This document shows positions 1-64,000 of a stretch of DNA of 64,000 nucleotides, one piece after another. Source of the DNA: Halalkalicoccus sp. CG83 (GTDB lineage: Archaea > Halobacteriota > Halobacteria > Halobacteriales > Halalkalicoccaceae); assembly GCF_037081715.1 (NCBI RefSeq), contig NZ_JAZDDH010000001.1, positions 1,860,001-1,924,000 on the forward strand. Reading direction: 5' to 3'. The notes below the pieces were generated by a model. The model did not search any database and was not told the DNA's origin. It was given only the letters and a program-made list of their open reading frames with translations. The translations under genes and the position numbers were made by a program. Numbering within the stretch: the stretch's first letter is position 1; every line of letters starts with the position of its first letter.

Positions 1-95
1 GTCACTCTCGAGGGCGGCGCGGTCTAACTCCCGACGGCGCCGACCCCCTCGACTAGTCGTACTCTCTCGTAGACGTCTCTCGGTCGTTCGCTTCG

Positions 96-632
96 CTACG
101 AGCCGCCATCGGGGTAGCCCGATCGCGCCGATCTGTTCGAACAGGCCGAGCATGTCGAACTGCGCCCAGGTCTCCGCGACCGTCCCGTCTCCGAGACGGT
201 GGATCACGTTCCCCTCCATCCGGACCTCCCGTCCGGTGGGCTCGATCCCCGTGAACTCGCCCTCGTGAGTGCCGGTCTCGGTCGCCCGAAAGGCGACGTA
301 CTCGCCGTCACGGAGCACCTCGTGCAGCGTCATCTCGCCGCCCGGGAACGCGGTCCGGAACGTCTCGAGCGTCCCCTTGAACCCCTCGGATCCGCGCTTC
401 TCCTCGCGGACCGTCGGGTCGTATCGAACGTGGTCCTCGGCGAAGATCTCCTCCGTGAGGTCGTCGTTGCACCGTTCACGATCTCGCGAACGAACCGTCG
501 CACGATCTCCTCGTTTCGCTCCTCTACCGTCAGTTCCGTCCGGGCTATCGCTCCACACCTCCGTGATGTAGTAGATCCCCGGAGAGCAGAGTCGTGTCGT
601 CGACGTCCACCGGTGGGAAACCCTGATGCCAC
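96..632 (-). pseudogene. Frameshifted SnoaL-like ester cyclase remnant
   Basis: Read on the minus strand, the DNA encodes a recognisable SnoaL-like ester-cyclase (NTF2-fold) protein, but not in one frame. The N-terminal part (ELTVEERNEEIVRRFVREIVNG) is in one frame. After about position 470 the homologous reading continues in another frame (NDDLTEEIFAEDHVRYD, then FPGGEMTLHEVL, GEYVAFRATETGTHEGEF, GNVIHRLGDGTVAETWAQFD). Adding one base near 470 would join them. A second shift near 130 would give a short normal C-terminus ending at the stop around 96; otherwise the frame runs off the window start. The family catalyses small-ligand cyclisation or hydrolysis, but the substrate cannot be told. 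It could be a true pseudogene or an assembly error. The start is uncertain; 632 is the furthest in-frame GTG. Confidence 0.6.
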
Positions 633-652
633 CGCCGGCCGAAGCGCGTGCC

Positions 653-1096
653 ATGAGCAGAGAGCCCTGGATGGATCGGGTGGTCGCCGACCGGATGGCC
701 GTCGATCGGGAGTTCACCGAGCGGGTCAACGAGTCGCGCTTCTCGAGCCAACAGTGGGGACTGATCATGACCGCAACCGAGTTCGAGATCCGCGACCCCG
801 AGAGCGAGGAGGCGCGACTCGTCGCCGACACGAGCAAGCTTCCCCAGATCATGCCCGAACTCGAGAAGATCGACGCGCAGGTACGGGCCGCCGGCGGTGC
901 AGGTGGGGTCTCCGGATCGGGCGGCGGGGGCGGCGTCCTCGACTCGATCAGGAGCGCGCTCGGACTCGGCGGTGGCGGGAGCGACGAGGAGCTACTGGCG
1001 GCCGAATCGCTGGTCGAGGAGTACGCGAACAGGCTCCAGGAACGCCTCGAGAACCAGGGGAAGTGGGCGTCGGTTCGCGAGCAGGCGGCCGGCTAG
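653..1096 (+). CDS. DUF5799-like conserved haloarchaeal protein
   Basis: This is a soluble, acidic protein of 147 residues with no signal peptide or membrane segment. The N-terminal half is compact (REPWMDRVVADRMAVDREF, then SSQQWGLIMTATEFEI). A central Gly/Ser-rich linker (about residues 80-95) leads to a charged helical tail. The family (DUF5799, number recalled from memory) is restricted to Halobacteria and its function is unknown. I chose the ATG at 653, because conserved sequence begins there and an upstream GTG at 626 would overlap the cyclase remnant. Its stop overlaps that of the convergent small gene at 1093-1242. No function is claimed. Confidence 0.75.
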   Translation: MSREPWMDRVVADRMAVDREFTERVNESRFSSQQWGLIMTATEFEIRDPESEEARLVADTSKLPQIMPELEKIDAQVRAAGGAGGVSGSGGGGGVLDSIRSALGLGGGGSDEELLAAESLVEEYANRLQERLENQGKWASVREQAAG

Positions 1097-1242
1097 ATCT
1101 CGTCACCGGTCGTCTGGAGGCTCATCTCGCCCGCCTCGTAGATGTTGATCAGCTCGTTGACCAGTTCGTCGTACGATTCGTCGTCGATCCGAAGCGCGTC
1201 GAGTCGCTCGATCGTTTCTTCGTCCAGGTCTACCTTGGGCAT
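1093..1242 (-). CDS. Small ribbon-helix-helix-like protein (49 aa)
   Basis: The 49-residue product starts MPKVDLDEETIERLDALR and continues DESYDELVNELINIYEAGE. A short strand followed by two helices, with the TIERLDALR and SYDELVNELI segments, is typical of ribbon-helix-helix / CopG-antitoxin-like mini-proteins common in haloarchaea (DUF7557, from memory). Such proteins often bind DNA as dimers or act as antitoxins, but no toxin gene is adjacent, so the role is open. The stop codon overlaps the stop of the convergent DUF5799-like gene. The start is the ATG whose complement lies at 1240-1242. Confidence 0.7.
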   Translation of the reverse strand: MPKVDLDEETIERLDALRIDDESYDELVNELINIYEAGEMSLQTTGDEI

Positions 1243-1345
1243 CACACGACGCTTCCGTCGCCGGCGTTGTAAGTGTTGGCGCGAACGGGCGCGGCGAGAT
1301 CAGCAGGTCTTTGAGCGCCCACGGGCGAGAGGGAGCCAGTTTGCC

Positions 1346-2854
1346 ATGAGCGATTCCCGGGGCGACGGCGGTCGGGCCGCGTTCGTCGAGTACGGCATCG
1401 AGGACAGACCGCCGCTGGCCGAGTCGATCCTGCTCGGCCTCCAGCACTACCTCACGATGGTGGGCGCGAACATCGCGGTCCCGCTGATCCTCGCGGGCGC
1501 GATGGGGATGCCCGCGGACGTCACCGCCCGCTTCGTCGGCACCTTCTTCGTCGTCAGCGGTGTGGCGACGCTCGCCCAGACCACGCTCGGCAACCGCTAT
1601 CCGATCGTCCAGGGCGCGCCCTTCTCGATGCTCGCGCCCGCGCTCGCCATCATCGCGGTCGTCGGCTCGCTGCCGGGTCAGCCCGACTGGCAGACCGCGC
1701 TCGTCCACCTCCAGGGGGCGATCATCGCCGCCGCGCTCGTCCAGGTCGCCATCGGCTATCTCGGACTGATCGGCCGGCTTCGGCGGTTCCTCTCGCCGGT
1801 GGTGATCGCACCCACGATCGCGCTGATCGGCCTCGCGCTGTTCGACGCCCCCCAGATCACCGCCGCCGACCAGGACTGGTGGCTGCTGGGGCTCACCGTC
1901 GGGCTGATCGTGTTGTTCTCACAGTACCTCAACGCCCGCAGCCGCGCGTTTCAGCTCTTTCCGGTGATCCTCGGGATGGCGACCGTCTGGCTGCTCGCGG
2001 CGCTGCTCTCGATCTGGGGCGTCTACACGCCCGACTCGCCGGGTTACGTCGATCTGGCGAGCGTTGCCGACGCCCCCGCCCTGATGGCGATCTACCCCTT
2101 CCAGTGGGGGCTGCCCCGCTTCGAGTTCGCCCTCGCGGTCGGGATGGTCGCGGGCGTGCTCGCCTCCATCATCGAGAGCTTCGGCGACTACCAGGCGGTC
2201 GCGCGACTCACCGGCTCGGGCGCGCCGAGCGAACGCCGGATCAACCACGGCATCGGCATGGAGGGGCTGATGAACGTCTTTTCAGGGGTGATGGGCACCG
2301 GCGGCTCGACCTCCTACTCGGAGAACATCGGCGCGATCGGGCTGACGGGCGTCGCCTCGCGCTACGTCGTCCAGGTCGGCGCGCTCTGCATGCTCGCGGC
2401 CGGCTTCGTCGGCTACTTCGGCCAGCTCGTCGCCACCATCCCGGAGCCGATCATCGGCGGGCTGTTCGTCGCCATGTTCGGCCAGATCGTCGCCGTCGGG
2501 ATCAGTACGCTGAGACACGTCGACCTGGATAGTCAGAGAAACGTCTTCGTCGTCGGCTTCGCGCTGTTCGTGGGGCTGGCGATCCCCCAGTACATGGCGA
2601 ACGTCGGCAGCGCCCAGGCGTTCCGCGAACTCGCCGCGGGGGTCGCGCCCGTGCTCGGCTCGCCGCTCGTCGCCGACACCGTCTACGTCATCGGCGGAAC
2701 CGGGATGGCCGTTGGCGGGCTCGTCGCACTGCTGCTCGACAACACGATCCCCGGCACCCGGGAGGAGCGCGGCCTCGAGGAGTGGGAGAAACGGACCGAG
2801 GACGACGCGGAGTTCGAGACCGCCTGGGAGCGACTGGGTGGAGGCGCCGACTGA
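1346..2854 (+). CDS. NCS2-family uracil/xanthine permease
   Basis: This is a 502-residue integral membrane protein with the usual length and roughly 12-14 hydrophobic segments of the nucleobase/ascorbate transporter (NCS2) family. The core begins after about 25 residues (LLGLQHYLTMVGANIAVPL). The QGAPFSMLAPALAI region and the family signature TSYSENIGAIGLTGVASR (about residue 320) are intact. It imports uracil or a purine such as xanthine, driven by ion symport; the base cannot be chosen from sequence. The ATG at 1346 puts about 20 soluble residues before the first membrane segment. It stands alone and is divergent from the small RHH-like gene. The C-terminal tail is acidic and cytoplasmic. 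Confidence 0.9.
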   Translation: MSDSRGDGGRAAFVEYGIEDRPPLAESILLGLQHYLTMVGANIAVPLILAGAMGMPADVTARFVGTFFVVSGVATLAQTTLGNRYPIVQGAPFSMLAPALAIIAVVGSLPGQPDWQTALVHLQGAIIAAALVQVAIGYLGLIGRLRRFLSPVVIAPTIALIGLALFDAPQITAADQDWWLLGLTVGLIVLFSQYLNARSRAFQLFPVILGMATVWLLAALLSIWGVYTPDSPGYVDLASVADAPALMAIYPFQWGLPRFEFALAVGMVAGVLASIIESFGDYQAVARLTGSGAPSERRINHGIGMEGLMNVFSGVMGTGGSTSYSENIGAIGLTGVASRYVVQVGALCMLAAGFVGYFGQLVATIPEPIIGGLFVAMFGQIVAVGISTLRHVDLDSQRNVFVVGFALFVGLAIPQYMANVGSAQAFRELAAGVAPVLGSPLVADTVYVIGGTGMAVGGLVALLLDNTIPGTREERGLEEWEKRTEDDAEFETAWERLGGGAD

Positions 2855-2946
2855 TCGGAGGCGCAGGCCGGTTCCCTCGCGTCGTGGTCGAAGCCGTAGC
2901 CGATCACCGATGCTCGCCATGGGGGAACGATCGTCCGTGACCGGGC

Positions 2947-3606
2947 TCAGGCGCCACAGATCGCGTGGAGGTCGTCAAGCGCGTCGATCTCCCAGGTGGG
3001 CCAGACGTTCAGATCCCAGTTGCGGCGGTGTGGTCGGCGGATGAACGCGGAGTCGATGCCGGCGTTCTCGGCGGCCCTGATGTCGGACTCGTTGTCGCCG
3101 ACGAACAGCGCCGAGTCGGCGTCGAGATCGGACAGCGCGCGTTCGAGGTAGTGGGGGTTCGGCTTTCGGAGGTCGAGGCTCTCGATGGTCGCCTCGCGAC
3201 CGTAAGCGGTGGCGAACGGATCGTAGACGTCGAAGTGATTCAGGAGGAAGTCGACCGTCTCCTGCTGGTTCGAGCTGACGATCCCCTTCGCGGCGTCGAG
3301 GTCCGCCAGCGTGTCCACGTCGTCGTACGGCGTCTTCCGGCCCGCGCGGGCCTCCTCCTGCTGGGCCAGCGACGAGGTACGGTCGCAGGCGCGCCAGAAC
3401 GCCTCGGGATCGAGGTCGTACGCGTTACAGACGGCGTCGATTCGCTCGGGGGTCGCACCCACGGTCATGTCGTCGATGTGGTCGGCGTCCGGGTCGGTTA
3501 CGTCGAACTGCGCGAACGTCTCCTGGGTCGCCTTCCGGAGGACGTCGAAGCTCGTTCGACCGACGAGGACACCGTCGTTATCGAAAACGACGGTATCGTA
3601 GCTCAT
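2947..3606 (-). CDS. HAD-superfamily hydrolase, phosphatase-like
   Basis: The 219-residue haloacid dehalogenase-like hydrolase has all four HAD motifs. Motif I is VVFDNDGVLV (nucleophile Asp and acid/base Asp, residues 8-14). Motif II contains SSNQQ (about residue 113). Motif III is the Lys in LRKPNPHY. Motif IV is FVGDNESDIRAAENAG. The helical cap lies between motifs I and II. Members dephosphorylate small phosphorylated metabolites such as sugar phosphates or phosphoglycolate; the substrate is unknown. I chose the ATG at 3606 over one three codons upstream because MSYDTVVFDNDG places motif I normally. A TATA-like TCTTAT (minus strand) lies about 27 nt before the start, which suggests a leaderless transcript. 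Confidence 0.88.
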   Translation of the reverse strand: MSYDTVVFDNDGVLVGRTSFDVLRKATQETFAQFDVTDPDADHIDDMTVGATPERIDAVCNAYDLDPEAFWRACDRTSSLAQQEEARAGRKTPYDDVDTLADLDAAKGIVSSNQQETVDFLLNHFDVYDPFATAYGREATIESLDLRKPNPHYLERALSDLDADSALFVGDNESDIRAAENAGIDSAFIRRPHRRNWDLNVWPTWEIDALDDLHAICGA

Positions 3607-3987
3607 ACGATACATTGAGCCGTCGGCATGATAAGATTCCCGATCGCTCGCCGCCGAACGCCGCCGTGAGGAGATCGCACGCCGTGTGATACCGTTCCGG
3701 GGCCCGTCCGAACCCTCCCAGCCCGGTGACGGTTCGTCGATCCACCGATCGTTCGGTTCGAGTCACGCCGTCTCGTTCCCCGGACCGATCCGAGCGTCGT
3801 CGCGTCGTCTTCCGGCGGTCGGTACGTGATCGGCACGAAAGGGCCGTCGCCTCGCCCCGATGGGAACGACGCCGACGGCCGGCTCACCGGTACGTGCCCG
3901 CTCCTAGCGGGAGCTCCGCTGAACCGTATCGGTGCGTTCGGGCGCGGACGTGTACCGCGACGTGTCCAGGTGATGTCGGGGGGTCGC
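3607..3987. other. Intergenic region, 381 bp, no supported gene
   Basis: Open frames here are Arg-rich and resemble no known protein. The region holds the minus-strand promoter of the HAD gene near 3632 and a short GC hairpin (CCCGCT cct AGCGGG, about 3898-3912) downstream of the minus-strand EamA gene. The hairpin has no T-run and may simply be a weak transcription end. I see no tRNA-like clover-leaf. Confidence 0.5.
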
Positions 3988-4404
3988 TCACTCCACCGAC
4001 GTCAGGTAGACCGCGAGCGCGGCGAACGCGATGCCGGCGGCCTTCCGCGCCGTCAACGGCTCGTCGAGGACGGCGAAGCCGATCAGCGAGCTCGTGACGA
4101 TGAACATCCCGAAGATCGGGACGACGACGCTGACGGGTCCGAGCGCGAGCGCCCGGTAGTACGCGAGGATCCCGACGGCCAGACAGATCCCCGCGGCGTA
4201 CATGTAGGGAGCGTCCGGATGAGTGAGGTACTCGAGAACGGGCTCGTGCGAGACCACGACGACGGCCGCCGCGGCGACCACCAGCATGCTGTTCGAGATG
4301 ATGACCGCGACGTCGCTCGGCACCTCGGCCGTCGCGAGGCTCATCAGCGGCGCGACGAACGTGTAGGCGAGCAACGCGAGAAGCGCCCACGGTAGGTAGT
4401 TCAT
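3988..4404 (-). CDS. Half-size EamA/DMT transporter
   Basis: The 138-residue membrane protein has about five hydrophobic segments and a single EamA repeat, where classical drug/metabolite transporters have two (about 290 residues). The characteristic end of an EamA repeat is present: YYRALALGPVSVVVPIFGMF, then LDEPLTARKAAGIAFAALAVYLTS. Single-repeat members work as homo- or heterodimers; the substrate is unknown. It is divergent from the lrp-aminotransferase pair with a 93-nt gap containing a perfect palindrome, so co-regulation by that Lrp and an amino-acid-related substrate are plausible. ATG 4404 (MNYLPWALLALLAY) is chosen because upstream sequence in this frame is not hydrophobic and overlaps the palindrome. 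Confidence 0.8.
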   Translation of the reverse strand: MNYLPWALLALLAYTFVAPLMSLATAEVPSDVAVIISNSMLVVAAAAVVVVSHEPVLEYLTHPDAPYMYAAGICLAVGILAYYRALALGPVSVVVPIFGMFIVTSSLIGFAVLDEPLTARKAAGIAFAALAVYLTSVE

Positions 4405-4438
4405 GTCGATCGTTCCCGCCGCGAGCGCGTAGACGTTG

Positions 4439-4457
4439 CGATGACGGACCGTCATCG
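4439..4457. promoter_or_regulatory. 19-bp perfect palindrome, candidate Lrp operator
   Basis: CGATGACGG-A-CCGTCATCG is a perfect inverted repeat with a single central base. It lies in the gap between the divergent EamA gene (start 4404) and the Lrp gene (start 4498), directly upstream of the Lrp TATA-like box (ACCTTAT, about 4467-4472, 26-29 nt before the ATG). Lrp-family proteins bind as dimers to short palindromes of this size and commonly autoregulate. The operator role is inferred from position. Confidence 0.6.
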
Positions 4458-4497
4458 GGAGGCAAACCTTATCCTCCCGGCGCGGGCTTTCGTGGGT

Positions 4498-4986
4498 ATG
4501 GATCCCGAACGCGAGCTGCTCGAGGTGCTGTGTCAGGACGCCCGAGCCGAGACGGCGGACCTCGCCCGCCAGACCGGTCTCTCGGAGGCGGAGGTCGAGG
4601 AGGCGATCGCCGACCTCGAATCCGAAGGGATCGTCCAGGGATACCAGGCGATCGTCGACTGGGACCGGACCGAGGAGGAACACGCCCGTGCGGCGGTCGA
4701 GCTCAACGTCACCCTCGACCGGGAGACGGGCTACCGCGAGGTCGCGGACCGCATTGCGAAGTTCCCCGAGGTCACGTCACTACAGCTGGTCAGCGGTAAC
4801 TACGACTTCCTGATGACCGTCGAGGCCGATTCAGTACGAGAGATCTCCTATTTCGTCAGCGAGAAGGTCGCGCCCGTCCCCGAGGTGACCCAGACGGTGA
4901 CTCACTTCGTGATGGACACCTACAAGGAGGGGGGGATCGAGCTGCGCGACGGTTCCGACGACGACCGGCTGTCGGTCTCGCCATGA
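4498..4986 (+). CDS. Lrp/AsnC-family transcriptional regulator
   Basis: The 162-residue regulator has an N-terminal winged HTH (residues 1-55; LARQTGLSEAEVEEAIADLE, then EGIVQGYQAIVDW) and a C-terminal RAM/AsnC ligand-binding domain (about 60-150; ARAAVELNVTLD, FPEVTSLQLVSGNYDFLMTVE). The domain normally senses amino acids and forms dimers to octamers. The stop overlaps the start of the aminotransferase gene by 4 nt (ATGA), so the two are translationally coupled and the regulator probably controls that enzyme. A perfect palindrome sits just upstream of its own TATA-like box, which suggests autoregulation. The ATG at 4498 begins the conserved MDPERELLEVLCQDAR. Confidence 0.9.
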   Translation: MDPERELLEVLCQDARAETADLARQTGLSEAEVEEAIADLESEGIVQGYQAIVDWDRTEEEHARAAVELNVTLDRETGYREVADRIAKFPEVTSLQLVSGNYDFLMTVEADSVREISYFVSEKVAPVPEVTQTVTHFVMDTYKEGGIELRDGSDDDRLSVSP

Positions 4987-6131
4987 GGCCGGCCGACCGC
5001 GTCGAGCGGGTTCCGCCCTCGGGAATCCGGAAGTTCTTCGAACTCGCCGAGGAGCGCGACGACGTCATCTCGCTGGGCGTCGGCGAGCCCGACTTCTCCG
5101 CACCGTGGGCCGCCCGCGACGCCGCGATCGCCTCCTTAGAACGGGGGAAGACCTCCTACACTGCGAACCGTGGTATGCGCGATCTCCGAACGAAGATCGC
5201 CGGCCACGTGGAGAAGCGCTACGGCTTCGACTACGATCCCGACGAGGAGATCCTGGTCACGACCGGCGTCAGCGAGGGGATCGACGTGGCGCTACGCGCG
5301 CTGGTAAACCCCGGAGATACCGTCGCGCTGGTCGATCCGGCCTACGTCTCCTATCAGCCGGGCGTGAACTTCGCCGGCGGCGAGCCCCTGATCGTTCCCA
5401 CACGCGAGGAAGAGGAGTTCCGGCTGACGTACGAGGCCCTGGAAGAAGCCGGCGCGGCCGAGGCCGACCTGCTGATCCTCTGTTATCCGAACAACCCGAC
5501 GGGCGCGATCATGAACGAGGAGGACCTCAAGCCCGTCGCGGAGTTCTGCCGGGAACACGACCTCCTCGTCCTCTCGGACGAGATCTACGCCGACCTGACC
5601 TACGATCAGGAACACGATTCGATCGCCACCTTCGAGGGGATGCGCGAGCGGACGATCGTCTTCAACGGCTTCTCGAAGGCGTACGCGATGACCGGTCTCC
5701 GGCTCGGTTACGCGCTCGGTCCCTCCGAGGGTATCGGCGCGATGAACCGCATCCACCAGTACTCGATGCTGTCGGCGCCGACCACCGCCCAACACGCTGC
5801 GATAGAGGCGCTGGAGTCGTGTGACGACGAGGTCGAGGAGATGAAGCGCGCGTTCAACCGACGCCGACGGTTCGTCCTTTCCCGCTTCGACGACATGGGA
5901 ATGGACTGCTTCGAGGCCAAGGGCGCCTTCTACGTCTTCCCCGAGTGTCCGGGCGACGACGAGGCGTTCGCCGAGGGACTGCTCGAGTCGGAGGGCGTCG
6001 CCCTCGTCCCCGGCTCCGTCTTCGGCGAGGCGGGCGACGGCCACCTCCGGGTCTCGTACGCGACGGGGCTCTCCTCGCTGAAGGAGGCGATGGACCGGAT
6101 CGAGTCGTACGTCGAATCCTCGTCGCGGTAG
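4983..6131 (+). CDS. Class I/II PLP-dependent aminotransferase
   Basis: This is a 382-residue fold-type I aminotransferase of the aspartate/aromatic group. Visible landmarks are SLGVGEPDF (residues 26-34), TTGVSEGIDVALRAL, YPNNPTGA (about 163-170), LSDEIYADLTYD, and the PLP-binding Lys in NGFSKAYAMTGLRLGY (about 230). It transfers amino groups from an amino acid to a 2-oxoacid. Candidate reactions are aspartate, alanine or aromatic transamination, and the family does not decide. It overlaps the upstream Lrp gene by 4 nt and is almost certainly expressed with it. The length is normal and no key residue is missing. Confidence 0.92.
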   Translation: MRPADRVERVPPSGIRKFFELAEERDDVISLGVGEPDFSAPWAARDAAIASLERGKTSYTANRGMRDLRTKIAGHVEKRYGFDYDPDEEILVTTGVSEGIDVALRALVNPGDTVALVDPAYVSYQPGVNFAGGEPLIVPTREEEEFRLTYEALEEAGAAEADLLILCYPNNPTGAIMNEEDLKPVAEFCREHDLLVLSDEIYADLTYDQEHDSIATFEGMRERTIVFNGFSKAYAMTGLRLGYALGPSEGIGAMNRIHQYSMLSAPTTAQHAAIEALESCDDEVEEMKRAFNRRRRFVLSRFDDMGMDCFEAKGAFYVFPECPGDDEAFAEGLLESEGVALVPGSVFGEAGDGHLRVSYATGLSSLKEAMDRIESYVESSSR

Positions 6132-6222
6132 TCCTCGAGGAACGACGTTTCCTCGATATCAACCACCGAAGATGTGGATTGCGACCGCGTCACGACGACC
6201 GACGACAGGCACGACTACAGAG

Positions 6223-6762
6223 TCACCCCTCAAGCCGTTCGAGGAACGCCTCGGCGAACCGCGTGACGCCCTCCCAGTCGGTGTGCTCGTACTCCCGTGA
6301 GCCGTCGGTGGCGCCGCCAGCCCATCCGGCGATCCGCCTCATGACGAACCGCCTCAGCGGTCCGTACTGGCCGTAGGCGCGCCTGCCGGGTACGACGGCG
6401 CGCACCTCGGGCTGCCAGCCGACCTCCTCGAGGAAGCCCTCAAGGATCGCGCGTGCCCGTTCGCGTCGGTGTTCCTCGCCCGCCGCCGACAGGCTGACCG
6501 AGAAGAAGGCCGAGGGCATCGCGCCGAGCACCTCGTTGTTCTCGACGGCGAACTCGCGGACGTGGCGCTGGTGTCTGCCCAGGCGGACCGACGCGCCGAC
6601 GACGACGCCGTCGTAGGCCGCAAGCGAGAACTCCGACGGGATCCTGCCGGCGTGAAGCAGCGTCACGTCGTGGCCGTGCTCGTGGATCACGCTTGCGACG
6701 TAGCTGGCGACCCGTTCGGTCCGTCCCTCTCCCGTGCCGTGGAGGACGAGCACGAACGCCAT
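6223..6762 (-). CDS. Flavodoxin-domain protein, HemG-like
   Basis: The 179-residue flavodoxin-fold protein has an N-terminal FMN-phosphate loop (LHGTGEGRTERVASYVA, residues 7-23) and a VVVGASVRLGRHQRHVREF segment near residue 55. The latter is typical of menaquinone-dependent protoporphyrinogen IX oxidase (HemG, protoporphyrinogen dehydrogenase) homologues. Such enzymes oxidise protoporphyrinogen to protoporphyrin in heme synthesis at the membrane face. A role in heme supply is plausible in an organism with a heme-copper oxidase, but a generic flavodoxin role is possible. There is no membrane segment. It is a monocistronic unit. Confidence 0.8.
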   Translation of the reverse strand: MAFVLVLHGTGEGRTERVASYVASVIHEHGHDVTLLHAGRIPSEFSLAAYDGVVVGASVRLGRHQRHVREFAVENNEVLGAMPSAFFSVSLSAAGEEHRRERARAILEGFLEEVGWQPEVRAVVPGRRAYGQYGPLRRFVMRRIAGWAGGATDGSREYEHTDWEGVTRFAEAFLERLEG

Positions 6763-6889
6763 TCAGACGCCCCCGTCGCCCACGAAACCTGCGCGTCTCG
6801 ACTCGTTCGAACTCGAACGCCGGAACGTCCTTTCCATCGTCAGCGCGTAGGCGGCCGACCGTCTTGATCTTGGTCCTACTCCCGGCGGC

Positions 6890-8044
6890 TCAGACGACGT
6901 TCCGTTCGGTCGTCACCTCGCTCCCGAACCGATCGCTCCGCAGGGGTTCGATATCGACCAGCGACGCCTCGCCGTCACAGACGAGTTCTGCGATCAGTTC
7001 CCCAGTGGCAGGTGCGTGCATGAACCCGTGGCCCGAGAAGCCGACGGCGTTGACGAAGCCGGGAACCGTCTCCTCGAGGATCGGGTGGTTGTCCGGCGTC
7101 ACCGCGTAGAGCCCGGCCCACCCCCGACGGAGTCGCGTCTCGGGGCCGAAATACGTGGTCCACTCGCCGGCGCGTTCCGTGGCGTTCGCGGCCTGTTCGA
7201 GGTCCATTCCCTCCTGATAGCGATCGGGATCCGCGTCGGGATCCTCGCCCCAGTGCCCGCCGACCAGCGCGACCCCCTCGCGCTCCGGCCGGAAGTACGA
7301 GCCCGTGTCGAGGTCGATCGTGAACGGATCCGACTCCGGAACCGAGAGTTCGGGATCGACGACCGCCATCTGGCGGCGTCTCGGCGCGACCGGTAGCTCC
7401 ATGCCGGCCATACGCGCGACCCGCTGCGCCCAGGACCCGGCGGCGTTGACGACGTAGTCGGCGTCGATCGTCTCGTCCCCGCCCTCGGCCTCGATTTCGA
7501 CGCCCCTTACCCGATCGCCCTTGCGCCGGATCCCCGTCACGGCGGTGTTCGTCCGGACCTCGGCGCCGGCCTCCCGGGTCGCCGTCGCGTAGCCCTGGAG
7601 CGCGAGGCTCGGGTCGGCGAAGCCGTCCGTCGGCGAGTAGCTCGCGCCGACGAACCGGTCGGTCCGGAGGCCGTCACAGCGCTCGGCCGCCTCCGCCGGC
7701 GCGAGGAACTCGCTCGGAACGCCCCGGTCGTTCTGCATGGCGACGTCCTCTCGCAGTCGTTTTGCCGTTCGTTCCTCGCGAGCGAGGAGGAGATAGCCCA
7801 CTCGCCTGTGGGCGATGTCGACGCCGAATCGCTCCTCGAAGGCGTCCCAGACCTCGAGACTCGCGAGCGAGAGGTCGACGTTGACGGGCGTCGAGAACTG
7901 CGCGCGGATGCCGCCCGCCGACCGACCGGTGCTCCCGCCGCCGAGCGACCCCTTCTCACAGACGGTGACGCGGACGTCGCGTTCGACAAGTGCGTACGCG
8001 CTCGCGAGTCCGATGATCCCGCCGCCGATCACGACCGCGTGCAT
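6890..8044 (-). CDS. FAD-dependent amino-acid oxidoreductase (DAO family)
   Basis: The 384-residue protein of the D-amino-acid oxidase / sarcosine oxidase superfamily begins with the dinucleotide-binding VVIGGGIIGLASAYAL (residues 4-19) and ends with the FAD-binding GLYAVTPDNHPILEE and GFSGHGFMHAPATGELIAEL. GRSAGGIRAQ near residue 40 is typical of sarcosine-oxidase-beta or glycine/proline-oxidase-like members. It oxidises an amine or imino acid to an imine. It is divergent from an ornithine-cyclodeaminase-family gene across a 58-nt gap. Members of that superfamily include ketimine reductases, so both enzymes may act on the same cyclic or N-alkyl amino acids (inference). Glycerol-3-phosphate dehydrogenase is less likely from length. 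Confidence 0.87.
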   Translation of the reverse strand: MHAVVIGGGIIGLASAYALVERDVRVTVCEKGSLGGGSTGRSAGGIRAQFSTPVNVDLSLASLEVWDAFEERFGVDIAHRRVGYLLLAREERTAKRLREDVAMQNDRGVPSEFLAPAEAAERCDGLRTDRFVGASYSPTDGFADPSLALQGYATATREAGAEVRTNTAVTGIRRKGDRVRGVEIEAEGGDETIDADYVVNAAGSWAQRVARMAGMELPVAPRRRQMAVVDPELSVPESDPFTIDLDTGSYFRPEREGVALVGGHWGEDPDADPDRYQEGMDLEQAANATERAGEWTTYFGPETRLRRGWAGLYAVTPDNHPILEETVPGFVNAVGFSGHGFMHAPATGELIAELVCDGEASLVDIEPLRSDRFGSEVTTERNVV

Positions 8045-8102
8045 GGTGGCACCACGGAACCGGTGTGGTTAACGATTTGCCACCGGGCGACCCTGGTAGA
8101 GT

Positions 8103-9077
8103 ATGGTTCGAGTCCTCTCCGATACGGACGTCGACGCGCTGCTCGATCTCTCCGAACTGCTCCCGGTGATCGAGGGCGCCTTCGTCAAACAGGGCCGCGA
8201 CGAGGTCGAACGTCCCGAACGCCCCCACTTTCCCGTCGGTACGGGGTTAGGGGACGATCCCGACGAGTCGTTCGGTACCGGGCTGACGATGCCCGCCTAC
8301 GTTCACGGGGCCGAGCGCTACGCGACGAAGCTCGCGAGCGTCCACCCCGGGAACCCCGAGCGGGGACTGGCGACGGTGAACGCCCAGATCGCCGTCACCG
8401 ACGCCCGAACGGGGCTCCCGGAGGCGTATCTGGACGGGACGCGCGTCACGGGCGCGCGAACGGGCTGTATCGGCGGGCTCGCCGCCCGCGACCTCGCGGA
8501 CGACCCGCTCACGCTCGGCGTGATCGGTGCGGGCACACAGGCACGCTGGGGCGTCCGCGCGATCGCTGCCGGGAGCGATCTCGATGCCGTTCGGATCTAC
8601 TCGCCGAGCGACTCCAAGCGCCGATGCGCGGCGGACCTCGCGGATCGGGGGATCGCCGCGGAGGCGGTCGATTCGCCGGAGGAGGCCGTCGCCGGTGCGG
8701 ACGTCGTTCTGACGGCGACCACGAGCGAGGAACCCGTCTTCCCGGGGAGCGCGCTCGCGTCCGGCGCGCTGGTGGTCGCGGTCGGTGCCTACGCTCCGGA
8801 GATGCGCGAACTCGACGCCGAGACGATCGACCGGGCCGAGGCGGTTCTCGCGGACGTCCCCGAGGAGGCGATTCATACGGGCGACCTGCGCGAGAGCGGC
8901 CTCGACGCCGACGACCTCGTCCCCCTCTCGGCCGTCTTCGAGGGGGAGTTCGAGCGCGGCGACGGGATCGTCGTGCTCTGTAGCGTCGGCTCCGCCGTGC
9001 TGGACGCCGCGACCGCCGACCACCTCGTCGACCGTGCGGAGGAGGCCGACCGCGGAACCAGCGTCTCGCTCAGCTAA
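8103..9077 (+). CDS. Ornithine cyclodeaminase / mu-crystallin family protein, copy 1
   Basis: The 324-residue protein has the family's substrate-binding half (ERYATKLASVHPGNP with the catalytic-region Lys, LDGTRVTGARTG) and a Rossmann NAD(P) domain with GVIGAGTQARWG at about residue 140. Family members are ornithine cyclodeaminase, alanine dehydrogenase (archaeal type), ketimine reductases and N-(carboxyethyl) amino acid synthases, so the reaction cannot be fixed. It is divergently paired with the FAD oxidase and followed 36 nt later by dhaK. A TATA-like CGTTTATG just before dhaK suggests that dhaK is transcribed separately. A paralogue lies at 25237-26232. Confidence 0.85.
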   Translation: MVRVLSDTDVDALLDLSELLPVIEGAFVKQGRDEVERPERPHFPVGTGLGDDPDESFGTGLTMPAYVHGAERYATKLASVHPGNPERGLATVNAQIAVTDARTGLPEAYLDGTRVTGARTGCIGGLAARDLADDPLTLGVIGAGTQARWGVRAIAAGSDLDAVRIYSPSDSKRRCAADLADRGIAAEAVDSPEEAVAGADVVLTATTSEEPVFPGSALASGALVVAVGAYAPEMRELDAETIDRAEAVLADVPEEAIHTGDLRESGLDADDLVPLSAVFEGEFERGDGIVVLCSVGSAVLDAATADHLVDRAEEADRGTSVSLS

Positions 9078-9113
9078 CGTTTATGCGGTGATCGGTGTAT
9101 GGTACGGGTGACC

Positions 9114-10130
9114 ATGAAGAAGCTGATCAACGAACCGGAGGCGGTCGTCGACGAGATGCTCGAGGGGATGGTCGCGGCCCATCCCGACTACGTACGCCGG
9201 CTCGAGGGGACGAACGTGCTCGTTCGCGCCGACGCGCCGATGGAGGGAAAGGTGGGGATCGTCTCGGGCGGCGGCAGCGGCCACGAGCCGACCCACGCGG
9301 GCTACCTCGGCGAGGGGATGTTGGACGGCGCGGCGGCGGGTGAGGTGTTCACCTCGCCCACCGCCGACCAGCTCCAGGGAATGATCGACGCCTGCGAGGG
9401 CGGCGCGGGCGTCCTCTGTGTCGTGAAGAACTACGAGGGCGACGTGATGAACTTCGAGACCGCGATCGAGCTCGCGGAGATGGAGGGCGACGCGGAGATC
9501 GAGCACGTCGTCGTCGACGACGACGTCGCCGTCGAGGACTCCCTTTATACCTCGGGCCGCCGGGGCGTCTGCGGGACGATCCTCGTCCACAAGGTCGCCG
9601 GCGCGGCCGCCGCCCGCGGCGACGACCTCGCGGAGGTGAAACGCCTCGCCGAGAAGACCGTAGAGCGGGTCGGAACGATGGGGATGGCGCTGACCTCCTG
9701 TACCACGCCCGAGAAGGGCGAGCCGACGTTCGACCTCCCTGACGACGAGATCGAACTCGGCATCGGGATCCACGGCGAGCCCGGCGTCGAGCGGACGGAG
9801 GTCATGGACGCCGATAGCGTAGCGGAGCACCTGACCGAGCGAGTGCTCGAGGACCTGGAGCTCGCGGAGGGAAGCGAGCTCGTCACGATCGTCAACGGGA
9901 TGGGTGCGACCCCGCAGATGGAGCTCTACGTCGTCAACCGCCGACTCCAGGAGCTGCTCGACGAGCGCGGGTTCGCGGTCCACGATGCCTGGGTGGGCGA
10001 CTACATGACCTCGCTCGACATGGCCGGCTGCTCGATCACGGTGCTCGAACTCGATGACGAACTTCGAGAGCTGCTCGCGGCGCCCGCGGACACCCCCGCG
10101 CTGACGGTTCGAGAACGGGGTGAGAGGTAG
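9114..10130 (+). CDS. dhaK: Dihydroxyacetone kinase subunit DhaK
   Basis: This 338-residue subunit binds dihydroxyacetone in the PTS-dependent kinase DhaK-DhaL-DhaM, which makes dihydroxyacetone phosphate from glycerol- or overflow-derived dihydroxyacetone. The family core is visible: KVGIVSGGGSGHEPTHAGYLG (residues 43-63), EVFTSPTADQLQGM and IHGEPGVERT (about 218-227). The His of HGEPG forms the hemiaminal with the substrate in studied DhaK proteins. The chosen ATG at 9114 begins MKKLINEPEAVVDEML; an in-frame GTG at 9099 is less conserved. It is the first gene of dhaKLM, with a TATA-like box near 9079-9084. Confidence 0.95.
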   Translation: MKKLINEPEAVVDEMLEGMVAAHPDYVRRLEGTNVLVRADAPMEGKVGIVSGGGSGHEPTHAGYLGEGMLDGAAAGEVFTSPTADQLQGMIDACEGGAGVLCVVKNYEGDVMNFETAIELAEMEGDAEIEHVVVDDDVAVEDSLYTSGRRGVCGTILVHKVAGAAAARGDDLAEVKRLAEKTVERVGTMGMALTSCTTPEKGEPTFDLPDDEIELGIGIHGEPGVERTEVMDADSVAEHLTERVLEDLELAEGSELVTIVNGMGATPQMELYVVNRRLQELLDERGFAVHDAWVGDYMTSLDMAGCSITVLELDDELRELLAAPADTPALTVRERGER

Positions 10131-10131
10131 C

Positions 10132-10866
10132 GTGGATCGGGAGACCCAGCGCGAGGCGCTCTCGGCGACGCTCGAGGCGGTCGCCGATCGGATCGAACGG
10201 GAGAAGGGCCACCTCACGGACCTGGACTCCGCGATCGGCGACGCCGATCACGGGGCGAACCTCCACAGAGGATTTCAGGCCGCCCTCGAACAGGTAGAGC
10301 GGGACGCCGATCCCGACGCGTTCGTCAAGGGCGTCGGGATGGCGCTGGTCTCGAAGGTCGGCGGCGCGTCGGGCCCACTCTACGGCGGGTCGCTCGCTCA
10401 CGCAAGCAGCGAGTTCGCGGAGGGGATCACCGCCGAGTCCTCGGTCGCGTTCGCGGAGGCGTACCTCGAGAAGGTGAAGGACCGCGGCGGGGCGAGCGTG
10501 GGCGATAAGACGATGGTCGACGCGCTCACGCCGGCGGTCCACACGTACAAGCGCGCGATCGAAGTGGACGACCTCGATCCCCTGACGGCGCTCGCGCGGG
10601 CCGTCGATGCCGCCGAGCGCGGCGTGGCGTTCACGACGCCCATCCGCGCGAGCAAGGGCCGGGCGTCGTATCTGGGGTGGCGCTCCGTCGGACACCCCGA
10701 CCCGGGGGCGACGAGCACGCTCTACCTTCTCGAGGAGATCCGCGACGTCGCAGTCGAGTACCTCGAGGGCGACCTCGACGCGAGCGCCCGCACCCCAGGG
10801 ACCGACGAGGAGAGCGAGAGCGACGAACCCGAGGACGGCGTCGACGAGAGCGGGGCCGGCGAATGA
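10132..10866 (+). CDS. dhaL: Dihydroxyacetone kinase subunit DhaL
   Basis: This is the 244-residue ADP-binding subunit that passes phosphate from DhaM to the dihydroxyacetone held by DhaK. The nucleotide/Mg site DLDSAIGDADHGANLHRG with its clustered aspartates is at about residues 28-45, and KVGGASGPLYG and GGASVGDKTMVDAL follow. After about residue 210 there is an acidic, low-complexity tail rich in Glu and Asp, which is an addition beyond the usual 210-residue length. The GTG at 10132 follows the dhaK stop directly; a GTG at 10120 overlapping dhaK is also possible. The dhaM start overlaps its stop (ATGA). Confidence 0.94.
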   Translation: MDRETQREALSATLEAVADRIEREKGHLTDLDSAIGDADHGANLHRGFQAALEQVERDADPDAFVKGVGMALVSKVGGASGPLYGGSLAHASSEFAEGITAESSVAFAEAYLEKVKDRGGASVGDKTMVDALTPAVHTYKRAIEVDDLDPLTALARAVDAAERGVAFTTPIRASKGRASYLGWRSVGHPDPGATSTLYLLEEIRDVAVEYLEGDLDASARTPGTDEESESDEPEDGVDESGAGE

Positions 10867-11243
10867 TCGGGCTCGTGGTCGTCTCGCACAGCGAACGCCT
10901 CGCCGAGGGGGTGTGCGAGGTCGCCGCGGAGATGGCGAGCGACGCACCGATCGTCCCCGCGGGCGGGACCGACGACGGCGAGGTCGGCACGAGCGTCGAG
11001 CGGGTGATGGAGGCGATCGAGACCGCGGACGACGGGGCGGGCGTCGTCGTGCTCGTCGACCTGGGCAGCGCGGTGATGAGCGCCGAGATGGCGATCGAGG
11101 AGAGCGCGAGCGAGGCGGTCATCGCGGACGCCCCGCTGGTCGAGGGGGCGGTCAACGCCGCCGTGAGTGCGACGGGTTCGAAGGCGACGATGGAGTCGGT
11201 GCGCGAGTCCGCCGAGGAGGCACGTGAACTGAGCAAGCTCTGA
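10863..11243 (+). CDS. dhaM: Phosphocarrier subunit DhaM (single EIIA-like domain)
   Basis: The 126-residue protein consists of only the mannose-type EIIA domain of DhaM. The phosphorylated His is His9 in VVVSHSERLAEG, and LVDLGSAVMSAEMA at about residue 61 is conserved. The larger bacterial forms that fuse HPr and an EI-like domain are not seen here. Phosphate must therefore come from separate PTS enzymes EI and HPr encoded elsewhere, ultimately from phosphoenolpyruvate. The start overlaps dhaL by 4 nt, which keeps the three subunits translationally coupled. Confidence 0.93.
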   Translation: MIGLVVVSHSERLAEGVCEVAAEMASDAPIVPAGGTDDGEVGTSVERVMEAIETADDGAGVVVLVDLGSAVMSAEMAIEESASEAVIADAPLVEGAVNAAVSATGSKATMESVRESAEEARELSKL

Positions 11244-11350
11244 GAACGACCGGACGATCCACTCATACCCGTATTTGTTTCGATCGCAGGATTATAGAGC
11301 AACTCACCGGGAGATTTTTGTTTTTCGAGCGCAATAGTACCGACCGGGTG

Positions 11351-11725
11351 ATGGCGATGGCACTGCCCACGAACCCTGCGAACACGTGGAGCCAGTCAGC
11401 GAGCCTTCCATCACGGCTGTTCGGCAGTTCGGACGACGTAGAGCTCTACGAGGAAGACGAGGCGTTCGTCCTCTCGATCGAGATGCCCGGCTTCGATCGG
11501 GAGGAGATCGACCTGACGTGGGACGACGGCCGATTGCGCGTCGCCGCCGAGCACGTCGACGAAGCGCGCGACCGAAAGCGAACCTACCACCGCACGTTCC
11601 GCCTACCCAAGCAGATCGAGGACGGGGAGATCGACGCGACCTACCGTAACGGCGTGCTCGAGGTGACGCTCCCGATCGCGAGGGGCGCGACCCAGCGCGG
11701 TCGCTCGATCGAGATCGAGGGCTGA
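11351..11725 (+). CDS. Hsp20/alpha-crystallin small heat-shock protein
   Basis: The 124-residue ATP-independent holdase has an alpha-crystallin domain (about residues 35-115): DEAFVLSIEMPGFDREEIDLTW, then the strand-turn region NGVLEVTLPI that ends the domain. The N-terminal arm is short (about 30 residues) and the C-terminal extension is almost absent, as in many haloarchaeal Hsp20 proteins. ATG 11351 or ATG 11357 (MALPTNPANTWSQ) could start it. The upstream DNA is AT-rich (ATTATAGAG near 11291 and a T-run near 11313), so a longer leader or several promoters are possible. A T6 run follows the stop by about 35 nt. Confidence 0.9.
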   Translation: MAMALPTNPANTWSQSASLPSRLFGSSDDVELYEEDEAFVLSIEMPGFDREEIDLTWDDGRLRVAAEHVDEARDRKRTYHRTFRLPKQIEDGEIDATYRNGVLEVTLPIARGATQRGRSIEIEG

Positions 11726-11759
11726 TCGGCGTCGAAGAACGCCGGCGACCGGGCATCCC

Positions 11760-11765
11760 TTTTTT
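11760..11765 (+). terminator. T6 run downstream of hsp20
   Basis: Six consecutive T residues on the plus strand lie 35 nt after the hsp20 stop, following a GC-rich stretch and just before the convergent purL gene ends. T-runs after GC-rich DNA are typical archaeal intrinsic termination signals. Confidence 0.5.
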
Positions 11766-11791
11766 ATCGCGAACGCGACCGCGTAGCCCCC

Positions 11792-13942
11792 TCAGTCGAG
11801 TTCGCGTTCGAGGACGCTTCGCAGATCGGCGATCTCGCTCGCGTCGGAGGCGAGGCGATCGTCGCCGATCTCGATCGAGAGCGTGCCGTCAGCGGTCGAT
11901 TCACCGATATCGAGTACGGGTGCGACGCCGTCGAACCGCTCCCGAACCGCATCGGGATCGGTCGTCTCGAGCACCGCCCGGCCGGTCCCCTCGGAGAAGA
12001 GGGTCGCGGGTGGCGCCTCGGGCATCGAGACGGCCGCGCCGGTCCCTTGAGAGATCATCTCGGCGAGCGTCACGGCGAGCCCGCCGTGGCTGACGTCGTG
12101 GACCGCGCGGGTGCTCTCGTGGTTCGCGGCGTCGGCGAGCGCCGAGACGAACGCGCCGGGGTCGTCCGGAACGGCCGGGAACCGATCGCTCCCCCCGAAG
12201 CGCGCGAGGTACTCCGAGCCGCCGAGACGGGGCTCGCTTTCGCCGTCGAGCGTTCGATCGCCGACGACGAGCACGCTTCCCTCGCCCGTGAACGCGGCGG
12301 GCGGCGCGGTGTATCCCTCTCGAACGCCGACCATCGCGAGCGTCGGCGTCGGTGGGATCGGTCCCGCGACCGAGTCGTTGTACAGCGAGACGTTGCCGCC
12401 GACCACGGGAACGTCGAGCGCGGCACACGTCTCCGCGAGTCCCTCGACGATCCCGCGAAAACCGCCGTAGACGTCGGGTTTCTCGGGGTTGCCGCCGTTG
12501 AGACAGTCGACCGACGCGAGCGGCGTCGCGCCCTTGGCCGCGAGGTTGGTCGCGTTCTCGAGGGCGATCGCCCGCGCGCCCTCGTAAGGGGCGACGTCGG
12601 TCCAGTTGGGGTCGGCGCCCGCCGAGATCGCGAGTCCCAGGTCGCCCCCGCTCTCGGCGCTCGCCTCGCGGATCGCGAGCACCGCGGCGTCGTCGCCCGG
12701 TCTCACCGCGGTTCTGGCGCCGACCTCGTGGTCGTACTGGCGGTAGACCCACTCCTTGCTCGCCGTATTCGGGCTTCCGACGATCTCCCGAAACGCCTCC
12801 TCGGGATCGACGTCGGGCAGGTCACGCTCCGGCGGTTCGGGCTCCTCGTACGCGAGGTCGTTCATCGGTGCGCCGTCGGCGAGGAGCGTCGGCGAGACGT
12901 CGACGACGCGCTCGCCCTCGAACCGACAGGTGTAGCTCCCCTCGGTGACCTCGCCGATGACCGAACAGCCGAGCTCGAACCGATCGGCGATCTCCGCGAC
13001 GCGGTCGACGTTCTCCGGGCGGACCTCGTAGCACATGCGCTCCTGGGACTCGGCGAGCAGGATCTCGATCGCGTTCATGTTCGGCTCGCGCTGGTGGACG
13101 CGCTCGAGATCGATCTCGGCGCCCAGGCCGCCCTTCGCGACCAGTTCGCTCGAGGCGCCGCCGAGTCCCGCCGCGCCCAGGTCGCGGGCGGACTCGATCA
13201 GCCCCTCGTCGATCAACGCCTCGTTGGCCTCGATCAGCAGCTTCTCGGCGTAGGGGTCGCCCACCTGGACGGCGGGGCGGTCCTCGGTCTCGGCGTCCTC
13301 CGCGAGGTCCTCGCTCGCGAACGAGGCGCCGCCGAGGCCATCCCTTCCAGTGGCGTTGCCGACGAGCACCAGCGTGTTGCCCGGCTCTTGGGCCTCGGCG
13401 GTAACGAGCCGGTCCTCCGAGACGAGGCCGACGCAGGCGACGTTCACCAGCGGATTTCCCTCGTAGCCCGGGTGGAAGGCGAGGCTTCCCCCGACGGTGG
13501 GAACGCCGATCGCGTTGCCGTAGTCGGAGATCCCCTCGACGACTCCCTCGAGGAGGTACTTCGAGTGCTCGCGATCGAACCCGCCGAAGTAGAGCGAGTC
13601 GGTCAGTGCGATGGGGTAGGCGCCCATCGAGAGGGTGTCGCGCACGATCCCTCCGATCCCCGTTGCCGCGCCGTCGTAGGGATCGACGTAGGAGGGGTGG
13701 TTGTGGCTCTCGATGCCGAGCGTGACGTAGGTCTCGTCGTCGAGGGCGACGACCGCGGCGTCGTCACCCGGGCCGATCACGACCTGCTCGCCCTCGCTCT
13801 CGAACGCCCCCAGGAGCGGCCGTGAGGAACGATACGCGCAGTGTTCGCTCCAGAGGTTCTCGAAGAGGACAGCCTCCGCGGGCGTGGGCTCGCGGCCCAG
13901 CTCGCCCGTGACGATATCGCGATCCGAATCGGAGAGGCTCAT
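11792..13942 (-). CDS. purL: Phosphoribosylformylglycinamidine synthase, subunit PurL
   Basis: This is the 716-residue small-type PurL of archaea and Gram-positive bacteria, which with PurQ and PurS converts FGAR to FGAM in purine synthesis using ATP and glutamine-derived ammonia. Landmarks are [14 protein letters not shown] (residues 28-41), the ATP/Mg region [20 protein letters not shown] (about 76-95), [31 protein letters not shown], and the second half repeat [15 protein letters not shown] near residue 625. The length is normal and no motif is missing. It is divergent from nadE over a 178-nt AT-rich promoter region. Confidence 0.96.
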
Positions 13943-14039
13943 TCAGATGCCTGTTGAAATGGGGACGTAATGGGACTTTCCATGTGCACGATCGTGCCGT
14001 CGTCCCCGGATGCCTTCGAACGATATTTCGTGAGTTCGT

Positions 14040-14110
14040 TCCGATATAGTGACTAAGACTCATTATAAGACTAAGGACTAAGCTTATAGCGATTCATATG
14101 TTCTAATCTA
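14040..14110. promoter_or_regulatory. AT-rich divergent promoter region with three GACTAAG heptamers
   Basis: This part of the purL-nadE gap is markedly AT-rich. It contains three copies of GACTAAG at 14051-14057, 14069-14075 and 14076-14082; the last two are in direct tandem. TATA-like sequences ATTATAAG (14062-14069) and CTTATAG (14083-14089) lie among them. The second is about 32-38 nt upstream of the nadE ATG. The repeats may be an activator site or chance; the position supports promoter function. Confidence 0.45.
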
Positions 14111-14120
14111 TTCGTGAAAA

Positions 14121-15023
14121 ATGAACGGTAGAGTCGAACACCGCGAGTACGGTAGCGAGGCGACGGACGACGGATCACGAGTACGTCCCGAGGAGGGGCT
14201 GCTGCTGACCACGCCGGCGGCGGTGGCGAGGGTCCGTGCGGAGGTCGTCTCGTTCGTCCGCCAGCGAGTCGAGGAGTCGGGCGCGACCGGCGTCGTCGTC
14301 CCGATGAGCGGGGGGATCGACTCGACGGTGACCGCGGCGGTCGCCGCGGAGGCGCTTCCCCGAAGTCGGGTCCTCGCGCTGGGGTTGCCCTGTCTGAAGA
14401 CCGAGTCGGTCGGAACGATCGACGCCCGGACGATCGCCACCGGCCTGGGGATCAGGTACGAGGAAGTCCAGCTCAAGCCGCTGCTCGATCGGTTCGAGGA
14501 GGCGATCGAGTCGGAGCTCGGTGTCGTGGAGGACCGGACCACGACCGGGAACGCGATCGCACGGCTGCGGATGAGCTGTGCGTACTACGCGGCGAACGCC
14601 GAGTCGTCGCTCGTCCTCGGGACCGCCAACCGCTCGGAGCTGCTGCTCGGCTACTTCACCAAATACGGCGACGGCGGGGCGGACCTCTACCCGCTGGGCG
14701 ACCTCTACAAGACGGAGGTCCGCGCGCTCGCGCCGCGGGTGGGTCTCCCCCAGCGAATCATCGCGAAGGAGCCCACTGCAGGGTTCTGGGCCGGACAGAC
14801 CGACGCCGACGACCTGGGTGCGTCGTACGACCTGCTCGATCGGATCCTGGTCGGGCTCGTGGATCGGGGCCGGTCCCCGGAGGTCGTCGCGGACGATCTC
14901 GGCGTCGACCTCGAACTCGCCGAGGAGACGGCGAACCGCCACGCCGAATCGGCCCACAAGCGGACGGTTCCGCCGACGCCCGGCGTGGAGGATCGAACGC
15001 CACGAACCCCGCGATCGGAGTGA
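14121..15023 (+). CDS. nadE: NAD synthetase, ammonia-dependent
   Basis: The 300-residue NadE converts nicotinate adenine dinucleotide to NAD with ATP and ammonia. The PP-loop SGGIDSTVTAAVAAEAL starts at about residue 63. The synthetase core follows: GTANRSELLLGYFTKYGDGGADLYPLGDLYKTEV and KEPTAGFWAGQTDADDLG. There is no N-terminal nitrilase-type glutaminase, so free ammonia is the donor. The N-terminal 40 residues and the basic, proline-rich C-terminal tail are less conserved. ATG 14121 follows AT-rich DNA directly. Confidence 0.94.
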   Translation: MNGRVEHREYGSEATDDGSRVRPEEGLLLTTPAAVARVRAEVVSFVRQRVEESGATGVVVPMSGGIDSTVTAAVAAEALPRSRVLALGLPCLKTESVGTIDARTIATGLGIRYEEVQLKPLLDRFEEAIESELGVVEDRTTTGNAIARLRMSCAYYAANAESSLVLGTANRSELLLGYFTKYGDGGADLYPLGDLYKTEVRALAPRVGLPQRIIAKEPTAGFWAGQTDADDLGASYDLLDRILVGLVDRGRSPEVVADDLGVDLELAEETANRHAESAHKRTVPPTPGVEDRTPRTPRSE

Positions 15024-15158
15024 CGCCGACGAGAGCCGACCCGTGAACACCATCGATCCCACGTAGTTCGGCCCCGGAACGACACGCCAGCGCGGGTCCA
15101 CCGGTCCCGGGACGGTCGATCCGAGGCGCTTTTGCCCCCCCTCCGAGAACGGACGGGC

Positions 15159-15848
15159 GTGCTTTCGGTCGAGCTCCACACCCATTCGAACCTCTCGCAC
15201 GACGGCCGCGACCCCGTCGAGCTCCTGCTCGAGCAGGCGAGCGCGGTCGGGCTCGACGCGCTCGCGATCACCGACCACGACGTGATCGACGCCTCGCTCC
15301 GCGCGGTCGAACTCGCCCCCGAGTACGGGCTCGTAGGGATCCCCGGCGTCGAGATCACGAGCGAGGCGGGCCACGTACTCGGCATCGGCATCGACGAGCG
15401 AGTTCCGCCGGGGCTCTCCTACGTGGAGACGCTCGCGGCGATCCGCGAACGGGGCGGAATCGCGGTCGTCCCCCACCCCTTCCAGTCCTCCCGCAGCGGC
15501 GTGGGCGCGAAGGTCTCCCGCGACGAGCTCGCCCGTGCCGACGCGATCGAGGTGTACAACTCGCGGCTGCTCACGGGCCGAGCGAACCGGAAGGCGAAGG
15601 CGTTTGCCCGCTCGCGGGGCCTGCCGATGACGGCGGGCAGCGACGCCCACATCGGCGAGATGGTCGGACAGGCCGTAACGAAGGTCGACACCCGCGGCGA
15701 ACGAAGCGCCGAGGCGATCCTCGCGGGGATCCGGGAGGGCCGGACGAGCGTCGAGGGCGTGCGCACCCCCTGGCGGATCAGCTTCCGGCAGGCCGGCGGC
15801 GGCGTGAAACGCCGCGTTCGAAGCCGACTGGACGCCCTCTTCGGATGA
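15159..15848 (+). CDS. PHP-domain metal-dependent phosphoesterase
   Basis: The 229-residue protein is a single PHP domain. Metal-binding motif I is LHTHSNLSHDG (residues 5-15), then ITDHDVID, GVEIT, VVPHPF and TAGSDAHI, all conserved metal-site histidines and aspartates. PHP enzymes hydrolyse phosphate esters, for example nucleoside 3',5'-bisphosphates, histidinol phosphate or small oligonucleotides; the substrate is unknown here. The GTG at 15159 places LSVELHTHS at the N-terminus. Its stop overlaps the asparagine-synthase-like gene by 4 nt (ATGA), so the two are coupled, an arrangement with no obvious shared pathway. Confidence 0.88.
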   Translation: MLSVELHTHSNLSHDGRDPVELLLEQASAVGLDALAITDHDVIDASLRAVELAPEYGLVGIPGVEITSEAGHVLGIGIDERVPPGLSYVETLAAIRERGGIAVVPHPFQSSRSGVGAKVSRDELARADAIEVYNSRLLTGRANRKAKAFARSRGLPMTAGSDAHIGEMVGQAVTKVDTRGERSAEAILAGIREGRTSVEGVRTPWRISFRQAGGGVKRRVRSRLDALFG

Positions 15849-16915
15849 TTCAGGGAGCCGACGCCGCAGTCGTCGAACGGGCGATCGAGCACCGCGAACC
15901 GCTTCCCGGCACTCGAGGGTTCGCCGGCCGGCTTCACGACGGTCGGCTCGTCCGCGACGTCCTCGGGCGCTACCCGCTGTTCGTCGAGCGCGGTTCGTCG
16001 GAGTGGGCGTTCTCGCCGACCGAACTCGCCGATCCCGTCTCCTTCCCGGCTGGCCACCTCCGCGACGCGGACGGCACCCGACGGGAGTGGTCGCTCCCGG
16101 ACCCGCCGGCGTTCGACGACGAGAGCCAGGCGACGGCGGCGGTGGTCGACGCCCTCGATGCGAGCCTCGCGGCCGTCGCCGACGACGGTCTCGCCGTTGC
16201 CTTCTCCGGCGGCGTCGATTCGTCGATCGTCGCGAGCGCCCTGGACGCACCGCTGTACGCCGTCGGCTTCGAGGGGAGCCACGACCTCGCGGCCGCCCGC
16301 GAGAGCGCCCGGATGATGGGCCGGGAGCTCCACGTCGTCGAGTGTACCCACGCTGACGTCGAGCGAGCGGTCCCCGCCGTGGCCCGCGCGACCGGGCGGA
16401 CGAACGCGATGGACGTCGGGATCGGGCTCTCGTTGTACCTCGTCGCCGAACGCGCCGCCGGGGACGACTACGACCGCCTCGCCGTCGGCCAGGGCGCCGA
16501 CGAGCTGTTCGGGGGCTACGAGAAGGTCGCCCGCCTCGATCACCGCGTCGAGGCCGACACCGTCCGCGGGGCGGTCCGCGAGTCGATCGGCTCGCTTCCC
16601 GACGGGCTCGAACGCGACGTGCTCGCGATCCGCGCAGCCGGCGTCGAGCCCGTCGCGCCGCTGCTCGACGACCGCGTCGTCCGCGAGGCGCTCCGCCTCG
16701 ACGGCCCCATGCTCGCGACCGGCGAGGAGCGAAAGCGGATCCTCCGGCGGGCCGCCCGCGAGTTCGTCCCCGACGCCGTCGCGACCCGCGAGAAGAAGGC
16801 ACTCCAGTACGGCAGCCTGATCGCCCGCGAGCTCGACCGTCTCGCCCGACGGGCGGGCTACAAACGCCGGATGGACGACCACGTCACGCGGTACGTCGAG
16901 TCGCTCCTCGAGTGA
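15845..16915 (+). CDS. Asparagine-synthase-like ATP-pyrophosphatase
   Basis: The 356-residue protein combines a short N-terminal segment with an AsnB-type synthetase domain. The PP-loop is AFSGGVDSSIVASAL (about residues 119-133), followed by GQGADELFGGYEK (about 220) and REKKALQYGS near the C-terminus. The first 90 residues look like a reduced class II glutaminase (GRLHDGRLVRDVLGRYPLF resembles the glutaminase RDxxGxxPLY region). However, there is no Met-Cys start, so the glutaminase nucleophile is missing. It probably uses ammonia to make asparagine, or adenylates a different carboxylate. Coupled to the upstream PHP gene. Confidence 0.85.
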   Translation: MIQGADAAVVERAIEHREPLPGTRGFAGRLHDGRLVRDVLGRYPLFVERGSSEWAFSPTELADPVSFPAGHLRDADGTRREWSLPDPPAFDDESQATAAVVDALDASLAAVADDGLAVAFSGGVDSSIVASALDAPLYAVGFEGSHDLAAARESARMMGRELHVVECTHADVERAVPAVARATGRTNAMDVGIGLSLYLVAERAAGDDYDRLAVGQGADELFGGYEKVARLDHRVEADTVRGAVRESIGSLPDGLERDVLAIRAAGVEPVAPLLDDRVVREALRLDGPMLATGEERKRILRRAAREFVPDAVATREKKALQYGSLIARELDRLARRAGYKRRMDDHVTRYVESLLE

Positions 16916-16916
16916 G

Positions 16917-17378
16917 CTAGCCGAGCAGGGAGATCGCCTCGCGGCCCAGTCGCCGCACGTCGGAGTCGAATCGATCCTCCTCGAGTTCCTCGGGGGTGAC
17001 CCACTCCCAGGCCTCGGCGGCCCGTTCGCCGTCGCCCGGGTCGAGGTCCCGATCGTCCACGCGGCCGTAGTAGACGAAGTCGACGTGCTGGTGGGCGACG
17101 CGATCCTCGAGACGGTCGATGTCCTCGAGCAGGAGGTGTGCCGGCTCGGGGAGCGAGCGAACCGTCGGCGAGTGCACGTCGTCGTGGCTCTCGTAGAGCG
17201 CGACCTCGAGGCCGGTCTCCTCGCGAGCCTCCCGTCGGGCGGCCTCGTGGGGGAGCTCGTCGCGCTCTACGTGGCCGCCCGGTGGGAGCCAGAGTCCCAG
17301 CTTTCGGTGTTCGTGCAGCAGCGTCGCGCCGTCGTTGACGACGTAAACGGTGGCGACGAAGTGTCGCGTCGTCTCCAT
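16917..17378 (-). CDS. Nudix hydrolase
   Basis: The 153-residue protein has a complete Nudix box, GGHVERDELPHEAARREAREET followed by GLE, at about residues 34-59; this is the GX5EX7REUXEEXGU pattern that binds Mg and cleaves nucleoside diphosphate linkages. VATVYVVNDGATLLHEHRKLGLWLPPGG precedes it, as in haloarchaeal MutT-like proteins. Substrates could be 8-oxo-dGTP, ADP-ribose or another dinucleotide; sequence does not decide. It converges with the asparagine-synthase-like gene (stops nearly touching) and is divergent from the Mrp operon. Confidence 0.9.
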   Translation of the reverse strand: METTRHFVATVYVVNDGATLLHEHRKLGLWLPPGGHVERDELPHEAARREAREETGLEVALYESHDDVHSPTVRSLPEPAHLLLEDIDRLEDRVAHQHVDFVYYGRVDDRDLDPGDGERAAEAWEWVTPEELEEDRFDSDVRRLGREAISLLG

Positions 17379-17495
17379 ACACGGCCGACGACGGCCGCAC
17401 GCTTCGACGTTGCGTTCGGACTCTCGAACGGATCGATCCCGGCACACATCGAGTGAAAGGTCAACCATTAAGTCGCCCATCGAGAAAGGGCGGTT

Positions 17496-19850
17496 GTGTT
17501 GAGTCCTCCGGAAGCCGTGTTGGTGTTCGCCGCCGTGGCGTTGCCGTTTCTCGCGACGGGGCTGGTCCCCCTCCTCTTTCGGTTCCTCGGCGAACGAACG
17601 GCCTACTTCGGCGCGGCCGTTGCACTCGCCTGTTTCGTCCTCCTCCTCTCGCTGCGCGGCTCCGAGGGAGCCGTCGGACTCGAGTGGATCCCCTCGCTCG
17701 GCGTCGGACTTCGCTTCTACGTCGACGGCTGGGCGCTGCTGTTCGGCCTGCTCGCGAGCGGGATCGGCGTCCTCGTCTTCGTCTACTCCGCGGCGTACAT
17801 GCACGACGAACCCGGCCTGGCGCGCTACTACGGGGCGTTGCTCGCGTTCATGGGCTCCATTCTCGGCGTGGCGCTCGCCGCCGACCTCGTCGCAGTCTTC
17901 CTGTTCTGGGAGCTCACGAGCGTCTGTTCGTTCGTCCTCATCGGCTTCTACACCGACGAGGCCGACTCGCGCTACGCCGCGCGGATGGCGATGTTCGTCA
18001 CCGTCGGCGGCGGCCTCTTCCTGCTCGTCGGGTTCGTCCTGCTGGCTAGCGTGACCGGAAGCGCGCTCGGAAGCGCAACGTTCGACCTCACGGCCATGCT
18101 CGCGAACCCCGAGGCGATGCGGACGGCGCTGCGCGACGCCGGGCTGTTCGTACCCGCGCTCGTGCTGGTCGCCGTCGGCGCGGCCACGAAGTCCGCGCAG
18201 GTGCCGCTTCACTTCTGGCTCCCGAACGCGATGGCGGCGCCGACGCCGGTCTCGGCGTTCCTCCACGCGGCGACGATGGTGAAGGTCGGCGTCTACTTCG
18301 TCGGCCGGCTCCGGCCGCTGCTGTCGAGTCCCGAGTGGACGCTGCTGTTCGCGACGCTCGGACTGCTCACGATGGCCGTCTGTGCGATCCTCGCGGTCGC
18401 CTCGACCGACATCAAGGAGCTGCTGGCGTACTCGACGGCGAGCCACCTCGGGCTGATGATCGCCGGCTTCGGCTTCGCGGAGGTCTACGGCGCCGAGGCC
18501 GGCGCGTTCCACCTCCTGAACCACGCGCTGTTCAAGGCGGCGCTCTTCCTCGTCGCGGGCATCGTCGCCCACGAGGCGGGCACGCGCCGGATCGCCGAAC
18601 TCGGCGGACTCCGCGAGGACCTCCCCGTGACGGCGCTCGTCGCCGCGGTCGCCTCGCTGTCGATGGCCGGCGTTCCGCCGTTCAACGGCTTCTACTCGAA
18701 GGAGCTGCTGTTCGAGGCCGCCTACGAGACCGCCCACGCCGCCGGCGGGCTCTGGTGGCTCTACCCCGCCATCGCGGTGTTCGCCAGCGCGTTCACCTTC
18801 CTCTACTCGATTCGCTTTCTCATGCTCTTTTTCGGCGACCGACCCGACGCGTTGGGCGAGGTCCACCGCCCGCCGGTCGCCCTGCTCGCGCCGCCGGCCC
18901 TGCTCGCGCTCGTCGCGGGGGTCGTCGGCCTCGCACCCAACCTGACGATCGAAGCGATCGTCCAGCCGGCGGTCGACGCGACGGCGCTCGAGGCCCACGA
19001 GACGCACGTCGGGGTCCCGACCTCGCTGACGCCGGCGGCCGCGATGACCGTCGTCGCGCTCGGCGGCGGCGCGGCCGCCTACCCGTTCTACGACCGGCTC
19101 CACCGCGGCGTCCTGACGGGGCTGGCCGCGCTGGCGCCGATCCGCGCGAACTGGTGGTACGACCGAACCGTCGAGGGGCTCGAACGGTCGAGCGGTCGAC
19201 TCATGTCCCGCGTCCACAACGGGATCCTCCGGACCTACGCGACGTGGATGCTCGGCGCCGTCAGCGTCTTCGTGCTCGCCGGTTACGCCGCCGCGAGCGT
19301 CTCGATCCCACCGATGGAGGTGGTCGTCTCGCTCCCGATCGTGCTCGTGTTGCTCGTCGCGATCGTCGCCGCCCTCGCCGTCGTCGTCGCCCCCTCGCAC
19401 GTCGCGGGCGTGCTCACGATCTCGCTTCTGGGGTTCATGATCGCGATCTTCTACATTCTCGCCAGCGCCCCCGACCTCGCGTTGACCCAACTCGTGGTCG
19501 AGACGCTCGCGCTGCTCATCTTCCTGCTCATCCTCGAGGAGATCCCGGAGTTCTACGGCGACCTCGACCTATCGAACGCCGTCCGCGACGGCGCGCTCTC
19601 GTTGGCCGTCGGGGTGACCGTCTTCGTCACCGTCGTCCTCTCGACGCGGGAGACGCCCGAGGCCGAACCGTCGCTCGCGCGGTACTTCACCGAGCAGGCG
19701 GTCCCGGAGGGCGGCGGCACGAACGTCGTCAACGTGATCCTCGTCGACTTCCGCGGCTTCGATACGCTCGGGGAGATCGCCGTCGTCGCGATCACCGCGC
19801 TGTCGGTGATCGCGCTGGTGACGATGCGAAATCGGGGTGGGACCCAGTGA
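17496..19850 (+). CDS. mrpA: Mrp Na+/H+ antiporter subunit A
   Basis: The 784-residue large subunit of the Mrp/Mnh cation/proton antiporter is a relative of the complex I subunit NuoL. Proton-channel landmarks are FWELTSVCSFVLIGFYTDEADS (about residue 138), HFWLPNAMAAPTPVSAFLHAATMVKVG (about 235-262) and LLNHALFKAALFL (about 340). After the NuoL-like part, the C-terminal third carries the MrpA-specific DUF4040 (MbhD-like) segment GFMIAIFYILASAPDLALTQLVVETL and a terminal MbhE-like region. The complex exports Na+ in exchange for H+, which matters for halophile ion balance. Start GTG 17496; the stop overlaps mrpB (GTGA). It leads a seven-gene operon. Confidence 0.94.
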   Translation: MLSPPEAVLVFAAVALPFLATGLVPLLFRFLGERTAYFGAAVALACFVLLLSLRGSEGAVGLEWIPSLGVGLRFYVDGWALLFGLLASGIGVLVFVYSAAYMHDEPGLARYYGALLAFMGSILGVALAADLVAVFLFWELTSVCSFVLIGFYTDEADSRYAARMAMFVTVGGGLFLLVGFVLLASVTGSALGSATFDLTAMLANPEAMRTALRDAGLFVPALVLVAVGAATKSAQVPLHFWLPNAMAAPTPVSAFLHAATMVKVGVYFVGRLRPLLSSPEWTLLFATLGLLTMAVCAILAVASTDIKELLAYSTASHLGLMIAGFGFAEVYGAEAGAFHLLNHALFKAALFLVAGIVAHEAGTRRIAELGGLREDLPVTALVAAVASLSMAGVPPFNGFYSKELLFEAAYETAHAAGGLWWLYPAIAVFASAFTFLYSIRFLMLFFGDRPDALGEVHRPPVALLAPPALLALVAGVVGLAPNLTIEAIVQPAVDATALEAHETHVGVPTSLTPAAAMTVVALGGGAAAYPFYDRLHRGVLTGLAALAPIRANWWYDRTVEGLERSSGRLMSRVHNGILRTYATWMLGAVSVFVLAGYAAASVSIPPMEVVVSLPIVLVLLVAIVAALAVVVAPSHVAGVLTISLLGFMIAIFYILASAPDLALTQLVVETLALLIFLLILEEIPEFYGDLDLSNAVRDGALSLAVGVTVFVTVVLSTRETPEAEPSLARYFTEQAVPEGGGTNVVNVILVDFRGFDTLGEIAVVAITALSVIALVTMRNRGGTQ

Positions 19851-20305
19851 CGACCGTCGTCATGCGGACGACGACCCGGCTCGTCGTCCCGCTCATCCTC
19901 GTCGTCGCGGTCTCGCTGTTCGTCGAGGGCCACAACCTCCCCGGCGGCGGGTTCATCGGCGGCGTGCTCACGGTGACCGCGTTCGCGCTCATCTACATCG
20001 GCTACGGGCTCGACTTCCTCGAGGAGGGCGTGCTCGATCGCGAGGTCGAACAGAACCAGTTCGAGGAGCGAACCGTCTTCGCCTACCAGCGGCTGTTCCT
20101 CCTCGGGCTGGTGATCGCCGTCGGCAGCGGCCTCGCACCGCTCGTCTTCGGCCGTCAGTTCCTGACCCAGACGTTCACGATCGTCGAACACGTACCGATC
20201 TATCACGAGATCGAGCTCGCGAGCGCGGTCGTCTTCGACTTCGGCATCTACTGCGTGGTCGTCGGCGGCCTCCTCACAGTCCTCTCGGTGGTGGGTGCGG
20301 AATGA
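19847..20305 (+). CDS. mrpB: Mrp Na+/H+ antiporter subunit B
   Basis: The 152-residue membrane protein has about four hydrophobic segments. The family signature is EGHNLPGGGFIGGVLTVTA (residues 25-43), which matches the MrpB/MbhF GHxxPGGGFxGG pattern. A segment near the end, FDFGIYCVVVGGLL, is also conserved. GTG 19847 overlaps the mrpA stop by 4 nt; the ATG at 19862 is an alternative. It is part of the multi-subunit membrane complex. Confidence 0.93.
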   Translation: MTTVVMRTTTRLVVPLILVVAVSLFVEGHNLPGGGFIGGVLTVTAFALIYIGYGLDFLEEGVLDREVEQNQFEERTVFAYQRLFLLGLVIAVGSGLAPLVFGRQFLTQTFTIVEHVPIYHEIELASAVVFDFGIYCVVVGGLLTVLSVVGAE

Positions 20306-20655
20306 GCGGCTACGCGCTCGCGACCGTCATCGGGGTGTTGTTCGCGCTCGGAACGTTCCTGATCCTCCGGCGCGACCTGCTGCGGGTCGTGTGGGGGATC
20401 ACCCTCTACAGCCAGGCGGCGAACGTCTACCTCATGACGATGGGCGGCATCACGGCGCCGGGCTCCGAGGTCGTTCCCGTGCTCGCCCACCACGGCGGCG
20501 AGGTCCCCGAGACGACCGACCCGCTGGTCCAGGCGCTCGTGCTGACCGCGATCGTCATCAGCTTCGGTATGACGGCGTTCGCGCTCGTGTTGAGCTTCCG
20601 CGTCTACGAGGAGAACGCGACGATCGACGTTTCCGATCTGGGGGGTGAGCGATGA
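20302..20655 (+). CDS. mrpC: Mrp Na+/H+ antiporter subunit C
   Basis: The 117-residue protein with three membrane segments is homologous to NuoK of complex I. The usual glutamate-containing NuoK segments are less obvious, as in MrpC. GVLFALGTFLILRRDLLRVVWGI and DPLVQALVLTAIVISFGMTAF are typical of MrpC/MnhC. ATG 20302 overlaps the mrpB stop and its own stop overlaps mrpD, which indicates tight translational coupling. Confidence 0.93.
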   Translation: MSGYALATVIGVLFALGTFLILRRDLLRVVWGITLYSQAANVYLMTMGGITAPGSEVVPVLAHHGGEVPETTDPLVQALVLTAIVISFGMTAFALVLSFRVYEENATIDVSDLGGER

Positions 20656-22241
20656 GCGAACAGCTCGTCGTCGCGCCGATGCTCGTCGTGCTGGTGACGG
20701 CCGTCCTCACGCTTGGCCTTCGCGAATGGCCGAACGCCCAGATCGCCGCGAGCGTGGCGGGCGTCCTCGGCTACGCGGCGAGCGTCGGGGTGCTGGCGTG
20801 GCGGTTCGTCCTCGCACCCGGGGCGCCCGGCGCCATGGCCTACCAGGTGGCGGGCTGGCCTGCCCCGTTCGGCATCACGCTCGTCGCCGACGGCCTCTCG
20901 GCGTTCATGCTCTCGATGATCGCCGTCGTCAGCGTCGCCTCGCTCGTCTTCTCGACGCGCTACGTCGGCCCCGCCGACCAGCGGGCGTTCTACTACCCCT
21001 TCTTCTTCTTCCTGCTGCTCGGCGTTACGGGGGCCTTTCTCACGGGCGACCTGTTCAACCTCTTCGTCTGGTTCGAGGTGCTGTTGATGTCGAGCTACGT
21101 GTTCGTCGCCTTCGTCGGCGAGGCGAGACACACCCGGGCGGCGCTCCGGTACGTCGTGATGAACTTCATCGCGAGCTCCGTGATGCTGGTCGCGATCGGC
21201 GGTCTCTACGCGACGACCGGGACGCTCAACATGGCGGACATGTCGCGCCGGCTCGCAAATCCGGAGGCCTTCGGCGTCCACGTCGAGCCGGTCGTCGGGC
21301 TCTCCGTACTGCTGCTGGTGGTGTTCGCGCTGAAGGCCGGACTGGTCCCGTTCCAGTTCTGGGTGCCCTCGGCCTACCAGGCCGCGCCGTTCCCCGTGAC
21401 CGCGATGCTCGCGGGGGCGACGAAGAAGGTCGGCATCTACGCGATCATCCGGCTCTACTTCACCGTCCTGGCGTCGGCGGAGCTCTCGATCTCCCTGCCC
21501 CTGCCGGGCGTCGCCGGGAACTCGCCGCTCGCGTTCCTCGGGCCGTTGCTCCTGCTGATGGGTGCCGCCAGCATCCTGCTGGGGGGCTACGGGGCGCTCT
21601 CGGCCGACACGATCGAGGGCGTGCTCGCCTACTCCAGCATCGGCCAGGCCGGCTTCATCGCGATCCCCGTGGCGATCGCCGCCGTCGCCCCGACGCCGGC
21701 GCTTCAGCAGTTGGCGATCCTCGCGGCGCTCGTCTACGCGCTCAACCACGCGCTCTCGAAGGGGCTGTTGTTCCTCGCAGCCGCCGCCGTGCGCCACGCG
21801 ACGGGGACGAGCCGGCTCGCCGACCTCGGCGGGCTGGCGGGACGCACGCCGGTGCTCTCCGGTGCCGTCTTCGTGGGGCTGCTCTCGCTCGTCGGGATCC
21901 CCCCGCTCTCGGGCTTCTTCGGAAAGCTGCTCGTGTTCAGGACCGTCGCGGGGACCGACGCGTTCGCGCTCGTCGCGGTGCTCGCGGGATCGATTCTGAC
22001 GATCGCCTACACGACGCGGGCGTGGTCGCAGGGGATCTGGGGGTCGGCGTCGCCGGCGGTGGAGCACGCGACGACCGATGCCGTACAGGTGGCCGTGCTC
22101 GTCGGACTGGCGGCGCTCATCGTCGCCGTGGGCGTCGGGTTCGAGCCGGTCTACCAGTTCGCCGACGCGGCCGCGACGGCCGCGGTCGATCGCGGGGCGT
22201 ACGTCGACGCCGTGGACCCGGTCGGAGGTGGGATCGAGTGA
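20652..22241 (+). CDS. mrpD: Mrp Na+/H+ antiporter subunit D
   Basis: The 529-residue NuoM/NuoN-like antiporter subunit has about 14 membrane segments. Key proton-path landmarks are the Glu in NLFVWFEVLLMSSYVF (about residue 142), the segment FWVPSAYQAAPFPVTAMLAGATKKVG (about 236-261) with its conserved Lys, and LNHALSKGLLFL. It forms the second large channel of the Mrp complex beside MrpA. No gap or truncation is seen. Start ATG 20652 overlaps mrpC, and its stop overlaps mrpE (GTGA). Confidence 0.94.
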   Translation: MSEQLVVAPMLVVLVTAVLTLGLREWPNAQIAASVAGVLGYAASVGVLAWRFVLAPGAPGAMAYQVAGWPAPFGITLVADGLSAFMLSMIAVVSVASLVFSTRYVGPADQRAFYYPFFFFLLLGVTGAFLTGDLFNLFVWFEVLLMSSYVFVAFVGEARHTRAALRYVVMNFIASSVMLVAIGGLYATTGTLNMADMSRRLANPEAFGVHVEPVVGLSVLLLVVFALKAGLVPFQFWVPSAYQAAPFPVTAMLAGATKKVGIYAIIRLYFTVLASAELSISLPLPGVAGNSPLAFLGPLLLLMGAASILLGGYGALSADTIEGVLAYSSIGQAGFIAIPVAIAAVAPTPALQQLAILAALVYALNHALSKGLLFLAAAAVRHATGTSRLADLGGLAGRTPVLSGAVFVGLLSLVGIPPLSGFFGKLLVFRTVAGTDAFALVAVLAGSILTIAYTTRAWSQGIWGSASPAVEHATTDAVQVAVLVGLAALIVAVGVGFEPVYQFADAAATAAVDRGAYVDAVDPVGGGIE

Positions 22242-22906
22242 CGCCCGTCCGAACGTGGCCCGTCGCGGGGCTCGCCTTCGGGGTCCTGTGGACGTTCGTC
22301 CGCGGTCCCGATCCGACCGTGGACGCCCTCGTCGGCCAACTCCTCTTCGGGTCGGTCGTCGGGCTCCCATTGGCGTTCGTCTTCCGTCGGCTCTACTCCG
22401 AGCGGATCGACCTCGAACACGTGGTACGCTCGATCCCCGCCGCCCTCCTCTACGTGGCGACGTTCACCCGCGAGATCGTGGTCGCGAACGTCGACGTCGC
22501 CTATCGCGTGCTCGTGCCGGGTGTGACCATCGAACCGGAGGTGATCCTGATCCCGCTTCGGGTGCGGACGCCGTTCGGCATCACGACCATCGCCAACAGC
22601 ATCACGCTCACCCCGGGGACGGTCACGCTCGACTACGAGGAGGAGGAGAACGCGCTGTTCGTCCACGTGATCGACGGTCGGGACCCCGGAGCGGTCGTCG
22701 AGCCGATCCGAACGTGGGAGGACTACGCGCTCGTCGTCTTCGACGAGGAGCTCGGACCCGACGATCCCGCGGAGCCGATCTCGATCGACGCGGGCGGCAA
22801 GCGCGATCGGGAGTACCTGCGCCGGATCGACGCCGACCGGCTCGAGGGGACCGACGCGGCCGGAGACGGCGTCGAGGACGCCGACGGAGGTGGGAGAGAT
22901 GAGTGA
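22238..22906 (+). CDS. mrpE: Mrp Na+/H+ antiporter subunit E
   Basis: The 222-residue MrpE/MnhE-type protein has two or three N-terminal membrane segments and a cytoplasmic domain. The family core PEVILIPLRVRTPFGITTIANSITLTPGTVTLD is centred near residue 115. The C-terminal 60 residues are a very acidic extension (for example GVEDADGGGRDE) longer than in bacterial MrpE, consistent with salt adaptation. GTG 22238 overlaps the mrpD stop. MrpE is an assembly or structural subunit without a complex I counterpart. Confidence 0.93.
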   Translation: MTPVRTWPVAGLAFGVLWTFVRGPDPTVDALVGQLLFGSVVGLPLAFVFRRLYSERIDLEHVVRSIPAALLYVATFTREIVVANVDVAYRVLVPGVTIEPEVILIPLRVRTPFGITTIANSITLTPGTVTLDYEEEENALFVHVIDGRDPGAVVEPIRTWEDYALVVFDEELGPDDPAEPISIDAGGKRDREYLRRIDADRLEGTDAAGDGVEDADGGGRDE

Positions 22907-23192
22907 GGCGGCGGATCCGGCGTTCCTCGAGACGGCGGTCTACGCGGCGCTGGTCCTCGTCAGCGCGCTCTGTGTGCTGTGTGGCTACCGGACGATCCGC
23001 GGTCCGACGGTGCCGGACCGGGTGGTCGCCATCGACACCATCGCCACCAACGTCGTCGCCATCGCCGTGCTGTTCGCCCTCCAGACGGGACGGGGGCTGT
23101 TCGTCACCGTAGGTCTCGTGCTCGCGATCATCGGGTTCATCACCACGGTGACGGTTGCGAAGTTCATCATCGAGGGGGACATCATCGAATGA
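22899..23192 (+). CDS. mrpF: Mrp Na+/H+ antiporter subunit F
   Basis: The 97-residue protein has three membrane segments. CGYRTIRGPTVPDRVVAIDTIATN (about residues 27-50) matches the MrpF RxxxGPTxxDRVxAxD signature; the Asp in the second segment is the conserved ionisable residue. A clear Shine-Dalgarno GGAGGTG at 22886-22892, 6 nt before ATG 22899, supports this start over an upstream GTG. It overlaps mrpE by 8 nt. Confidence 0.93.
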   Translation: MSEAADPAFLETAVYAALVLVSALCVLCGYRTIRGPTVPDRVVAIDTIATNVVAIAVLFALQTGRGLFVTVGLVLAIIGFITTVTVAKFIIEGDIIE

Positions 23193-23214
23193 GCGAAACG
23201 GAGGCTCGCTAACC

Positions 23215-23580
23215 ATGGTCGGAACGATACGAGCGGCCACGGTGGTCGCACTGATCGCCGTCGGCTGCTTCTTCCTGACGGTCGGGACGATCGGGCTGCT
23301 CCGGTTTCCGAACGTCTACAACCGGATGCACGCGACGAGCAAGCCGACGACGCTCGGGACCGCCACGATCTTCCTCGGCGGCTTCGTCTACTTCGGCCCC
23401 GGCGCCGAAGGCCTCACGTCGCTGGTCGGCATCGTCTTCCTCTTTCTGACGGTGCCCACGGGCGCCCACATGATCGCCAGGTCCGCCGAACGGGTCGGCG
23501 TCCCGTTCCTCGGCAGCGTGACCTGGCCCCGGGCGGAGGAGTCCTCGGACGAGGCCGAGTCGACCCGGGCCGACGACTGA
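23215..23580 (+). CDS. mrpG: Mrp Na+/H+ antiporter subunit G
   Basis: The 121-residue last subunit has three membrane segments followed by an acidic soluble tail. GLLRFPNVYNRMHATSKPTTLGT (about residues 27-49) is the MrpG/PhaG signature. It lies 22 nt after mrpF, the only real gap in the operon, so it is still probably co-transcribed. It completes the A-B-C-D-E-F-G order known from the Mrp family. Confidence 0.93.
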   Translation: MVGTIRAATVVALIAVGCFFLTVGTIGLLRFPNVYNRMHATSKPTTLGTATIFLGGFVYFGPGAEGLTSLVGIVFLFLTVPTGAHMIARSAERVGVPFLGSVTWPRAEESSDEAESTRADD

Positions 23581-23631
23581 CCGACCGGCTCCAGGTGGAT
23601 CATCGCCCCATCGGTCCGGGACGGCTCGCGA

Positions 23632-24147
23632 TCACCCGGGGCCGGGCGGATCGGCGTCGCGCTTTCGATCCAGAAACGCCTCCTCGTCCGCGCTCAGGTC
23701 GCGTTCGCGGAACTCGTCGATCCCCTCCCGATAGCGCTCCGGTGAGCGCTCGTCGGGGTGTTCGAGGACGAGTTCGGCGAGCCCCGTCCGCCGGCCGGTG
23801 TAGCCGAAGCCCGCGCGGTAGCACGCCTCGTAGGCGAAGGGGTTGTTGACGGCGATCCGGACGCGCTCGTAGCCGCGGTCGCGGGCGCGATCGCGGACGA
23901 ACGCCAGCAGTCGGGGGCCGATCCCCTCACCGCGGCGATCCGCACGGACGGTGACGTACCGGAGCCAGAGCGCGGAGGCGTCGGTCCGATCCTCGTTGAA
24001 CGCGACGGCACCCAACAGCTCTCCGTCCTCGCGCGCGACCGCCTTCCCCGTGGCGGACATGACGAACTTGCCCGCGTAGCTGAACCGACGGTGGTCCAGC
24101 CGGAGGGTCGGCCCGTCGGGTGGCCAACCGAGCAGTTCGAGTTCCAT
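23632..24147 (-). CDS. GNAT-family N-acetyltransferase
   Basis: The 171-residue protein has the acetyl-CoA pyrophosphate loop RADRRGEGIGPRLL (about residues 72-85) and the downstream strand-helix YEACYRAGFGYTGR (about 108-121), both typical of GNAT enzymes. It transfers acetyl from acetyl-CoA to an amine on a protein, antibiotic or metabolite; the acceptor is unknown. ATG at 24147 (MELELLGWPPDGPTL) begins the conserved region. It converges with mrpG and is divergent from the DUF3054 gene. Confidence 0.88.
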   Translation of the reverse strand: MELELLGWPPDGPTLRLDHRRFSYAGKFVMSATGKAVAREDGELLGAVAFNEDRTDASALWLRYVTVRADRRGEGIGPRLLAFVRDRARDRGYERVRIAVNNPFAYEACYRAGFGYTGRRTGLAELVLEHPDERSPERYREGIDEFRERDLSADEEAFLDRKRDADPPGPG

Positions 24148-24225
24148 GCCGGGAGGTGGACGGCCGAGGGGTTGAGCGCTGTGGAAACCGGGAGACAGAT
24201 GAGCCCGGCGGCCGAACGCCGAGGC

Positions 24226-24630
24226 ATGTCCCCAGTGGCGCGGTTCGATCGATCGGCGACGACCGCCCTCCTCCTGCTCGGCGATCTGGCGATCATCGTT
24301 CTCCAGCTCTCGGCCGGCCTGCGCACCCACGGGATCGACCCGCTCGCCTCCCCGGCGTACACGGCCGAGACGATCGCTCCGTTCCTGATCGGCTGGCTGC
24401 TCGTCGCGCCCCTGTTGGGAGTCTACACCGACCAGGTTCGCGAGTCGGTCGCCGAGACGGCCCTCTCGGTGGGGATCGCGTGGATCGCCGCCGCGCTCGT
24501 CGGACTGGGCCTCCGGGCGACCCCCTGGCTCCAGGGCGGCGCGCCCGCCGCGTTCGTCGCCGTCACGATCGGCGTGGGGCTGGCGACGCTGCTTCCCTGG
24601 AGACTCGTCGCGACGGCGATCAGTCGGTGA
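24226..24630 (+). CDS. DUF3054-family membrane protein
   Basis: The 134-residue protein has four hydrophobic helices (LLLLGDLAIIVLQLSAGL, APFLIGWLLVAPLLGVY, VGIAWIAAALVGLGL, FVAVTIGVGLATLLPW). The pattern of an Asp in the first helix and GWLLVAPLLGVY in the second matches DUF3054, a membrane family of unknown function found in haloarchaea and actinobacteria. An in-frame ATG at 24199 would add nine residues. It is monocistronic and divergent from the GNAT gene. Confidence 0.8.
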   Translation: MSPVARFDRSATTALLLLGDLAIIVLQLSAGLRTHGIDPLASPAYTAETIAPFLIGWLLVAPLLGVYTDQVRESVAETALSVGIAWIAAALVGLGLRATPWLQGGAPAAFVAVTIGVGLATLLPWRLVATAISR

Positions 24631-24957
24631 GACGCCTCGCTAGCGTCATAGCCGGCCCGGATCGGGAGACGGGTCGGCAGTCGGTTTCTGCGGTCGATCC
24701 GGGTCCTGGAAATCCGTCGATCGCTAGCCTGCCGATCGGTTTCGGAACGGCCGAAACCGCCGACTCGACGTCGATTCGACCCTTCGACGACCAATATCGT
24801 ATTTTCGAGGGCTGAAACGCCGAAATAGCCGTGTAAGAGGCTCACACTCCGCACAGCCAGTATAAGTTATGGGGCGGTTTCACTGGTATTACAATGATAG
24901 CACCCGATCTATTTGCAGAAGAATTATATGGGTGACATCCATAGAACAGTATAGATC
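24631..24957. other. Intergenic region with hairpin and AT-rich promoter zone
   Basis: No protein gene is supported. A 9-bp inverted repeat, CGGTTTCGG-aacgg-CCGAAACCG, spans 24737-24759, and a 10-bp palindrome TCGACGTCGA follows at 24764-24773. Neither is followed by a T-run. From about 24796 the DNA turns AT-rich, with TATA-like AGTATAAG near 24860 and another AT-rich stretch before the small membrane protein gene at 24958. The combination could hold a small RNA or a long leader, but I cannot show one. Confidence 0.4.
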
Positions 24958-25188
24958 ATGACCTCCTACTACGATATCATCCTCGGGCTGATCCCCCTCG
25001 TGCTGTTCGCGGGTGCCGGAACGCTGACGCTTCTGGGCGTTCAGCCCACCGTGGCGGTGCCGACGGCGGCGCTCGTCTCGGTCGGGTTGATCGGCCACGC
25101 GCTGTTCGTCAACGGTCCCAGCGAGACGACCCCACAGGCTCAGACGTCCGCATCCGCGAAGCAGAGTTCCGCACCGACCTCGGACTAA
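24958..25188 (+). CDS. Small two-helix membrane protein (76 aa)
   Basis: The 76-residue protein starts MTSYYDIILGLIPLVLFAGAG and has two hydrophobic helices (about residues 6-27 and 32-50) followed by a Ser/Thr/Gln-rich soluble tail. It resembles short conserved haloarchaeal membrane proteins without known function. The ATG is preceded by AT-rich DNA, consistent with its own promoter. No catalytic motif is visible. Confidence 0.65.
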   Translation: MTSYYDIILGLIPLVLFAGAGTLTLLGVQPTVAVPTAALVSVGLIGHALFVNGPSETTPQAQTSASAKQSSAPTSD

Positions 25189-25236
25189 ATCGCTCCTTTC
25201 TCAACGGTTTTGCCCCCGCCGGTCGAACGCCGACCC

Positions 25237-26232
25237 ATGACCGACGCGCTGTTCCTCTCGAGCGACGAACTCGCCGACCTGGCGACTCCGGCGGACTACG
25301 TTGAACACGTCCGCGAGGGCTATCGCCAACGGGGCGAGGGTGCCGCTGCGGAGCCACGGACGAAGCTCACCAACGCCGACCCGCCGGGAATGTTCACCGG
25401 CTACCTGGCGGTCCTGCCGGAGACGGGCGCCATGGGCGGTTACACCTACGGCGCGGGCTTCGGCGGGGGCGACGCGTGGTTCGTGACGCCGCTGTTCGAC
25501 GCCGAGTCGGGCGAGCCCCTCGCGGTGCTCGACGGCGCGTCGATGAACCCGTTCAAGACCGGTGCGGCGGGCGCCGTCGGGGTCGACGAACTCGCACGCG
25601 AGGACGCGCGAACGGTGGGGATCATCGGCAGCGGCCCCCAGGCTCGCGGCCAGCTTCGAGCGACCGCAACCGTCCGCGACCTCGATCGCGTCCGGGTGTT
25701 CTCGCCGACCCGGGAGAACCGCGAGGCGTTCGCCGAGAAGACGGGCGAACGCCTCGATTGCGAGGTCGAGGCCGTCGAGGAGAGCGCCGATGCGGTCGAG
25801 GGTGCCGACGTCGTGATCACGGCGACGAACGCCTCGGAGCCGGTGTTCGACGGCGAACTGCTCGAACCGGGCACCCACGTCACCGCGATGGGCCGGTACG
25901 ATCCGGAGAAACACGAACTCGACGAAAGGGCCGTCTCGCGGGCGACGTACGTCCTCGATCTACGCGCCCGGGCGGACCGGGACGCCGGCTCGCTGATGGC
26001 CGCGATCGAGGCCGACGCCGTCGGCGAGGACCACGTCCACGCCGAGCTCGGCGAGGTCGTCGCCGGCCACGCGGCGGGCCGGACCGACGACGAGGAAATC
26101 ACCGTCTTCGACAGCGGCGGCACCGGCATCGAGACCGTCGCCGCCGCCCACATGCTCTACGAACGCGCTCGCGAGGAGGGTCGGGGCACGACCATCAAGT
26201 TCGCTCCTGCCAGCGAAGCGATGCGCGGCTGA
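25237..26232 (+). CDS. Ornithine cyclodeaminase / mu-crystallin family protein, copy 2
   Basis: The 331-residue protein has the same two-part architecture as the protein encoded at 8103. The substrate half contains PRTKLTNADPPGMFTGYLAVLPE and DGASMNPFKTGAAGAVG; the Rossmann half contains TVGIIGSGPQARGQL at about residue 128. The substrate loop differs strongly from copy 1: NPFKTG replaces TRVTGARTG, and there is a Gly-rich GAGFGGGDAWF stretch. The two copies therefore probably act on different substrates. Candidates include alanine dehydrogenase, ketimine reductase and pyrroline-carboxylate-type reactions. It appears to be monocistronic. Confidence 0.84.
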   Translation: MTDALFLSSDELADLATPADYVEHVREGYRQRGEGAAAEPRTKLTNADPPGMFTGYLAVLPETGAMGGYTYGAGFGGGDAWFVTPLFDAESGEPLAVLDGASMNPFKTGAAGAVGVDELAREDARTVGIIGSGPQARGQLRATATVRDLDRVRVFSPTRENREAFAEKTGERLDCEVEAVEESADAVEGADVVITATNASEPVFDGELLEPGTHVTAMGRYDPEKHELDERAVSRATYVLDLRARADRDAGSLMAAIEADAVGEDHVHAELGEVVAGHAAGRTDDEEITVFDSGGTGIETVAAAHMLYERAREEGRGTTIKFAPASEAMRG

Positions 26233-26309
26233 AAGCGCGCATCGGAACCGCGAGCGGGGAGGAACGACCCGCGAGCGAGGCGCTGACAGGACGCTGAAGG
26301 CCCGATCGC

Positions 26310-26333
26310 CGTCCGAGTATACTGATACGGACG
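26310..26333. promoter_or_regulatory. 6-12-6 inverted repeat upstream of secreted phosphatase-fold gene
   Basis: CGTCCG and CGGACG flank a 12-nt AT-rich core that includes GTATAC. The element ends 55 nt before ATG 26389 and about 20 nt upstream of a TATA-like TTATATCG (about 26356-26363). A regulator site is possible; no matching regulator gene is adjacent. Confidence 0.3.
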
Positions 26334-26388
26334 ATTCTATCACCATTGTTACGGATAATTATATCGGCTCGTGCCGTCTGGTTCATCC

Positions 26389-27297
26389 ATGGTATCGGTT
26401 CAATCCACTCGACGACGGTTCGTGCTCGGAGGCGCGGTGATGCTGGGCGGGATCGGAACGGCTGGCATGAGTGCCGCGGACGACTCGAACGTCCGCGACG
26501 AGGATCGAGCGTCGGTGCGCGCGGTGTCGTACAACGTCCGGTTCGACAACCCCGAGGACGAGTACTCGTGGGACGAGCGCTTCGGCCGCGTCGTCGAGAT
26601 GATCCGCGAGCTCGATCCCGACCTGCTGGGGATTCAGGAGGCCATGCTGAACCAGTACGACGACCTCCGGGAGGAACTCGACGAGTTCGGCTGGCACGCC
26701 GCCGGCCGTGAGGACGGCGACCGCGAGGGGGAGATGGCCCCCATCGCGTGGCGCCGGGATCGGTTCGAGGCGCTCGACACCGGCGAGTTCTGGCTCTCGG
26801 AGACGCCCGATGAGCCGGGGAGCATCGGCTGGGACGCGGACCTGCCGCGGGTAACGATGTGGACGCGTCTTCGCGATCGCGAGACCGATGAGGAGCTGTG
26901 GCACTACAACACGCACTTCGATCACATCGGCGAGCGGGCACGCCTCGAGTCGGCGCGGATCCTCCGCGAGCGCGCCGGCGAGCACGTGCCCGACGGCCTT
27001 CCCGTGGTGGTGACGGGCGACTTCAACGCGCCGCCGTTCTCGGAGCCGTACTGCGCCGTCGTGGAGGACGTGGAGACCGACGATCCGCCGCTGGTCGACG
27101 CCCGCCGGGTCGCCGACGCCGTCTCCGGGCCCGAGGGGACGTTCCACGAGTTCTCCCCCGACCTACAGGACCGGATCGACTACGTCTTCGTCCCGGAGTC
27201 GGTTCCCGTCCGGGAGTATCGAGCGGTCCCGGACCAGGTAGGTGCGTACCGATCGGACCACCTTCCGTTGCTGACGGTGCTCGATCCGTGGACGTGA
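26389..27297 (+). CDS. Exported endonuclease/exonuclease/phosphatase-fold protein
   Basis: The 302-residue protein has a Tat-type N-terminus (STRRRFVLGGAVMLGGIGTAG, twin arginines then a weakly hydrophobic stretch) and a DNase I-like EEP domain from about residue 43. Active-site landmarks are SYNVRFDNP, LLGIQEA (metal Glu), YNTHFDHIG, VVTGDFNAPP (Asp/Asn) and the final SDHLPL His. The YNVRFDNP and NTHFDHIG motifs are characteristic of a bacterial and archaeal exported phosphohydrolase group rather than of AP endonucleases, so a phosphodiester or sugar-phosphate substrate outside the cell is likely. ATG 26389 is chosen so that the RRR motif lies at residues 8-10. Confidence 0.85.
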   Translation: MVSVQSTRRRFVLGGAVMLGGIGTAGMSAADDSNVRDEDRASVRAVSYNVRFDNPEDEYSWDERFGRVVEMIRELDPDLLGIQEAMLNQYDDLREELDEFGWHAAGREDGDREGEMAPIAWRRDRFEALDTGEFWLSETPDEPGSIGWDADLPRVTMWTRLRDRETDEELWHYNTHFDHIGERARLESARILRERAGEHVPDGLPVVVTGDFNAPPFSEPYCAVVEDVETDDPPLVDARRVADAVSGPEGTFHEFSPDLQDRIDYVFVPESVPVREYRAVPDQVGAYRSDHLPLLTVLDPWT

Positions 27298-27373
27298 CGG
27301 GAGAGGCTCGATCCCCGGCCGGGCCCCGGTCGAGGCGCCCCGGACGTGGGGAGGTGCCGTCGACCGACGGAAT

Positions 27374-27850
27374 TCACCGGGAGTAGTCGTAGCCGTTCCT
27401 CACGAGCCGACCCCATCGGTGCTGTCGGTAGCGATAGAGCAGGTGGGCAAGCACCCAGAACGCCGGCGTCAGGAGACCCGCACCCACCTCGACGGCGTCG
27501 GTGTAGCGCGTCCGGCCGTCGTCGGTCTCCTCGATCGTGATTCGGTGGTCCCACGTCGAGAGCAGCTCTCCGGAGCCGTCGTCGCGAAACTCGTATCGCT
27601 GGCTTCCCGGCGTCGTCTCCACCGTCGGGATCTCGATTCGGATGGTGTGGGTTCCGAGCGGGAACAGCCCGAACGGGCGGATCCGAACGAGGTACCCGCC
27701 CTCGCTCCACAGCGTCGGCAGCGGGTCCGGATCCAGCGGCTCGAAGACGACCAGCGGCCACACGACGTACGCGAGCAGGCGCGTCCGGAGCAGTTCCGTC
27801 CATGCGCGTTCGGGCGTGCAGTCGAACTCCGAGGTGACGCGGACGTACAC
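27374..27850 (-). CDS. SRPBCC-fold protein, copy 1
   Basis: The 158-residue protein shows the START/Bet v1-like (SRPBCC) pattern. It opens with TSEFDCTPERAWTELLRTRLLAY, has alternating strands in the middle (EGGYLVRIRPFGLFPLG, HTIRIEI, ELLSTWDHRITIEE), and ends with the long amphipathic helix PAFWVLAHLLYRYRQHRWGRL. Such proteins bind a hydrophobic ligand in a cavity; the ligand is unknown. It lies 39 nt after the presenilin-homologue gene on the same strand and could be co-transcribed with it. Confidence 0.75.
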   Translation of the reverse strand: MYVRVTSEFDCTPERAWTELLRTRLLAYVVWPLVVFEPLDPDPLPTLWSEGGYLVRIRPFGLFPLGTHTIRIEIPTVETTPGSQRYEFRDDGSGELLSTWDHRITIEETDDGRTRYTDAVEVGAGLLTPAFWVLAHLLYRYRQHRWGRLVRNGYDYSR

Positions 27851-27889
27851 GTCCGGATCGTCGTCCGCAGCGACGTTAACGATGGTCCC

Positions 27890-28903
27890 CTACAGATACG
27901 GCCCGATCCCGAGCGCCTCGACCAGCGTCAGTCCGCTCGCGAGCGCGCCGACGAGGTAGCCGGCGATCGTCCCGCCGTTGAGCAGCGGCAGTCCGGCGTG
28001 GGCCCGACCCTGCAGCACCATCCACAGCAGGACGACCAGTCCGAGAAGCATCCCGACCATCGCGGTCAGCGCGGGAAGCGTGAGCGCGAGTCCGGGGACG
28101 CCGAGCGACGCCGCCGGGACGAAGAAGGCCACGCTCGCGATCAGCACGGTGGGGATGACGGCGTCCCCGAGACCGATGAAGAAGGCGTCGCGCTCGGGAC
28201 CCGGCTCCTCCTCGCTCGAACCCGTCGAGCCGTTCGACGTTTCCGGATCGCCGTCGTCCGCTTCACGCTCCGGCGTCCCGTCGGCCGACGGCGGCTCCTC
28301 CTCGAGAAACGAGTAGGAGGCAGAGACGGGGACGATGAGCAGTACGGGGACTTTGATCTCCATGACGCTATCGGCGAGCGAGAGCATGTGCTTCGTGCCG
28401 TAGACGCTGATGGCGTCGTAGACGGCGAGGACGACGAGCAGGACGGTCGCCGGGAGGACGGCGAAGGTGATGCCGAACAGCCCCGCGGCACCCGCACCCA
28501 TCACCACGCCGGCGGCGTCGATCACGTACCACTCGGGGTGGAACGCGAGGCCGGCGCCGACTCCCAGCGCGCCGACGACCGCGAGGACGTGGACGCCGCC
28601 GAGGGTGATCAGCGGCGGGAGGATTACGATCAGGACGTACCACGAGAGGAAGACGCTCGCGAGGATCACCATCCCCCGGATCAGCCACTCGAACTCGAAT
28701 CTGAACGCCGCGAGCATCAGCCCCGTCGCGACGATGATCGCCCCCACGTAGAGCAGGCTGTTGCTCGGGTCGTCGGGGTTCTCGACGGGCTGGAGGCCCG
28801 CGGACTGGAACGGCTCGACCAGCGCGAGCGCCCCGAGTTGGATGCAGAGAAAGAGGCCGACCGTCCCGGCGACGGCGAGCAGCACGCGGCTACGGTGGTC
28901 CAT
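27890..28903 (-). CDS. Presenilin/signal-peptide-peptidase homologue (PSH)
   Basis: This is a 337-residue intramembrane aspartyl protease of family A22 with about nine membrane helices. The catalytic pair is visible: Asp163 in AVYDAISVY (helix 6) and Asp247 in IGLGDAVIP (helix 7). A hydrophilic, acidic loop of about 45 residues lies between them, as in presenilins. The third landmark, the PAL motif, appears as PLL (residues 306-308, LPLLNGG). It cleaves membrane-spanning helices in the bilayer; archaeal substrates are unknown. It lies directly downstream of the Gar1 and SRP19 genes. Confidence 0.88.
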   Translation of the reverse strand: MDHRSRVLLAVAGTVGLFLCIQLGALALVEPFQSAGLQPVENPDDPSNSLLYVGAIIVATGLMLAAFRFEFEWLIRGMVILASVFLSWYVLIVILPPLITLGGVHVLAVVGALGVGAGLAFHPEWYVIDAAGVVMGAGAAGLFGITFAVLPATVLLVVLAVYDAISVYGTKHMLSLADSVMEIKVPVLLIVPVSASYSFLEEEPPSADGTPEREADDGDPETSNGSTGSSEEEPGPERDAFFIGLGDAVIPTVLIASVAFFVPAASLGVPGLALTLPALTAMVGMLLGLVVLLWMVLQGRAHAGLPLLNGGTIAGYLVGALASGLTLVEALGIGPYL

Positions 28904-28937
28904 ATCCCTGACTCCTGCTCGCGGCCCTTCGGTGTTG

Positions 28938-29165
28938 CTATCGGACGTAGAGCTTCCCGCCGAGCAGCCCCGGCAGCGCCGATCGGTCGTCGGGGACGAC
29001 CGCGAGGTACGGTCGGGAGACGGGCCCGAAGACGTCGACCACGCGCCCGACCGCGGAGAGCTGCTCGTCGAGGACGGTCGCGCCGATGCCGGGCTGATCG
29101 TCGCCGGGAGCGCGGACGATCGCCAGTCCCTGTGCGGTCCGGACGACCTCGCCGACGCGCTTCAT
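28938..29165 (-). CDS. H/ACA RNP protein Gar1
   Basis: The 75-residue protein matches archaeal Gar1: a small beta-barrel with VRTAQGLAIVRAP, the GIGATVLDEQLSAVGRVVDVFGPVSRPYLAV core (about residues 26-56), and a short C-terminus. Gar1 binds Cbf5 in H/ACA ribonucleoproteins that guide pseudouridylation of rRNA and speeds turnover of the guide complex. The start lies 1 nt after the SRP19 stop, so the two RNA-binding genes are certainly co-transcribed. The glycine/arginine-rich tails of eukaryotic Gar1 are absent, as usual in archaea. Confidence 0.88.
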   Translation of the reverse strand: MKRVGEVVRTAQGLAIVRAPGDDQPGIGATVLDEQLSAVGRVVDVFGPVSRPYLAVVPDDRSALPGLLGGKLYVR

Positions 29166-29166
29166 C

Positions 29167-29445
29167 TCACTCCCTCAGAGCGGTCACGTACGCCGCGACC
29201 GCCTGGACGAGGTCGTTCTTCGAGGCGTCGTCGGCGTCCTTCACGAGCACCCGCCCCCGGGGTTCGTACTCGCGGGGATACGTGAGATCCCGCTCGATGA
29301 CCGCGTCGTAGCCCACCTGCTGGACGGCGGCGGCGATCTCGTCGACCGTTGGCTCGGGCACCGCGAGGCTCTCGGGGACGCGCCGGCCCTTCGATCGGGA
29401 GATCTCCGAATCGAGGTAGGCGGGCCAGATGACGTTCTCGACCAT
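29167..29445 (-). CDS. Signal recognition particle protein SRP19
   Basis: The 92-residue SRP19 binds 7S RNA helices 6 and 8 and prepares it for SRP54. Typical landmarks are [24 protein letters not shown] (residues 5-28) and the Pro/Arg-rich segment [15 protein letters not shown] (about 55-69). It is the first gene of the SRP19-Gar1-PSH group. A TATA-like TTTTACTTT lies upstream on the minus strand near 29467-29475, 20-30 nt before the ATG. Confidence 0.92.
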
Positions 29446-29485
29446 GTCTCCCTCTCGACGGGCCGAAAGTAAAACCCCTTCCGAC

Positions 29486-30589
29486 CTATCGCCGTCGCAG
29501 GAACAGGAAGGCAGCCAGCACGAGCGCCGCGAGCGCCGCCGCGATGCCGAAGCCGGGCTGGTCCTCGCCGGACTCGCCGGCGGAGTCATCGCCACCACCG
29601 GTCTCGTTCCCGGACTCGTCGGTCTCGTTCGCCTCCCCGCCCTCCTGGGCGGCCGCGTACGCATCGGAGTGGAACGTCTCGGCCAGCGTGTCGATCGCGT
29701 AGATCACCTGCGGACCGGGCTGGTTCATCCGGTTGGAATCGACGGCGACGACCTGGTTCTCCTGGCCGGCGGTGGTCTCGGAGAGCACCTGCTCGCTCAC
29801 CGGCGGCTCCTCGAAGTTATCGGGATAGACGATCCAGTCGGGGTCCTCCTCGATCACGACCTCCTCGCTGATCTGGCCGTAGAACTCGATCTCAGCCGTG
29901 CTACCCAGATTCTCGCCGCCCGCGGTCGTGACGATCTCCTCGATGAACGTCCCCTGGCCCGCGGTGAATCCGTCGCCCATCGCGTACAGAACGGTGGGCC
30001 GCTCCTCGCCCTCGACCGCCTCCTCGATCGCGCCGATCTCCTGGTTCATCCACTCGACCGACTCGTTCGCGCCCTCGCACTCGCCGACGAGCTGGCCGGT
30101 GGTCTCGGTGTTCGCGATCACGTCGTCGATCGAGGTCTCCGGTCCGAACTGGTAGACCGTCAGGCCAGCGTCGCGGAGCTGTTCGACCTGGTCCTCGTCG
30201 GCGACCGACGAGGCCACCACGAGGTCGGGTTCGAGCTGGATCACGCGCTCGGTACTGACGGTGATACCGTCGTCCTCCGTGATGTCCTCGGGCTCGTCGT
30301 GGCCCTCCAGGTAGTCGGTGTACTGGCCGACGGGCATCCCGACGACCTTATCGCGGGCGCCGATCTCCCAGAGCGTCTGGGCGTCACTCGGCTGCATGGC
30401 GACCACGCGTTGCGGTTCCTCCTCGATCGTCACCTCCTCGCCGGTCGCGTCCGTCCCGGTGAAGGGGAACTCACACTCCACCTGTGCCGCCGCGACGCCA
30501 CCGTGGTCTCCCGCCGCGCCGACGGCCCCTACCCCCATCGTCGAGATCAGGACGCACAGCGCGACGACCACTGATAGAAATCGATGCAT
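29486..30589 (-). CDS. btuF: Cobalamin/iron-type ABC transporter binding protein, PGF-CTERM
   Basis: The 367-residue exported binding protein has an N-terminal signal peptide (residues 1-25, ending around GAVGAAG) and a Fe/B12 periplasmic-binding fold (about 40-315: [43 protein letters not shown]). A Thr/Glu/Gly-rich linker follows, then a C-terminal PGF-CTERM sorting signal ([19 protein letters not shown] then RRR) that archaeosortase A would process for lipid anchoring. It delivers substrate to the BtuC/BtuD pair, which is divergently encoded. Cobalamin is favoured by similarity to haloarchaeal BtuF; a siderophore remains possible. The ATG at 30589 lies 29 nt from a symmetric TATA element. 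Confidence 0.85.
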
Positions 30590-30647
30590 GCACCGGACTG
30601 CGCTCCTGTTCAATAAATATTTACCTAAAGCAACTTTACTTTCCGCT
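30590..30647. promoter_or_regulatory. 58-nt divergent btuF/btuC promoter with one symmetric TATA box
   Basis: TAAATATTTA, a perfect 10-bp palindrome at 30614-30623, is centred at 30618.5. Its centre is 29.5 nt from the first base of the btuF ATG (30589) and 29.5 nt from the first base of the btuC GTG (30648). That distance suits a TATA box for a leaderless transcript in both directions. The rest of the gap is AT-rich (TTTACCTAAAGCAACTTTAC). A CCTAA half-site could belong to a metal-dependent regulator, but only one half is seen. Confidence 0.6.
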
Positions 30648-31733
30648 GTGTCGAGCCGTACGCTGACGGGGGCCTGGTCCGCTGGGTTGCTCGTCGTGCT
30701 GATCGGCGTGATCCTCCTGAGCACGGCGCTCGGACCCGTCCGGATCGACCCCGTGATCGTCGCGAAGGTGCTGCTCAACGCGCTGTCGATTCCCAGCGAA
30801 CTGGGTGCCTCGACGCCGATGGGCGTCGGGTCACTCACCGTCCCCGTCCCCCGCATCGAGACAAGACCCGCCTTCGCGTTCGTCGTCCCGGAGACCCACG
30901 AGACGATCGTCATGCGGATCCGACTCCCCAGGGTGCTGCTCGCGGCGGTCGTCGGCTTCGCGCTCGCCACCGCCGGCACGGTGATGCAGGGCTTCTTCCG
31001 CAACCCGATGGCCGACCCCTCGATCATCGGCGTCTCCTCGGGGGCGGCCGTCGGCGCCGTCGCGTCGATCGTCCTTCCGCTGGGAGTCGGCCTGCGTCCG
31101 GCGGCGTTCGTCGGCGCGGTCGTCACCGCGTTCGCGGTGTATCTCGTCGCCAGCGAGGGTGGGCGCACCCCGGTGGCGACGCTGCTGCTCGCCGGCATCG
31201 CGATCCAGACCTTCCTCGGGGCGGTGATCTCCTACCTGCTGATCAACAGCGGCGAGAGCCTCGAGCAGGCAGTCTACTGGCTGATGGGCCACCTCCACAA
31301 CAGCACGTGGTCCGAGGTCGGACTCTCGTTACCGGTCGTGATCCCCGTGTTCGTCCTCCTGTTGATCTACGCGCCCGACCTCAACGTCCTCCTTCTGGGC
31401 GAGGAGGACGCCCAGACGCTGGGGATCGAGGTCGAGCGAACCAAACGGGTGTTGCTCGCGGCCGCGAGCGTGATCACCGCCGCCGGCGTCGCCGTCTCGG
31501 GCGTGATCGGCTTCGTCGGACTGATCGTCCCTCACATGATGCGCCTGCTCGTGGGTCCCGACCACCGGATCCTGCTGCCGACGAGCGCGCTCGCGGGAAG
31601 CGTCTTCCTCGTCGCCACCGACACCCTCGCGCGCTCCGGTCCCGCCGAGGTGCCCGTCGGGATCGTCACCGCCGCGCTGGGCGCGCCCTTCTTCCTCTAC
31701 CTGCTGCGGAGCCGGGAGGTGCACGCGCTGTGA
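30648..31733 (+). CDS. btuC: Cobalamin/iron-type ABC transporter permease
   Basis: The 361-residue FecCD/BtuC-type permease has about ten membrane helices. The family signatures RLPRVLLAAVVGFALATAGTVMQ (about residue 90), NPMADPSIIGVSSGAAVGA (about 116-134) and GFVGLIVPHMMRLLVGPDHR (about 286) are intact; the last contains the contact with the ATPase. GTG 30648 is chosen because it follows the AT-rich promoter at leaderless distance. An ATG at 30588 would overlap the btuF start. The stop overlaps btuD (GTGA). Confidence 0.9.
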   Translation: MSSRTLTGAWSAGLLVVLIGVILLSTALGPVRIDPVIVAKVLLNALSIPSELGASTPMGVGSLTVPVPRIETRPAFAFVVPETHETIVMRIRLPRVLLAAVVGFALATAGTVMQGFFRNPMADPSIIGVSSGAAVGAVASIVLPLGVGLRPAAFVGAVVTAFAVYLVASEGGRTPVATLLLAGIAIQTFLGAVISYLLINSGESLEQAVYWLMGHLHNSTWSEVGLSLPVVIPVFVLLLIYAPDLNVLLLGEEDAQTLGIEVERTKRVLLAAASVITAAGVAVSGVIGFVGLIVPHMMRLLVGPDHRILLPTSALAGSVFLVATDTLARSGPAEVPVGIVTAALGAPFFLYLLRSREVHAL

Positions 31734-32971
31734 TCGACGTCCGCGACGTCGACGTTCGCTTGGGCGGCGTGCGCATCCTCGAGGACGTGAGCGCCCACGT
31801 CGACGAGGGTCGGTTCGTGGGCCTCGTCGGCCCCAACGGCGCGGGCAAGTCGACGCTGCTGCGGACGATCGGTGCCGTGCTCTCTCCCGACGCCGGAAGC
31901 GTGGTCCTCGACGGCGAGGACGTCCACGACCTCCCCTCGCGGGCAGCGAGCCGGCGGGTCGCCGCGGTCCCCCAGGACACGAGCCTCTCGTTCGACTTCG
32001 ACGTCCGTGACGTCGTCGCGATGGGGCGCACTCCCTACCGATCGCGGCTCCGACCCGGAGACGAGGGTGGCGACGCGATGGTCGCCCGGGCGCTCGAACG
32101 GACGGACACGGAGGAGTTCGCCGACCGTCCGATCGACTCGGTCAGCGGCGGCGAGCGCCAGCGGGTGGTCCTCGCGCGTGCGCTCGCCCAGGACACCCCT
32201 ATACTCCTACTCGACGAGCCGACCGCGAGCCTCGACATCAACCACCAGCTCCGCACGCTCGAACTCGTTCGCGACCTCGTCGACGAGGGAAAGACGGTGA
32301 TCGCGGCGATCCACGACCTCAACCTGGCGGCCCACTACTGCGACGAACTCGTGTTGCTCGCGGAGGGGCGGGTGCTCGAGAGCGGCCCGCCCGAGCGGGT
32401 GCTGACCGAGTCGAACCTCACTCGAGCGTTCGACACGCGGGCGGTCGTCAGCCGCCACCCCGTCACTGGCGCGGTCTACGTCACCGCGCTCCCCGAGACG
32501 AGTTCAGGGGATCGGGAGGGACGCGTCCACGTGATCGGTGGCGGCGCCAGCGTCTCAAGGGTGCTGTACGTCCTCTCCGCGGCGGGCTACGAGACCTCGG
32601 TCGGCGCGCTCAACGAGGGCGACTCGGACCTCGAGACCGCCCGGCTGCTCGGCATCGAGGCGGTCGCGGTCCCGCCCTTTGCTCCCGTCGACGAGGACGC
32701 ACGCGAGGCGGTACGCGAGCGCGTCGCGAGCGCCAACGTGGTCGTCGTCGGCGACTGCGAGATCGGGGAGGGAAACCTCGCGAACCTAGAGTGTGCTGCC
32801 GAGAGCGACCGGCTGGTGCTCGTCGAGGAACGCCCGTTCGACGAGCGCAACTACGCTGGCGAGGACGCGAAGAGGCGGTACGAACGGCTGCGATCGAGGG
32901 CGACCGTCGTCGACACCGGCGGGGTGCTCGGCGCGGTCGAGCGGGCGATCACCGACGAGGGGGAGGTTTAA
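31730..32971 (+). CDS. btuD: Cobalamin-type ABC ATPase with extra C-terminal domain
   Basis: The 413-residue protein has a normal FecE/BtuD ATPase in its first 255 residues: Walker A GPNGAGKST (about 35-43), the Q-loop in AVPQDTS, signature SVSGGERQR (about 140), Walker B ILLLDEPTAS and switch IHDLN. A second domain of about 150 residues follows (HVIGGGASVSRVLYVLSAAGYETSVGAL, then VVVGDCEIGEGNLANLE and a final VVDTGGVLGAVERAI). Typical BtuD is only about 250 residues. The extra domain looks like a Rossmann-like sensor. It is known in haloarchaeal homologues, but its role is unclear. Couples to btuC by GTGA overlap. Confidence 0.88.
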   Translation: MIDVRDVDVRLGGVRILEDVSAHVDEGRFVGLVGPNGAGKSTLLRTIGAVLSPDAGSVVLDGEDVHDLPSRAASRRVAAVPQDTSLSFDFDVRDVVAMGRTPYRSRLRPGDEGGDAMVARALERTDTEEFADRPIDSVSGGERQRVVLARALAQDTPILLLDEPTASLDINHQLRTLELVRDLVDEGKTVIAAIHDLNLAAHYCDELVLLAEGRVLESGPPERVLTESNLTRAFDTRAVVSRHPVTGAVYVTALPETSSGDREGRVHVIGGGASVSRVLYVLSAAGYETSVGALNEGDSDLETARLLGIEAVAVPPFAPVDEDAREAVRERVASANVVVVGDCEIGEGNLANLECAAESDRLVLVEERPFDERNYAGEDAKRRYERLRSRATVVDTGGVLGAVERAITDEGEV

Positions 32972-32996
32972 TTCTCGATGGGGTCGACCCTCGGAC

Positions 32997-33194
32997 ATGG
33001 CCTCGAACTGGCGGGAGCTGCTCCCTCACTACGTCGCGATGCTCCTGTTCTACCTCGTCGGCATCGCGCTCGTCTACGGGCTGACCGGCGAGTCGAACTT
33101 CTGGATCTCGCTCGGGATCGCGGCGGTCGTCGCGCTCGGCTACCCGCCGCTGGCGCGTCGGCTGGGCATCGCGCCCGACTCGTGGAGCCGATGA
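32997..33194 (+). CDS. Small two-helix membrane protein (65 aa)
   Basis: The 65-residue protein starts MASNWRELLPHYVAMLLFYLVG and has two hydrophobic helices (about residues 11-28 and 35-50) and a short basic end (RRLGIAPDSWSR). It begins 25 nt after btuD and may be co-transcribed with it. It resembles short conserved haloarchaeal membrane proteins; no function is known. It could be an accessory part of the transporter, but this is only positional inference. Confidence 0.65.
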   Translation: MASNWRELLPHYVAMLLFYLVGIALVYGLTGESNFWISLGIAAVVALGYPPLARRLGIAPDSWSR

Positions 33195-33255
33195 GATCAC
33201 CGACGGGAATTCGCTCGTTCTCGAGCTACCGGCAGAGCGCACCGATCTGTATGTC

Positions 33256-34146
33256 CTACGTGCCGAGGCGCTGTGCGCGGGCCGTGACGACGATGCCGGC
33301 GAGCACGACCGCGCCGCCCGCGACCGTGAACGCGCCTGGCACCTCGGCGAGCAACACCAGCGCGAGCAGGGTCGCGCCGACGGGTTCGCCCAGCAGCGAG
33401 ACGCTGACGACGCTCGACTCGAGGTGGGCGAGCGCCCAGTTCACCACCGTGTGGCCGAGCACGCCGGGACCGATCGCCATCGCCAGGAACAGCGCCCACT
33501 CCCGCGGGGGGTAGCCCGTAAGTGCCTCGCCGCCCGCGAGCGCGAGGCCGAGCAGGCAGAGCGTACACGCCCCGTAGACGACCGTCACGTACGGCAACAG
33601 TGCGACGCGCTGGCGGAGCGATCGGCCCGCGAGCACGTAGCAGGCGGCCATCACCGCCCCGAGGACCGCGAGCGCGTTGCCGTAGAGGGCGGTCCCCGCG
33701 AACGCCGAGCCCGCGAGGAGGTCGCTCACCGACATGACGACGGCACCACAGAGCGCGAGCGCGATCCCGCCGCCCGTCCGAGCGGTGACCCGTTCGTCCA
33801 GCAGGAGGACGGCCCCGACCGCGACGAACACCGGCTGGGTCTGCACCAGAGTAACGCTCGCGGCGACGCTCGTCCACTCGAGGCTCTCGAACCACGCCGC
33901 GAAGTGGATCGCGAGCGCGATGCCGGTGACGGCCGCAACCAGCCCGTCACGGGCCGACAGCGCGCGAAAGTCCGCTCGGTGGCGAGCCAGCGCGACCGGT
34001 GCGAGCAACAGCAGGGTAAAGAGCACGCGGTAGAAGGCGACGACGACGCTCGGCGCCACGCTCCAGCGGACGAGGATCGCGCTCGTGCTGAGCGCGAGAA
34101 TGGAGAACCCGAGCGCGACCGGCGGGGAAACCCGAGGGTCGAACAC
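33256..34146 (-). CDS. EamA/DMT-family transporter, full length
   Basis: The 296-residue membrane protein has ten hydrophobic segments in two EamA repeats (about residues 8-140 and 150-290). The first repeat ends with VLLLDERVTARTGGGIALALCGA and the second with LLGEPVGATLLALVLLAEVPGAFTVAGGAVVLAGI, the classic drug/metabolite exporter ends. It may export amino acids or other metabolites. A TATA-like GGTATAAGC lies about 27 nt before its start on the minus strand, which suggests a leaderless transcript. It is divergent from the AEC carrier gene. Confidence 0.88.
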   Translation of the reverse strand: MFDPRVSPPVALGFSILALSTSAILVRWSVAPSVVVAFYRVLFTLLLLAPVALARHRADFRALSARDGLVAAVTGIALAIHFAAWFESLEWTSVAASVTLVQTQPVFVAVGAVLLLDERVTARTGGGIALALCGAVVMSVSDLLAGSAFAGTALYGNALAVLGAVMAACYVLAGRSLRQRVALLPYVTVVYGACTLCLLGLALAGGEALTGYPPREWALFLAMAIGPGVLGHTVVNWALAHLESSVVSVSLLGEPVGATLLALVLLAEVPGAFTVAGGAVVLAGIVVTARAQRLGT

Positions 34147-34243
34147 GTCCGGGGTGTCGGTCGGCGGGCGCTTATACCGTCCGTTCGCACGGCGATCCCG
34201 CGGATCCCAACGGTCAAACTCCCGCGTCGGATAGGGCGCGTGA

Positions 34244-35152
34244 ATGGAGCTTCTCGTCCGGCTAGTCGGGTTGCTCGCGCTGTTGCTGGTCGGGACCGGG
34301 CTGCGCCGGACCGGCGTTCTCGACGACGCCCGGACCGATCGGCTGAACGCGCTCGCCTACTACGTCGCGCTGCCGGCGTTGATCCTCGTCTCGACGTACG
34401 ACCGCTCGATCCGTGACCTCCTCTCGACGACGCTGCTCGCGGGACTCCTGGCCGTTCTGTTCGGGACCGCGCTTCTCGCCTGGGTCGTCCATCGGGACCG
34501 CTCCTCGCGAGCGCGCCGGAGCGTCGCGGTCGTCCAGTCCTACCACTCGAACCTCGGCTACCTCGGACTGCCGCTGGTCGCCGCGACGTTCGGTCCCGAC
34601 GTGACCGCGATCGCGAGCGTGGTCCTCGGCGTCGTCTCGCTGGTCCAGCTCCCGATGACGATCCTCGTACTCAGCACGATCAACGGCGCCGACGTCTCGA
34701 TCCCCGGTCAGCTGGGTCGGCTCGCGAGGAACCCGGTGCTGGCGTCGCTGATCGCCGGCCTCGCCGTCGGATCGATCGGCGTCGCCGTTCCGACTCCCGT
34801 CGCCGCCGGACTCGACGTCGTCGGCACGCTCGCGCTCCCGCTGGCGCTGCTGTGTGTCGGCGCGTCGCTCCAGGTCGGCTCCAGGGTGCCCGATCTCGGC
34901 GCGACCGGTTTGATCGTGGTGCTCAAGGTCGGCTGCATGCCAGCGCTGGCGTGGGGCGTCTTCTCCGTTCTCGCGGTCGACGCCGCGACGTTCACCGCGG
35001 GCGTCGTGATGCTCGGGACGCCGACCGCCGTTTCCACGTACGTCTTCGCGAGCGAACTCGGCGGCGATCGGGAGTTCGCGTCGCTGAACGTCTTCGTCAC
35101 GACGCTCGCCTCGATCGGGACGCTGTTCGCCCTCGTCGCGCTGGTCGGGTAG
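34244..35152 (+). CDS. AEC-family (auxin efflux carrier-like) transporter
   Basis: The 302-residue protein has about ten membrane helices in two inverted five-helix repeats. LNALAYYVALPALILVSTYDRS (about residues 28-49), QSYHSNLGYLGLPLVAATFG (about 97-116) and the C-terminal LGTPTAVSTYVFASELGGDREFAS match the AEC/malonate-malate carrier family. It moves organic acids or related anions; the substrate is unknown. It is monocistronic and divergent from the EamA transporter. Confidence 0.88.
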   Translation: MELLVRLVGLLALLLVGTGLRRTGVLDDARTDRLNALAYYVALPALILVSTYDRSIRDLLSTTLLAGLLAVLFGTALLAWVVHRDRSSRARRSVAVVQSYHSNLGYLGLPLVAATFGPDVTAIASVVLGVVSLVQLPMTILVLSTINGADVSIPGQLGRLARNPVLASLIAGLAVGSIGVAVPTPVAAGLDVVGTLALPLALLCVGASLQVGSRVPDLGATGLIVVLKVGCMPALAWGVFSVLAVDAATFTAGVVMLGTPTAVSTYVFASELGGDREFASLNVFVTTLASIGTLFALVALVG

Positions 35153-35245
35153 TCGGGATCGACTCGGGAGGTCCTTCCGTGTCTCCTTCCTCAGTCGGAG
35201 AAGTCGTACCGAACGTGTGTTACTGGAGGCGCGTGAGACACGACC

Positions 35246-35657
35246 GTGAGCGAACCGAGACGGATCCGCGAGCGCCTGCTCGCGAACCACCACACGACCC
35301 TCACGGCGACGATCGAGCGTGCCGACGCCGTCACCGCCGCGACGGACGGGCCGGCGACGCGCCGCGAGCAGGTCGTCGAGCCCCTTCGAGCGGAACTCGA
35401 ACGCGCCGGCCTCCTCGAGCGGTATCCGGCGATGCTCGTCTGACGCCGCCCAGATCCTCGGCGGGGCGCTCCCCGCCTCTCCCGTGGCCGCCCCGCCGTA
35501 CGTGACGGTGACGAGCCGAGGGCCGGTGCTGCGCGCGACGCTCTCGAGCGGACGGCTCGTCGTTCGGATCGTCCTCTTCGACGTCGAACGCGATCCGGTC
35601 CGGTACGTTCGGCGCGGCGGGCGCCCGGAGGACGTCCTACGCGTCGAGCGCCGTTAG
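35246..35657 (+). pseudogene. Frameshifted conserved haloarchaeal small protein
   Basis: Two adjacent frames form one plausible protein. The GTG at 35246 gives a helical 65-residue part (MSEPRRIRERLLANHHTTLT to LLERYPAMLV) that hits TGA at 35441. One base later, in the next frame, the sequence continues DAAQILGGALPASPV and then AAPPYVTVTSRGPVLRATLS, GRLVVRIVLFDVERDPVRY and ends at 35657. Removing the T before GACGCC restores a single protein of about 136 residues that fits a haloarchaeal conserved family (DUF7988, recalled from memory). It is either a recent single-base frameshift or a sequencing error. The end overlaps the convergent SRPBCC gene. Confidence 0.65.
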
Positions 35658-36133
35658 GACTCGAGGAGCTCCTTCGTCTTCCGGTGGCGATACCGGAACA
35701 TCGGCTCGAAGCCGACGGCCGCCGCGGGGCCGACCAGCCGCCCGAGTTCGCCGCCCGGAAGCTCGTAGTGGACGGTGTCGCGGATCCGCGTTCCCGACCC
35801 CTCCGCGAGGAACTGGTGGACGTGGATCCACCGCCGAAAGGGACCGCCGCGCATCTCGTCGCGGAACGTCGCACGTCCCTCGCTCTCCTCGCGATCGGTG
35901 ATGACGGAGGTCCACGACTGTGAGGGCCCGCCGAGCGGGCGAAGCTCCATCTCGATCTTCGAACCGGCCTCGAGAACCGCGGGGTCGACCTCGCCGTCGG
36001 GTCCCCGAACCCGTTCGACGGAGAGTCCCATCCACCCGGGCGTGAGCGCCTCTAGACCACTGATCCGCGAGTGGAACTCCCAGACGTCGTCGAGGGGTGC
36101 TGCCACGTAGACCTCGCGCTCGTAGGTCGCCAT
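35654..36133 (-). CDS. SRPBCC-fold protein, copy 2 (cyclase/dehydrase-like)
   Basis: The 159-residue protein has the polyketide-cyclase/dehydrase SRPBCC pattern: YEREVYVAAPLDDVWEFHSRISGLEALTPGW at the start, then the strand RATFRDEMRGGPFRRWIHVHQF (about 92-113), then DTVHYELPGGELGRLVG and a C-terminal helix with the usual FRYRHRKTKELLES ending. This C-terminal R-x-x-x-L pattern is frequent in ligand-binding relatives of CoQ10-type cyclases. It shares no clear sequence with copy 1 beyond the fold. It is convergent with the frameshifted gene. Confidence 0.85.
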   Translation of the reverse strand: MATYEREVYVAAPLDDVWEFHSRISGLEALTPGWMGLSVERVRGPDGEVDPAVLEAGSKIEMELRPLGGPSQSWTSVITDREESEGRATFRDEMRGGPFRRWIHVHQFLAEGSGTRIRDTVHYELPGGELGRLVGPAAAVGFEPMFRYRHRKTKELLES

Positions 36134-36162
36134 ACACGCCGTTGGGGTCGGGGCAGTAAAAA

Positions 36163-36591
36163 CTACTTCAGGCGTTCCTGGAGGAACGAGGGGTGGGCGG
36201 CGGTGACGCCCTCGATCGTGAGGATCTCATCGCTGATGATCTCACCGACGGCGCCGCCGTCGGGCGCGCGGACCTCGGCCATCAGCATGTGATCGCCCGA
36301 GGAGGTGTAGAGCGCCTCGACGGCGTCGAGCTCCGACAGCTCGCGGGTCGCGTCGACGTAGCGCTCGCTCTCGACGTCGATGCCGACAATCGCGATCGAC
36401 CGCCCCGAGAGCTTCTTCGGGTTGACGTCCGCGGAGTAGCCGACGATCACACCATCGGACTCGAGCTGATCGATGTACTTCCGGACCGTCGGCTTCGAGA
36501 CGCCCGCGCGCTGGGCGATCTCCGCATACGACGCCTGGGCGTCCTCCTCGAGCACGGCCAGGATCTCATCGGCTGTCGAGTTCGTCGCCAC
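36163..36591 (-). CDS. Lrp/AsnC-family transcriptional regulator, copy 2
   Basis: The 142-residue regulator has an N-terminal winged HTH (TADEILAVLEEDAQASYAEIAQRAGVSKPTVRKYIDQLE, residues 5-43, recognition helix SKPTVRKYI) and a C-terminal RAM domain (about 65-140; SIAIVGIDVESERYVD, DAVEALYTSSGDHMLMAEV). GTG 36591 (VATNSTAD) is chosen. AT-rich GGAAAAATACC lies upstream on the minus strand, and the palindrome CATCGATG lies between. It lies downstream of korB on the same strand but behind its own promoter. It is distinct from the regulator at 4498. Confidence 0.88.
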   Translation of the reverse strand: MATNSTADEILAVLEEDAQASYAEIAQRAGVSKPTVRKYIDQLESDGVIVGYSADVNPKKLSGRSIAIVGIDVESERYVDATRELSELDAVEALYTSSGDHMLMAEVRAPDGGAVGEIISDEILTIEGVTAAHPSFLQERLK

Positions 36592-36961
36592 ACCCTTACG
36601 TTTTGCATCGATGGAAAAATACCTTCCGAACCGAAAAGCGATCCGACGGATCGGAGGACGGCCGCTACGGCTTCGACGCACGACTCCGCCGGGACTGATA
36701 TGATCCTTGGACTCGTCGCGAGCACGGTCGTCCGGGTCGGCCGTGGTCTCGTCGTTCCGACGTGGACGGTCGATCCCGCCGCGATCCGCCGCTCAGCCCG
36801 TGTTCGTCGCCGGTGGCGTGGTCGTCGACTCCGACCCGTTCGGACCCTGTGTCGGCTCCTCATCGGTCGCGCTGGCGCTCAGTGTCTCGTTGATCGTCAC
36901 GCTGAGCTTCGCGGTCGCAGTCAGCGCGCGGCGAAAAAACCGCCGGACGTGTCGGCGTCGG
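36592..36961. other. Intergenic region, 370 bp, between lrp and korB
   Basis: The region holds the AT-rich Lrp promoter (36600-36630) and the korB terminator (36930-36944). A minus-strand frame reading TATAKLSVTINETLSASATD and ending around 36797 at NTG-stop has haloarchaeal-like composition, but has no good start and no recognised family. I see no gene that I can support. Confidence 0.45.
36930..36944 (-). terminator. korB terminator: hairpin with T6
   Basis: On the minus strand the sequence is GGCGG-TTTTTT-CGCC, 18 nt after the korB stop codon. A T6 run inside a short GC inverted repeat is a plausible archaeal termination signal. Confidence 0.55.
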
Positions 36962-37897
36962 TTACTTATGGCGGTCGAGCAGGTCCGCCGAGCGCTCCCA
37001 CTCGTAGTCGTCGTCGAAGTACCGCTCGGCGAGCGGCTCCTCGGGCATCTCGCCGATCGCGATCTTCTCCTCCTGGTAGGAGGGGCGCTCGTCGTCGGCG
37101 TAGAACCGGCCGGTGAGCACCGTCCCCTCGTTGAGCGAGTCCTCGGCCTCGCGCATCATGGCGGCGGCCTCGTCGCGGTCGTGAACGTCGAAGTCGTAGT
37201 CCTCGCTCTCCTGGACGTCGATGTACGGGACGTACTGCTTTGCGTCCTTGTTCCAGGTCGGACACTGGGTGAGGAAGTCGACGTGCGCGAAGCCGTCGTG
37301 CTCCATCGCCTCGGCCAGGATCTGCTTGGCCTGGTTGGGGTTGACGGCGGCCGTCCGGGCGATGTAGCTCGCACCCGAGGTCAGCGAGAGCGAGAGTGGA
37401 CGGATCGGGTCCTTCGCGCTCCCGCTTGGCTGGGTCTTCGACTTGTGACCCTTCGGGCTGGTGGGCGAGGTCTGGCCCTTCGTGAGCCCGAAGATCTCGT
37501 TGTTGAACACGATGTAGGTCATGTCGTGGTTCTCGCGGGCGGTGTGCATGAAGTGGTTCCCGCCGATCCCGTAGCCGTCGCCGTCGCCGCCGGCGGCGAT
37601 GACCTCGAGGCCGGGGTTCGCGAGCTTCGCCGCACGAGCGACCGGTAGCGACCGGCCGTGGATCGTGTGGAAGCCGTAGCTCTCGAAGTAGCTGTTGAGC
37701 TTGCCCGAACAGCCGATGCCGGTGACGAGCAGGGTCTCGTCAGGGGTTCGGCCGACCTCGGGCATCGCCTGTTTCAGCGCCTTCAGGACGCCGAAGTCGC
37801 CACAGCCCGGACACCACGTCGGCTGGGGTTCGATCCCCGGCGTGAACTCCTCTCGGTCGATCTCCCGTTCCTCTCCGATCGCGTTGAATGCACTCAT
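36962..37897 (-). CDS. korB: 2-oxoacid:ferredoxin oxidoreductase beta subunit
   Basis: The 311-residue thiamine-diphosphate subunit begins after about 25 residues with QPTWCPGCGDFGVLKAL, containing the 4Fe-4S/TPP-near Cys pair. GIGCSGKLNSYFESYGFHTIHGR and the TPP/Mg motif GGDGDGYGIGGNH (about residues 97-109) follow. With KorA it oxidises 2-oxoglutarate or pyruvate to acyl-CoA, reducing ferredoxin. The PFOR-like oligomeric form is standard in haloarchaea, which lack a working 2-oxoacid dehydrogenase pathway for this step. The start lies 3 nt after the korA stop. Confidence 0.93.
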   Translation of the reverse strand: MSAFNAIGEEREIDREEFTPGIEPQPTWCPGCGDFGVLKALKQAMPEVGRTPDETLLVTGIGCSGKLNSYFESYGFHTIHGRSLPVARAAKLANPGLEVIAAGGDGDGYGIGGNHFMHTARENHDMTYIVFNNEIFGLTKGQTSPTSPKGHKSKTQPSGSAKDPIRPLSLSLTSGASYIARTAAVNPNQAKQILAEAMEHDGFAHVDFLTQCPTWNKDAKQYVPYIDVQESEDYDFDVHDRDEAAAMMREAEDSLNEGTVLTGRFYADDERPSYQEEKIAIGEMPEEPLAERYFDDDYEWERSADLLDRHK

Positions 37898-37900
37898 GAT

Positions 37901-39808
37901 TTAGTCACCGATGGCTGGTTCGAGCCGCGTGTTCGCCGACGGCGCGTCCGTGCCGCCGTTGATCTGGAGTTCGAACCCCTCGACGATCTCGGCGGGTTCG
38001 AACGGGTTGCCGTCGTACTTGAGCAGGCTGGTCAGCTTCTCGCCGAACTGGCCGAGCTCCTTCTGGGTCAGCCCGCGGAACTGGGCCGTGGCGTTCATCT
38101 CGACGACCAACGCCTCGTCGACGCTCTCGAGGAACGCCGTCATCTCCTCTTCGGGGTACGGCATCAGGTCGCTGACGCCGACCGCCTTCACCGAGTGGCC
38201 GTCGTCGTTGAGCCGGTCGACGGCCTCCTCGACCGCCCCCTGGCTGGAGCCCCAGGTGACGATGCCGTAGTCGGCCTCGTCGGGGCCGAAGTAGGTCTGG
38301 TGTGAGCTCTCGGGGTCGCTATCGAGCTCCGAGCGGACCGACTCGAGCTTCTTCATCCGCAGGTCCATCTGGATGACCCGGTTGTCGGGGTCCTCCTCGA
38401 TGTGGCCGGCCTCGTTGTGCTCGTTGCCGGTCACGAGGAACCGCCCGCCCTTCTGGCCGGGCAGCGAGCGCGGCCGGACGCCGTCGTCCTCGGGGTCGTC
38501 GTGGCTGAATCGGTTGAACGTTCCGCCCGAGGGGTCGTGGGGAGCGTCCTCGAGCTCCTCCTCGGTGAGGACGCTTCCCAGGTCCGGGTTCGGTTCGCGG
38601 TCGAAGAAGCTCTCGGGGACGTTCTCGTTCTCGCCCGAGAGCTTCTGGTCGATCACGACGATCGCCGGCATCTGGTACTCGTAGGCGAGTTCGAACGCCT
38701 TCCGGGTCTGGTCGTACGCCTCGGAGGGCGTGCTCGGAGCGAACACGAGTCGGTTCGAGTCGCCCTGACTCGAGTAGAGCACGTGCTCGAGGTCGCCCTG
38801 TTCTGGCTTGGTGGGTAGCCCCGTCGAGGGGCCCGCGCGCATCGCCTCGACGAGCACGATCGGCGTCTCCGACATCTCGGCGAGGCCGAGGGGCTCGCTC
38901 ATCAGCGCGAAGCCACCTCCCGAAGAACCGCTCATCGCCTTGACGCCGGCGTGGGAGGCACCGAGCGCGAGGGCCGCGGCCGCGATCTCGTCCTCGACCT
39001 GTTCGGAGATCCCGCCGAACTCCGGCAGGTGCTGGGACATGATCGTGAACACGTCGGTCCAGGGGGTCATCGGGTAGCCCGCGATGAACCGACAGCCCTC
39101 GTCGAGCGCGCCGTAGGCGACGCCGTTCGATCCGGAGATCAGCACCTGGTCCTCCTCGTGTTCGCCCTGGGGAACACGGAGCTCGTGGTCGAACTCGTAC
39201 TCCTCCTGCATCATCTCGTAGGCCTCGTGGAGGATGGTGAGGTTGGGCTCGAGGATCTTCTCGGGCATCGCGCTCTCCATGAGGTTCTCCATCTCGTCGA
39301 GATCCATGTCGAGGAGCGCGGCCGTCACGCCGATACCGGCGGTGTTCCGCATGACCTCGCGACCGTGTTCGCGGGCCATGCTCCGGAGGTCGATGCCGAA
39401 GACGTGCCAGTTGTTCTCCTCGGCGCGCTCATCGAGGTCCGGAACGTCGTCGGGGTCGATCAGCCCCGTGTCGTAGACGATGATGCCGCCCTCGCGCAGG
39501 TCGTCGAGGTTCTCGGTCAGCGGCTTGACCTCCTCGTCGCCGTAGTAGGCGCCCTCCTTGGGGTTGCGCGCGAAGCTGTCGCCGAGCGCGAGCAGGAAGT
39601 TGTAGCCGTCTCCCCGCGAGTTGACGGATTCGTCCTTCGCGCGGATCTCGACGTAGGTGTGGCCGCCTCGAATGCGTGATGGATAGTGTCGATGCGTGAA
39701 TACGTTGAGCCCCGATCGCATCAGGGCCTTCGCGAAGTTCTGGCTCGTCGAGTCGATCCCGTCACCGGAACCGCCCGCGATTCGCCAGATGAGTTCGTTT
39801 TCAGCCAT
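37901..39808 (-). CDS. korA: 2-oxoacid:ferredoxin oxidoreductase alpha subunit (gamma-alpha fusion)
   Basis: The 635-residue protein is a fusion. The N-terminal gamma domain (residues 1-190) shows WRIAGGSGDGIDSTSQNFAKAL and the RIRGGHTYVEIR strand. The alpha domain begins near 200 with LISGSNGVAYGALDEGCRFIAGYPMTPWTD and GGGFALMSEPLGLAEMSETPIV. The C-terminal part has the transketolase-like GIVTWGSSQGAVEEA and MPYPEEEM. It works with KorB; similarity to known haloarchaeal KorA favours 2-oxoglutarate, though pyruvate (PorA) cannot be excluded. ATG 39808 (MAENELIWRI) is chosen because the 24 upstream in-frame residues are non-conserved. Confidence 0.92.
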   Translation of the reverse strand: MAENELIWRIAGGSGDGIDSTSQNFAKALMRSGLNVFTHRHYPSRIRGGHTYVEIRAKDESVNSRGDGYNFLLALGDSFARNPKEGAYYGDEEVKPLTENLDDLREGGIIVYDTGLIDPDDVPDLDERAEENNWHVFGIDLRSMAREHGREVMRNTAGIGVTAALLDMDLDEMENLMESAMPEKILEPNLTILHEAYEMMQEEYEFDHELRVPQGEHEEDQVLISGSNGVAYGALDEGCRFIAGYPMTPWTDVFTIMSQHLPEFGGISEQVEDEIAAAALALGASHAGVKAMSGSSGGGFALMSEPLGLAEMSETPIVLVEAMRAGPSTGLPTKPEQGDLEHVLYSSQGDSNRLVFAPSTPSEAYDQTRKAFELAYEYQMPAIVVIDQKLSGENENVPESFFDREPNPDLGSVLTEEELEDAPHDPSGGTFNRFSHDDPEDDGVRPRSLPGQKGGRFLVTGNEHNEAGHIEEDPDNRVIQMDLRMKKLESVRSELDSDPESSHQTYFGPDEADYGIVTWGSSQGAVEEAVDRLNDDGHSVKAVGVSDLMPYPEEEMTAFLESVDEALVVEMNATAQFRGLTQKELGQFGEKLTSLLKYDGNPFEPAEIVEGFELQINGGTDAPSANTRLEPAIGD

Positions 39809-39942
39809 AGTGTGGAGTCCCGGCCCGTGAGGGCCACAGTGTACGGGGCTTCGCCCGGAGCGAAGTAAAGGCTTTGCCATCCATTAGCAAGGAACGATAG
39901 TGAACGATCCGGCAAGGACTGGGGGGTTTTTCATCCACCGGC

Positions 39943-40677
39943 TCACCCGTCGGCGGAGCTGACGTCGGGCTGGAGGTACGACGAGGAGAGGTGATCGATG
40001 ACGTAGTCGACGGTGTCGGGATCGTACGTCCAGAAGCCGTAGAACGAGTTCGGTTCGCGCTCCTCGGCGAGCAGCGCACATTTGTTCTCGTTGAGTCCGG
40101 CACCGTCGTAGGCGACGAACCACGACCGTTCGATCTCCTCGCTTCGCTCGGGGTGGACGAAGAACGCGTCCTGTTCCGGAACGGGCGCGTCGGGGACGGC
40201 GTAGGCGTGAACCGTGAGCGTCTCGCGCTCGCCGAGTCTGGTGTAGACCTCGAGCTGGGTCTCGAGCGTCGAGAGTCGCTGGAACCCCGCGTGGAGCTCG
40301 CCGCGTCCGATCCGCCAGGCACGGTCCTCGATCTCGCGGGAGGCCGCGAGCATCTGTCTTCCGTCGTAGGAGGTGAACATCGTCTCGTCGAGGCGGCTCA
40401 GGATCGGCCGGTACGGCTCGGCCCCGAAGCCGGGCCGTTCGGTCTCCGGCTCCTCGAGGAGCGCGTCGACGCCGATCGCGTCGAGGAACTCCCCGTCGTG
40501 GCTCAACACGAGAAACCGTTCGCGCCTCGTCGCCGCGTCGGCGGACTCGACGGCGACGTTTCGATCGGCGAACCGTTCGCGGATCTCCTCGACGGCGTCC
40601 TCAGCGTTGTAGACGACCAGCGTCTTCTCGGCCGCCTCTACCCCCTCGATGAGCTCGCTGAGCGACATCACTTGCAC
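39943..40677 (-). CDS. DICT-domain sensory protein
   Basis: The 244-residue soluble protein matches the haloarchaeal DICT sensory domain family. It has an N-terminal strand-helix KTLVVYNAEDAVEEIRERFADRNV (residues 18-41), then RERFLVLSHDGEFLDAIGVDALL and a C-terminal part with VHAYAVPDAPVPEQ and SWFVAYDGAGLNENKCALLAEER. The ending GFWTYDPDTVDYVIDHLSSSYL is typical. DICT domains are proposed light- or redox-sensing modules; here it stands alone, without HTH or GGDEF. It lies upstream of korA on the same strand with a 134-nt gap. ATG 40677 or 40668 (MSLSELIEGV) may start it. Confidence 0.8.
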   Translation of the reverse strand: MQVMSLSELIEGVEAAEKTLVVYNAEDAVEEIRERFADRNVAVESADAATRRERFLVLSHDGEFLDAIGVDALLEEPETERPGFGAEPYRPILSRLDETMFTSYDGRQMLAASREIEDRAWRIGRGELHAGFQRLSTLETQLEVYTRLGERETLTVHAYAVPDAPVPEQDAFFVHPERSEEIERSWFVAYDGAGLNENKCALLAEEREPNSFYGFWTYDPDTVDYVIDHLSSSYLQPDVSSADG

Positions 40678-40820
40678 GTTCGAAACGACGCAGCGAACTT
40701 AGCCGTTGTCCCCCCTCTCGTACTCGAACGACTCGTCGACGCGCCGTTGCTCCACGCTGCGAGCGCCGAACACGCCGTGAGCGCGCCGGCCTCCCCGACC
40801 GACGACCGGACGGCGCCGGC

Positions 40821-41195
40821 TCAGCCCGCGAATCCGCTCAACGACCACGACCCCTCCTCGCTCCCGTCGTCGAACTCGGGCCCACTCACCAGGACGAACG
40901 CGCTCTCCTGGTCGCTGTTGCGGATCTGACGGGTCGACTCCGGCGTGATCCGGAGGACGTCGCCGCTCTCCATCTCCACGTCCTCGCCGTCGACCCTGAC
41001 CGTCGCCTCGCCCCGCATCAACACGTAGATCTCCTCGTGCTCGTCGCCCGCGTGGTCGTGTTCTCGGCTCCGCCAGCCCGGATCGCAGCGGACGATCGTC
41101 ACGCCGACGCTCCTGCTTCGCAGCGGCTCGCGAAGGAAGTGCATCGCGTCCGAGACCGGCTCGACGTCGGCGTAGTTGACCTTCTCGTAGGACAT
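40821..41195 (-). CDS. Cupin-domain protein
   Basis: The 124-residue single-cupin protein has the two metal-binding motifs: motif 1 REHDHAGDEHEEIYVLMRGEATV (about residues 44-66, two His and one Glu) and motif 2 with a shortened GDVLRITPESTRQIRNSD (about 79-96, usual His replaced by Arg/Gln positions). Small cupins of this type bind a metal and act as isomerases, dioxygenases or sensors; the role is unknown. A 12-bp palindrome sits 8 nt before the start, between it and a TATA-like ATTAAT element, which suggests repression. Confidence 0.85.
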   Translation of the reverse strand: MSYEKVNYADVEPVSDAMHFLREPLRSRSVGVTIVRCDPGWRSREHDHAGDEHEEIYVLMRGEATVRVDGEDVEMESGDVLRITPESTRQIRNSDQESAFVLVSGPEFDDGSEEGSWSLSGFAG

Positions 41196-41202
41196 CTCGA
41201 TT

Positions 41203-41214
41203 GACCGTACGGTC
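41203..41214. promoter_or_regulatory. 12-bp palindrome between TATA box and start of cupin gene
   Basis: GACCGTACGGTC is a perfect palindrome 8 nt upstream of the cupin ATG (41195). A TATA-like ATTAAT at 41223-41228 lies about 30 nt before the ATG, so the palindrome covers the likely start region of a leaderless transcript. A repressor bound here would block transcription. The regulator is unknown. Confidence 0.5.
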
Positions 41215-41367
41215 GGAGCGGCATTAATCCCACGTCCACTAGTACCATCGAGTCGTCACGCGGAACGAAGCGTGGATATCACCCCGGAGTCGGTCGAACG
41301 TCCACATCTCGACGACCGGAATAGGTAAATGGTTGTGGATAGATAACACCTCACACAACGAGGCAGG

Positions 41368-42174
41368 ATGACGGCTATGGGGATGGTTACGACCGGTCGG
41401 GTGCTCGTACAGACGCCGCGAGTCCCCGGTGATGAGTGGGGGACACGGGTACAGATGTTCGACGAGATCTTTCTGGTGTTTCTGGTTCTCGGGACGCTCG
41501 TCGGGGTCGTCGTAATCGCCTACACGCTCTACAACGCCTACAAATACAGGGACCGAGACGAAGTCGAGGACGAGGACCGAATCGACCGGCCCACGCTCGG
41601 CGAACTCCCCACCGGGGCGGGCGGCGGTCGAAAGCTCTTCGTCTCGTTCGCGATCAGCGCGATCATCGTGATCGCCCTCATCGTTTGGACGTACGGGGCG
41701 CTGCTCTACGTCGAGGCGGGACCCACGGAGCAGGGGACCGACGAGAACCTCGACGTGACCGTCACCGGCTTTCAGTTCGGCTGGGAGTTCGAGTATCCGA
41801 ACGGCTACACCCAGAACAACGAGCTCCGGGTTCCGGCCGATCGGGTCGTGACGCTCACCGTCACCTCCGATGACGTCTGGCACAACTTCGGCATTCCCGA
41901 TCTGCGGGTGAAAGCGGACGCGATCCCCGGCCAAACCACCGAGACGTGGTTCGTCGCCGAGGAACCCGGCACCTACGAGGCCTGGTGTTTCGAGCTCTGT
42001 GGGATCGGCCATTCCGACATGGCCGCGGACGTGATCGTGATGGAACCGGCGGAGTTCGAGCAGTGGTACGAGGATCCGGAGGCGTACGAGCAATCGGAGG
42101 ACAACGGCGAGGAAGCGAACGAGGAGGACGGTGAGAACGACGAAACCGCGGCACTCGAACCGAGACACGGATGA
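41368..42174 (+). CDS. coxB: Cytochrome c oxidase subunit II (CuA)
   Basis: The 268-residue subunit has two N-terminal membrane helices (about residues 33-55 and 90-112) and an exposed cupredoxin domain. The CuA ligands are complete: His172 in WHNFG, then Cys207, Glu209, Cys211, His215 and Met218 in CFELCGIGHSDM. It receives electrons from a mobile carrier and passes them to subunit I. The encoded halocyanin at 45915 is a candidate donor, as in haloarchaea without cytochrome c. The acidic C-terminal 40 residues are a halophilic extension. The stop overlaps coxAC by 4 nt. ATG 41368 or 41380 may start it. Confidence 0.93.
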   Translation: MTAMGMVTTGRVLVQTPRVPGDEWGTRVQMFDEIFLVFLVLGTLVGVVVIAYTLYNAYKYRDRDEVEDEDRIDRPTLGELPTGAGGGRKLFVSFAISAIIVIALIVWTYGALLYVEAGPTEQGTDENLDVTVTGFQFGWEFEYPNGYTQNNELRVPADRVVTLTVTSDDVWHNFGIPDLRVKADAIPGQTTETWFVAEEPGTYEAWCFELCGIGHSDMAADVIVMEPAEFEQWYEDPEAYEQSEDNGEEANEEDGENDETAALEPRHG

Positions 42175-44615
42175 CGGACGATCTCCCACCGACGACGTCC
42201 GCGAAACGCTGGCTGGTGACGACCAATCACAAGGACGTCGGCATACTCTATACGCTGACGGCCCTGTTCTTCCTGCTTCTCGGTGGCGTGCTCGCCCTGT
42301 TGATCCGAACGCAGCTGTGGACTCCCGGCCCGGCCCTCCTCTCCGGTGGGGCCTACAACGAGGCCGTTACCACTCACGGCCTGTTGATGGTGTTCTGGTT
42401 CCTCTCGCCGTTCGCCTTCGGCTTCGCGAACTACGTCGTCCCGCTCCAGATCGGCGCGAAGGATCTGGCGTTCCCCCGGCTCAACGCGCTGTCGTACTGG
42501 TTCTATCTCTTCTCCGGGCTGCTCATCGTGCTGTCCTTCTTCCAGGGGGGGACCTACGACGCGGGCTGGACGATGTACGCCCCGCTCAACATACCCGAGT
42601 ACTCGCCGAACGTCGGCGGCACGACCGCCGTGCTCGGATTGATGCTCTTCGTCGCCTCGGTGACCATGGGGACGGTGAACTTCCTCGTGACGATCCACCG
42701 GGGGAAGGCGGAAGGGATGGGGCTCTGGAACCTGCCGCTGTTCACGTGGTCGATCCTCCTCACCGTCTGGATGATGCTCTTCGCGTTCGCGGCGCTGCTC
42801 GCCGCGCTCTTGCTCCTCGGCTCGGATCGGATCATCGGGACGCTGTATTTCACGGCCGAAACGTCGGGTGGATCGCTGTTGTGGGCGCATCTGTTCTGGT
42901 TCTTCGGGCATCCCGAGGTGTACATCGTCTTCTTCCCCGCGCTCGGGGTGATGTTCGAGACCTTCCAGACGTTCTGTGGTCGGCGGATCGTCGGACGGAA
43001 GTGGGTGATTCTGGCGATGATCCTCGTTGCACTACAGAGCTTCCTCGTCTGGATGCACCACATGTTCCTCACCGCGATCAGCCTGGAGACCAAGATCCTC
43101 TTCATGGCGACGACCATCGGAATCTCCCTTCCCTTCGACCTCATGGTCTTCGCGCTCATCTACACGCTGGTCAAGGGCCGGATCCGGTTCAAGACGCCGT
43201 TCCTGTTCTCCTTCGGCGCGCTGTTGCTGTTCATCCTCGGCGGCATCACGGGCGTGTTCCTCGGAGCCGTCGTCCTCGATTACGAGTTCAGGGGGACCTA
43301 CTGGGTCGTCGCGCACTTCCACTACGTGATGTTCGGCGGCGCGACGGCGCTCTTCGGCGCGCTCTACTACTGGTACCCGAAGATGACCGGCAGAATGTAC
43401 GACGAGTTCCTCGGAAAGCTCCACTTCGCGACCTTCTTCGTCGGGTTCAACCTGCTCTACTTCCCGCTGTTCGTCGCCTGGGAGACCCCTCGGCGGGTCT
43501 TCGAGTACAACGTCGAGTTCATCACGTGGCACCAGCTCGCGACGGTCGGCGGGTTCGTCGTCGCGGGGTCGTTCCTCATCATGTTCTACAACCTCTATAC
43601 GAGCCTCTGGACCGGCGAACCGGCCGGGGACAACCCCTGGGAGTTCTCACGGACGGCGGAGTGGGCGATCCCCTCGCCACCCCCGCTCGAGAACTGGGAC
43701 GGCCGAGTGAGCTACGCCGACGGCTCGCTGGCGTTCGTCGACGATCTCGGCGGGGGCTCCCGGGCCGCGGACGGCGGCGAGCGGGCCGCCGACGGCGGCA
43801 GCGCCACGGCCGCCGATGCCGCGAGCGCGTACGTGGTACGCGAGGAACACCACGAGGACCACGCGAGCGTCTGGCCGTTCGCGATCGGTCTCGCCGTCTT
43901 CGTCGTCCTGCTCGGTCTCTCGGGCTTCCACGCCGGGGAGCTACAGGGACCGCAGTACGCCGTCCTGCTCGGTCTCGGGCTGGTGCTCTCGGGGTACTCG
44001 TTGCTCGGGTTCGGCCTCCAGTCGTTTCACGCGCCGGAGGCCGCCATCGGCGCACGCTGGCCGTTCGAGGGCGTTCACAAGACCAAACTCGGCGTCTGGT
44101 TCTTCCTCGTTTCGGACATCGTCGTCTTCGGAGCCGTCATCGGAGCGTACGTCTTCATCCGTGCGGGAATCGGATGGACGGCGTGGGAGACCGTCCCGCC
44201 GGACGCGCTGCCCGGGCTCGTGAACACCATCGTTCTGCTCACGAGCAGCTTCACCGTCGTCCTCGCGCTCGTTTACGCTCAACGCGGAAGCAAACGGGGG
44301 CTGTTGGGTTCGCTGGCGGCGACGATACTCCTGGGATTCACGTTCCTCGGAATAAAGGCGTGGGAGTGGAGCTACGAGTTCTCCCACGGGATCTATCCCC
44401 AGACCGGTATCGAGGCGTCGGTGTACTTCGTCACGACCGGTCTTCACGGTCTGCACGTCGTGTTCGGACTCCTGATCGCGTTGTTCATGATCGCCAGAGT
44501 CTACACCGCCGACGCCTATCTCGACGAGGAGCGATCGGTCGAGATGTTCGGACTCTACTGGCACTTCGTCGACGTCGTCTGGGTGTTCCTCTTCCCGCTG
44601 TTCTATCTCATGTAG
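42171..44615 (+). CDS. Fused cytochrome oxidase subunits I and III
   Basis: The 814-residue protein joins subunit I (residues 1-490) to subunit III (about 565-814) by an Ala/Gly/Asp linker. Subunit I keeps the low-spin heme ligand THGLLMVFW, the D-channel pattern NYVVPLQIGAKDLAFPRLN, HPEVY (CuB His247 and the cross-linked Tyr), LVWMHHMF and the heme ligands AHFHYV. This marks an A1-type, proton-pumping heme-copper oxidase. Subunit III is recognised by HKTKLGVWFFLVSDIVVF and ETVPPD, TTGLHGLHV. Electrons from CuA reduce O2 to water. It overlaps coxB by ATGA. I+III fusions are known in archaea and thermophiles. Confidence 0.93.
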   Translation: MTDDLPPTTSAKRWLVTTNHKDVGILYTLTALFFLLLGGVLALLIRTQLWTPGPALLSGGAYNEAVTTHGLLMVFWFLSPFAFGFANYVVPLQIGAKDLAFPRLNALSYWFYLFSGLLIVLSFFQGGTYDAGWTMYAPLNIPEYSPNVGGTTAVLGLMLFVASVTMGTVNFLVTIHRGKAEGMGLWNLPLFTWSILLTVWMMLFAFAALLAALLLLGSDRIIGTLYFTAETSGGSLLWAHLFWFFGHPEVYIVFFPALGVMFETFQTFCGRRIVGRKWVILAMILVALQSFLVWMHHMFLTAISLETKILFMATTIGISLPFDLMVFALIYTLVKGRIRFKTPFLFSFGALLLFILGGITGVFLGAVVLDYEFRGTYWVVAHFHYVMFGGATALFGALYYWYPKMTGRMYDEFLGKLHFATFFVGFNLLYFPLFVAWETPRRVFEYNVEFITWHQLATVGGFVVAGSFLIMFYNLYTSLWTGEPAGDNPWEFSRTAEWAIPSPPPLENWDGRVSYADGSLAFVDDLGGGSRAADGGERAADGGSATAADAASAYVVREEHHEDHASVWPFAIGLAVFVVLLGLSGFHAGELQGPQYAVLLGLGLVLSGYSLLGFGLQSFHAPEAAIGARWPFEGVHKTKLGVWFFLVSDIVVFGAVIGAYVFIRAGIGWTAWETVPPDALPGLVNTIVLLTSSFTVVLALVYAQRGSKRGLLGSLAATILLGFTFLGIKAWEWSYEFSHGIYPQTGIEASVYFVTTGLHGLHVVFGLLIALFMIARVYTADAYLDEERSVEMFGLYWHFVDVVWVFLFPLFYLM

Positions 44616-44663
44616 CACGATCTCGCGGACGGACGCCCGAAAGCGAACGCGGCGACAGCCGGA

Positions 44664-44945
44664 TCAGTTCCACACTACCGCGTAGGTGTACGCGAACGTG
44701 AAGAAGAGCAGCGTGAGCGCGACGACCACCTTCGCGTGAAAGGTGAACAGGTCGTGTGATTCGGCGTCGTAGGCCTCCTCGTACGCTTCCCGTTCGGTCG
44801 GCGTACACGCTTCCGGGTGGTCCTCCCCGAGATGGAGCACGTACAGCTCCTCGCTCCGGAAGGGACGATCACAGTGGGGACAGCGCGCCGGCGGCTGCTC
44901 GCCGTCCGGGATTGCGAACTCGGGCTCGGTGATCGGCCGTGGCAT
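44664..44945 (-). CDS. Tail-anchored zinc-finger-like membrane protein (DUF7410-like)
   Basis: The 93-residue protein starts with a single C2H2-like finger: CPHCDRPFRSEELYVLHLGEDHP (Cys22, Cys25, His38, His43). A helical linker (TEREAYEEAYDAE) and a single C-terminal membrane helix (VVVALTLLFFTFAYTYAVVW, about residues 71-90) follow. It is conserved beside terminal-oxidase genes in haloarchaea as far as I recall (DUF7410, number from memory). The finger faces the cytoplasm if the tail is anchored in the usual orientation. It converges with coxAC (stops about 50 nt apart); a role in oxidase biogenesis is inferred only from position. Confidence 0.75.
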   Translation of the reverse strand: MPRPITEPEFAIPDGEQPPARCPHCDRPFRSEELYVLHLGEDHPEACTPTEREAYEEAYDAESHDLFTFHAKVVVALTLLFFTFAYTYAVVWN

Positions 44946-45175
44946 CTCGCGTCACCGCTAGCTGTTACCGTTACCCACATATATCCACCGACCGTCACGC
45001 CGCAGAGGGGCTCGACCGTCGGTAGCGAGAGTAGCCAGAGGCGGGGCCGATCGCCACCCTCGGGAGTTCCCCACCGGACTCATCGACGGTGTTCCTCGAA
45101 AGAACGGGTCAGATACCCTCCCGAATCGACCACATATCGTGCGATAGAACGTCTCGGATCACCCGGGAAACGCGC

Positions 45176-45694
45176 TCACACGTCATGCTGCGGGATGCCG
45201 ACGGTCGCATCGAGCGCATAGCCGAGGGTCGTCCCGTAGATCCAGTGGGAGACGAGCGAGACGACGACGAACACGCCGATCGTCAGGATCCCTCCGCCGG
45301 GCCAGAACGCGATGAGGAACCCGGTCCAGAAGATGGTCGCGAAGGCCGCCCCCCGGAGATACCGAGGTTTCTCGGGCGGGAGGAACGCCCCAACGACGAG
45401 AAAGAGCAGCGGCAGGACGGTGATTCCGCCGAGGAAGAACAGGAGGAGGCCGGTCGTCACCGATGGTTCGAAGCCGAGATACATGCCGAAGTGCGCGAAC
45501 TCCACGATGGACTCCGGTCGGAACACGTCGAGCAGTATCGGAACCCCCCCGAGAAGGGGGAGCATCAACAACATTCCTACCAGCCCTCCGCCCATCGCTA
45601 CACCGATAACGCGGAGCGTGATCGGGAGCCCGAACTCTTCTATACCCGGTTCCTCGGTCGTGGACGGACTGACTGAGTTCGATTCTTCGTTCAT
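45176..45694 (-). CDS. DUF6789-family membrane protein
   Basis: The 172-residue protein has four to five membrane helices (LRVIGVAMGGGLVGMLLMLPLL, TGLLLFFLGGITVLPLLFLVVG, GAAFATIFWTGFLIAFWPG, LTIGVFVVVSLVSHWIYG) after a hydrophilic N-terminus. The SHWIYGTTLGYALD end matches DUF6789, a family often encoded near cytochrome oxidase and halocyanin genes in Halobacteria. The function is unknown. It shares the minus strand with halocyanin and DUF7410-like genes but at wide spacing, so separate transcription is likely. Confidence 0.75.
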   Translation of the reverse strand: MNEESNSVSPSTTEEPGIEEFGLPITLRVIGVAMGGGLVGMLLMLPLLGGVPILLDVFRPESIVEFAHFGMYLGFEPSVTTGLLLFFLGGITVLPLLFLVVGAFLPPEKPRYLRGAAFATIFWTGFLIAFWPGGGILTIGVFVVVSLVSHWIYGTTLGYALDATVGIPQHDV

Positions 45695-45914
45695 CGCCCT
45701 TCCTCTAGGTGTTGTAGCCCAAGCATGTTAAACGTTGACATCAATCACAGTATGATAGAGGTATCCAACGGGGCAGCACGATCCGAGGGACGAGAGCCGT
45801 ACCGCGAAACCGCCACGCAATCTCCGTCCCCTGATCGCTCTCAGCGCAGGGCAGGTGGCTGACTCGACAACTCCGGTTCGTCAGTAGTAGCGACTACCGT
45901 TCGACCCGAAGCCG

Positions 45915-46436
45915 TCACTCGACGACGACGGCTCCTTTCATCCCGACCGAGAGGTGTGGTTCGCAGTGATAGAGGGCGATTCCTGCGTCGTCGAGCGTCT
46001 CCTCATAGGTCTCGCCCTCCTCGTCCACCGGGTCGCCGGACGAGAACTCGTAATCCGATTCGCCGATCTGGTCGTCCGGCGCGGCCACGACGTTGTGAGC
46101 GCCACCCTCGCCCGTCCATTCCCACCGGACGGTCGTTCCCGTAGAGACGGAGACGGCAGCAGGCTCGAACGCTATCCCGTCCTCGCCCGCTCCCACGTCA
46201 ACCTGGACGGTGTCCTGCTCGCGCTGATTCACGATCGTCCCGTCGTAGTTCGGCGCTTCGCCCCCGACCTCCGTCTCGGTGAGCCACTCGTCCACTGCGG
46301 GGTAGTCCTCCCCCGAAAGCTCTTCATCCCCACCATCGTCACCGCCCTCGCTACATCCGGCAAGCCCCGCTGTCAGCGGTACTAGCCCTGCTAGCCAGAG
46401 GTACGTCCGTCTGGTCACCTCGAGACGAGACTGCAT
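45915..46436 (-). CDS. Halocyanin (blue copper electron carrier)
   Basis: The 173-residue lipoprotein has an N-terminal Tat-like signal (RRTYLWLAGLVPLTAGLAGC) ending in a lipobox with Cys28. An acidic linker follows, then a plastocyanin-type domain (about residues 70-173). The type 1 copper ligands are complete: His in AHNV, Cys and His in YHCEPH, and Met in VGMKG. Halocyanin is the membrane-anchored electron donor that replaces cytochrome c in haloarchaea. It lies between the CoxB/CoxAC operon and coxIV, so it probably feeds CuA of CoxB. Confidence 0.93.
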   Translation of the reverse strand: MQSRLEVTRRTYLWLAGLVPLTAGLAGCSEGGDDGGDEELSGEDYPAVDEWLTETEVGGEAPNYDGTIVNQREQDTVQVDVGAGEDGIAFEPAAVSVSTGTTVRWEWTGEGGAHNVVAAPDDQIGESDYEFSSGDPVDEEGETYEETLDDAGIALYHCEPHLSVGMKGAVVVE

Positions 46437-46689
46437 GGACGGGAGTTGTCCCTGTAAGGAAATAAAATCACATGACAGTTCGGGAAAGACGCCCCATGCG
46501 TCTACATCCCGTGTTTCAGTACGGTGGTCCTCTCGGCTGCCGAAGGATCCAACGGAGTTCGGTCCTCGTCGATCCGTGACCCCATACGCGTCTCACTCCC
46601 GCCACGCGATCGATTCGACCAGCCGTTCTCCGATTTGAGGGGGGATCGAGCACCCGAAACCGACCGGTTCGGAACCCCGCCTGAACGGG

Positions 46690-46702
46690 CGAAACTATAA
46701 GT
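46690..46702 (+). promoter_or_regulatory. TATA-like box of the subunit IV gene
   Basis: ACTATAA at 46694-46700 lies 29-35 nt upstream of the ATG at 46729, the right distance for a leaderless haloarchaeal transcript. The rest of the 292-bp gap to halocyanin shows no gene. Confidence 0.55.
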
Positions 46703-46728
46703 GTGTGAAACGCTATCACTGTACAGTA

Positions 46729-46986
46729 ATGGCCAGCGTGCGGTTCTACGCCGGGATCTACGTGCTGCTGATCGCGTTAGCGACCTCGAAAGTGATCTTC
46801 TTCGACTTCTTCGGCTACTGGGAAGCGATGGCGGCGACGATGATGGCGGCTGTTACGAAGACGCTCCTCATCGTGGGCTACTATCAGCACCTCCGCTTCG
46901 AACCACGGTCGCTTTCGTATCTCGTATCGATGGGGTTCTTCGCGGTGCTCCTCCTGACCGTTGCCGCGGCGTACTCGCTCTCGTGA
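46729..46986 (+). CDS. Cytochrome c oxidase subunit IV-like protein
   Basis: The 85-residue protein has three membrane helices (about residues 6-25, 36-53 and 63-83). The arrangement YAGIYVLLIALATSKVIFFDFFGYW, TKTLLIVGYYQHLRFEP, YLVSMGFFAVLLLTVAAAYSLS matches the prokaryotic cytochrome oxidase subunit IV (CyoD-like) family. It is a small accessory subunit that stabilises the oxidase. It precedes the 166-residue membrane protein by 22 nt, so they are probably co-transcribed. Confidence 0.85.
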   Translation: MASVRFYAGIYVLLIALATSKVIFFDFFGYWEAMAATMMAAVTKTLLIVGYYQHLRFEPRSLSYLVSMGFFAVLLLTVAAAYSLS

Positions 46987-47008
46987 ACGAGCCGGCTCTA
47001 AGCACGTC

Positions 47009-47509
47009 ATGAACGAAACGCAGACCGGCGATGGGACGTCCGTAACCGCCGAACCCCGTTCGACCCGGCGGCTGCAGTACGTCGCTGCCGGATTGGCCTA
47101 CATGGTCGCCATCGTCCATCTGTTTCATCCGACGTTGGGAACGCCGGCGCTCGTCGCGTACGCCGCCGCCGGTACCCCGCTGATCGATCCACGACCCGTA
47201 GCGTTCGTCCTCTCGAGCGTGGCGATCATCGTGGGCGCGAATCTGATCCTTCTGGGCTCTCCTCGAAAGCCGATCTACGCGCTGGGGATGATACTCATGC
47301 TCGTCTACATCGGGGGGTACTTCGGCTGGCACGCCCTCGGCCACGGCGCCTGGTGGGGTGGACTGGAGCACGGCTGGTACGGTCATTCGATCGCCGAGAT
47401 CCTGCTCGGTCCGGCTCACGTACGTGATGACCGCATCGCGCTCCTCTCGAAACTCGCCGAACTCGCACTGTTTTGCGTTCTCGCGCTGCTCTATCGCCGC
47501 GAGCCGTAA
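47009..47509 (+). CDS. Uncharacterised haloarchaeal membrane protein (166 aa)
   Basis: The protein has a hydrophilic N-terminus and four membrane helices (VAAGLAYMVAIVHLFHP, PVAFVLSSVAIIVGANLILLG, YALGMILMLVYIGGYFGWHALGH, LLSKLAELALFCVLALLY). Histidines are clustered in or near membrane faces (HLFH, WHALGHG, EHGWYGHS), a pattern that could bind heme or copper. It follows subunit IV by 22 nt and therefore probably belongs to the oxidase module. No family function is known to me. The end overlaps the convergent DUF7546-like gene by 19 nt. Confidence 0.75.
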   Translation: MNETQTGDGTSVTAEPRSTRRLQYVAAGLAYMVAIVHLFHPTLGTPALVAYAAAGTPLIDPRPVAFVLSSVAIIVGANLILLGSPRKPIYALGMILMLVYIGGYFGWHALGHGAWWGGLEHGWYGHSIAEILLGPAHVRDDRIALLSKLAELALFCVLALLYRREP

Positions 47510-48171
47510 CGTTCGAAACCGGGTCGCCAGTACAGCAGTCCGACCGCGAGGACGAACACGGCCGTCGAGACGTCGATGGAGAACGCATACACCGCGGCGG
47601 TCAGGGCCGAGGAACCGCCCGCCAGCCCTGCGACGAACGAGGCGATGACGGGAAACGTACAGCCGACACACGACGCGAGTCCGAGGAGTCCGGAGACGGC
47701 GGCCTCGGCCGCCTCGAGAACCGTCGCGTAGACGAGATAGGCGAGCGATCCGTAGCCGATGACGAGATAGGGAACGACGACCAGATACGCCGATGACGCG
47801 GTGTACGCGAGCGCGGGCCCCCACCCGGGCGAGGCCATCACCACGCGGAACCCCCCAGTCTGGTCGAGGCCGGACGGGGCGCGGACACCTACCAATCCCG
47901 CGATCGCAGCCAGCGCGATGAAGTACACGAGGGCGATGCCGGCGGCTACCCATCGGGAACGTCGGTCCGGGGCCGTCGGCGTCGTCCGTAGCACGCTCCA
48001 GCATCCGACGTTGATCCAGACGAAGGGGTAGAACGCGTAACGCAGGGTCGTCGGCTCCGCCGACGTGAACGCGAAGTAGCCGATGACGAGCAGCAGTTCG
48101 GCGACGACGACCCACAGCCAGAACGCGATCCCGGCGGCGGTCGACGTCGTGATTCTCGTCGAAACGCTCAT
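47491..48171 (-). CDS. DUF7546-like membrane protein with a CxxC motif
   Basis: The 226-residue protein has six to seven membrane helices. In the segment GLLGLASCVGCTFPVIASFVAG (around residue 165) a CxxC followed by a Pro lies at a helix end. This recalls CcdA/DsbD or copper-handling membrane proteins, but the rest is not similar. The family (DUF7546, from memory) is haloarchaeal and sits near terminal-oxidase genes. Candidate roles are thiol reduction or copper delivery for CuA/CuB; this is inference from motif and position only. It overlaps the 166-residue gene and is followed 17 nt upstream by the 154-residue membrane protein gene. Confidence 0.75.
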   Translation of the reverse strand: MSVSTRITTSTAAGIAFWLWVVVAELLLVIGYFAFTSAEPTTLRYAFYPFVWINVGCWSVLRTTPTAPDRRSRWVAAGIALVYFIALAAIAGLVGVRAPSGLDQTGGFRVVMASPGWGPALAYTASSAYLVVVPYLVIGYGSLAYLVYATVLEAAEAAVSGLLGLASCVGCTFPVIASFVAGLAGGSSALTAAVYAFSIDVSTAVFVLAVGLLYWRPGFERYGSRR

Positions 48172-48188
48172 GTCGGCGCCGCGTTCGG

Positions 48189-48653
48189 TCAGCTGACCAC
48201 GAGGTTGACGACGATCGCTACGATGAACAACAGACCGAGAGCGATCGTTCCCTCGGCGATCCCCCACGCGCTCGAGCGTCCCTTGGACGTCGCGGTGAGA
48301 TACGTACCGAGGAAGAGAAATCCGCTGATCACGAGCAACAACAGCCCTGCCACCACCAGGCCGGCGACCTCCCGGCTCTCGTCGGGAAGCGGACCACCAC
48401 CGACGTAGAGGAGGGCGCCGACCGCGATACCGGCGGTGAGCAGGACGAACCCGAGGACCCACGCACTCGGATTCCGTGCCAGCCCATCGAGACCGGTGCC
48501 GAGGCTCCCCTCCCGATCGACGGTTTCGCCGTTCGCACCCGGAACCGGAGCCCGTTCACTGCGGGTCAGAGCGGTCGCGACCACTATCAGAAACAGACCC
48601 ATCAGCAGGGTACTCGCGAGGTAGCTACCCTCCGCCATGGCACTTGATACCAT
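48189..48653 (-). CDS. Uncharacterised membrane protein (154 aa)
   Basis: The protein has four membrane helices (YLASTLLMGLFLIVVATALT, WVLGFVLLTAGIAVGALLYVGG, VAGLVVAGLLLLVISGFLFLGTYL, GIAEGTIALGLLFIVAIVVNLV). It lies directly upstream of the DUF7546-like gene on the same strand (17-nt gap) and is probably co-transcribed with it. No conserved catalytic residue is visible. ATG 48653 or the internal ATG 48638 (MAEGSYLAST) may start it. Confidence 0.72.
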   Translation of the reverse strand: MVSSAMAEGSYLASTLLMGLFLIVVATALTRSERAPVPGANGETVDREGSLGTGLDGLARNPSAWVLGFVLLTAGIAVGALLYVGGGPLPDESREVAGLVVAGLLLLVISGFLFLGTYLTATSKGRSSAWGIAEGTIALGLLFIVAIVVNLVVS

Positions 48654-48691
48654 CGAACGCTGGAACTATAAATCCTCGCGTACCGCGGATC

Positions 48692-49843
48692 CTACTCGTT
48701 CTCCGGGCTCGAGGGATGGTAGTCGGTGTCGTACTCGCCCGGGCGGTCGTCGACCCGATCCGGGTTGATCCGCCCGCCCAGAAGCATGAAGTCGACGAGC
48801 GTGAGCGCACACATCGCCTCCACGACGGGGACGCCCCTCGGCGGGAGAACGGGGTCGTGACGGCCGATCACCTGCACCCGTTTCTCCTCGCCGGTCTCCC
48901 AGTCGACCGTGGTCTGCTCCTTCGGGATCGAGGTCGGCGCGTGGAGCGTGACCTCGCCCGTGATCGGTTGACCAGTAGAAATCCCGCCCTGGATCCCGCC
49001 GTGATCGTTACCTACGGGGACGGGATCGCCCGCCTCGTCGAACTCCCAGTCCTCGTTTCGCTCCGATCCGGCGTACTCGCGGGCCCCGCGTCCGAGCCCG
49101 AACTCGAAGGCCGTCGTCGCGGGCACGCTCATCATCGCCTGGCCCAGCCGAGCGGAGAGGGAGTCGAATCGCGGGGCGCCCAGTCCCCTGGGCGCCCCCT
49201 GAATCTCGAACTCGATCGAGCCGCCGATCGAGTCGCCCTCGCCCTGGTAGCGCTCGATCAGCTCCTGCATCTCCTCGGCGACGGCGGGATCGCCACACCG
49301 GACGTCGTTCTCCTCGCTGTGCTCGACCATCTCCTCGAAGCTCACGCCCTCGGCGCGGACGTCGCCGATCTGGTTGACGTGGGCCTTGATCTCGATCCCT
49401 TCGAGCGAGAGCAGCTTCTTCGCGATCGCGCCCGCCGCCACCCAGTTCACCGTCTCGCGGGCCGAGGAACGCCCGCCGCCGCCCCAGTTCCGCGTGCCGA
49501 ACTTCGCGGAGTAGGTGAAGTCGCCGTGGCTCGGCCGCGGCGCGGTGATGAAGGGCTCGTACTTGCCCGACTGAGCGTCCTTGTTCTGGATCACCATGCC
49601 GATCGGCGTCCCGGTGGTGTAGCCGTCCTGGATGCCGCTCTTGATCGAGACGGCGTCGGCCTCGCCGCGGCTGGTGGTGATCATCGACTGGCCCGGCTTC
49701 CTGCGGTCGAGGTCACCCTGAATGTCCTCCTCGTCGAGTTCGAGCCCCGCCGGGCAGCCTGAGACGGTACAGCCCATTGCCTCGCCGTGGCTCTCGCCGA
49801 ACGTCGTCACCTGAAAGAGCCGGCCGAATCGGTTGCCGTTCAT
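48692..49843 (-). CDS. aroC: Chorismate synthase
   Basis: The 383-residue AroC performs the last step of the shikimate pathway, converting EPSP to chorismate with reduced FMN. Landmarks are RLFQVTTFGESHGEAMGCTVSG (residues 8-29), FITAPRPSHGDFTYSAKFG, GGGRSSARETVNWVAAGAIAKKLL and the C-terminal IGRHDPVLPPRGVPVVEAM. All conserved regions are intact. The two genes upstream (alkaline-phosphatase-like, aroA) run in the same direction. Confidence 0.95.
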   Translation of the reverse strand: MNGNRFGRLFQVTTFGESHGEAMGCTVSGCPAGLELDEEDIQGDLDRRKPGQSMITTSRGEADAVSIKSGIQDGYTTGTPIGMVIQNKDAQSGKYEPFITAPRPSHGDFTYSAKFGTRNWGGGGRSSARETVNWVAAGAIAKKLLSLEGIEIKAHVNQIGDVRAEGVSFEEMVEHSEENDVRCGDPAVAEEMQELIERYQGEGDSIGGSIEFEIQGAPRGLGAPRFDSLSARLGQAMMSVPATTAFEFGLGRGAREYAGSERNEDWEFDEAGDPVPVGNDHGGIQGGISTGQPITGEVTLHAPTSIPKEQTTVDWETGEEKRVQVIGRHDPVLPPRGVPVVEAMCALTLVDFMLLGGRINPDRVDDRPGEYDTDYHPSSPENE

Positions 49844-49894
49844 TGCCCCCGACTGGGAGCCGCTCCCATTTAGGGTTTGTAGTGTGACCGCGCG

Positions 49895-51160
49895 CTACCG
49901 TAGTGCCGCGAGGTTCGCCGCCGCGAACGGCGCCAGCATCTCGTCGGGGTGGAGTCCGCCGTGCATCCCGACGAAGTCGAGCTCGTGGCCGTCCCACCAG
50001 ACGCCGCGCTCGCGCGGGACGCAGATCAGCTCGCCACAGCGCTCGTCGAAGTCGCCGATCGGCTCTGCGTCACCGAACAGCCGCCGATCGAGCGCCTCCG
50101 CTCGATCGAACACCCGCGCGTCGAGTTCGCGCTCGAGCACGTCGCGGACCGCCCGCTCCGCGCCCGACTGGACGTGAAAGCGGAGGTTTCGCGGCCCGCC
50201 GATCGGCGGGATCGGCTCGCCGCGACCGTCGGTCCGGAGTCGCTCGCGGATTCCGTCGATCGTCGAGAGGTCGAGGTTCGTCGTGGGATCGGTGTCGACG
50301 TGGCCGTGGTCCGCGGCGACGATCAGGAGCGTCCCCTCCGCTGCTTCGCCGTCGAGGCGGTCGATCAGCTCCGTTCGGAGTCGATCCGCGATCATCGAGA
50401 GCGTCGCCCCGTATGCCCGGGAGTCGGTGCCGGCGGCGTGGGCGGTCGCGTCGATCGCGGGCAGATACGCGTGGACGTACGTCCCTCCCTTCGCGGCCTC
50501 GAGCACGCGTCGAAGCTGGATCGCCATCCCCGCAACCGTTCGATATGGATGGGGCTCGATGCCCGCTCCGAGCAGCGCCGAGTCCTGCGGGTCGAGGATC
50601 CCTTCGGGTTGGACGAGATGGACGTCGATGCCGCGGGCCGCCGCCCGCTCGTAGAGCGACGTCTGCGGGAAGAGCACCCCTCGGCTCGCCCCGTCGATCG
50701 TCTCCTCGACCGGCCTGCCGTCGACGGTTGCGAACGGCAGCGTCTGGACGACGGCGTCGAGCGCCTCGACGTACTGGTACCAGCCCAACACCCCGTGTTC
50801 GACCGGGAGCAGACCGGTAGTGAACGTCGTCATCGCCGCCGCCGTCTCCGAGGGGTAGGTGGAGGTCAGCGGGGTCACCCGCCCGCGTTCGGTCAGCGTG
50901 GCGAGAAACGGGTGGTCGCGGTGGTGGCGTTTCCACTGCTCGTAGCCGAAACCGTCGATCAGGACGACGAGCACGCGCTCGACGTCCGCGTCGACCCCTT
51001 TCAGGACGTCGTCAGGGAGCCGACGACCGAGCGACTCGCCGAGGACCGAGAAGGCCGTCCCCTGGACGTTCGTGAAGCAGTAGTCGTCATACGCGGGGAA
51101 CAGGTACGCCCCCTCCGATCGCGTCTCGCGCAACCGGCGTGCTACCGAGTCACGCAGCAT
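49895..51160 (-). CDS. Alkaline-phosphatase-superfamily hydrolase
   Basis: The 421-residue protein belongs to the nucleotide pyrophosphatase/phosphodiesterase branch. The first metal Asp is in VLVVLIDGFGYEQW (about residue 80). The nucleophile is in STYPSETAAAMTTFTTG (Thr/Ser). The metal cluster VAADHGHVDTD (about residue 278) and the final His of GMHGGLHPDEM complete the double-metal site. The substrate is a phosphate diester or monoester; nucleotide, lipid or sugar cannot be told. It is encoded between aroA and aroC, but no link to the shikimate pathway is known. Confidence 0.87.
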   Translation of the reverse strand: MLRDSVARRLRETRSEGAYLFPAYDDYCFTNVQGTAFSVLGESLGRRLPDDVLKGVDADVERVLVVLIDGFGYEQWKRHHRDHPFLATLTERGRVTPLTSTYPSETAAAMTTFTTGLLPVEHGVLGWYQYVEALDAVVQTLPFATVDGRPVEETIDGASRGVLFPQTSLYERAAARGIDVHLVQPEGILDPQDSALLGAGIEPHPYRTVAGMAIQLRRVLEAAKGGTYVHAYLPAIDATAHAAGTDSRAYGATLSMIADRLRTELIDRLDGEAAEGTLLIVAADHGHVDTDPTTNLDLSTIDGIRERLRTDGRGEPIPPIGGPRNLRFHVQSGAERAVRDVLERELDARVFDRAEALDRRLFGDAEPIGDFDERCGELICVPRERGVWWDGHELDFVGMHGGLHPDEMLAPFAAANLAALR

Positions 51161-51226
51161 CCGTGGTAGTGGGAGGAGCAGGCGTAAATCGATGTCGGTG
51201 GTCCCGACGCCCACGTTCCCGCGGTC

Positions 51227-52549
51227 TCACTCGCGGACGACGTCCGCGCCGAGGTCGTAGAGAACCTCGAAGAAGCCGGGGAAGGAGACGTCGACGTGCT
51301 CGGCGCCCCGGACCGTCGTTGCCCCCTCGGCGACCAGCCCCGCGACCGAGAGTGCCATCACGATCCGGTGGTCCTTGTGGCCCGCGACGGCCGTTCCCGA
51401 CAGTTCGGAGGCGGCGCCGTCGACGACGAGCTCGTCGGTATACTCCTCGACGACCGCACCGAGCGCGTCGAGCTCCTTGGCCATCGCGCTCACCCGATCG
51501 GTCTCCTTGTACCGGACGTGCTCGCAGTTGGTGATCCGCGTCTCGCCGTCCGCGGCCGCACCCAGGGTCGCGATCGTCGGGAGGAGGTCGGGGGTGTCGC
51601 CGACGTCGACCTCGACGCCCGAGAGGGCGGATCGTTCGACCTCGATGCGGCCGTTCTCGCGATCCCATTCCACCTCGCCGCCCATTCGTTCGACGACGTC
51701 GACGATGGCGGCGTCACCCTGCGCGCTGGGGTACGCCCCGCGGATCGTCAGCCCCTCGTCGGCGGCGAGGACGCCCGCCGCCAGCAGGTAGGAGATCGAG
51801 GAGAAGTCGCCGGGGACGTGGTACTCGCCCTCGGCGGGCTCGTAGGACTGCCCGCCCGCGACCGAGAACCCCTCGGCGCCGGCCGAGCGGACGCCGTTCT
51901 CGCCGTCGGTTCCCACCGGTTCGGCCCGGACCCCGAACGCCTCGAGGAGTTCGAGCGTGACGTCGACGTACGGCGCGGACTTGAGCTCGGTCTCGAGGTC
52001 GATCTCGATCCCCTCCTCGGTGACGGCGCCGGCCATCAACAGCGCGGAGACGTACTGCGAGGAGACGTCGCCGGGGATCGACACCTCGCCGCCCTGGATC
52101 GGCCCGCCGATTACGAGCGGCGCCTGGCCGTTCCCGCGGGTGCTCTCGGCGCGTCCTTCCAACTGCTCGATCGCGTCCAGCAGGGGTCCCTGCGGGCGCG
52201 AGCGAAGCGACCGATCGCCCGTCAGCACCGTGATGCCGTCCGCGAGCGCCGCGGTGGCGCTCACCAGGCGCATCGTCGTTCCGCTGTTGGCGCAGTCGAT
52301 CACGTCCGTTGGCACGCCGGGGTGTCCGGAGAAGCCGTCGACGGCGAGGTGCTCCTCCTTCTCGCCCACGTCGCCCCCGAACGCCTCGACGGCGCGCATC
52401 GTCGCACGCGTGTCTGCGCTTTTCAGCGGATCGTGAACGATCGCGCCGCCGGCGTAGCCCGCCGCGAGGATCGCTCGATGGGTGTAGCTCTTCGACGGCG
52501 GAGCCTGGGCGACCCCGCCGACCGAGGAGCGCGTGATGGTGGCGTCCAT
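51227..52549 (-). CDS. aroA: 3-phosphoshikimate 1-carboxyvinyltransferase (EPSP synthase)
   Basis: The 440-residue EPSP synthase joins shikimate 3-phosphate to phosphoenolpyruvate. Substrate motifs are [10 protein letters not shown] (residues 17-26), [15 protein letters not shown] (about 88-102), [15 protein letters not shown] (about 160), [15 protein letters not shown] and [16 protein letters not shown]. Two alpha-beta domains of normal size are present. It precedes the phosphatase and aroC genes in the same orientation; with aroC and tyrA nearby this is part of the aromatic amino-acid route. ATG 52549 (MDATITRSS) is chosen. Confidence 0.95.
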
Positions 52550-52689
52550 GCGCGGGGCGAGAACGTCACGGAGTATCACGCTATCGATGGCTGCGAGCCG
52601 GGCGTCGATCGACCGGGGCCCACTCGTGGTCCGTTTTACCGACGTGCGGAAGGGCTGCTCGACGGGTCGAAACCTCCAACGTTCTGTGG

Positions 52690-53136
52690 GTGCGTTCTAC
52701 CGACGTGGACGACGATCCCCGACGGATTCGATCGATCGCCGTCAGTGCCGAGGACGCCGTCTCGGCCTACGAGGCGAGCGAGCGAAGCGCGGTCTCCCCC
52801 GTTCTACGGATCACCCCGCCCTTCGCGGGGCGGATGCGCGCCCGCCTACACGTCCCCGGCCCCGACGAACCGTCGAGCGAACCCGTCCCGATCCACGTCG
52901 AACCCGCGGAGTTGTTCGATCACGATCTCCTGCCCACGTACCCGGAACCCGGCGATACGGAGACGGAGATCCGTACCGACCCTGACCTCGAGTACTCGAC
53001 TGAACTCCACCACGACCGTCACGTCGAGCGCGTCGAGGAGTGGCGGGTGCGGGCAAGGGAGGCGTTCGCAGAGCGCGTCGAGATCAGGACGTCTCACGGA
53101 AGCCACGAGGTCGAGCTGAAAGTGCTCGGCGCGTAA
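52690..53136 (+). CDS. Conserved haloarchaeal protein of unknown function (148 aa)
   Basis: This is a soluble 148-residue acidic protein. Its regular features are [16 protein letters not shown] (a helical start), [22 protein letters not shown] (a beta-rich segment, about residues 36-57), and [15 protein letters not shown] followed by a final [10 protein letters not shown] strand. It resembles a haloarchaeal family (DUF8009, recalled from memory). It has no signal peptide or active-site pattern. GTG 52690 or the GTG at 52705 ([10 protein letters not shown]) may start it. It is divergent from aroA. Confidence 0.75.
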
Positions 53137-53137
53137 C

Positions 53138-53506
53138 TACAGTAGTCTGCCCGACGTCAGTGGGCGTGTTCCGACGGCTCCCGGATCGACTCCGGTACGC
53201 GAGCGGCCACTGCGGTTCCTCGGCGTCGAGATCGGGAGCCGAACGCTGATACCGGGCGACGTCGGCTACCGCCTCATGGACGAGACGCCGCTCTCGACGC
53301 GACTGGTGGCCTCACTGCTCGGCGTCCACGGCCGGTTCGGACCCACACCGGATTTCCGGTGGACGATCCGGAACGATCGGACGTTTCGGGCCTCGGTTCG
53401 GCGAATCCCCGAGAGGGAGTTCGACCGCCCGGTCCTCGGTCACGGTTCGATGATCGAGATCGACGGCCGGAAGACGGTCCTCGATGGCTTCGAGCAGGTG
53501 CTATGA
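53138..53506 (+). pseudogene. 5'-truncated DUF4336-like metallo-hydrolase remnant
   Basis: An open frame with no N-terminal part ends at 53506. Its readable portion is RFLGVEIGSRTLIPGDVGYR, then DETPLSTRLVASLLGVHGRFG, and a C-terminal DRPVLGHGSMIEIDGRKTV. The end pattern (FDRxVxxHGxxIE) is that of the DUF4336/metallo-beta-lactamase-like family. The first metal-binding half is missing, so only the tail of the gene is left, or it is a real but short protein starting at ATG 53276. The stop codon is overlapped by a palindrome that belongs to the next operon. Confidence 0.5.
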
Positions 53507-53527
53507 ACGTCTGAGCCGAACGTTCAT
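53503..53527. promoter_or_regulatory. 8-9-8 inverted repeat, candidate TetR operator
   Basis: ATGAACGT and ACGTTCAT are perfect arms (53503-53510 and 53520-53527) around a 9-nt spacer. The repeat lies 25 nt before the ATG of the ABC-ATPase gene (53553) and overlaps the likely promoter of the ABC-permease-TetR operon. TetR proteins bind such palindromes and usually repress their own operon. Confidence 0.6.
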
Positions 53528-53552
53528 TACTTCACGAAGCCTATATCGGAGG

Positions 53553-54536
53553 ATGAGCGCGATCGAACTCGAGGGGCTGACGAAGCGCTACGGCGACGGC
53601 GGAAGCCTCCGACTCCCTGGCCGCCGGACGGGATCCGGCGAGGTCGTCGGCATCGACGACCTCTCCTTCACGGTAGCGGAGGGCGAGGTGTTCGGCTTTC
53701 TCGGCCCGAACGGTGCGGGCAAGACGACGACGATCCGCACGCTGCTAGGGCTGCTCTCGCCGACGTCGGGTACGGCGACGGTTCTGGGAGCGGACGTCCT
53801 CGACGAGGCCGCGCTGGTCGAGGCGAAACGGCGGATCGGCTATCTGCCCGCGGATCTGGGCTTCGACGAGGGGGTGACCGGCGAGCGGGTGCTCGCCCTC
53901 CACGCAGCGATCAAGGGCGGGAGCCGCCGCGAGGAGCTCTTAGAACTCTTTGCGCCGCCGCTCGAGCGGCCGATTCGCGAGTACTCGACGGGCAACGAGC
54001 GGATGCTCGGCATCGTCCAGGCGTTCATGCACGATCCGGACCTGGTGATCATGGACGAGCCGACCTCGGGGCTCGACCCGCTGAAACAGGAGCGGTTCCA
54101 CGAGTTTCTGCGCGAGGAGCGCGAGCGCGGCACCACGGTGTTCTTCTCCTCGCACGTGCTGAGCGAGGTCCGGCAGGTCTGCGACCGAGTGGGCATCCTC
54201 CGCGAGGGCCGACTCGTCGCGCTCGAGGACGTCGAGACGCTGCTCGCCCGCGGCGGTAAGCGCGTCCGGGTCCGCCTCGCAGAACCGGTCGACCCCGAGG
54301 CGTTCGCGACCGACGGCACCATCGACGTACGCCGGGTCGGCGACTCGCTCTCCTTTACGTACGCCGGGGAGTACAACGCGCTGCTCTCCCACCTCGCGGA
54401 CTACGACGTCGTGGACGTCGAGATCGGTGAGCCCCCGCTGGAGGACGTCTTCATGCACTACTACGGCGAGGGTGACGGACCCGCTCCGGAGACGAGGACG
54501 AACTCGGAAGCGGAGACGGAGGTCGCCGATGCTTGA
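53553..54536 (+). CDS. ABC transporter ATP-binding protein (drug/natamycin-type)
   Basis: The 327-residue ATPase of the CcmA/DrrA exporter type has Walker A GPNGAGKTTT (about residue 51), the Q-loop region GYLPADLGF, the signature YSTGNERMLG in place of the usual LSGGQ (about 147-156), Walker B LVIMDEPTSGLDP, and switch FFSSHVLSEV. A C-terminal extension of about 100 residues ends in an acidic tail. With the permease it exports a lipid or drug-like molecule. The insertion between residues 10 and 32 (GGSLRLPGRRTGSGE) is unusual. It begins an operon behind a palindrome and is coupled to the permease gene by an 8-nt overlap. Confidence 0.88.
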   Translation: MSAIELEGLTKRYGDGGSLRLPGRRTGSGEVVGIDDLSFTVAEGEVFGFLGPNGAGKTTTIRTLLGLLSPTSGTATVLGADVLDEAALVEAKRRIGYLPADLGFDEGVTGERVLALHAAIKGGSRREELLELFAPPLERPIREYSTGNERMLGIVQAFMHDPDLVIMDEPTSGLDPLKQERFHEFLREERERGTTVFFSSHVLSEVRQVCDRVGILREGRLVALEDVETLLARGGKRVRVRLAEPVDPEAFATDGTIDVRRVGDSLSFTYAGEYNALLSHLADYDVVDVEIGEPPLEDVFMHYYGEGDGPAPETRTNSEAETEVADA

Positions 54537-55326
54537 GATCGTCCGGTACGAGGCCGAGAAACGGATCAAGGGGACGCTCGCGTTGGCGATCGGTCTCGGC
54601 GTGCTCGCGGTGTTCTTCGTGGCCTTCTTCCCGTCGCTCGAGGCCTCCGGCATCGACTTCGACGCGTACGTCGAGGCGTACCCGCCGGCGGTCCAGGAGG
54701 CGTTCGGGATCTCCTCGCTCGACACGATCGAGGGCTTTCTCGCCGTCGAGGTCTACCAGTTCCTCTGGCTGTTGCTCCTGGGGCTCTACTTCGCCTACAG
54801 CGCGGGCGGGCTGATCGCCGGCGACGTCGAGCGCGATCGGATGGACCTCACGCTCTCGCTTCCGATCTCGCGCTCGCGCGTCCTCGCGGAGAAGTTCGCC
54901 TCGGTGCTGGTGCCGATCCTCGCGCTGAACGCCGTCGTGCCGGTGGTCGTCTACGCCGTCGTCCTCGCCATCGGCCAGTCGATCGACGTGGCGGATCTCG
55001 CGGTGGTTCACCTCCTCTCGATCCCGTATCTGCTGGTCTGTGGGGCGATCGGGCTCGTCCTCTCGACGCTGGTCGACCGGGCCGACGTCGCCAAACGCAT
55101 CGCCATCGCCGCGGTGTTCGTCCTCTACCTGATCGAGTCGATCGCCGCGAGCACCGACGGTCTCGAGTGGATCGGCTACGTGAGTCCCACCCACTACTAC
55201 GACCCGACGGCGATCCTCGTCGAGGGAAGCTACGACCTGACCGGCGCGGCGATCCTGCTCGGCGCGACCGTGCTATTGGTGCTCGTGGCGCGCTACCGGT
55301 TCCAACGGGCGGACGTCGGCGCATGA
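54529..55326 (+). CDS. ABC-2-type permease
   Basis: The 265-residue membrane protein has six helices (LALAIGLGVLAVFFVAFFPSL, VEVYQFLWLLLLGLYFAYSAGG, LVPILALNAVVPVVVYAVVLAIG, VVHLLSIPYLLVCGAIGLVLS, IAIAAVFVLYLIESIAAS, GAAILLGATVLLVLVARY). The segment GGLIAGDVERDRMDLTLSLPISRSRVL (about residues 87-113) is the ABC-2 coupling region. It pairs with the upstream ATPase as a half-transporter; a homodimer is likely. The stop overlaps the TetR gene by 4 nt. Confidence 0.88.
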   Translation: MLEIVRYEAEKRIKGTLALAIGLGVLAVFFVAFFPSLEASGIDFDAYVEAYPPAVQEAFGISSLDTIEGFLAVEVYQFLWLLLLGLYFAYSAGGLIAGDVERDRMDLTLSLPISRSRVLAEKFASVLVPILALNAVVPVVVYAVVLAIGQSIDVADLAVVHLLSIPYLLVCGAIGLVLSTLVDRADVAKRIAIAAVFVLYLIESIAASTDGLEWIGYVSPTHYYDPTAILVEGSYDLTGAAILLGATVLLVLVARYRFQRADVGA

Positions 55327-55922
55327 CCGCGTTCGACGACCGCGAGCGAGCGCGGATCCGCGAGGCACTGATCGAGTCCGGCCGCGAGCGCTTCGCGCGA
55401 TACGGGCTGCGCAAGACGACGATCGCCGACCTGACCGAGCCGGTAGGAATCGCGACGGGAACGTTCTACCGCTTCTTCGACTCGAAGGAGGCGCTGTTCT
55501 GGACGGTCCTGGAGGGCGAGCGCGAGGACGTCCTCGAGCGATACGAGGCCGCGGTCGCGGCGGCCGACGGTCCGCGGGAGGAGATCGTCGCCCTCCTGAC
55601 GGCGATCTGTGACGAGATCGAGGCGAACCCCCTCACCCGCGCGGTGCTCGCCGACGGGGAGATCGATCGGCTGATCCGTGGCATGTCCGACGAGGAGCTC
55701 GCCGAGGGCCACCGCCGGAGCGTCGAGTACCTGTTGTCGTACGTCGAGTCGTGGCAGGAGGCCGGCGCCGTCATCGAGGCAGATCCCGAGGTCGTCGCCG
55801 GCGTCCTTCGAGCGGTAACATTCGTCACCCTCCATCGGGACGAACTCGGCCCGGGGTACCCGGCGGTCCGCGCGACGCTGATCGAACGACTGGCGATCGG
55901 ACTTACGGCGACGGAGGAGTGA
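55323..55922 (+). CDS. TetR/AcrR-family transcriptional regulator
   Basis: The 199-residue regulator has an N-terminal HTH: RIREALIESGRERFARYGLRKTTIADLTEPVGIATGTFYRFFDSKEALF (residues 11-60), with the recognition helix TGTFYRFF. The helical ligand domain (about 65-199) is unrelated to specific ligands. Being the last gene of the ABC operon and overlapping the permease by ATGA, it probably represses its own operon through the inverted repeat at 53503-53527 and is released by the exported compound. Confidence 0.92.
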   Translation: MTAFDDRERARIREALIESGRERFARYGLRKTTIADLTEPVGIATGTFYRFFDSKEALFWTVLEGEREDVLERYEAAVAAADGPREEIVALLTAICDEIEANPLTRAVLADGEIDRLIRGMSDEELAEGHRRSVEYLLSYVESWQEAGAVIEADPEVVAGVLRAVTFVTLHRDELGPGYPAVRATLIERLAIGLTATEE

Positions 55923-55968
55923 GGAGGCGGAGGGAAGGGTCTACTACCCTGTGGGCACACGACCGGAC

Positions 55969-57141
55969 ATGGAACCGGATCTCTCCGAACTCGACGCGTT
56001 TCTCGATGAGAACGGCGCCGACGGCTACCTGATCGAGGCCGACTCGACCGACTCCGATCAGCTGTACCTCTCGGGGTTCGACGCGCCCGATTCGTTCGTC
56101 ACCCTTCACATGGACGAGACGCACTTGCTCGTCTCGGGGCTGGAGTACGGCCGGGCTCGATCGGAGAGCCGCGCAGAGACGGTCTCGCGCTACGCCGACT
56201 ACGGCTACCGCGAGAAGGTCGAGGAGTACGGACCCATCGGCGCGAAACCGCGACTGATCGCCGAGTTCCTCGCCGACCACGACGCCGGACGGGTCGTCGT
56301 CCCCGCACGGTTCCCCCTCGCGCTCGCCGACGGCCTGCGCGAACTCGACGTCGGCGTCTCGGCCGAGACCGACGACGTGCTGACGGGGATCCGTGCGGTG
56401 AAGACCGACGAGGAGATCGACTCCATTCGCGAGGCTCAGCGCGCCAACGAGGAGGCGATGCATACCGCCGAGACGCTCCTCGAGGAGGCGAGCGTCGAGG
56501 AGGGCGTCCTCCAGCACGGGGGCGAACCCCTGACGAGCGAGCGCGTTCGACGCGAGATCGAGATCGCGCTGCTCCGTCTCGACTGTGCCCTCGACGAGAC
56601 GATCGTCTCCTGTGGTGCCGACGCCGCCGACCCCCACGACCGCGGCAGCGGCCCGCTTCACACCGACGAGACGATCGTGATCGACGTCTTCCCCCGGAGC
56701 AAGGAGACGAACTACCACGCCGACATGACCCGGACGTTCGTCGTCGGCGAGCCGAGCGAGACGGCACGCGAGTGGTACGATCTCACGGCCGAGGCGAAGG
56801 AGGCCGCCCTCGAGGCGATCGAGCCCGGCGTCACCGGCGCGGAGGTCCACGCCGCGGCCTGCGAGGTGTACGAGGAGGCGGGTCTGCCGACGCTGCGAAA
56901 CGACGAATCGACGGAGACGGGGTTCATCCACTCGACGGGTCACGGCATCGGCCTCGACGTCCACGAGCTACCCCGTCTGAGCGAGAGCGGCGGCGAACTC
57001 GAACCGGGTCACGTCGTCACCGTCGAACCCGGCCTCTACGACCCCGAGGTCGGCGGCGTGCGGATCGAGGACCTCGTCGTCGTTCGCGAGGACGGCTACG
57101 AGAACCTCACCGACTACCCCGAGGAGTTCGTGATCAACTGA
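55969..57141 (+). CDS. M24-family aminopeptidase P-like metallopeptidase
   Basis: The 390-residue Xaa-Pro dipeptidase/aminopeptidase-like protein has an N-terminal creatinase domain (1-150) and a pita-bread catalytic domain. Metal ligands are Asp in VIDVFPRSK and Asp in HADMTRTF (about 235-250), His in STGHGIGLDVHELP (about 330), and Glu in VEPGLY and RIEDLV (about 350-370). It removes or cleaves at proline, for turnover of short peptides. It follows the TetR gene by 46 nt with a likely own start; no membrane segment. Confidence 0.92.
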   Translation: MEPDLSELDAFLDENGADGYLIEADSTDSDQLYLSGFDAPDSFVTLHMDETHLLVSGLEYGRARSESRAETVSRYADYGYREKVEEYGPIGAKPRLIAEFLADHDAGRVVVPARFPLALADGLRELDVGVSAETDDVLTGIRAVKTDEEIDSIREAQRANEEAMHTAETLLEEASVEEGVLQHGGEPLTSERVRREIEIALLRLDCALDETIVSCGADAADPHDRGSGPLHTDETIVIDVFPRSKETNYHADMTRTFVVGEPSETAREWYDLTAEAKEAALEAIEPGVTGAEVHAAACEVYEEAGLPTLRNDESTETGFIHSTGHGIGLDVHELPRLSESGGELEPGHVVTVEPGLYDPEVGGVRIEDLVVVREDGYENLTDYPEEFVIN

Positions 57142-57203
57142 ACCACCTGTTTTCGACGATCGTCGTATAGGGGTTTATGGATCGTCGAATCGAAGGGGCG
57201 GAT

Positions 57204-57317
57204 ATGAACTGTCCGAACTGCGAGAGCCGACTGGCGAACGTCCAGGGCTACGAGACCTGTCCCGACTGCGGGTACGTTCAGCCGCTCGACCGTCGGATCC
57301 GGACCCCGACTGCGTAG
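57204..57317 (+). CDS. Mini zinc-finger protein (37 aa)
   Basis: The short protein starts MNCPNCESRLANVQGYETCPDCGYV and contains two CxxC pairs (Cys3/Cys6 and Cys17/Cys20) that fit one zinc site. It resembles the abundant small zinc-finger proteins of haloarchaea (HVO_A0556-like). An in-frame ATG at 57177 would add nine residues. It probably binds nucleic acid or stabilises a protein complex; the role is unknown. Confidence 0.7.
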   Translation: MNCPNCESRLANVQGYETCPDCGYVQPLDRRIRTPTA

Positions 57318-57363
57318 ACGGAGGAGCGAACGCCTTTTGACGCCGACGGCCGACCGTCCGCCA

Positions 57364-58095
57364 ATGGACGCGCTGATCGTCGGTGCGGGAACGATGGGAC
57401 GCTGGTTCGCGGGGGTGATCGACGGAGCCGGGACGACGCTCGCGTTCGCCGACCTCGATTCCGAGGCCGCTCGTGCGGCGGCCGAGGCCCACGGTGGCCG
57501 AGCGGTTTCGCCCGACACCGACGACGGGTTCGATCTGGTCTGTCTGGCGGTGCCGATCCCCGCGGTCGAGGACGCGATCGAGCGCTACGAACCGATAGCG
57601 ATGTCGGCGATCGTCGACTGCAGCGGCGTCATGTCGACGCCGGTCACCGCGATGGCCGAACACGCCCCCGACCGCGAGCGGGCGAGCCTCCACCCGCTGT
57701 TCGCCCCCGAGAACGCCCCCGGAAACGTCGCGATCGTCGAGGAGGGCGGACCCCTCGTCGAGCGCCTGCGCGAACGGCTCGAGGAACGGGGCAACGTGCT
57801 CGTCGAGACCACCCCCGAAGAGCACGACCGCGCGATGGAGACGATCCAGACGAAGACCCACGCCGCGATCCTCGCGTACGCGCTCGCCGCGGAGGAGGTC
57901 CCGACGGGGTTCGAGACGCCGATCTCCGCCGGACTCGGTGACCTCGTCGATCGCGTCACCGACGGCAACCCCCACGTCTACGCCGACATCCAGGAGACGT
58001 TCGCGGGCGCGGAGGCTGTCGCCGACGCGGCCACTCGGATCGCCGAGGCCGATCGCGAGGCGTTCGAGGCGCTCTATCGAGAGGCCGGACGGTGA
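57364..58095 (+). CDS. tyrA: Prephenate dehydrogenase
   Basis: The 243-residue protein has an N-terminal NAD(P)-binding Rossmann motif ALIVGAGTMGRWFAG (residues 3-17) and the typical prephenate-dehydrogenase segments DLVCLAVPIPAVEDAI, SGVMSTPVTAM, ERASLHPLFAPENAPGNVAIV and EEHDRAMETIQTKTHAAILAYAL. It converts prephenate to 4-hydroxyphenylpyruvate for tyrosine. It lacks chorismate mutase and ACT domains, so mutase is separate. It lies about 4.8 kb from aroA and overlaps the Rsm22-like gene by 4 nt. Confidence 0.9.
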   Translation: MDALIVGAGTMGRWFAGVIDGAGTTLAFADLDSEAARAAAEAHGGRAVSPDTDDGFDLVCLAVPIPAVEDAIERYEPIAMSAIVDCSGVMSTPVTAMAEHAPDRERASLHPLFAPENAPGNVAIVEEGGPLVERLRERLEERGNVLVETTPEEHDRAMETIQTKTHAAILAYALAAEEVPTGFETPISAGLGDLVDRVTDGNPHVYADIQETFAGAEAVADAATRIAEADREAFEALYREAGR

Positions 58096-59573
58096 ACGAG
58101 AGCCAGCGGAGAGCGATCCTCGACTCGGCGAAGTACCTCCGGAACGTCCGGCCGCTCGACCCCGAGGAGCTCTCGGAGTACGTCGAGGGCGGCGCCCACC
58201 CGGCGGTCGTCCGGCAGGTACTCCGCGAGCACGTCGTCGAGCTCCGGCTCCGAGAGCGCGAGGACGGCACGTTCGTCCCCGCGCCCGAGGAGCCGATCGC
58301 GCCGGCCTTCGACGGGGTCCGGACGGTTCCAAAGGAGCATCTGGACCGGCTCGAAGCGCTGCTCGTCGAGCGCTTCGGCCCCGACTGGGCCGACGACGAG
58401 ACCGGCGACGACCTCCGGGCGGAGATCCGCAGGCTCAAGGAGCGCTACTACCGCCAGCACCCCGTCGAGTACGACTACGAGGCGGCGCTCGGCTACGCGC
58501 TCTATCACCTGTCCGCCTACTACGCCGCGACCCAGTACCTGCTCGACGAACTCGCCTCGGCGGGACTGCTCTCCTCGCCGCTTCGCGTCCTCGACGTGGG
58601 CGCCGGCGTCGGCGGACCTGCACTCGGGTTGTTCGATTACGTCGGGAGCGAGGGCGCGCTCGTCGAGTACCACGCCGTCGAACCGAGCGCGGCCGCCGAC
58701 GTACTCGAGACCTTCCTCGAAGGCATCGATCGGAACGTCGACGCGACGATCCACCGAACGACCGCCGAGGCGTTCGAGCCCGAGGGCGAGTACGACCTGC
58801 TGGTGTTCGCGAACGTCCTCGTGGAGCTCTCCGAACCCATTGAGGTACTCCGACGGTATCTCTCCTACCTCGCACCCGACGGTTCACTGATCGCGCTCTC
58901 GCCGGCGGATAAGAACACCAGCACCAACCTCCGACGGGTCGAGCGCGCGGTGGTCGACGGCCGGACGTCGAACGGGAGGGACGAGGACGGCTACACCGCC
59001 TACGCGCCGGAGCTCCGACTGTGGCCGGGCGAGGCCCCTACCGATCGGGGATGGTCGTTCGACCGAAAGCCGGACCTCGAGGTACCCGCCCTCCAGCGCC
59101 GGCTCGACGAGGGGGCGCGCGCCGCACACGGCGACGGAACCGCGAACGGCGCGCAGGCGAACGAGCGCGACCCCGCGACCGGCGAGTTCGTCAACCGGGA
59201 CGTGCAGTACTCCTACTCGATCCTCCGGAGGGACGGCCGCCGGCGCGCCGAGGTCGAGCCCAGTCCCGAGCGGTTCGCGAAGCTCGCCGACACCGAGTCC
59301 CACGTTGGCGACCGGATCGACTGCGTGACGGTCAAGCTCAGCCGCTCGCTCTCCGAGGGCGGAAACAACCCCCTGTTCAGGGTGAGCGACGGCAGCCAGT
59401 CGACCGATCACTACGCCGTCCTCACTCGTGAAACGTCGCTCAACCGGACGCTTCTCGACGCCGACTACGGCGCCGTGCTCGTCCTCGAGGGGGCGTTAGC
59501 GCTCTGGAACGCGGACGAAGGGGCGTACAACCTCGTGGTCGACGAGGAGACGGTCGTCGACCGCATCGGATAA
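58092..59573 (+). CDS. Rsm22-like SAM-dependent methyltransferase
   Basis: The 493-residue protein resembles the mitochondrial Rsm22/archaeal small-subunit-associated methyltransferase group. An N-terminal helical part (residues 1-130) precedes a Rossmann methyltransferase core with the SAM loop RVLDVGAGVGGPALGLFDYVG (about 176-196) and YDLLVFANVLVELSEP. The C-terminal part carries no Cys cluster that I can see, although Fe-S ligands occur in some relatives. Members are proposed to act on the ribosome small subunit or its assembly. GTG 58092 overlaps the tyrA stop. A T6 run follows its stop. Confidence 0.8.
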   Translation: MNESQRRAILDSAKYLRNVRPLDPEELSEYVEGGAHPAVVRQVLREHVVELRLREREDGTFVPAPEEPIAPAFDGVRTVPKEHLDRLEALLVERFGPDWADDETGDDLRAEIRRLKERYYRQHPVEYDYEAALGYALYHLSAYYAATQYLLDELASAGLLSSPLRVLDVGAGVGGPALGLFDYVGSEGALVEYHAVEPSAAADVLETFLEGIDRNVDATIHRTTAEAFEPEGEYDLLVFANVLVELSEPIEVLRRYLSYLAPDGSLIALSPADKNTSTNLRRVERAVVDGRTSNGRDEDGYTAYAPELRLWPGEAPTDRGWSFDRKPDLEVPALQRRLDEGARAAHGDGTANGAQANERDPATGEFVNRDVQYSYSILRRDGRRRAEVEPSPERFAKLADTESHVGDRIDCVTVKLSRSLSEGGNNPLFRVSDGSQSTDHYAVLTRETSLNRTLLDADYGAVLVLEGALALWNADEGAYNLVVDEETVVDRIG

Positions 59574-59578
59574 CACGG

Positions 59579-59584
59579 TTTTTT
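59579..59584 (+). terminator. T6 run after the Rsm22-like gene
   Basis: Six T residues immediately follow the Rsm22-like stop codon, ahead of surE. This is a possible termination signal; it could also be part of the surE promoter (ATG at 59609). Confidence 0.4.
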
Positions 59585-59608
59585 GCGCCTCCCCGTCCAG
59601 GCGAGCGC

Positions 59609-60388
59609 ATGGGACTCGAGGTGCTTCTCACCAACGACGACGGGATCGACAGTCCGGGGTTTCGAGCGCTGTACGACGCGCTCTGCGACGTGGCCGAGGT
59701 GACCGCCGTCGCGCCCGCGAACGATCAGAGCGCGGTCGGGCGCGCGATGTCCGACGAAGTGACCGTCGAGGAACACGACCTGGGCTACGCGATCGCGGGA
59801 ACGCCCGCCGACTGCGTGGTGGCGGGCCTCGAGGCGCTCGGGCCCTATCCCGATCTCGTGATCGCCGGCTGCAACACGGGCGCGAACCTCGGGGCGTACG
59901 TCCTCGGACGCTCGGGGACGGTGAGCGCCGCCGTCGAGGCCGCCTTCTGCGGGATCCCGTCGATGGCCGTCTCGCTCTATCTCCCGGAGGACGAGTGGCC
60001 CCGCGAGACCGACGCGGAGGACTACGTCGAGGCCTGCCGCGCAACCCGGTATCTCGTCGAGAACGCGATCGACTCCGGCGTCTTCAAGCAGGCGGAGTAT
60101 CTCAACGTCAACGCCCCGCTCCCGGACGAGGACGGGAATCCCGCCTCGATGGCGATCACCCACCCATCGACCGTCTACGAGATGGGCGCGACCTACGAGG
60201 AGGGCTCGATCACGCTCCACGACCGCTCGTGGGACGCGATGGCCAGCGGCAACATCGCCGACCCCGAGGGGACGGACCGCCGGGCGCTCGTCGAGGGGAA
60301 GGTGAGCGTCTCGCCGCTCACCGCACCCCACACGACCGAGCACCACGACGCCCTCGACGCGCTCGCGGAGTCGTACGACTCCGACTGA
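59609..60388 (+). CDS. surE: 5'/3'-nucleotidase SurE
   Basis: The 259-residue SurE hydrolyses nucleoside 5'- and 3'-monophosphates and short polyphosphates with a divalent metal. The metal/active-site loop LLTNDDGIDSPGFRALYDAL (residues 6-25), APANDQSAVGRAMS (about 36-49), the signature SGTPADCV replaced by IAGTPADCVVAGLEAL and SGCNxGxN as AGCNTGANLGAYVL with SGTVSAAVEA are present. The length is normal. It is separated from the Rsm22-like gene by 35 nt. Confidence 0.93.
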   Translation: MGLEVLLTNDDGIDSPGFRALYDALCDVAEVTAVAPANDQSAVGRAMSDEVTVEEHDLGYAIAGTPADCVVAGLEALGPYPDLVIAGCNTGANLGAYVLGRSGTVSAAVEAAFCGIPSMAVSLYLPEDEWPRETDAEDYVEACRATRYLVENAIDSGVFKQAEYLNVNAPLPDEDGNPASMAITHPSTVYEMGATYEEGSITLHDRSWDAMASGNIADPEGTDRRALVEGKVSVSPLTAPHTTEHHDALDALAESYDSD

Positions 60389-60458
60389 GCTCCCACGGAA
60401 TCAGACCTTCGGATATCCGTGAATCTCGCGATGCCCTCTGCTGGCGTTTAGCTCGACG

Positions 60459-60698
60459 ATGAACCGCAGTGTCGATCGGGACGACTGGCAGACGGACGGG
60501 AACGACCACAGGACTCGGACGGGAGACGGCGAGACGCCGGAACTCGATCTCGATCCCGGTCTCGAAACGCTGATGGCCTTCGTCCTGTTCGTTCTCGTGG
60601 CGTTCGTTCTGCTCGCCGTGGACGCGAGCGTCTCCCTCCGATCGTCCCGGCGAGTCCCGTTCCGTTCATGCCCCGTGAAAGGGTGCCGACCGATATGA
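60459..60698 (+). CDS. Small single-span membrane protein (79 aa)
   Basis: The 79-residue protein has a charged N-terminus rich in Asp/Arg, one hydrophobic helix (LMAFVLFVLVAFVLLAVDAS, about residues 38-57) and a basic Cys-containing end. The composition supports a real gene, but I recognise no family. It lies 70 nt after surE. Confidence 0.5.
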   Translation: MNRSVDRDDWQTDGNDHRTRTGDGETPELDLDPGLETLMAFVLFVLVAFVLLAVDASVSLRSSRRVPFRSCPVKGCRPI

Positions 60699-60798
60699 GT
60701 CGGCTCGTCACCCTCGCATCGAGCCCCCAGCTACGCGCGACGCATCGGCACGGAACCGAACGAACGGGGTCGGACATCGTTCGGCTACTCCGCGGCAG

Positions 60799-61725
60799 CT
60801 ACGTCGACAGCGCCGGGAGGCCGGCTTCGATCTCGTCGCGTCGGTCCTCCAGCCACTCCGGAAGGACCAGCCGTTCCCCGAGCGCGTCGAGCTCCTCGTC
60901 GACCGTGTAGCCCGGCTCCTTCGTCGCGAACTCGAAGAGGACGCCGCCCGGCGTCCGGACGTAGACCGACTTGAACCACTTCCGGTCGATGACCTCCGTC
61001 GGTCTGAGCCCCTGCTCGATCAGGACGTCGCGCCACTCCGATTGGGTCTCCTCGGTCACCTGAAACGCCACGTGGTGGACGGTGCCGGCGCCGGGCTGCC
61101 CGGGAGGACCCTGCGGACGCTCGACGAGGTCGACGACGGAGCCCAGGTCGCCGTCGGCCTCGTAGCGCCGGCGGTCGCGTTCGCTTCCGGTCCGGTCGTA
61201 GCCCATCGTCTTCAGGAGGTTCGCCGTGGGATCGGCGGACGTGAGCGAGAGCGTCACGCCGAAGAACCCCCGGATCGCGTGCTCCGCGGGGACCGGTCCC
61301 TTCGGCGGGTTTCCTTCGGGCGCGTCCGAACGCGCCACGAGTTCCAGCGGGAGTCCGTCCGGATCGCGGAGCGGGACGACCGCGTCGCCGAAGCGTTCCC
61401 GGGGCTCGTCGTGATCGACGCCTTCCTCGGCGAGCCGGTCGGTCCAGTAGTCGACCGAGCCGTCGGGGATCAGGAACTGGGTGGTGGCGACCTGGCCCGT
61501 CCCCACCCGCCCGGGGCGAGCACCGGCGTACGGGAAGAACGTCATGCTGGTTCCGGGCGAGCCCTCGTGGTCGGCGTAGAACAGGTGGTAGACCGAGACG
61601 TCGTCCTGGTTCACGCTCCGCTTGACCAGGCGGAGCCCGAGCGTCTCGGTGTAGAACGCGAGGTTTCGTCCGGGATCGCTTCCGATGGCCGTGACGTGGT
61701 GGATTCCGGGAATGGCCGCGGGCAT
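60799..61725 (-). CDS. VOC-family ring-cleaving dioxygenase (MhqO-like)
   Basis: The 308-residue protein consists of two vicinal-oxygen-chelate repeats. Repeat 1 starts GIHHVTAIGSDPGRNLAFYTETLGL (residues 6-30; metal His in HHVT), with DPDGLPLELVA as the Glu-containing end. Repeat 2 has TVHHVAFQV (about 217-225) and TPGGVLFEFAT (about 253-263, Glu ligand). The bacterial relatives MhqO/MhqE are hydroquinone- or catechol-cleaving dioxygenases induced by quinone or thiol stress; the substrate is unknown here. It is divergent from the PhzF gene. ATG 61725 is chosen. Confidence 0.88.
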   Translation of the reverse strand: MPAAIPGIHHVTAIGSDPGRNLAFYTETLGLRLVKRSVNQDDVSVYHLFYADHEGSPGTSMTFFPYAGARPGRVGTGQVATTQFLIPDGSVDYWTDRLAEEGVDHDEPRERFGDAVVPLRDPDGLPLELVARSDAPEGNPPKGPVPAEHAIRGFFGVTLSLTSADPTANLLKTMGYDRTGSERDRRRYEADGDLGSVVDLVERPQGPPGQPGAGTVHHVAFQVTEETQSEWRDVLIEQGLRPTEVIDRKWFKSVYVRTPGGVLFEFATKEPGYTVDEELDALGERLVLPEWLEDRRDEIEAGLPALST

Positions 61726-61897
61726 GCCGATACGTACGCGGCTGATCCTGAATAACCCCGCGGTCGAGATCCAGTTAGACTCGAAGACTGATACTCCGCC
61801 GAGGTCTCCGATTCGAGCCGGCAAGCGGGTGCGAGACGAGTACGACACACCCGGCGCGATGGTAGAGCTATACGTCGAAGACCCCTCGTTTCGCGTG

Positions 61898-62785
61898 ATG
61901 CCCGACAACCGGTTCTACGTCGTCGACGTGTTCGCGCGGGAGAAGTACGCCGGGAACCAGCTCGCTGTCGTCCTCGGCGCCTCCTCGCTCACCATGGAGG
62001 AGATGCAGCGGATCACCCGCGAGACCAACTTCTCCGAGGCGGCGTTCGTCGAGTCCGAGGGGATACGGGGGGACGGATACGACGTTCGGATCTTCGACCC
62101 GATCGAGGAGCTCCCGTTCGCCGGCCACCCGACGCTCGGCACCGCGTTCGTGATCCGGGAACACCTCCGCGAGGACCGACCCGACGAGATACCGCTCGAT
62201 CTGGGCGTCGGACGGATTCCCGTCCGGGTCGAACGCGACGAGGCGGGAAACGAACGCTTCTGGATGCGCCAGATCCCGCCCTCGTTCGAGGAGACGTTCG
62301 ACCGATCGCTCGTCGCCCGCGTCCTCGGCCTCGACGAGGAGGACGTCGACGGGCGGTATCCCGTCCGGTTCGTCTCGACCGGCCTCCCGACCGTCGTCGT
62401 CCCGCTTCGAACCCTCGAGGCCGTTCGGCGAGCGGAGACGAACCTCGAGCCCTACTACGAGGAACTCGTCGAGCCGTACGGTAACCTGAACCTCCTGGTG
62501 TTCGCGCCCGAGACCTACGAGGGAAACGACCTGAACGCACGGGTGTTCGCGGACTGCGCCGGCGTTCCCGAGGATCCGGCGACGGGCTCCTCGAACGGCT
62601 GTCTGGCCGCCTACCTCGTCGAACACGACTACTTCGGCGCCGACGAAATCGACGTGCGAGTGGAGCAGGGATACGAGATGGACCGTCCGTCGCTGCTCGG
62701 CTTGCGAGCGACGAGGACGGCCGACGGGATCGAGGTCCACGTTGGCGGACGGGTGATCCCGACGATGGAGGGGCGGCTCGTCTAA
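61898..62785 (+). CDS. PhzF-family isomerase/epimerase-like protein
   Basis: The 295-residue protein has the PhzF double-hotdog pattern. Landmarks are YVVDVFAREKYAGNQLAVVL (residues 7-26), NFSEAAFVE (with the catalytic-region Glu), LPFAGHPTLGTAFVI and the C-terminal DPATGSSNGCLAAYLV. PhzF relatives are diaminopimelate-epimerase-like isomerases, of which phenazine synthesis is only one example; the substrate here is unknown and phenazine is not implied. ATG 61898 or ATG 61859 may start it. Divergent from the VOC gene. Confidence 0.88.
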   Translation: MPDNRFYVVDVFAREKYAGNQLAVVLGASSLTMEEMQRITRETNFSEAAFVESEGIRGDGYDVRIFDPIEELPFAGHPTLGTAFVIREHLREDRPDEIPLDLGVGRIPVRVERDEAGNERFWMRQIPPSFEETFDRSLVARVLGLDEEDVDGRYPVRFVSTGLPTVVVPLRTLEAVRRAETNLEPYYEELVEPYGNLNLLVFAPETYEGNDLNARVFADCAGVPEDPATGSSNGCLAAYLVEHDYFGADEIDVRVEQGYEMDRPSLLGLRATRTADGIEVHVGGRVIPTMEGRLV

Positions 62786-62892
62786 CACTATCACGGGGCG
62801 ACCGGAACGGCGTCCTCGGACGCCGTATTCGACCGGACCGGGGGCTCGATCGGTACGGCTCGTTTTTGTCCGGGCGGAGCATACCGTCACCC

Positions 62893-63360
62893 ATGTCAAT
62901 GGAGGAGTCTCCGATGCCGACCGGATTCGCGGACACGTTCTGGCGTCGCCACTCCAACCCGAAGAGCGGCTGGAGTCGAGCCCTGACGCTGCCCGCCGTT
63001 CTCTACGCGGTCTACCACCGGAACTGGCAGTTCCTGGCCGCCGCCGTCGTGTTCGTGGTCCTCAATCCGCTGTTGTTCCCTCCGCCGGAGACCGAGGACG
63101 CGTGGATGACTCGGGTCGTGCTCGCGGAGCGGTGGTGGACCGGCGAGATGGGGCGGGGAGTCCTCAACCTCTCCTATCCGAAGGTGCTCAACGTCCCCAC
63201 GTCGGCGTACGCGCTGCTGTCGGCCTACCGCCGACGACCGATCCGAACGGTCCTGGCCGGCGGGGCCTCGATGGCGCTGAAGTTCTGGTTCGTCGGCACA
63301 CTCGTCAGGCGCTACTATCGACGGACGCCGGGGAGTTCGGAGGAGAACGGCTCGGGATGA
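62893..63360 (+). CDS. DUF6653-family membrane protein
   Basis: The 155-residue protein begins with a hydrophilic segment containing FWRRHSNPKSGWSRALTLP, then has two to three membrane helices (AVLYAVYHRNWQFLAAAVVFVVLNPLLFP and later GGASMALKFWFVGTLVRRYY). This matches DUF6653 as I recall: a family of small haloarchaeal and bacterial membrane proteins of unknown function with an N-terminal RHxNPxSxWSR pattern. ATG 62893 is chosen; a TTG at 62866 is possible. Confidence 0.78.
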   Translation: MSMEESPMPTGFADTFWRRHSNPKSGWSRALTLPAVLYAVYHRNWQFLAAAVVFVVLNPLLFPPPETEDAWMTRVVLAERWWTGEMGRGVLNLSYPKVLNVPTSAYALLSAYRRRPIRTVLAGGASMALKFWFVGTLVRRYYRRTPGSSEENGSG

Positions 63361-63791
63361 CGCGACGAGACGCGCTCACCGGCTCCCGCGCTGCTGGGCC
63401 GACGATCGCTGGAGTAGTCCACGGTTCGGCCCGATCGTGAGTCCGGCATATCGTTCGTGGTGCGTTCACTTCCTACGTAGCCGTCGTCGGCAGCGTGGTG
63501 AACGGGTGGACGGCGACCGACGCCTACGTCCCGGCACGGTGTTGCCGAGGTCGGGCATGACGATCGGCCTTGACCGACCGTCCGATCCGACTCGAGCTAT
63601 CACTTTCGCGATGAGGGAGATGACGACGGTACCCGCTCCATTGGCACCCAGGTGCCGGAGGAACCGTCTCTGGCTTACCAACTGATCCGAAACGTGATCT
63701 CGTTATTGTCGTCTCTCTCTCGGAGGTTTCTCCGTTGGACGACGAAGCCACATCAATCGCCATCACTCATACATCTCGTCGGATAGTGGCC
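63361..63791. other. Intergenic region, 431 bp, no supported gene
   Basis: Short open frames on both strands are Arg/Ser-rich and unlike any known family. One plus-strand frame before a TGA at 63559 reads SYVAVVGSVVNGWTATDAYVP, which could be a fragment of a membrane protein, but it has no start or extension. The base composition falls towards the right end. I see nothing else I can support. Confidence 0.4.
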
Positions 63792-64000
63792 TTATCCCGT
63801 GATGCGTCCAACGCCGGTGATTTCAAATCTTGCACCACCGGAAGCTCCCTCACCTACGAAGATTTTCCAACCATGAGCCTCGACGATCTGTTTGACGATC
63901 GGTAGTCCGAAACCCGTTCCGTCGGAGGTGGTCGAATAACCGCTTTTGAATACTTCTTCACGTTCGTCTTCAGGAATTCCCGGTCCGTCGTCTTCGATGA
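63792..64000 (-). CDS. Histidine kinase, 3' end only (cut by window edge)
   Basis: The last 69 codons of a sensor histidine kinase run into the window end. The ATPase-domain boxes are visible: G1 [11 protein letters not shown]-box [10 protein letters not shown]2 [19 protein letters not shown], and the C-terminal strand [11 protein letters not shown] before the stop. The sensory and His-box parts lie outside. The DNA here is visibly lower in GC than the rest of the window, which suggests a recently acquired or accessory region beyond the edge. Confidence 0.85.

Follow-up and report, generated by a model that had tools for sequence, protein, structure and literature searches.

The 58-nt gap between the divergent genes btuF and btuC probably combines a conserved core promoter that works in both directions with a regulatory site, and this is the explanation that best accounts for the comparative sequence data. 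The same data strongly support the sharing of one BRE/TATA core by btuF and btuC, because the core is conserved across the order and its btuF half is broken where btuF is absent. Together, the core and the adjoining box point to an apparently undescribed B12 control circuit.

Organization and conservation of the btuF-btuC gap

The locus lies in the window, i.e., the whole stretch of 64,000 nucleotides from Halalkalicoccus sp. CG83 that was analysed, and contains the following features.

29167..29445, minus strand: SRP19-like gene behind btuF (from a reading of its translation)
29486..30589, minus strand: btuF, PGF-CTERM-anchored corrinoid-binding protein, ATG start (TIGR04281, 448 bits; Peripla_BP_2)
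30611..30627: conserved core CAATAAATATTTACCTA, putative shared bidirectional promoter (consensus CAAYAARTAYTTRNCTA, 100/100 loci scored)
30611-30613: CAA, probable BRE of btuC (kept in 4/4 sequences without btuF)
30614..30619, minus strand: predicted btuF TATA half TATTTA, with TTTA at -28..-25 from the ATG
30618..30623, plus strand: predicted btuC TATA half TATTTA, with TTTA at -28..-25 from the GTG
30625..30642: part of a candidate B12 box, CTAAAGCAACTTTACTTT (consensus CTAANNCAA-N6-TTG; logo, and the same motif at cbiT and cbi clusters)
30648..31733, plus strand: btuC, B12 ABC permease, GTG start (NF007081, 586 bits, cut-off 461)
31730..32971, plus strand: btuD, corrinoid ABC ATPase (NF007082, 493 bits, below the cut-off of 537; ABC_tran)

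The start of btuD overlaps the end of btuC, and btuD is a member of the btuC operon. The SRP19-like gene marks the ancestral order btuC-btuF-SRP19. The first bases of the btuF ATG (30589, minus strand) and the btuC GTG (30648, plus strand) enclose the 58-nt gap, and both start codons are backed by orthologues within the genus, which have GTG/ATG at identical spacing. The first-pass annotation had placed a perfect palindrome, TAAATATTTA, at 30614-30623 and had proposed it as one symmetric TATA box for both genes. Direct reading bears out this position: the centre, 30618.5, is 29.5 nt from the first base of each start codon, and 24 nt separate the palindrome from the codon on both sides. It occurs once in the window (0 in 100 shuffles) and once in the 3.64-Mb genome.

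BtuC relatives were detected in 112/117 related genomes and their upstream regions were compared; the loci scored (n=100) are those in which tblastn detected both btuF and btuC. In every one of these, btuF is divergent from btuC, and one core with the consensus CAAYAARTAYTTRNCTAA is present (100/100), although the genomes are related and such counts are therefore not independent events. The distance from the core to the start codons is mostly 24-27 nt on both sides, and the total gap length, whose conservation had been proposed as a check, is mostly 58-62 nt. Positions -3 to -1 (CAA), 1-2 (AA) and 8 (T) are invariant in the 100 loci and position 7 is T in 98/100, while the bases outside the core are near-random. 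The exact pattern AAYAARTAYTTRNCTA was found in 90/114 genomes, nearly always as a single copy and at the btuF-btuC gap. Among the matches listed in a scan of all prokaryotes, most belonged to Halobacteriales and both genes were present at the core in 91/119 loci, the remaining loci being contig ends, diverged copies and scattered bacterial matches. A btuF paralogue beside cbiE keeps the core and the box with spacings of 25/26, and two further btuF paralogues keep them with spacings of 24 and 26; on the other side of those two, the open frames are short (37 and 49 codons), and cbiA and a CobT-like gene lie beyond.

The perfection of the palindrome, on the other hand, did not survive the comparison. 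Only 35/100 loci are perfect, and TAAATATTTA itself occurs in 20/100; it is a species-level variant, and six other species of the genus have TAAGTATTTA or TAAGTATTTG. The perfect or imperfect state changed at least 14 times on the BtuC tree (116 rows), and no supported case of covariation was found for the paired positions 0/9 and 3/6 on the same tree. These three results rule out the perfect palindrome as a selected feature and indicate that it is incidental, whereas the pair of half-elements is selected. The restriction of the perfect form to one species of the genus and its many changes on the tree could also be taken to mean that an AT-rich palindrome has arisen by chance in a promoter gap that is itself rich in AT and has no two-way function. 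This is very hard to credit and already contradicted by the comparative data: the order as a whole retains the wider core with both spacings, and close to zero copies of the palindrome would be expected.

A probable single core promoter for two directions

Start codons throughout the genome of the window are preceded by an AT peak at -29..-26 and a weak A-rich BRE at -34 to -32. This resembles H. volcanii, in which the TATA motif is TTWT, 72% of protein-coding transcripts are leaderless, and GUG starts make up 6% of the leaderless class. Both btuF and btuC have a TATA-like element of the leaderless haloarchaeal type ~27 nt before the start codon, and the TTTA of a single TATA element at -28..-25 from both starts coincides closely with the genome-wide AT peak. 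Possible BRE bases flank this element, CAA/YAA on one side and NYAA, read from NCTAA, on the other; the haloarchaeal consensus CGAAA is not matched exactly.

In the proposed arrangement, the 10-bp core YAARTAYTTR would present the hexamer TAYTTR on each strand, with an overlap at the central TA. The right copy would be the TATA element of btuC and the left copy that of btuF, each ~27.5 nt from its own start codon, and both mRNAs should therefore be leaderless, with transcription predicted to start at or near the start codons. With TFB able to load on either side of a single TBP site, only one direction would then fire at a time. The mutually exclusive transcripts and the fixed stoichiometry of binding protein to permease that were proposed earlier could follow from such a shared core. 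One caveat is a minus-strand TTTAG inside the box, a possible alternative TATA element of btuF that would leave a leader of ~12 nt. A Shine-Dalgarno-led btuF was also considered and rejected: the AGGAG of the window, 13 nt before the btuF ATG, has no conservation in relatives.

The strongest evidence for a shared TATA element comes from a natural experiment, the fate of the core after loss of btuF. Three lineages have btuC without a divergent btuF (L022/L027, L016 and L109/L110); in L022/L027 a same-direction gene lies upstream of btuC, and in L109/L110 btuF is gone and the SRP19-like gene now follows directly. In these sequences the left half reads CACATA, TAGCTA or CACTTA, and the invariant AA has become AC or AG in 3/3 lineages, the losses of btuF numbering three lineages only. 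All of them retain CAA and a distance of 24-26 nt to the btuC start; the btuC half is kept in 3/4 sequences without btuF, being altered in L022. L109 and L110 are genomes of ~1 Mb in which btuF has seemingly been deleted between btuC and the SRP19-like gene. The earlier proposal of a single core for both directions is supported by the order-wide conservation of the core with both spacings and by the decay of the btuF half in lineages that lack btuF.

The conservation of the block, far above that of ordinary TATA boxes, and its specificity for B12 genes could instead mean that it is only a regulator's operator, with the palindrome as part of a protein site and the btuF and btuC TATA boxes separate or weak. 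We regard this as improbable, since the halves of the core have, relative to btuF and btuC, the position that TATA elements take genome-wide, no other AT-rich element exists at -27 of btuF, other B12 promoters have the box without the core, and the loss of btuF is followed by decay of its half, the btuC side being retained. Somewhat less unlikely is a pair of overlapping, functionally separate promoters, with TBP/TFB placements a few bp apart, whose firing would be correlated and not strictly exclusive. Such a pair would agree with the strand hexamers, which overlap by only 2 bp and have centres 4 bp apart, and with the asymmetric flanks (CAA versus NCTAA); however, the footprints of two initiation complexes would presumably overlap almost fully, which makes simultaneous occupancy unlikely. 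The single shared core remains the preferred reading.

The shared core had been called unusual, a view that needs correction on one side because bidirectional BRE-TATA-BRE promoters have already been described in archaea, and on the other because a few other short-gap divergent pairs in the genome share a central AT element. One such pair, separated by the same 58-nt gap at window positions 8045-8102, has one central AT element, GGTTAACGATTTG, and is a possible second two-way promoter; its translations read as an FAD-dependent oxidoreductase-like protein (minus strand) and an ornithine-cyclodeaminase-like protein (plus strand).

The B12 box and its candidate regulator

The first-pass annotation missed a conserved box beside the TATA element. 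In the logo of the 100 loci, a second element, CTAANNCAA-N6-TTG, abuts the core on the btuC side and makes up most of a 24-bp palindrome, CTAANNCAA-N6-TTGNNTTAG; the right arm NNTTAG of the full palindrome is not kept in the btuF-btuC copy, and the box in the genome of the window has a weak right side, with TTT instead of TTG. Elsewhere in the same genome, the 24-bp palindrome stands before cbiT (contig C1, 153499-153522) and, as an exact copy, between cobN and a ChlI/D-type chelatase gene (158037-158060). In relatives, the box is also found upstream of cbiX and cbiE, and it precedes 21/41 cbiT genes. The 148 exact matches in 114 genomes comprise 47 at btuF-btuC, 23 at cbiT and a further 28 not more than 25 kb from it. 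The 50 matches elsewhere are close to chance level, as a reversed control pattern gave ~60 (counted by eye). The motif thus occurs above chance at several B12 genes, with 98/148 matches at btuF-btuC or cbi clusters, and the 24-bp palindrome is a candidate for the operator of a B12 regulon in haloarchaea.

The TATA elements of cbiT and cobN, at -27, share bases with the right arm of the box, an arrangement that speaks for repression. In the btuF-btuC gap, the box lies directly next to the TATA element and covers the stretch from there to the btuC start, and a protein bound on it should affect both directions. The putative regulator, most likely a repressor, would respond to B12 or a corrinoid; when bound, it would block TFB/TBP access for btuF together with the start region of btuC, and both genes would consequently be released when B12 is scarce.

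Matches in hand-picked regions outside the B12 clusters are single sites and, since such matches are about as frequent as those of the control, they are only leads. A box match lies upstream of nrdR with a class I ribonucleotide reductase in L267, upstream of nrdR in L282 and upstream of a B12-dependent (class II) ribonucleotide reductase in L125; control of reductase choice by B12 through these sites, which are at chance density, is possible. In L268 and L269, two genomes in which no cbiT was detected, a match precedes a HAD-like gene, and cbiB follows that gene.

Beside cbiT, the genome of the window encodes a MarR-like winged-helix protein of 273 residues that contains DUF7839. From the association of gene neighbourhoods, it is the leading candidate for the regulator of the B12 box. 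The DUF7839 gene lies within 3 kb of cbiT in 18/41 genomes with cbiT; in 5 other genomes it is no more than 5 kb away from btuC. By chance, ~0.07 adjacencies to cbiT would be expected on the assumption of independent genomes, an assumption that does not hold. DUF7839 occurs in 113/114 genomes, usually as one copy, and some of these genomes lack this BtuC, which makes mere presence uninformative; comparison with solved structures gave only weak helix-turn-helix matches. In L126 (5827-5926), two B12 boxes lie between the DUF7839 gene and cbiT, one of them directly before the DUF7839 gene, a placement that suggests autoregulation. A haloarchaeal regulon in which a corrinoid-sensing DUF7839 repressor acts on CTAANNCAA-N6-TTGNNTTAG and controls uptake, synthesis, cobalt insertion and possibly ribonucleotide reductase genes has, in our estimate, an even chance of being correct. 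If so, B12 uptake would be controlled through a two-way promoter.

Comparison with known systems

In bacteria, B12 controls btu/cbi genes and the choice of ribonucleotide reductase through cobalamin riboswitches. The btuF-btuC locus differs from these in its predicted leaderless mRNAs and its DNA palindrome, which argue for a protein regulator. A cobalamin riboswitch was rejected for this gap on leader length, because predicted leaders of ~0-5 nt and the 24 nt from core to start leave no room for a structured 5' leader RNA.

Two-way archaeal promoters are already known (PMC6640164). In the bidirectional BRE-TATA-BRE promoters of Pyrococcus furiosus, one TATA element with BREs on both strands fires both ways from start sites ~49-50 bp apart, TBP being symmetric and TFB setting the direction, and the reverse product is mostly a non-functional antisense RNA (PMC6640164). 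At btuF-btuC, in contrast, the two products are proteins that act together in one transporter, the architecture is conserved throughout the order, and the starts are predicted to lie ~59 nt apart, measured between the start codons. DNA symmetry of core elements has also been given as the cause of two-way initiation in bacteria and archaea (Warman et al. 2021, as cited in PMC10268837); as described in that citation, the symmetry is widespread and intrinsic, whereas the btuF-btuC element would be the conserved promoter of a specific gene pair. The order-wide conserved functional pair and the B12 box both appear to be undescribed in the literature searched. The pair would represent an intrinsically two-way archaeal promoter that is used for both partners of one transporter, as opposed to antisense noise, and that is kept by selection across an order.

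In Halobacterium salinarum, TrmB controls the cob/cbi genes, and an unidentified second regulator has been inferred from expression dynamics (PMC3794607). The TrmB motif TACT-N7-8-GAGTA (PMC3794607) is unlike CTAANNCAA-N6-TTGNNTTAG, and the box was accordingly rejected as a TrmB site. Like TrmB, the proposed circuit would place haloarchaeal B12 genes under transcription-factor control; the adjoining B12 box would supply these genes with a concrete operator and point to a candidate for their regulator, and it may be relevant to the second regulator of H. salinarum (PMC3794607).
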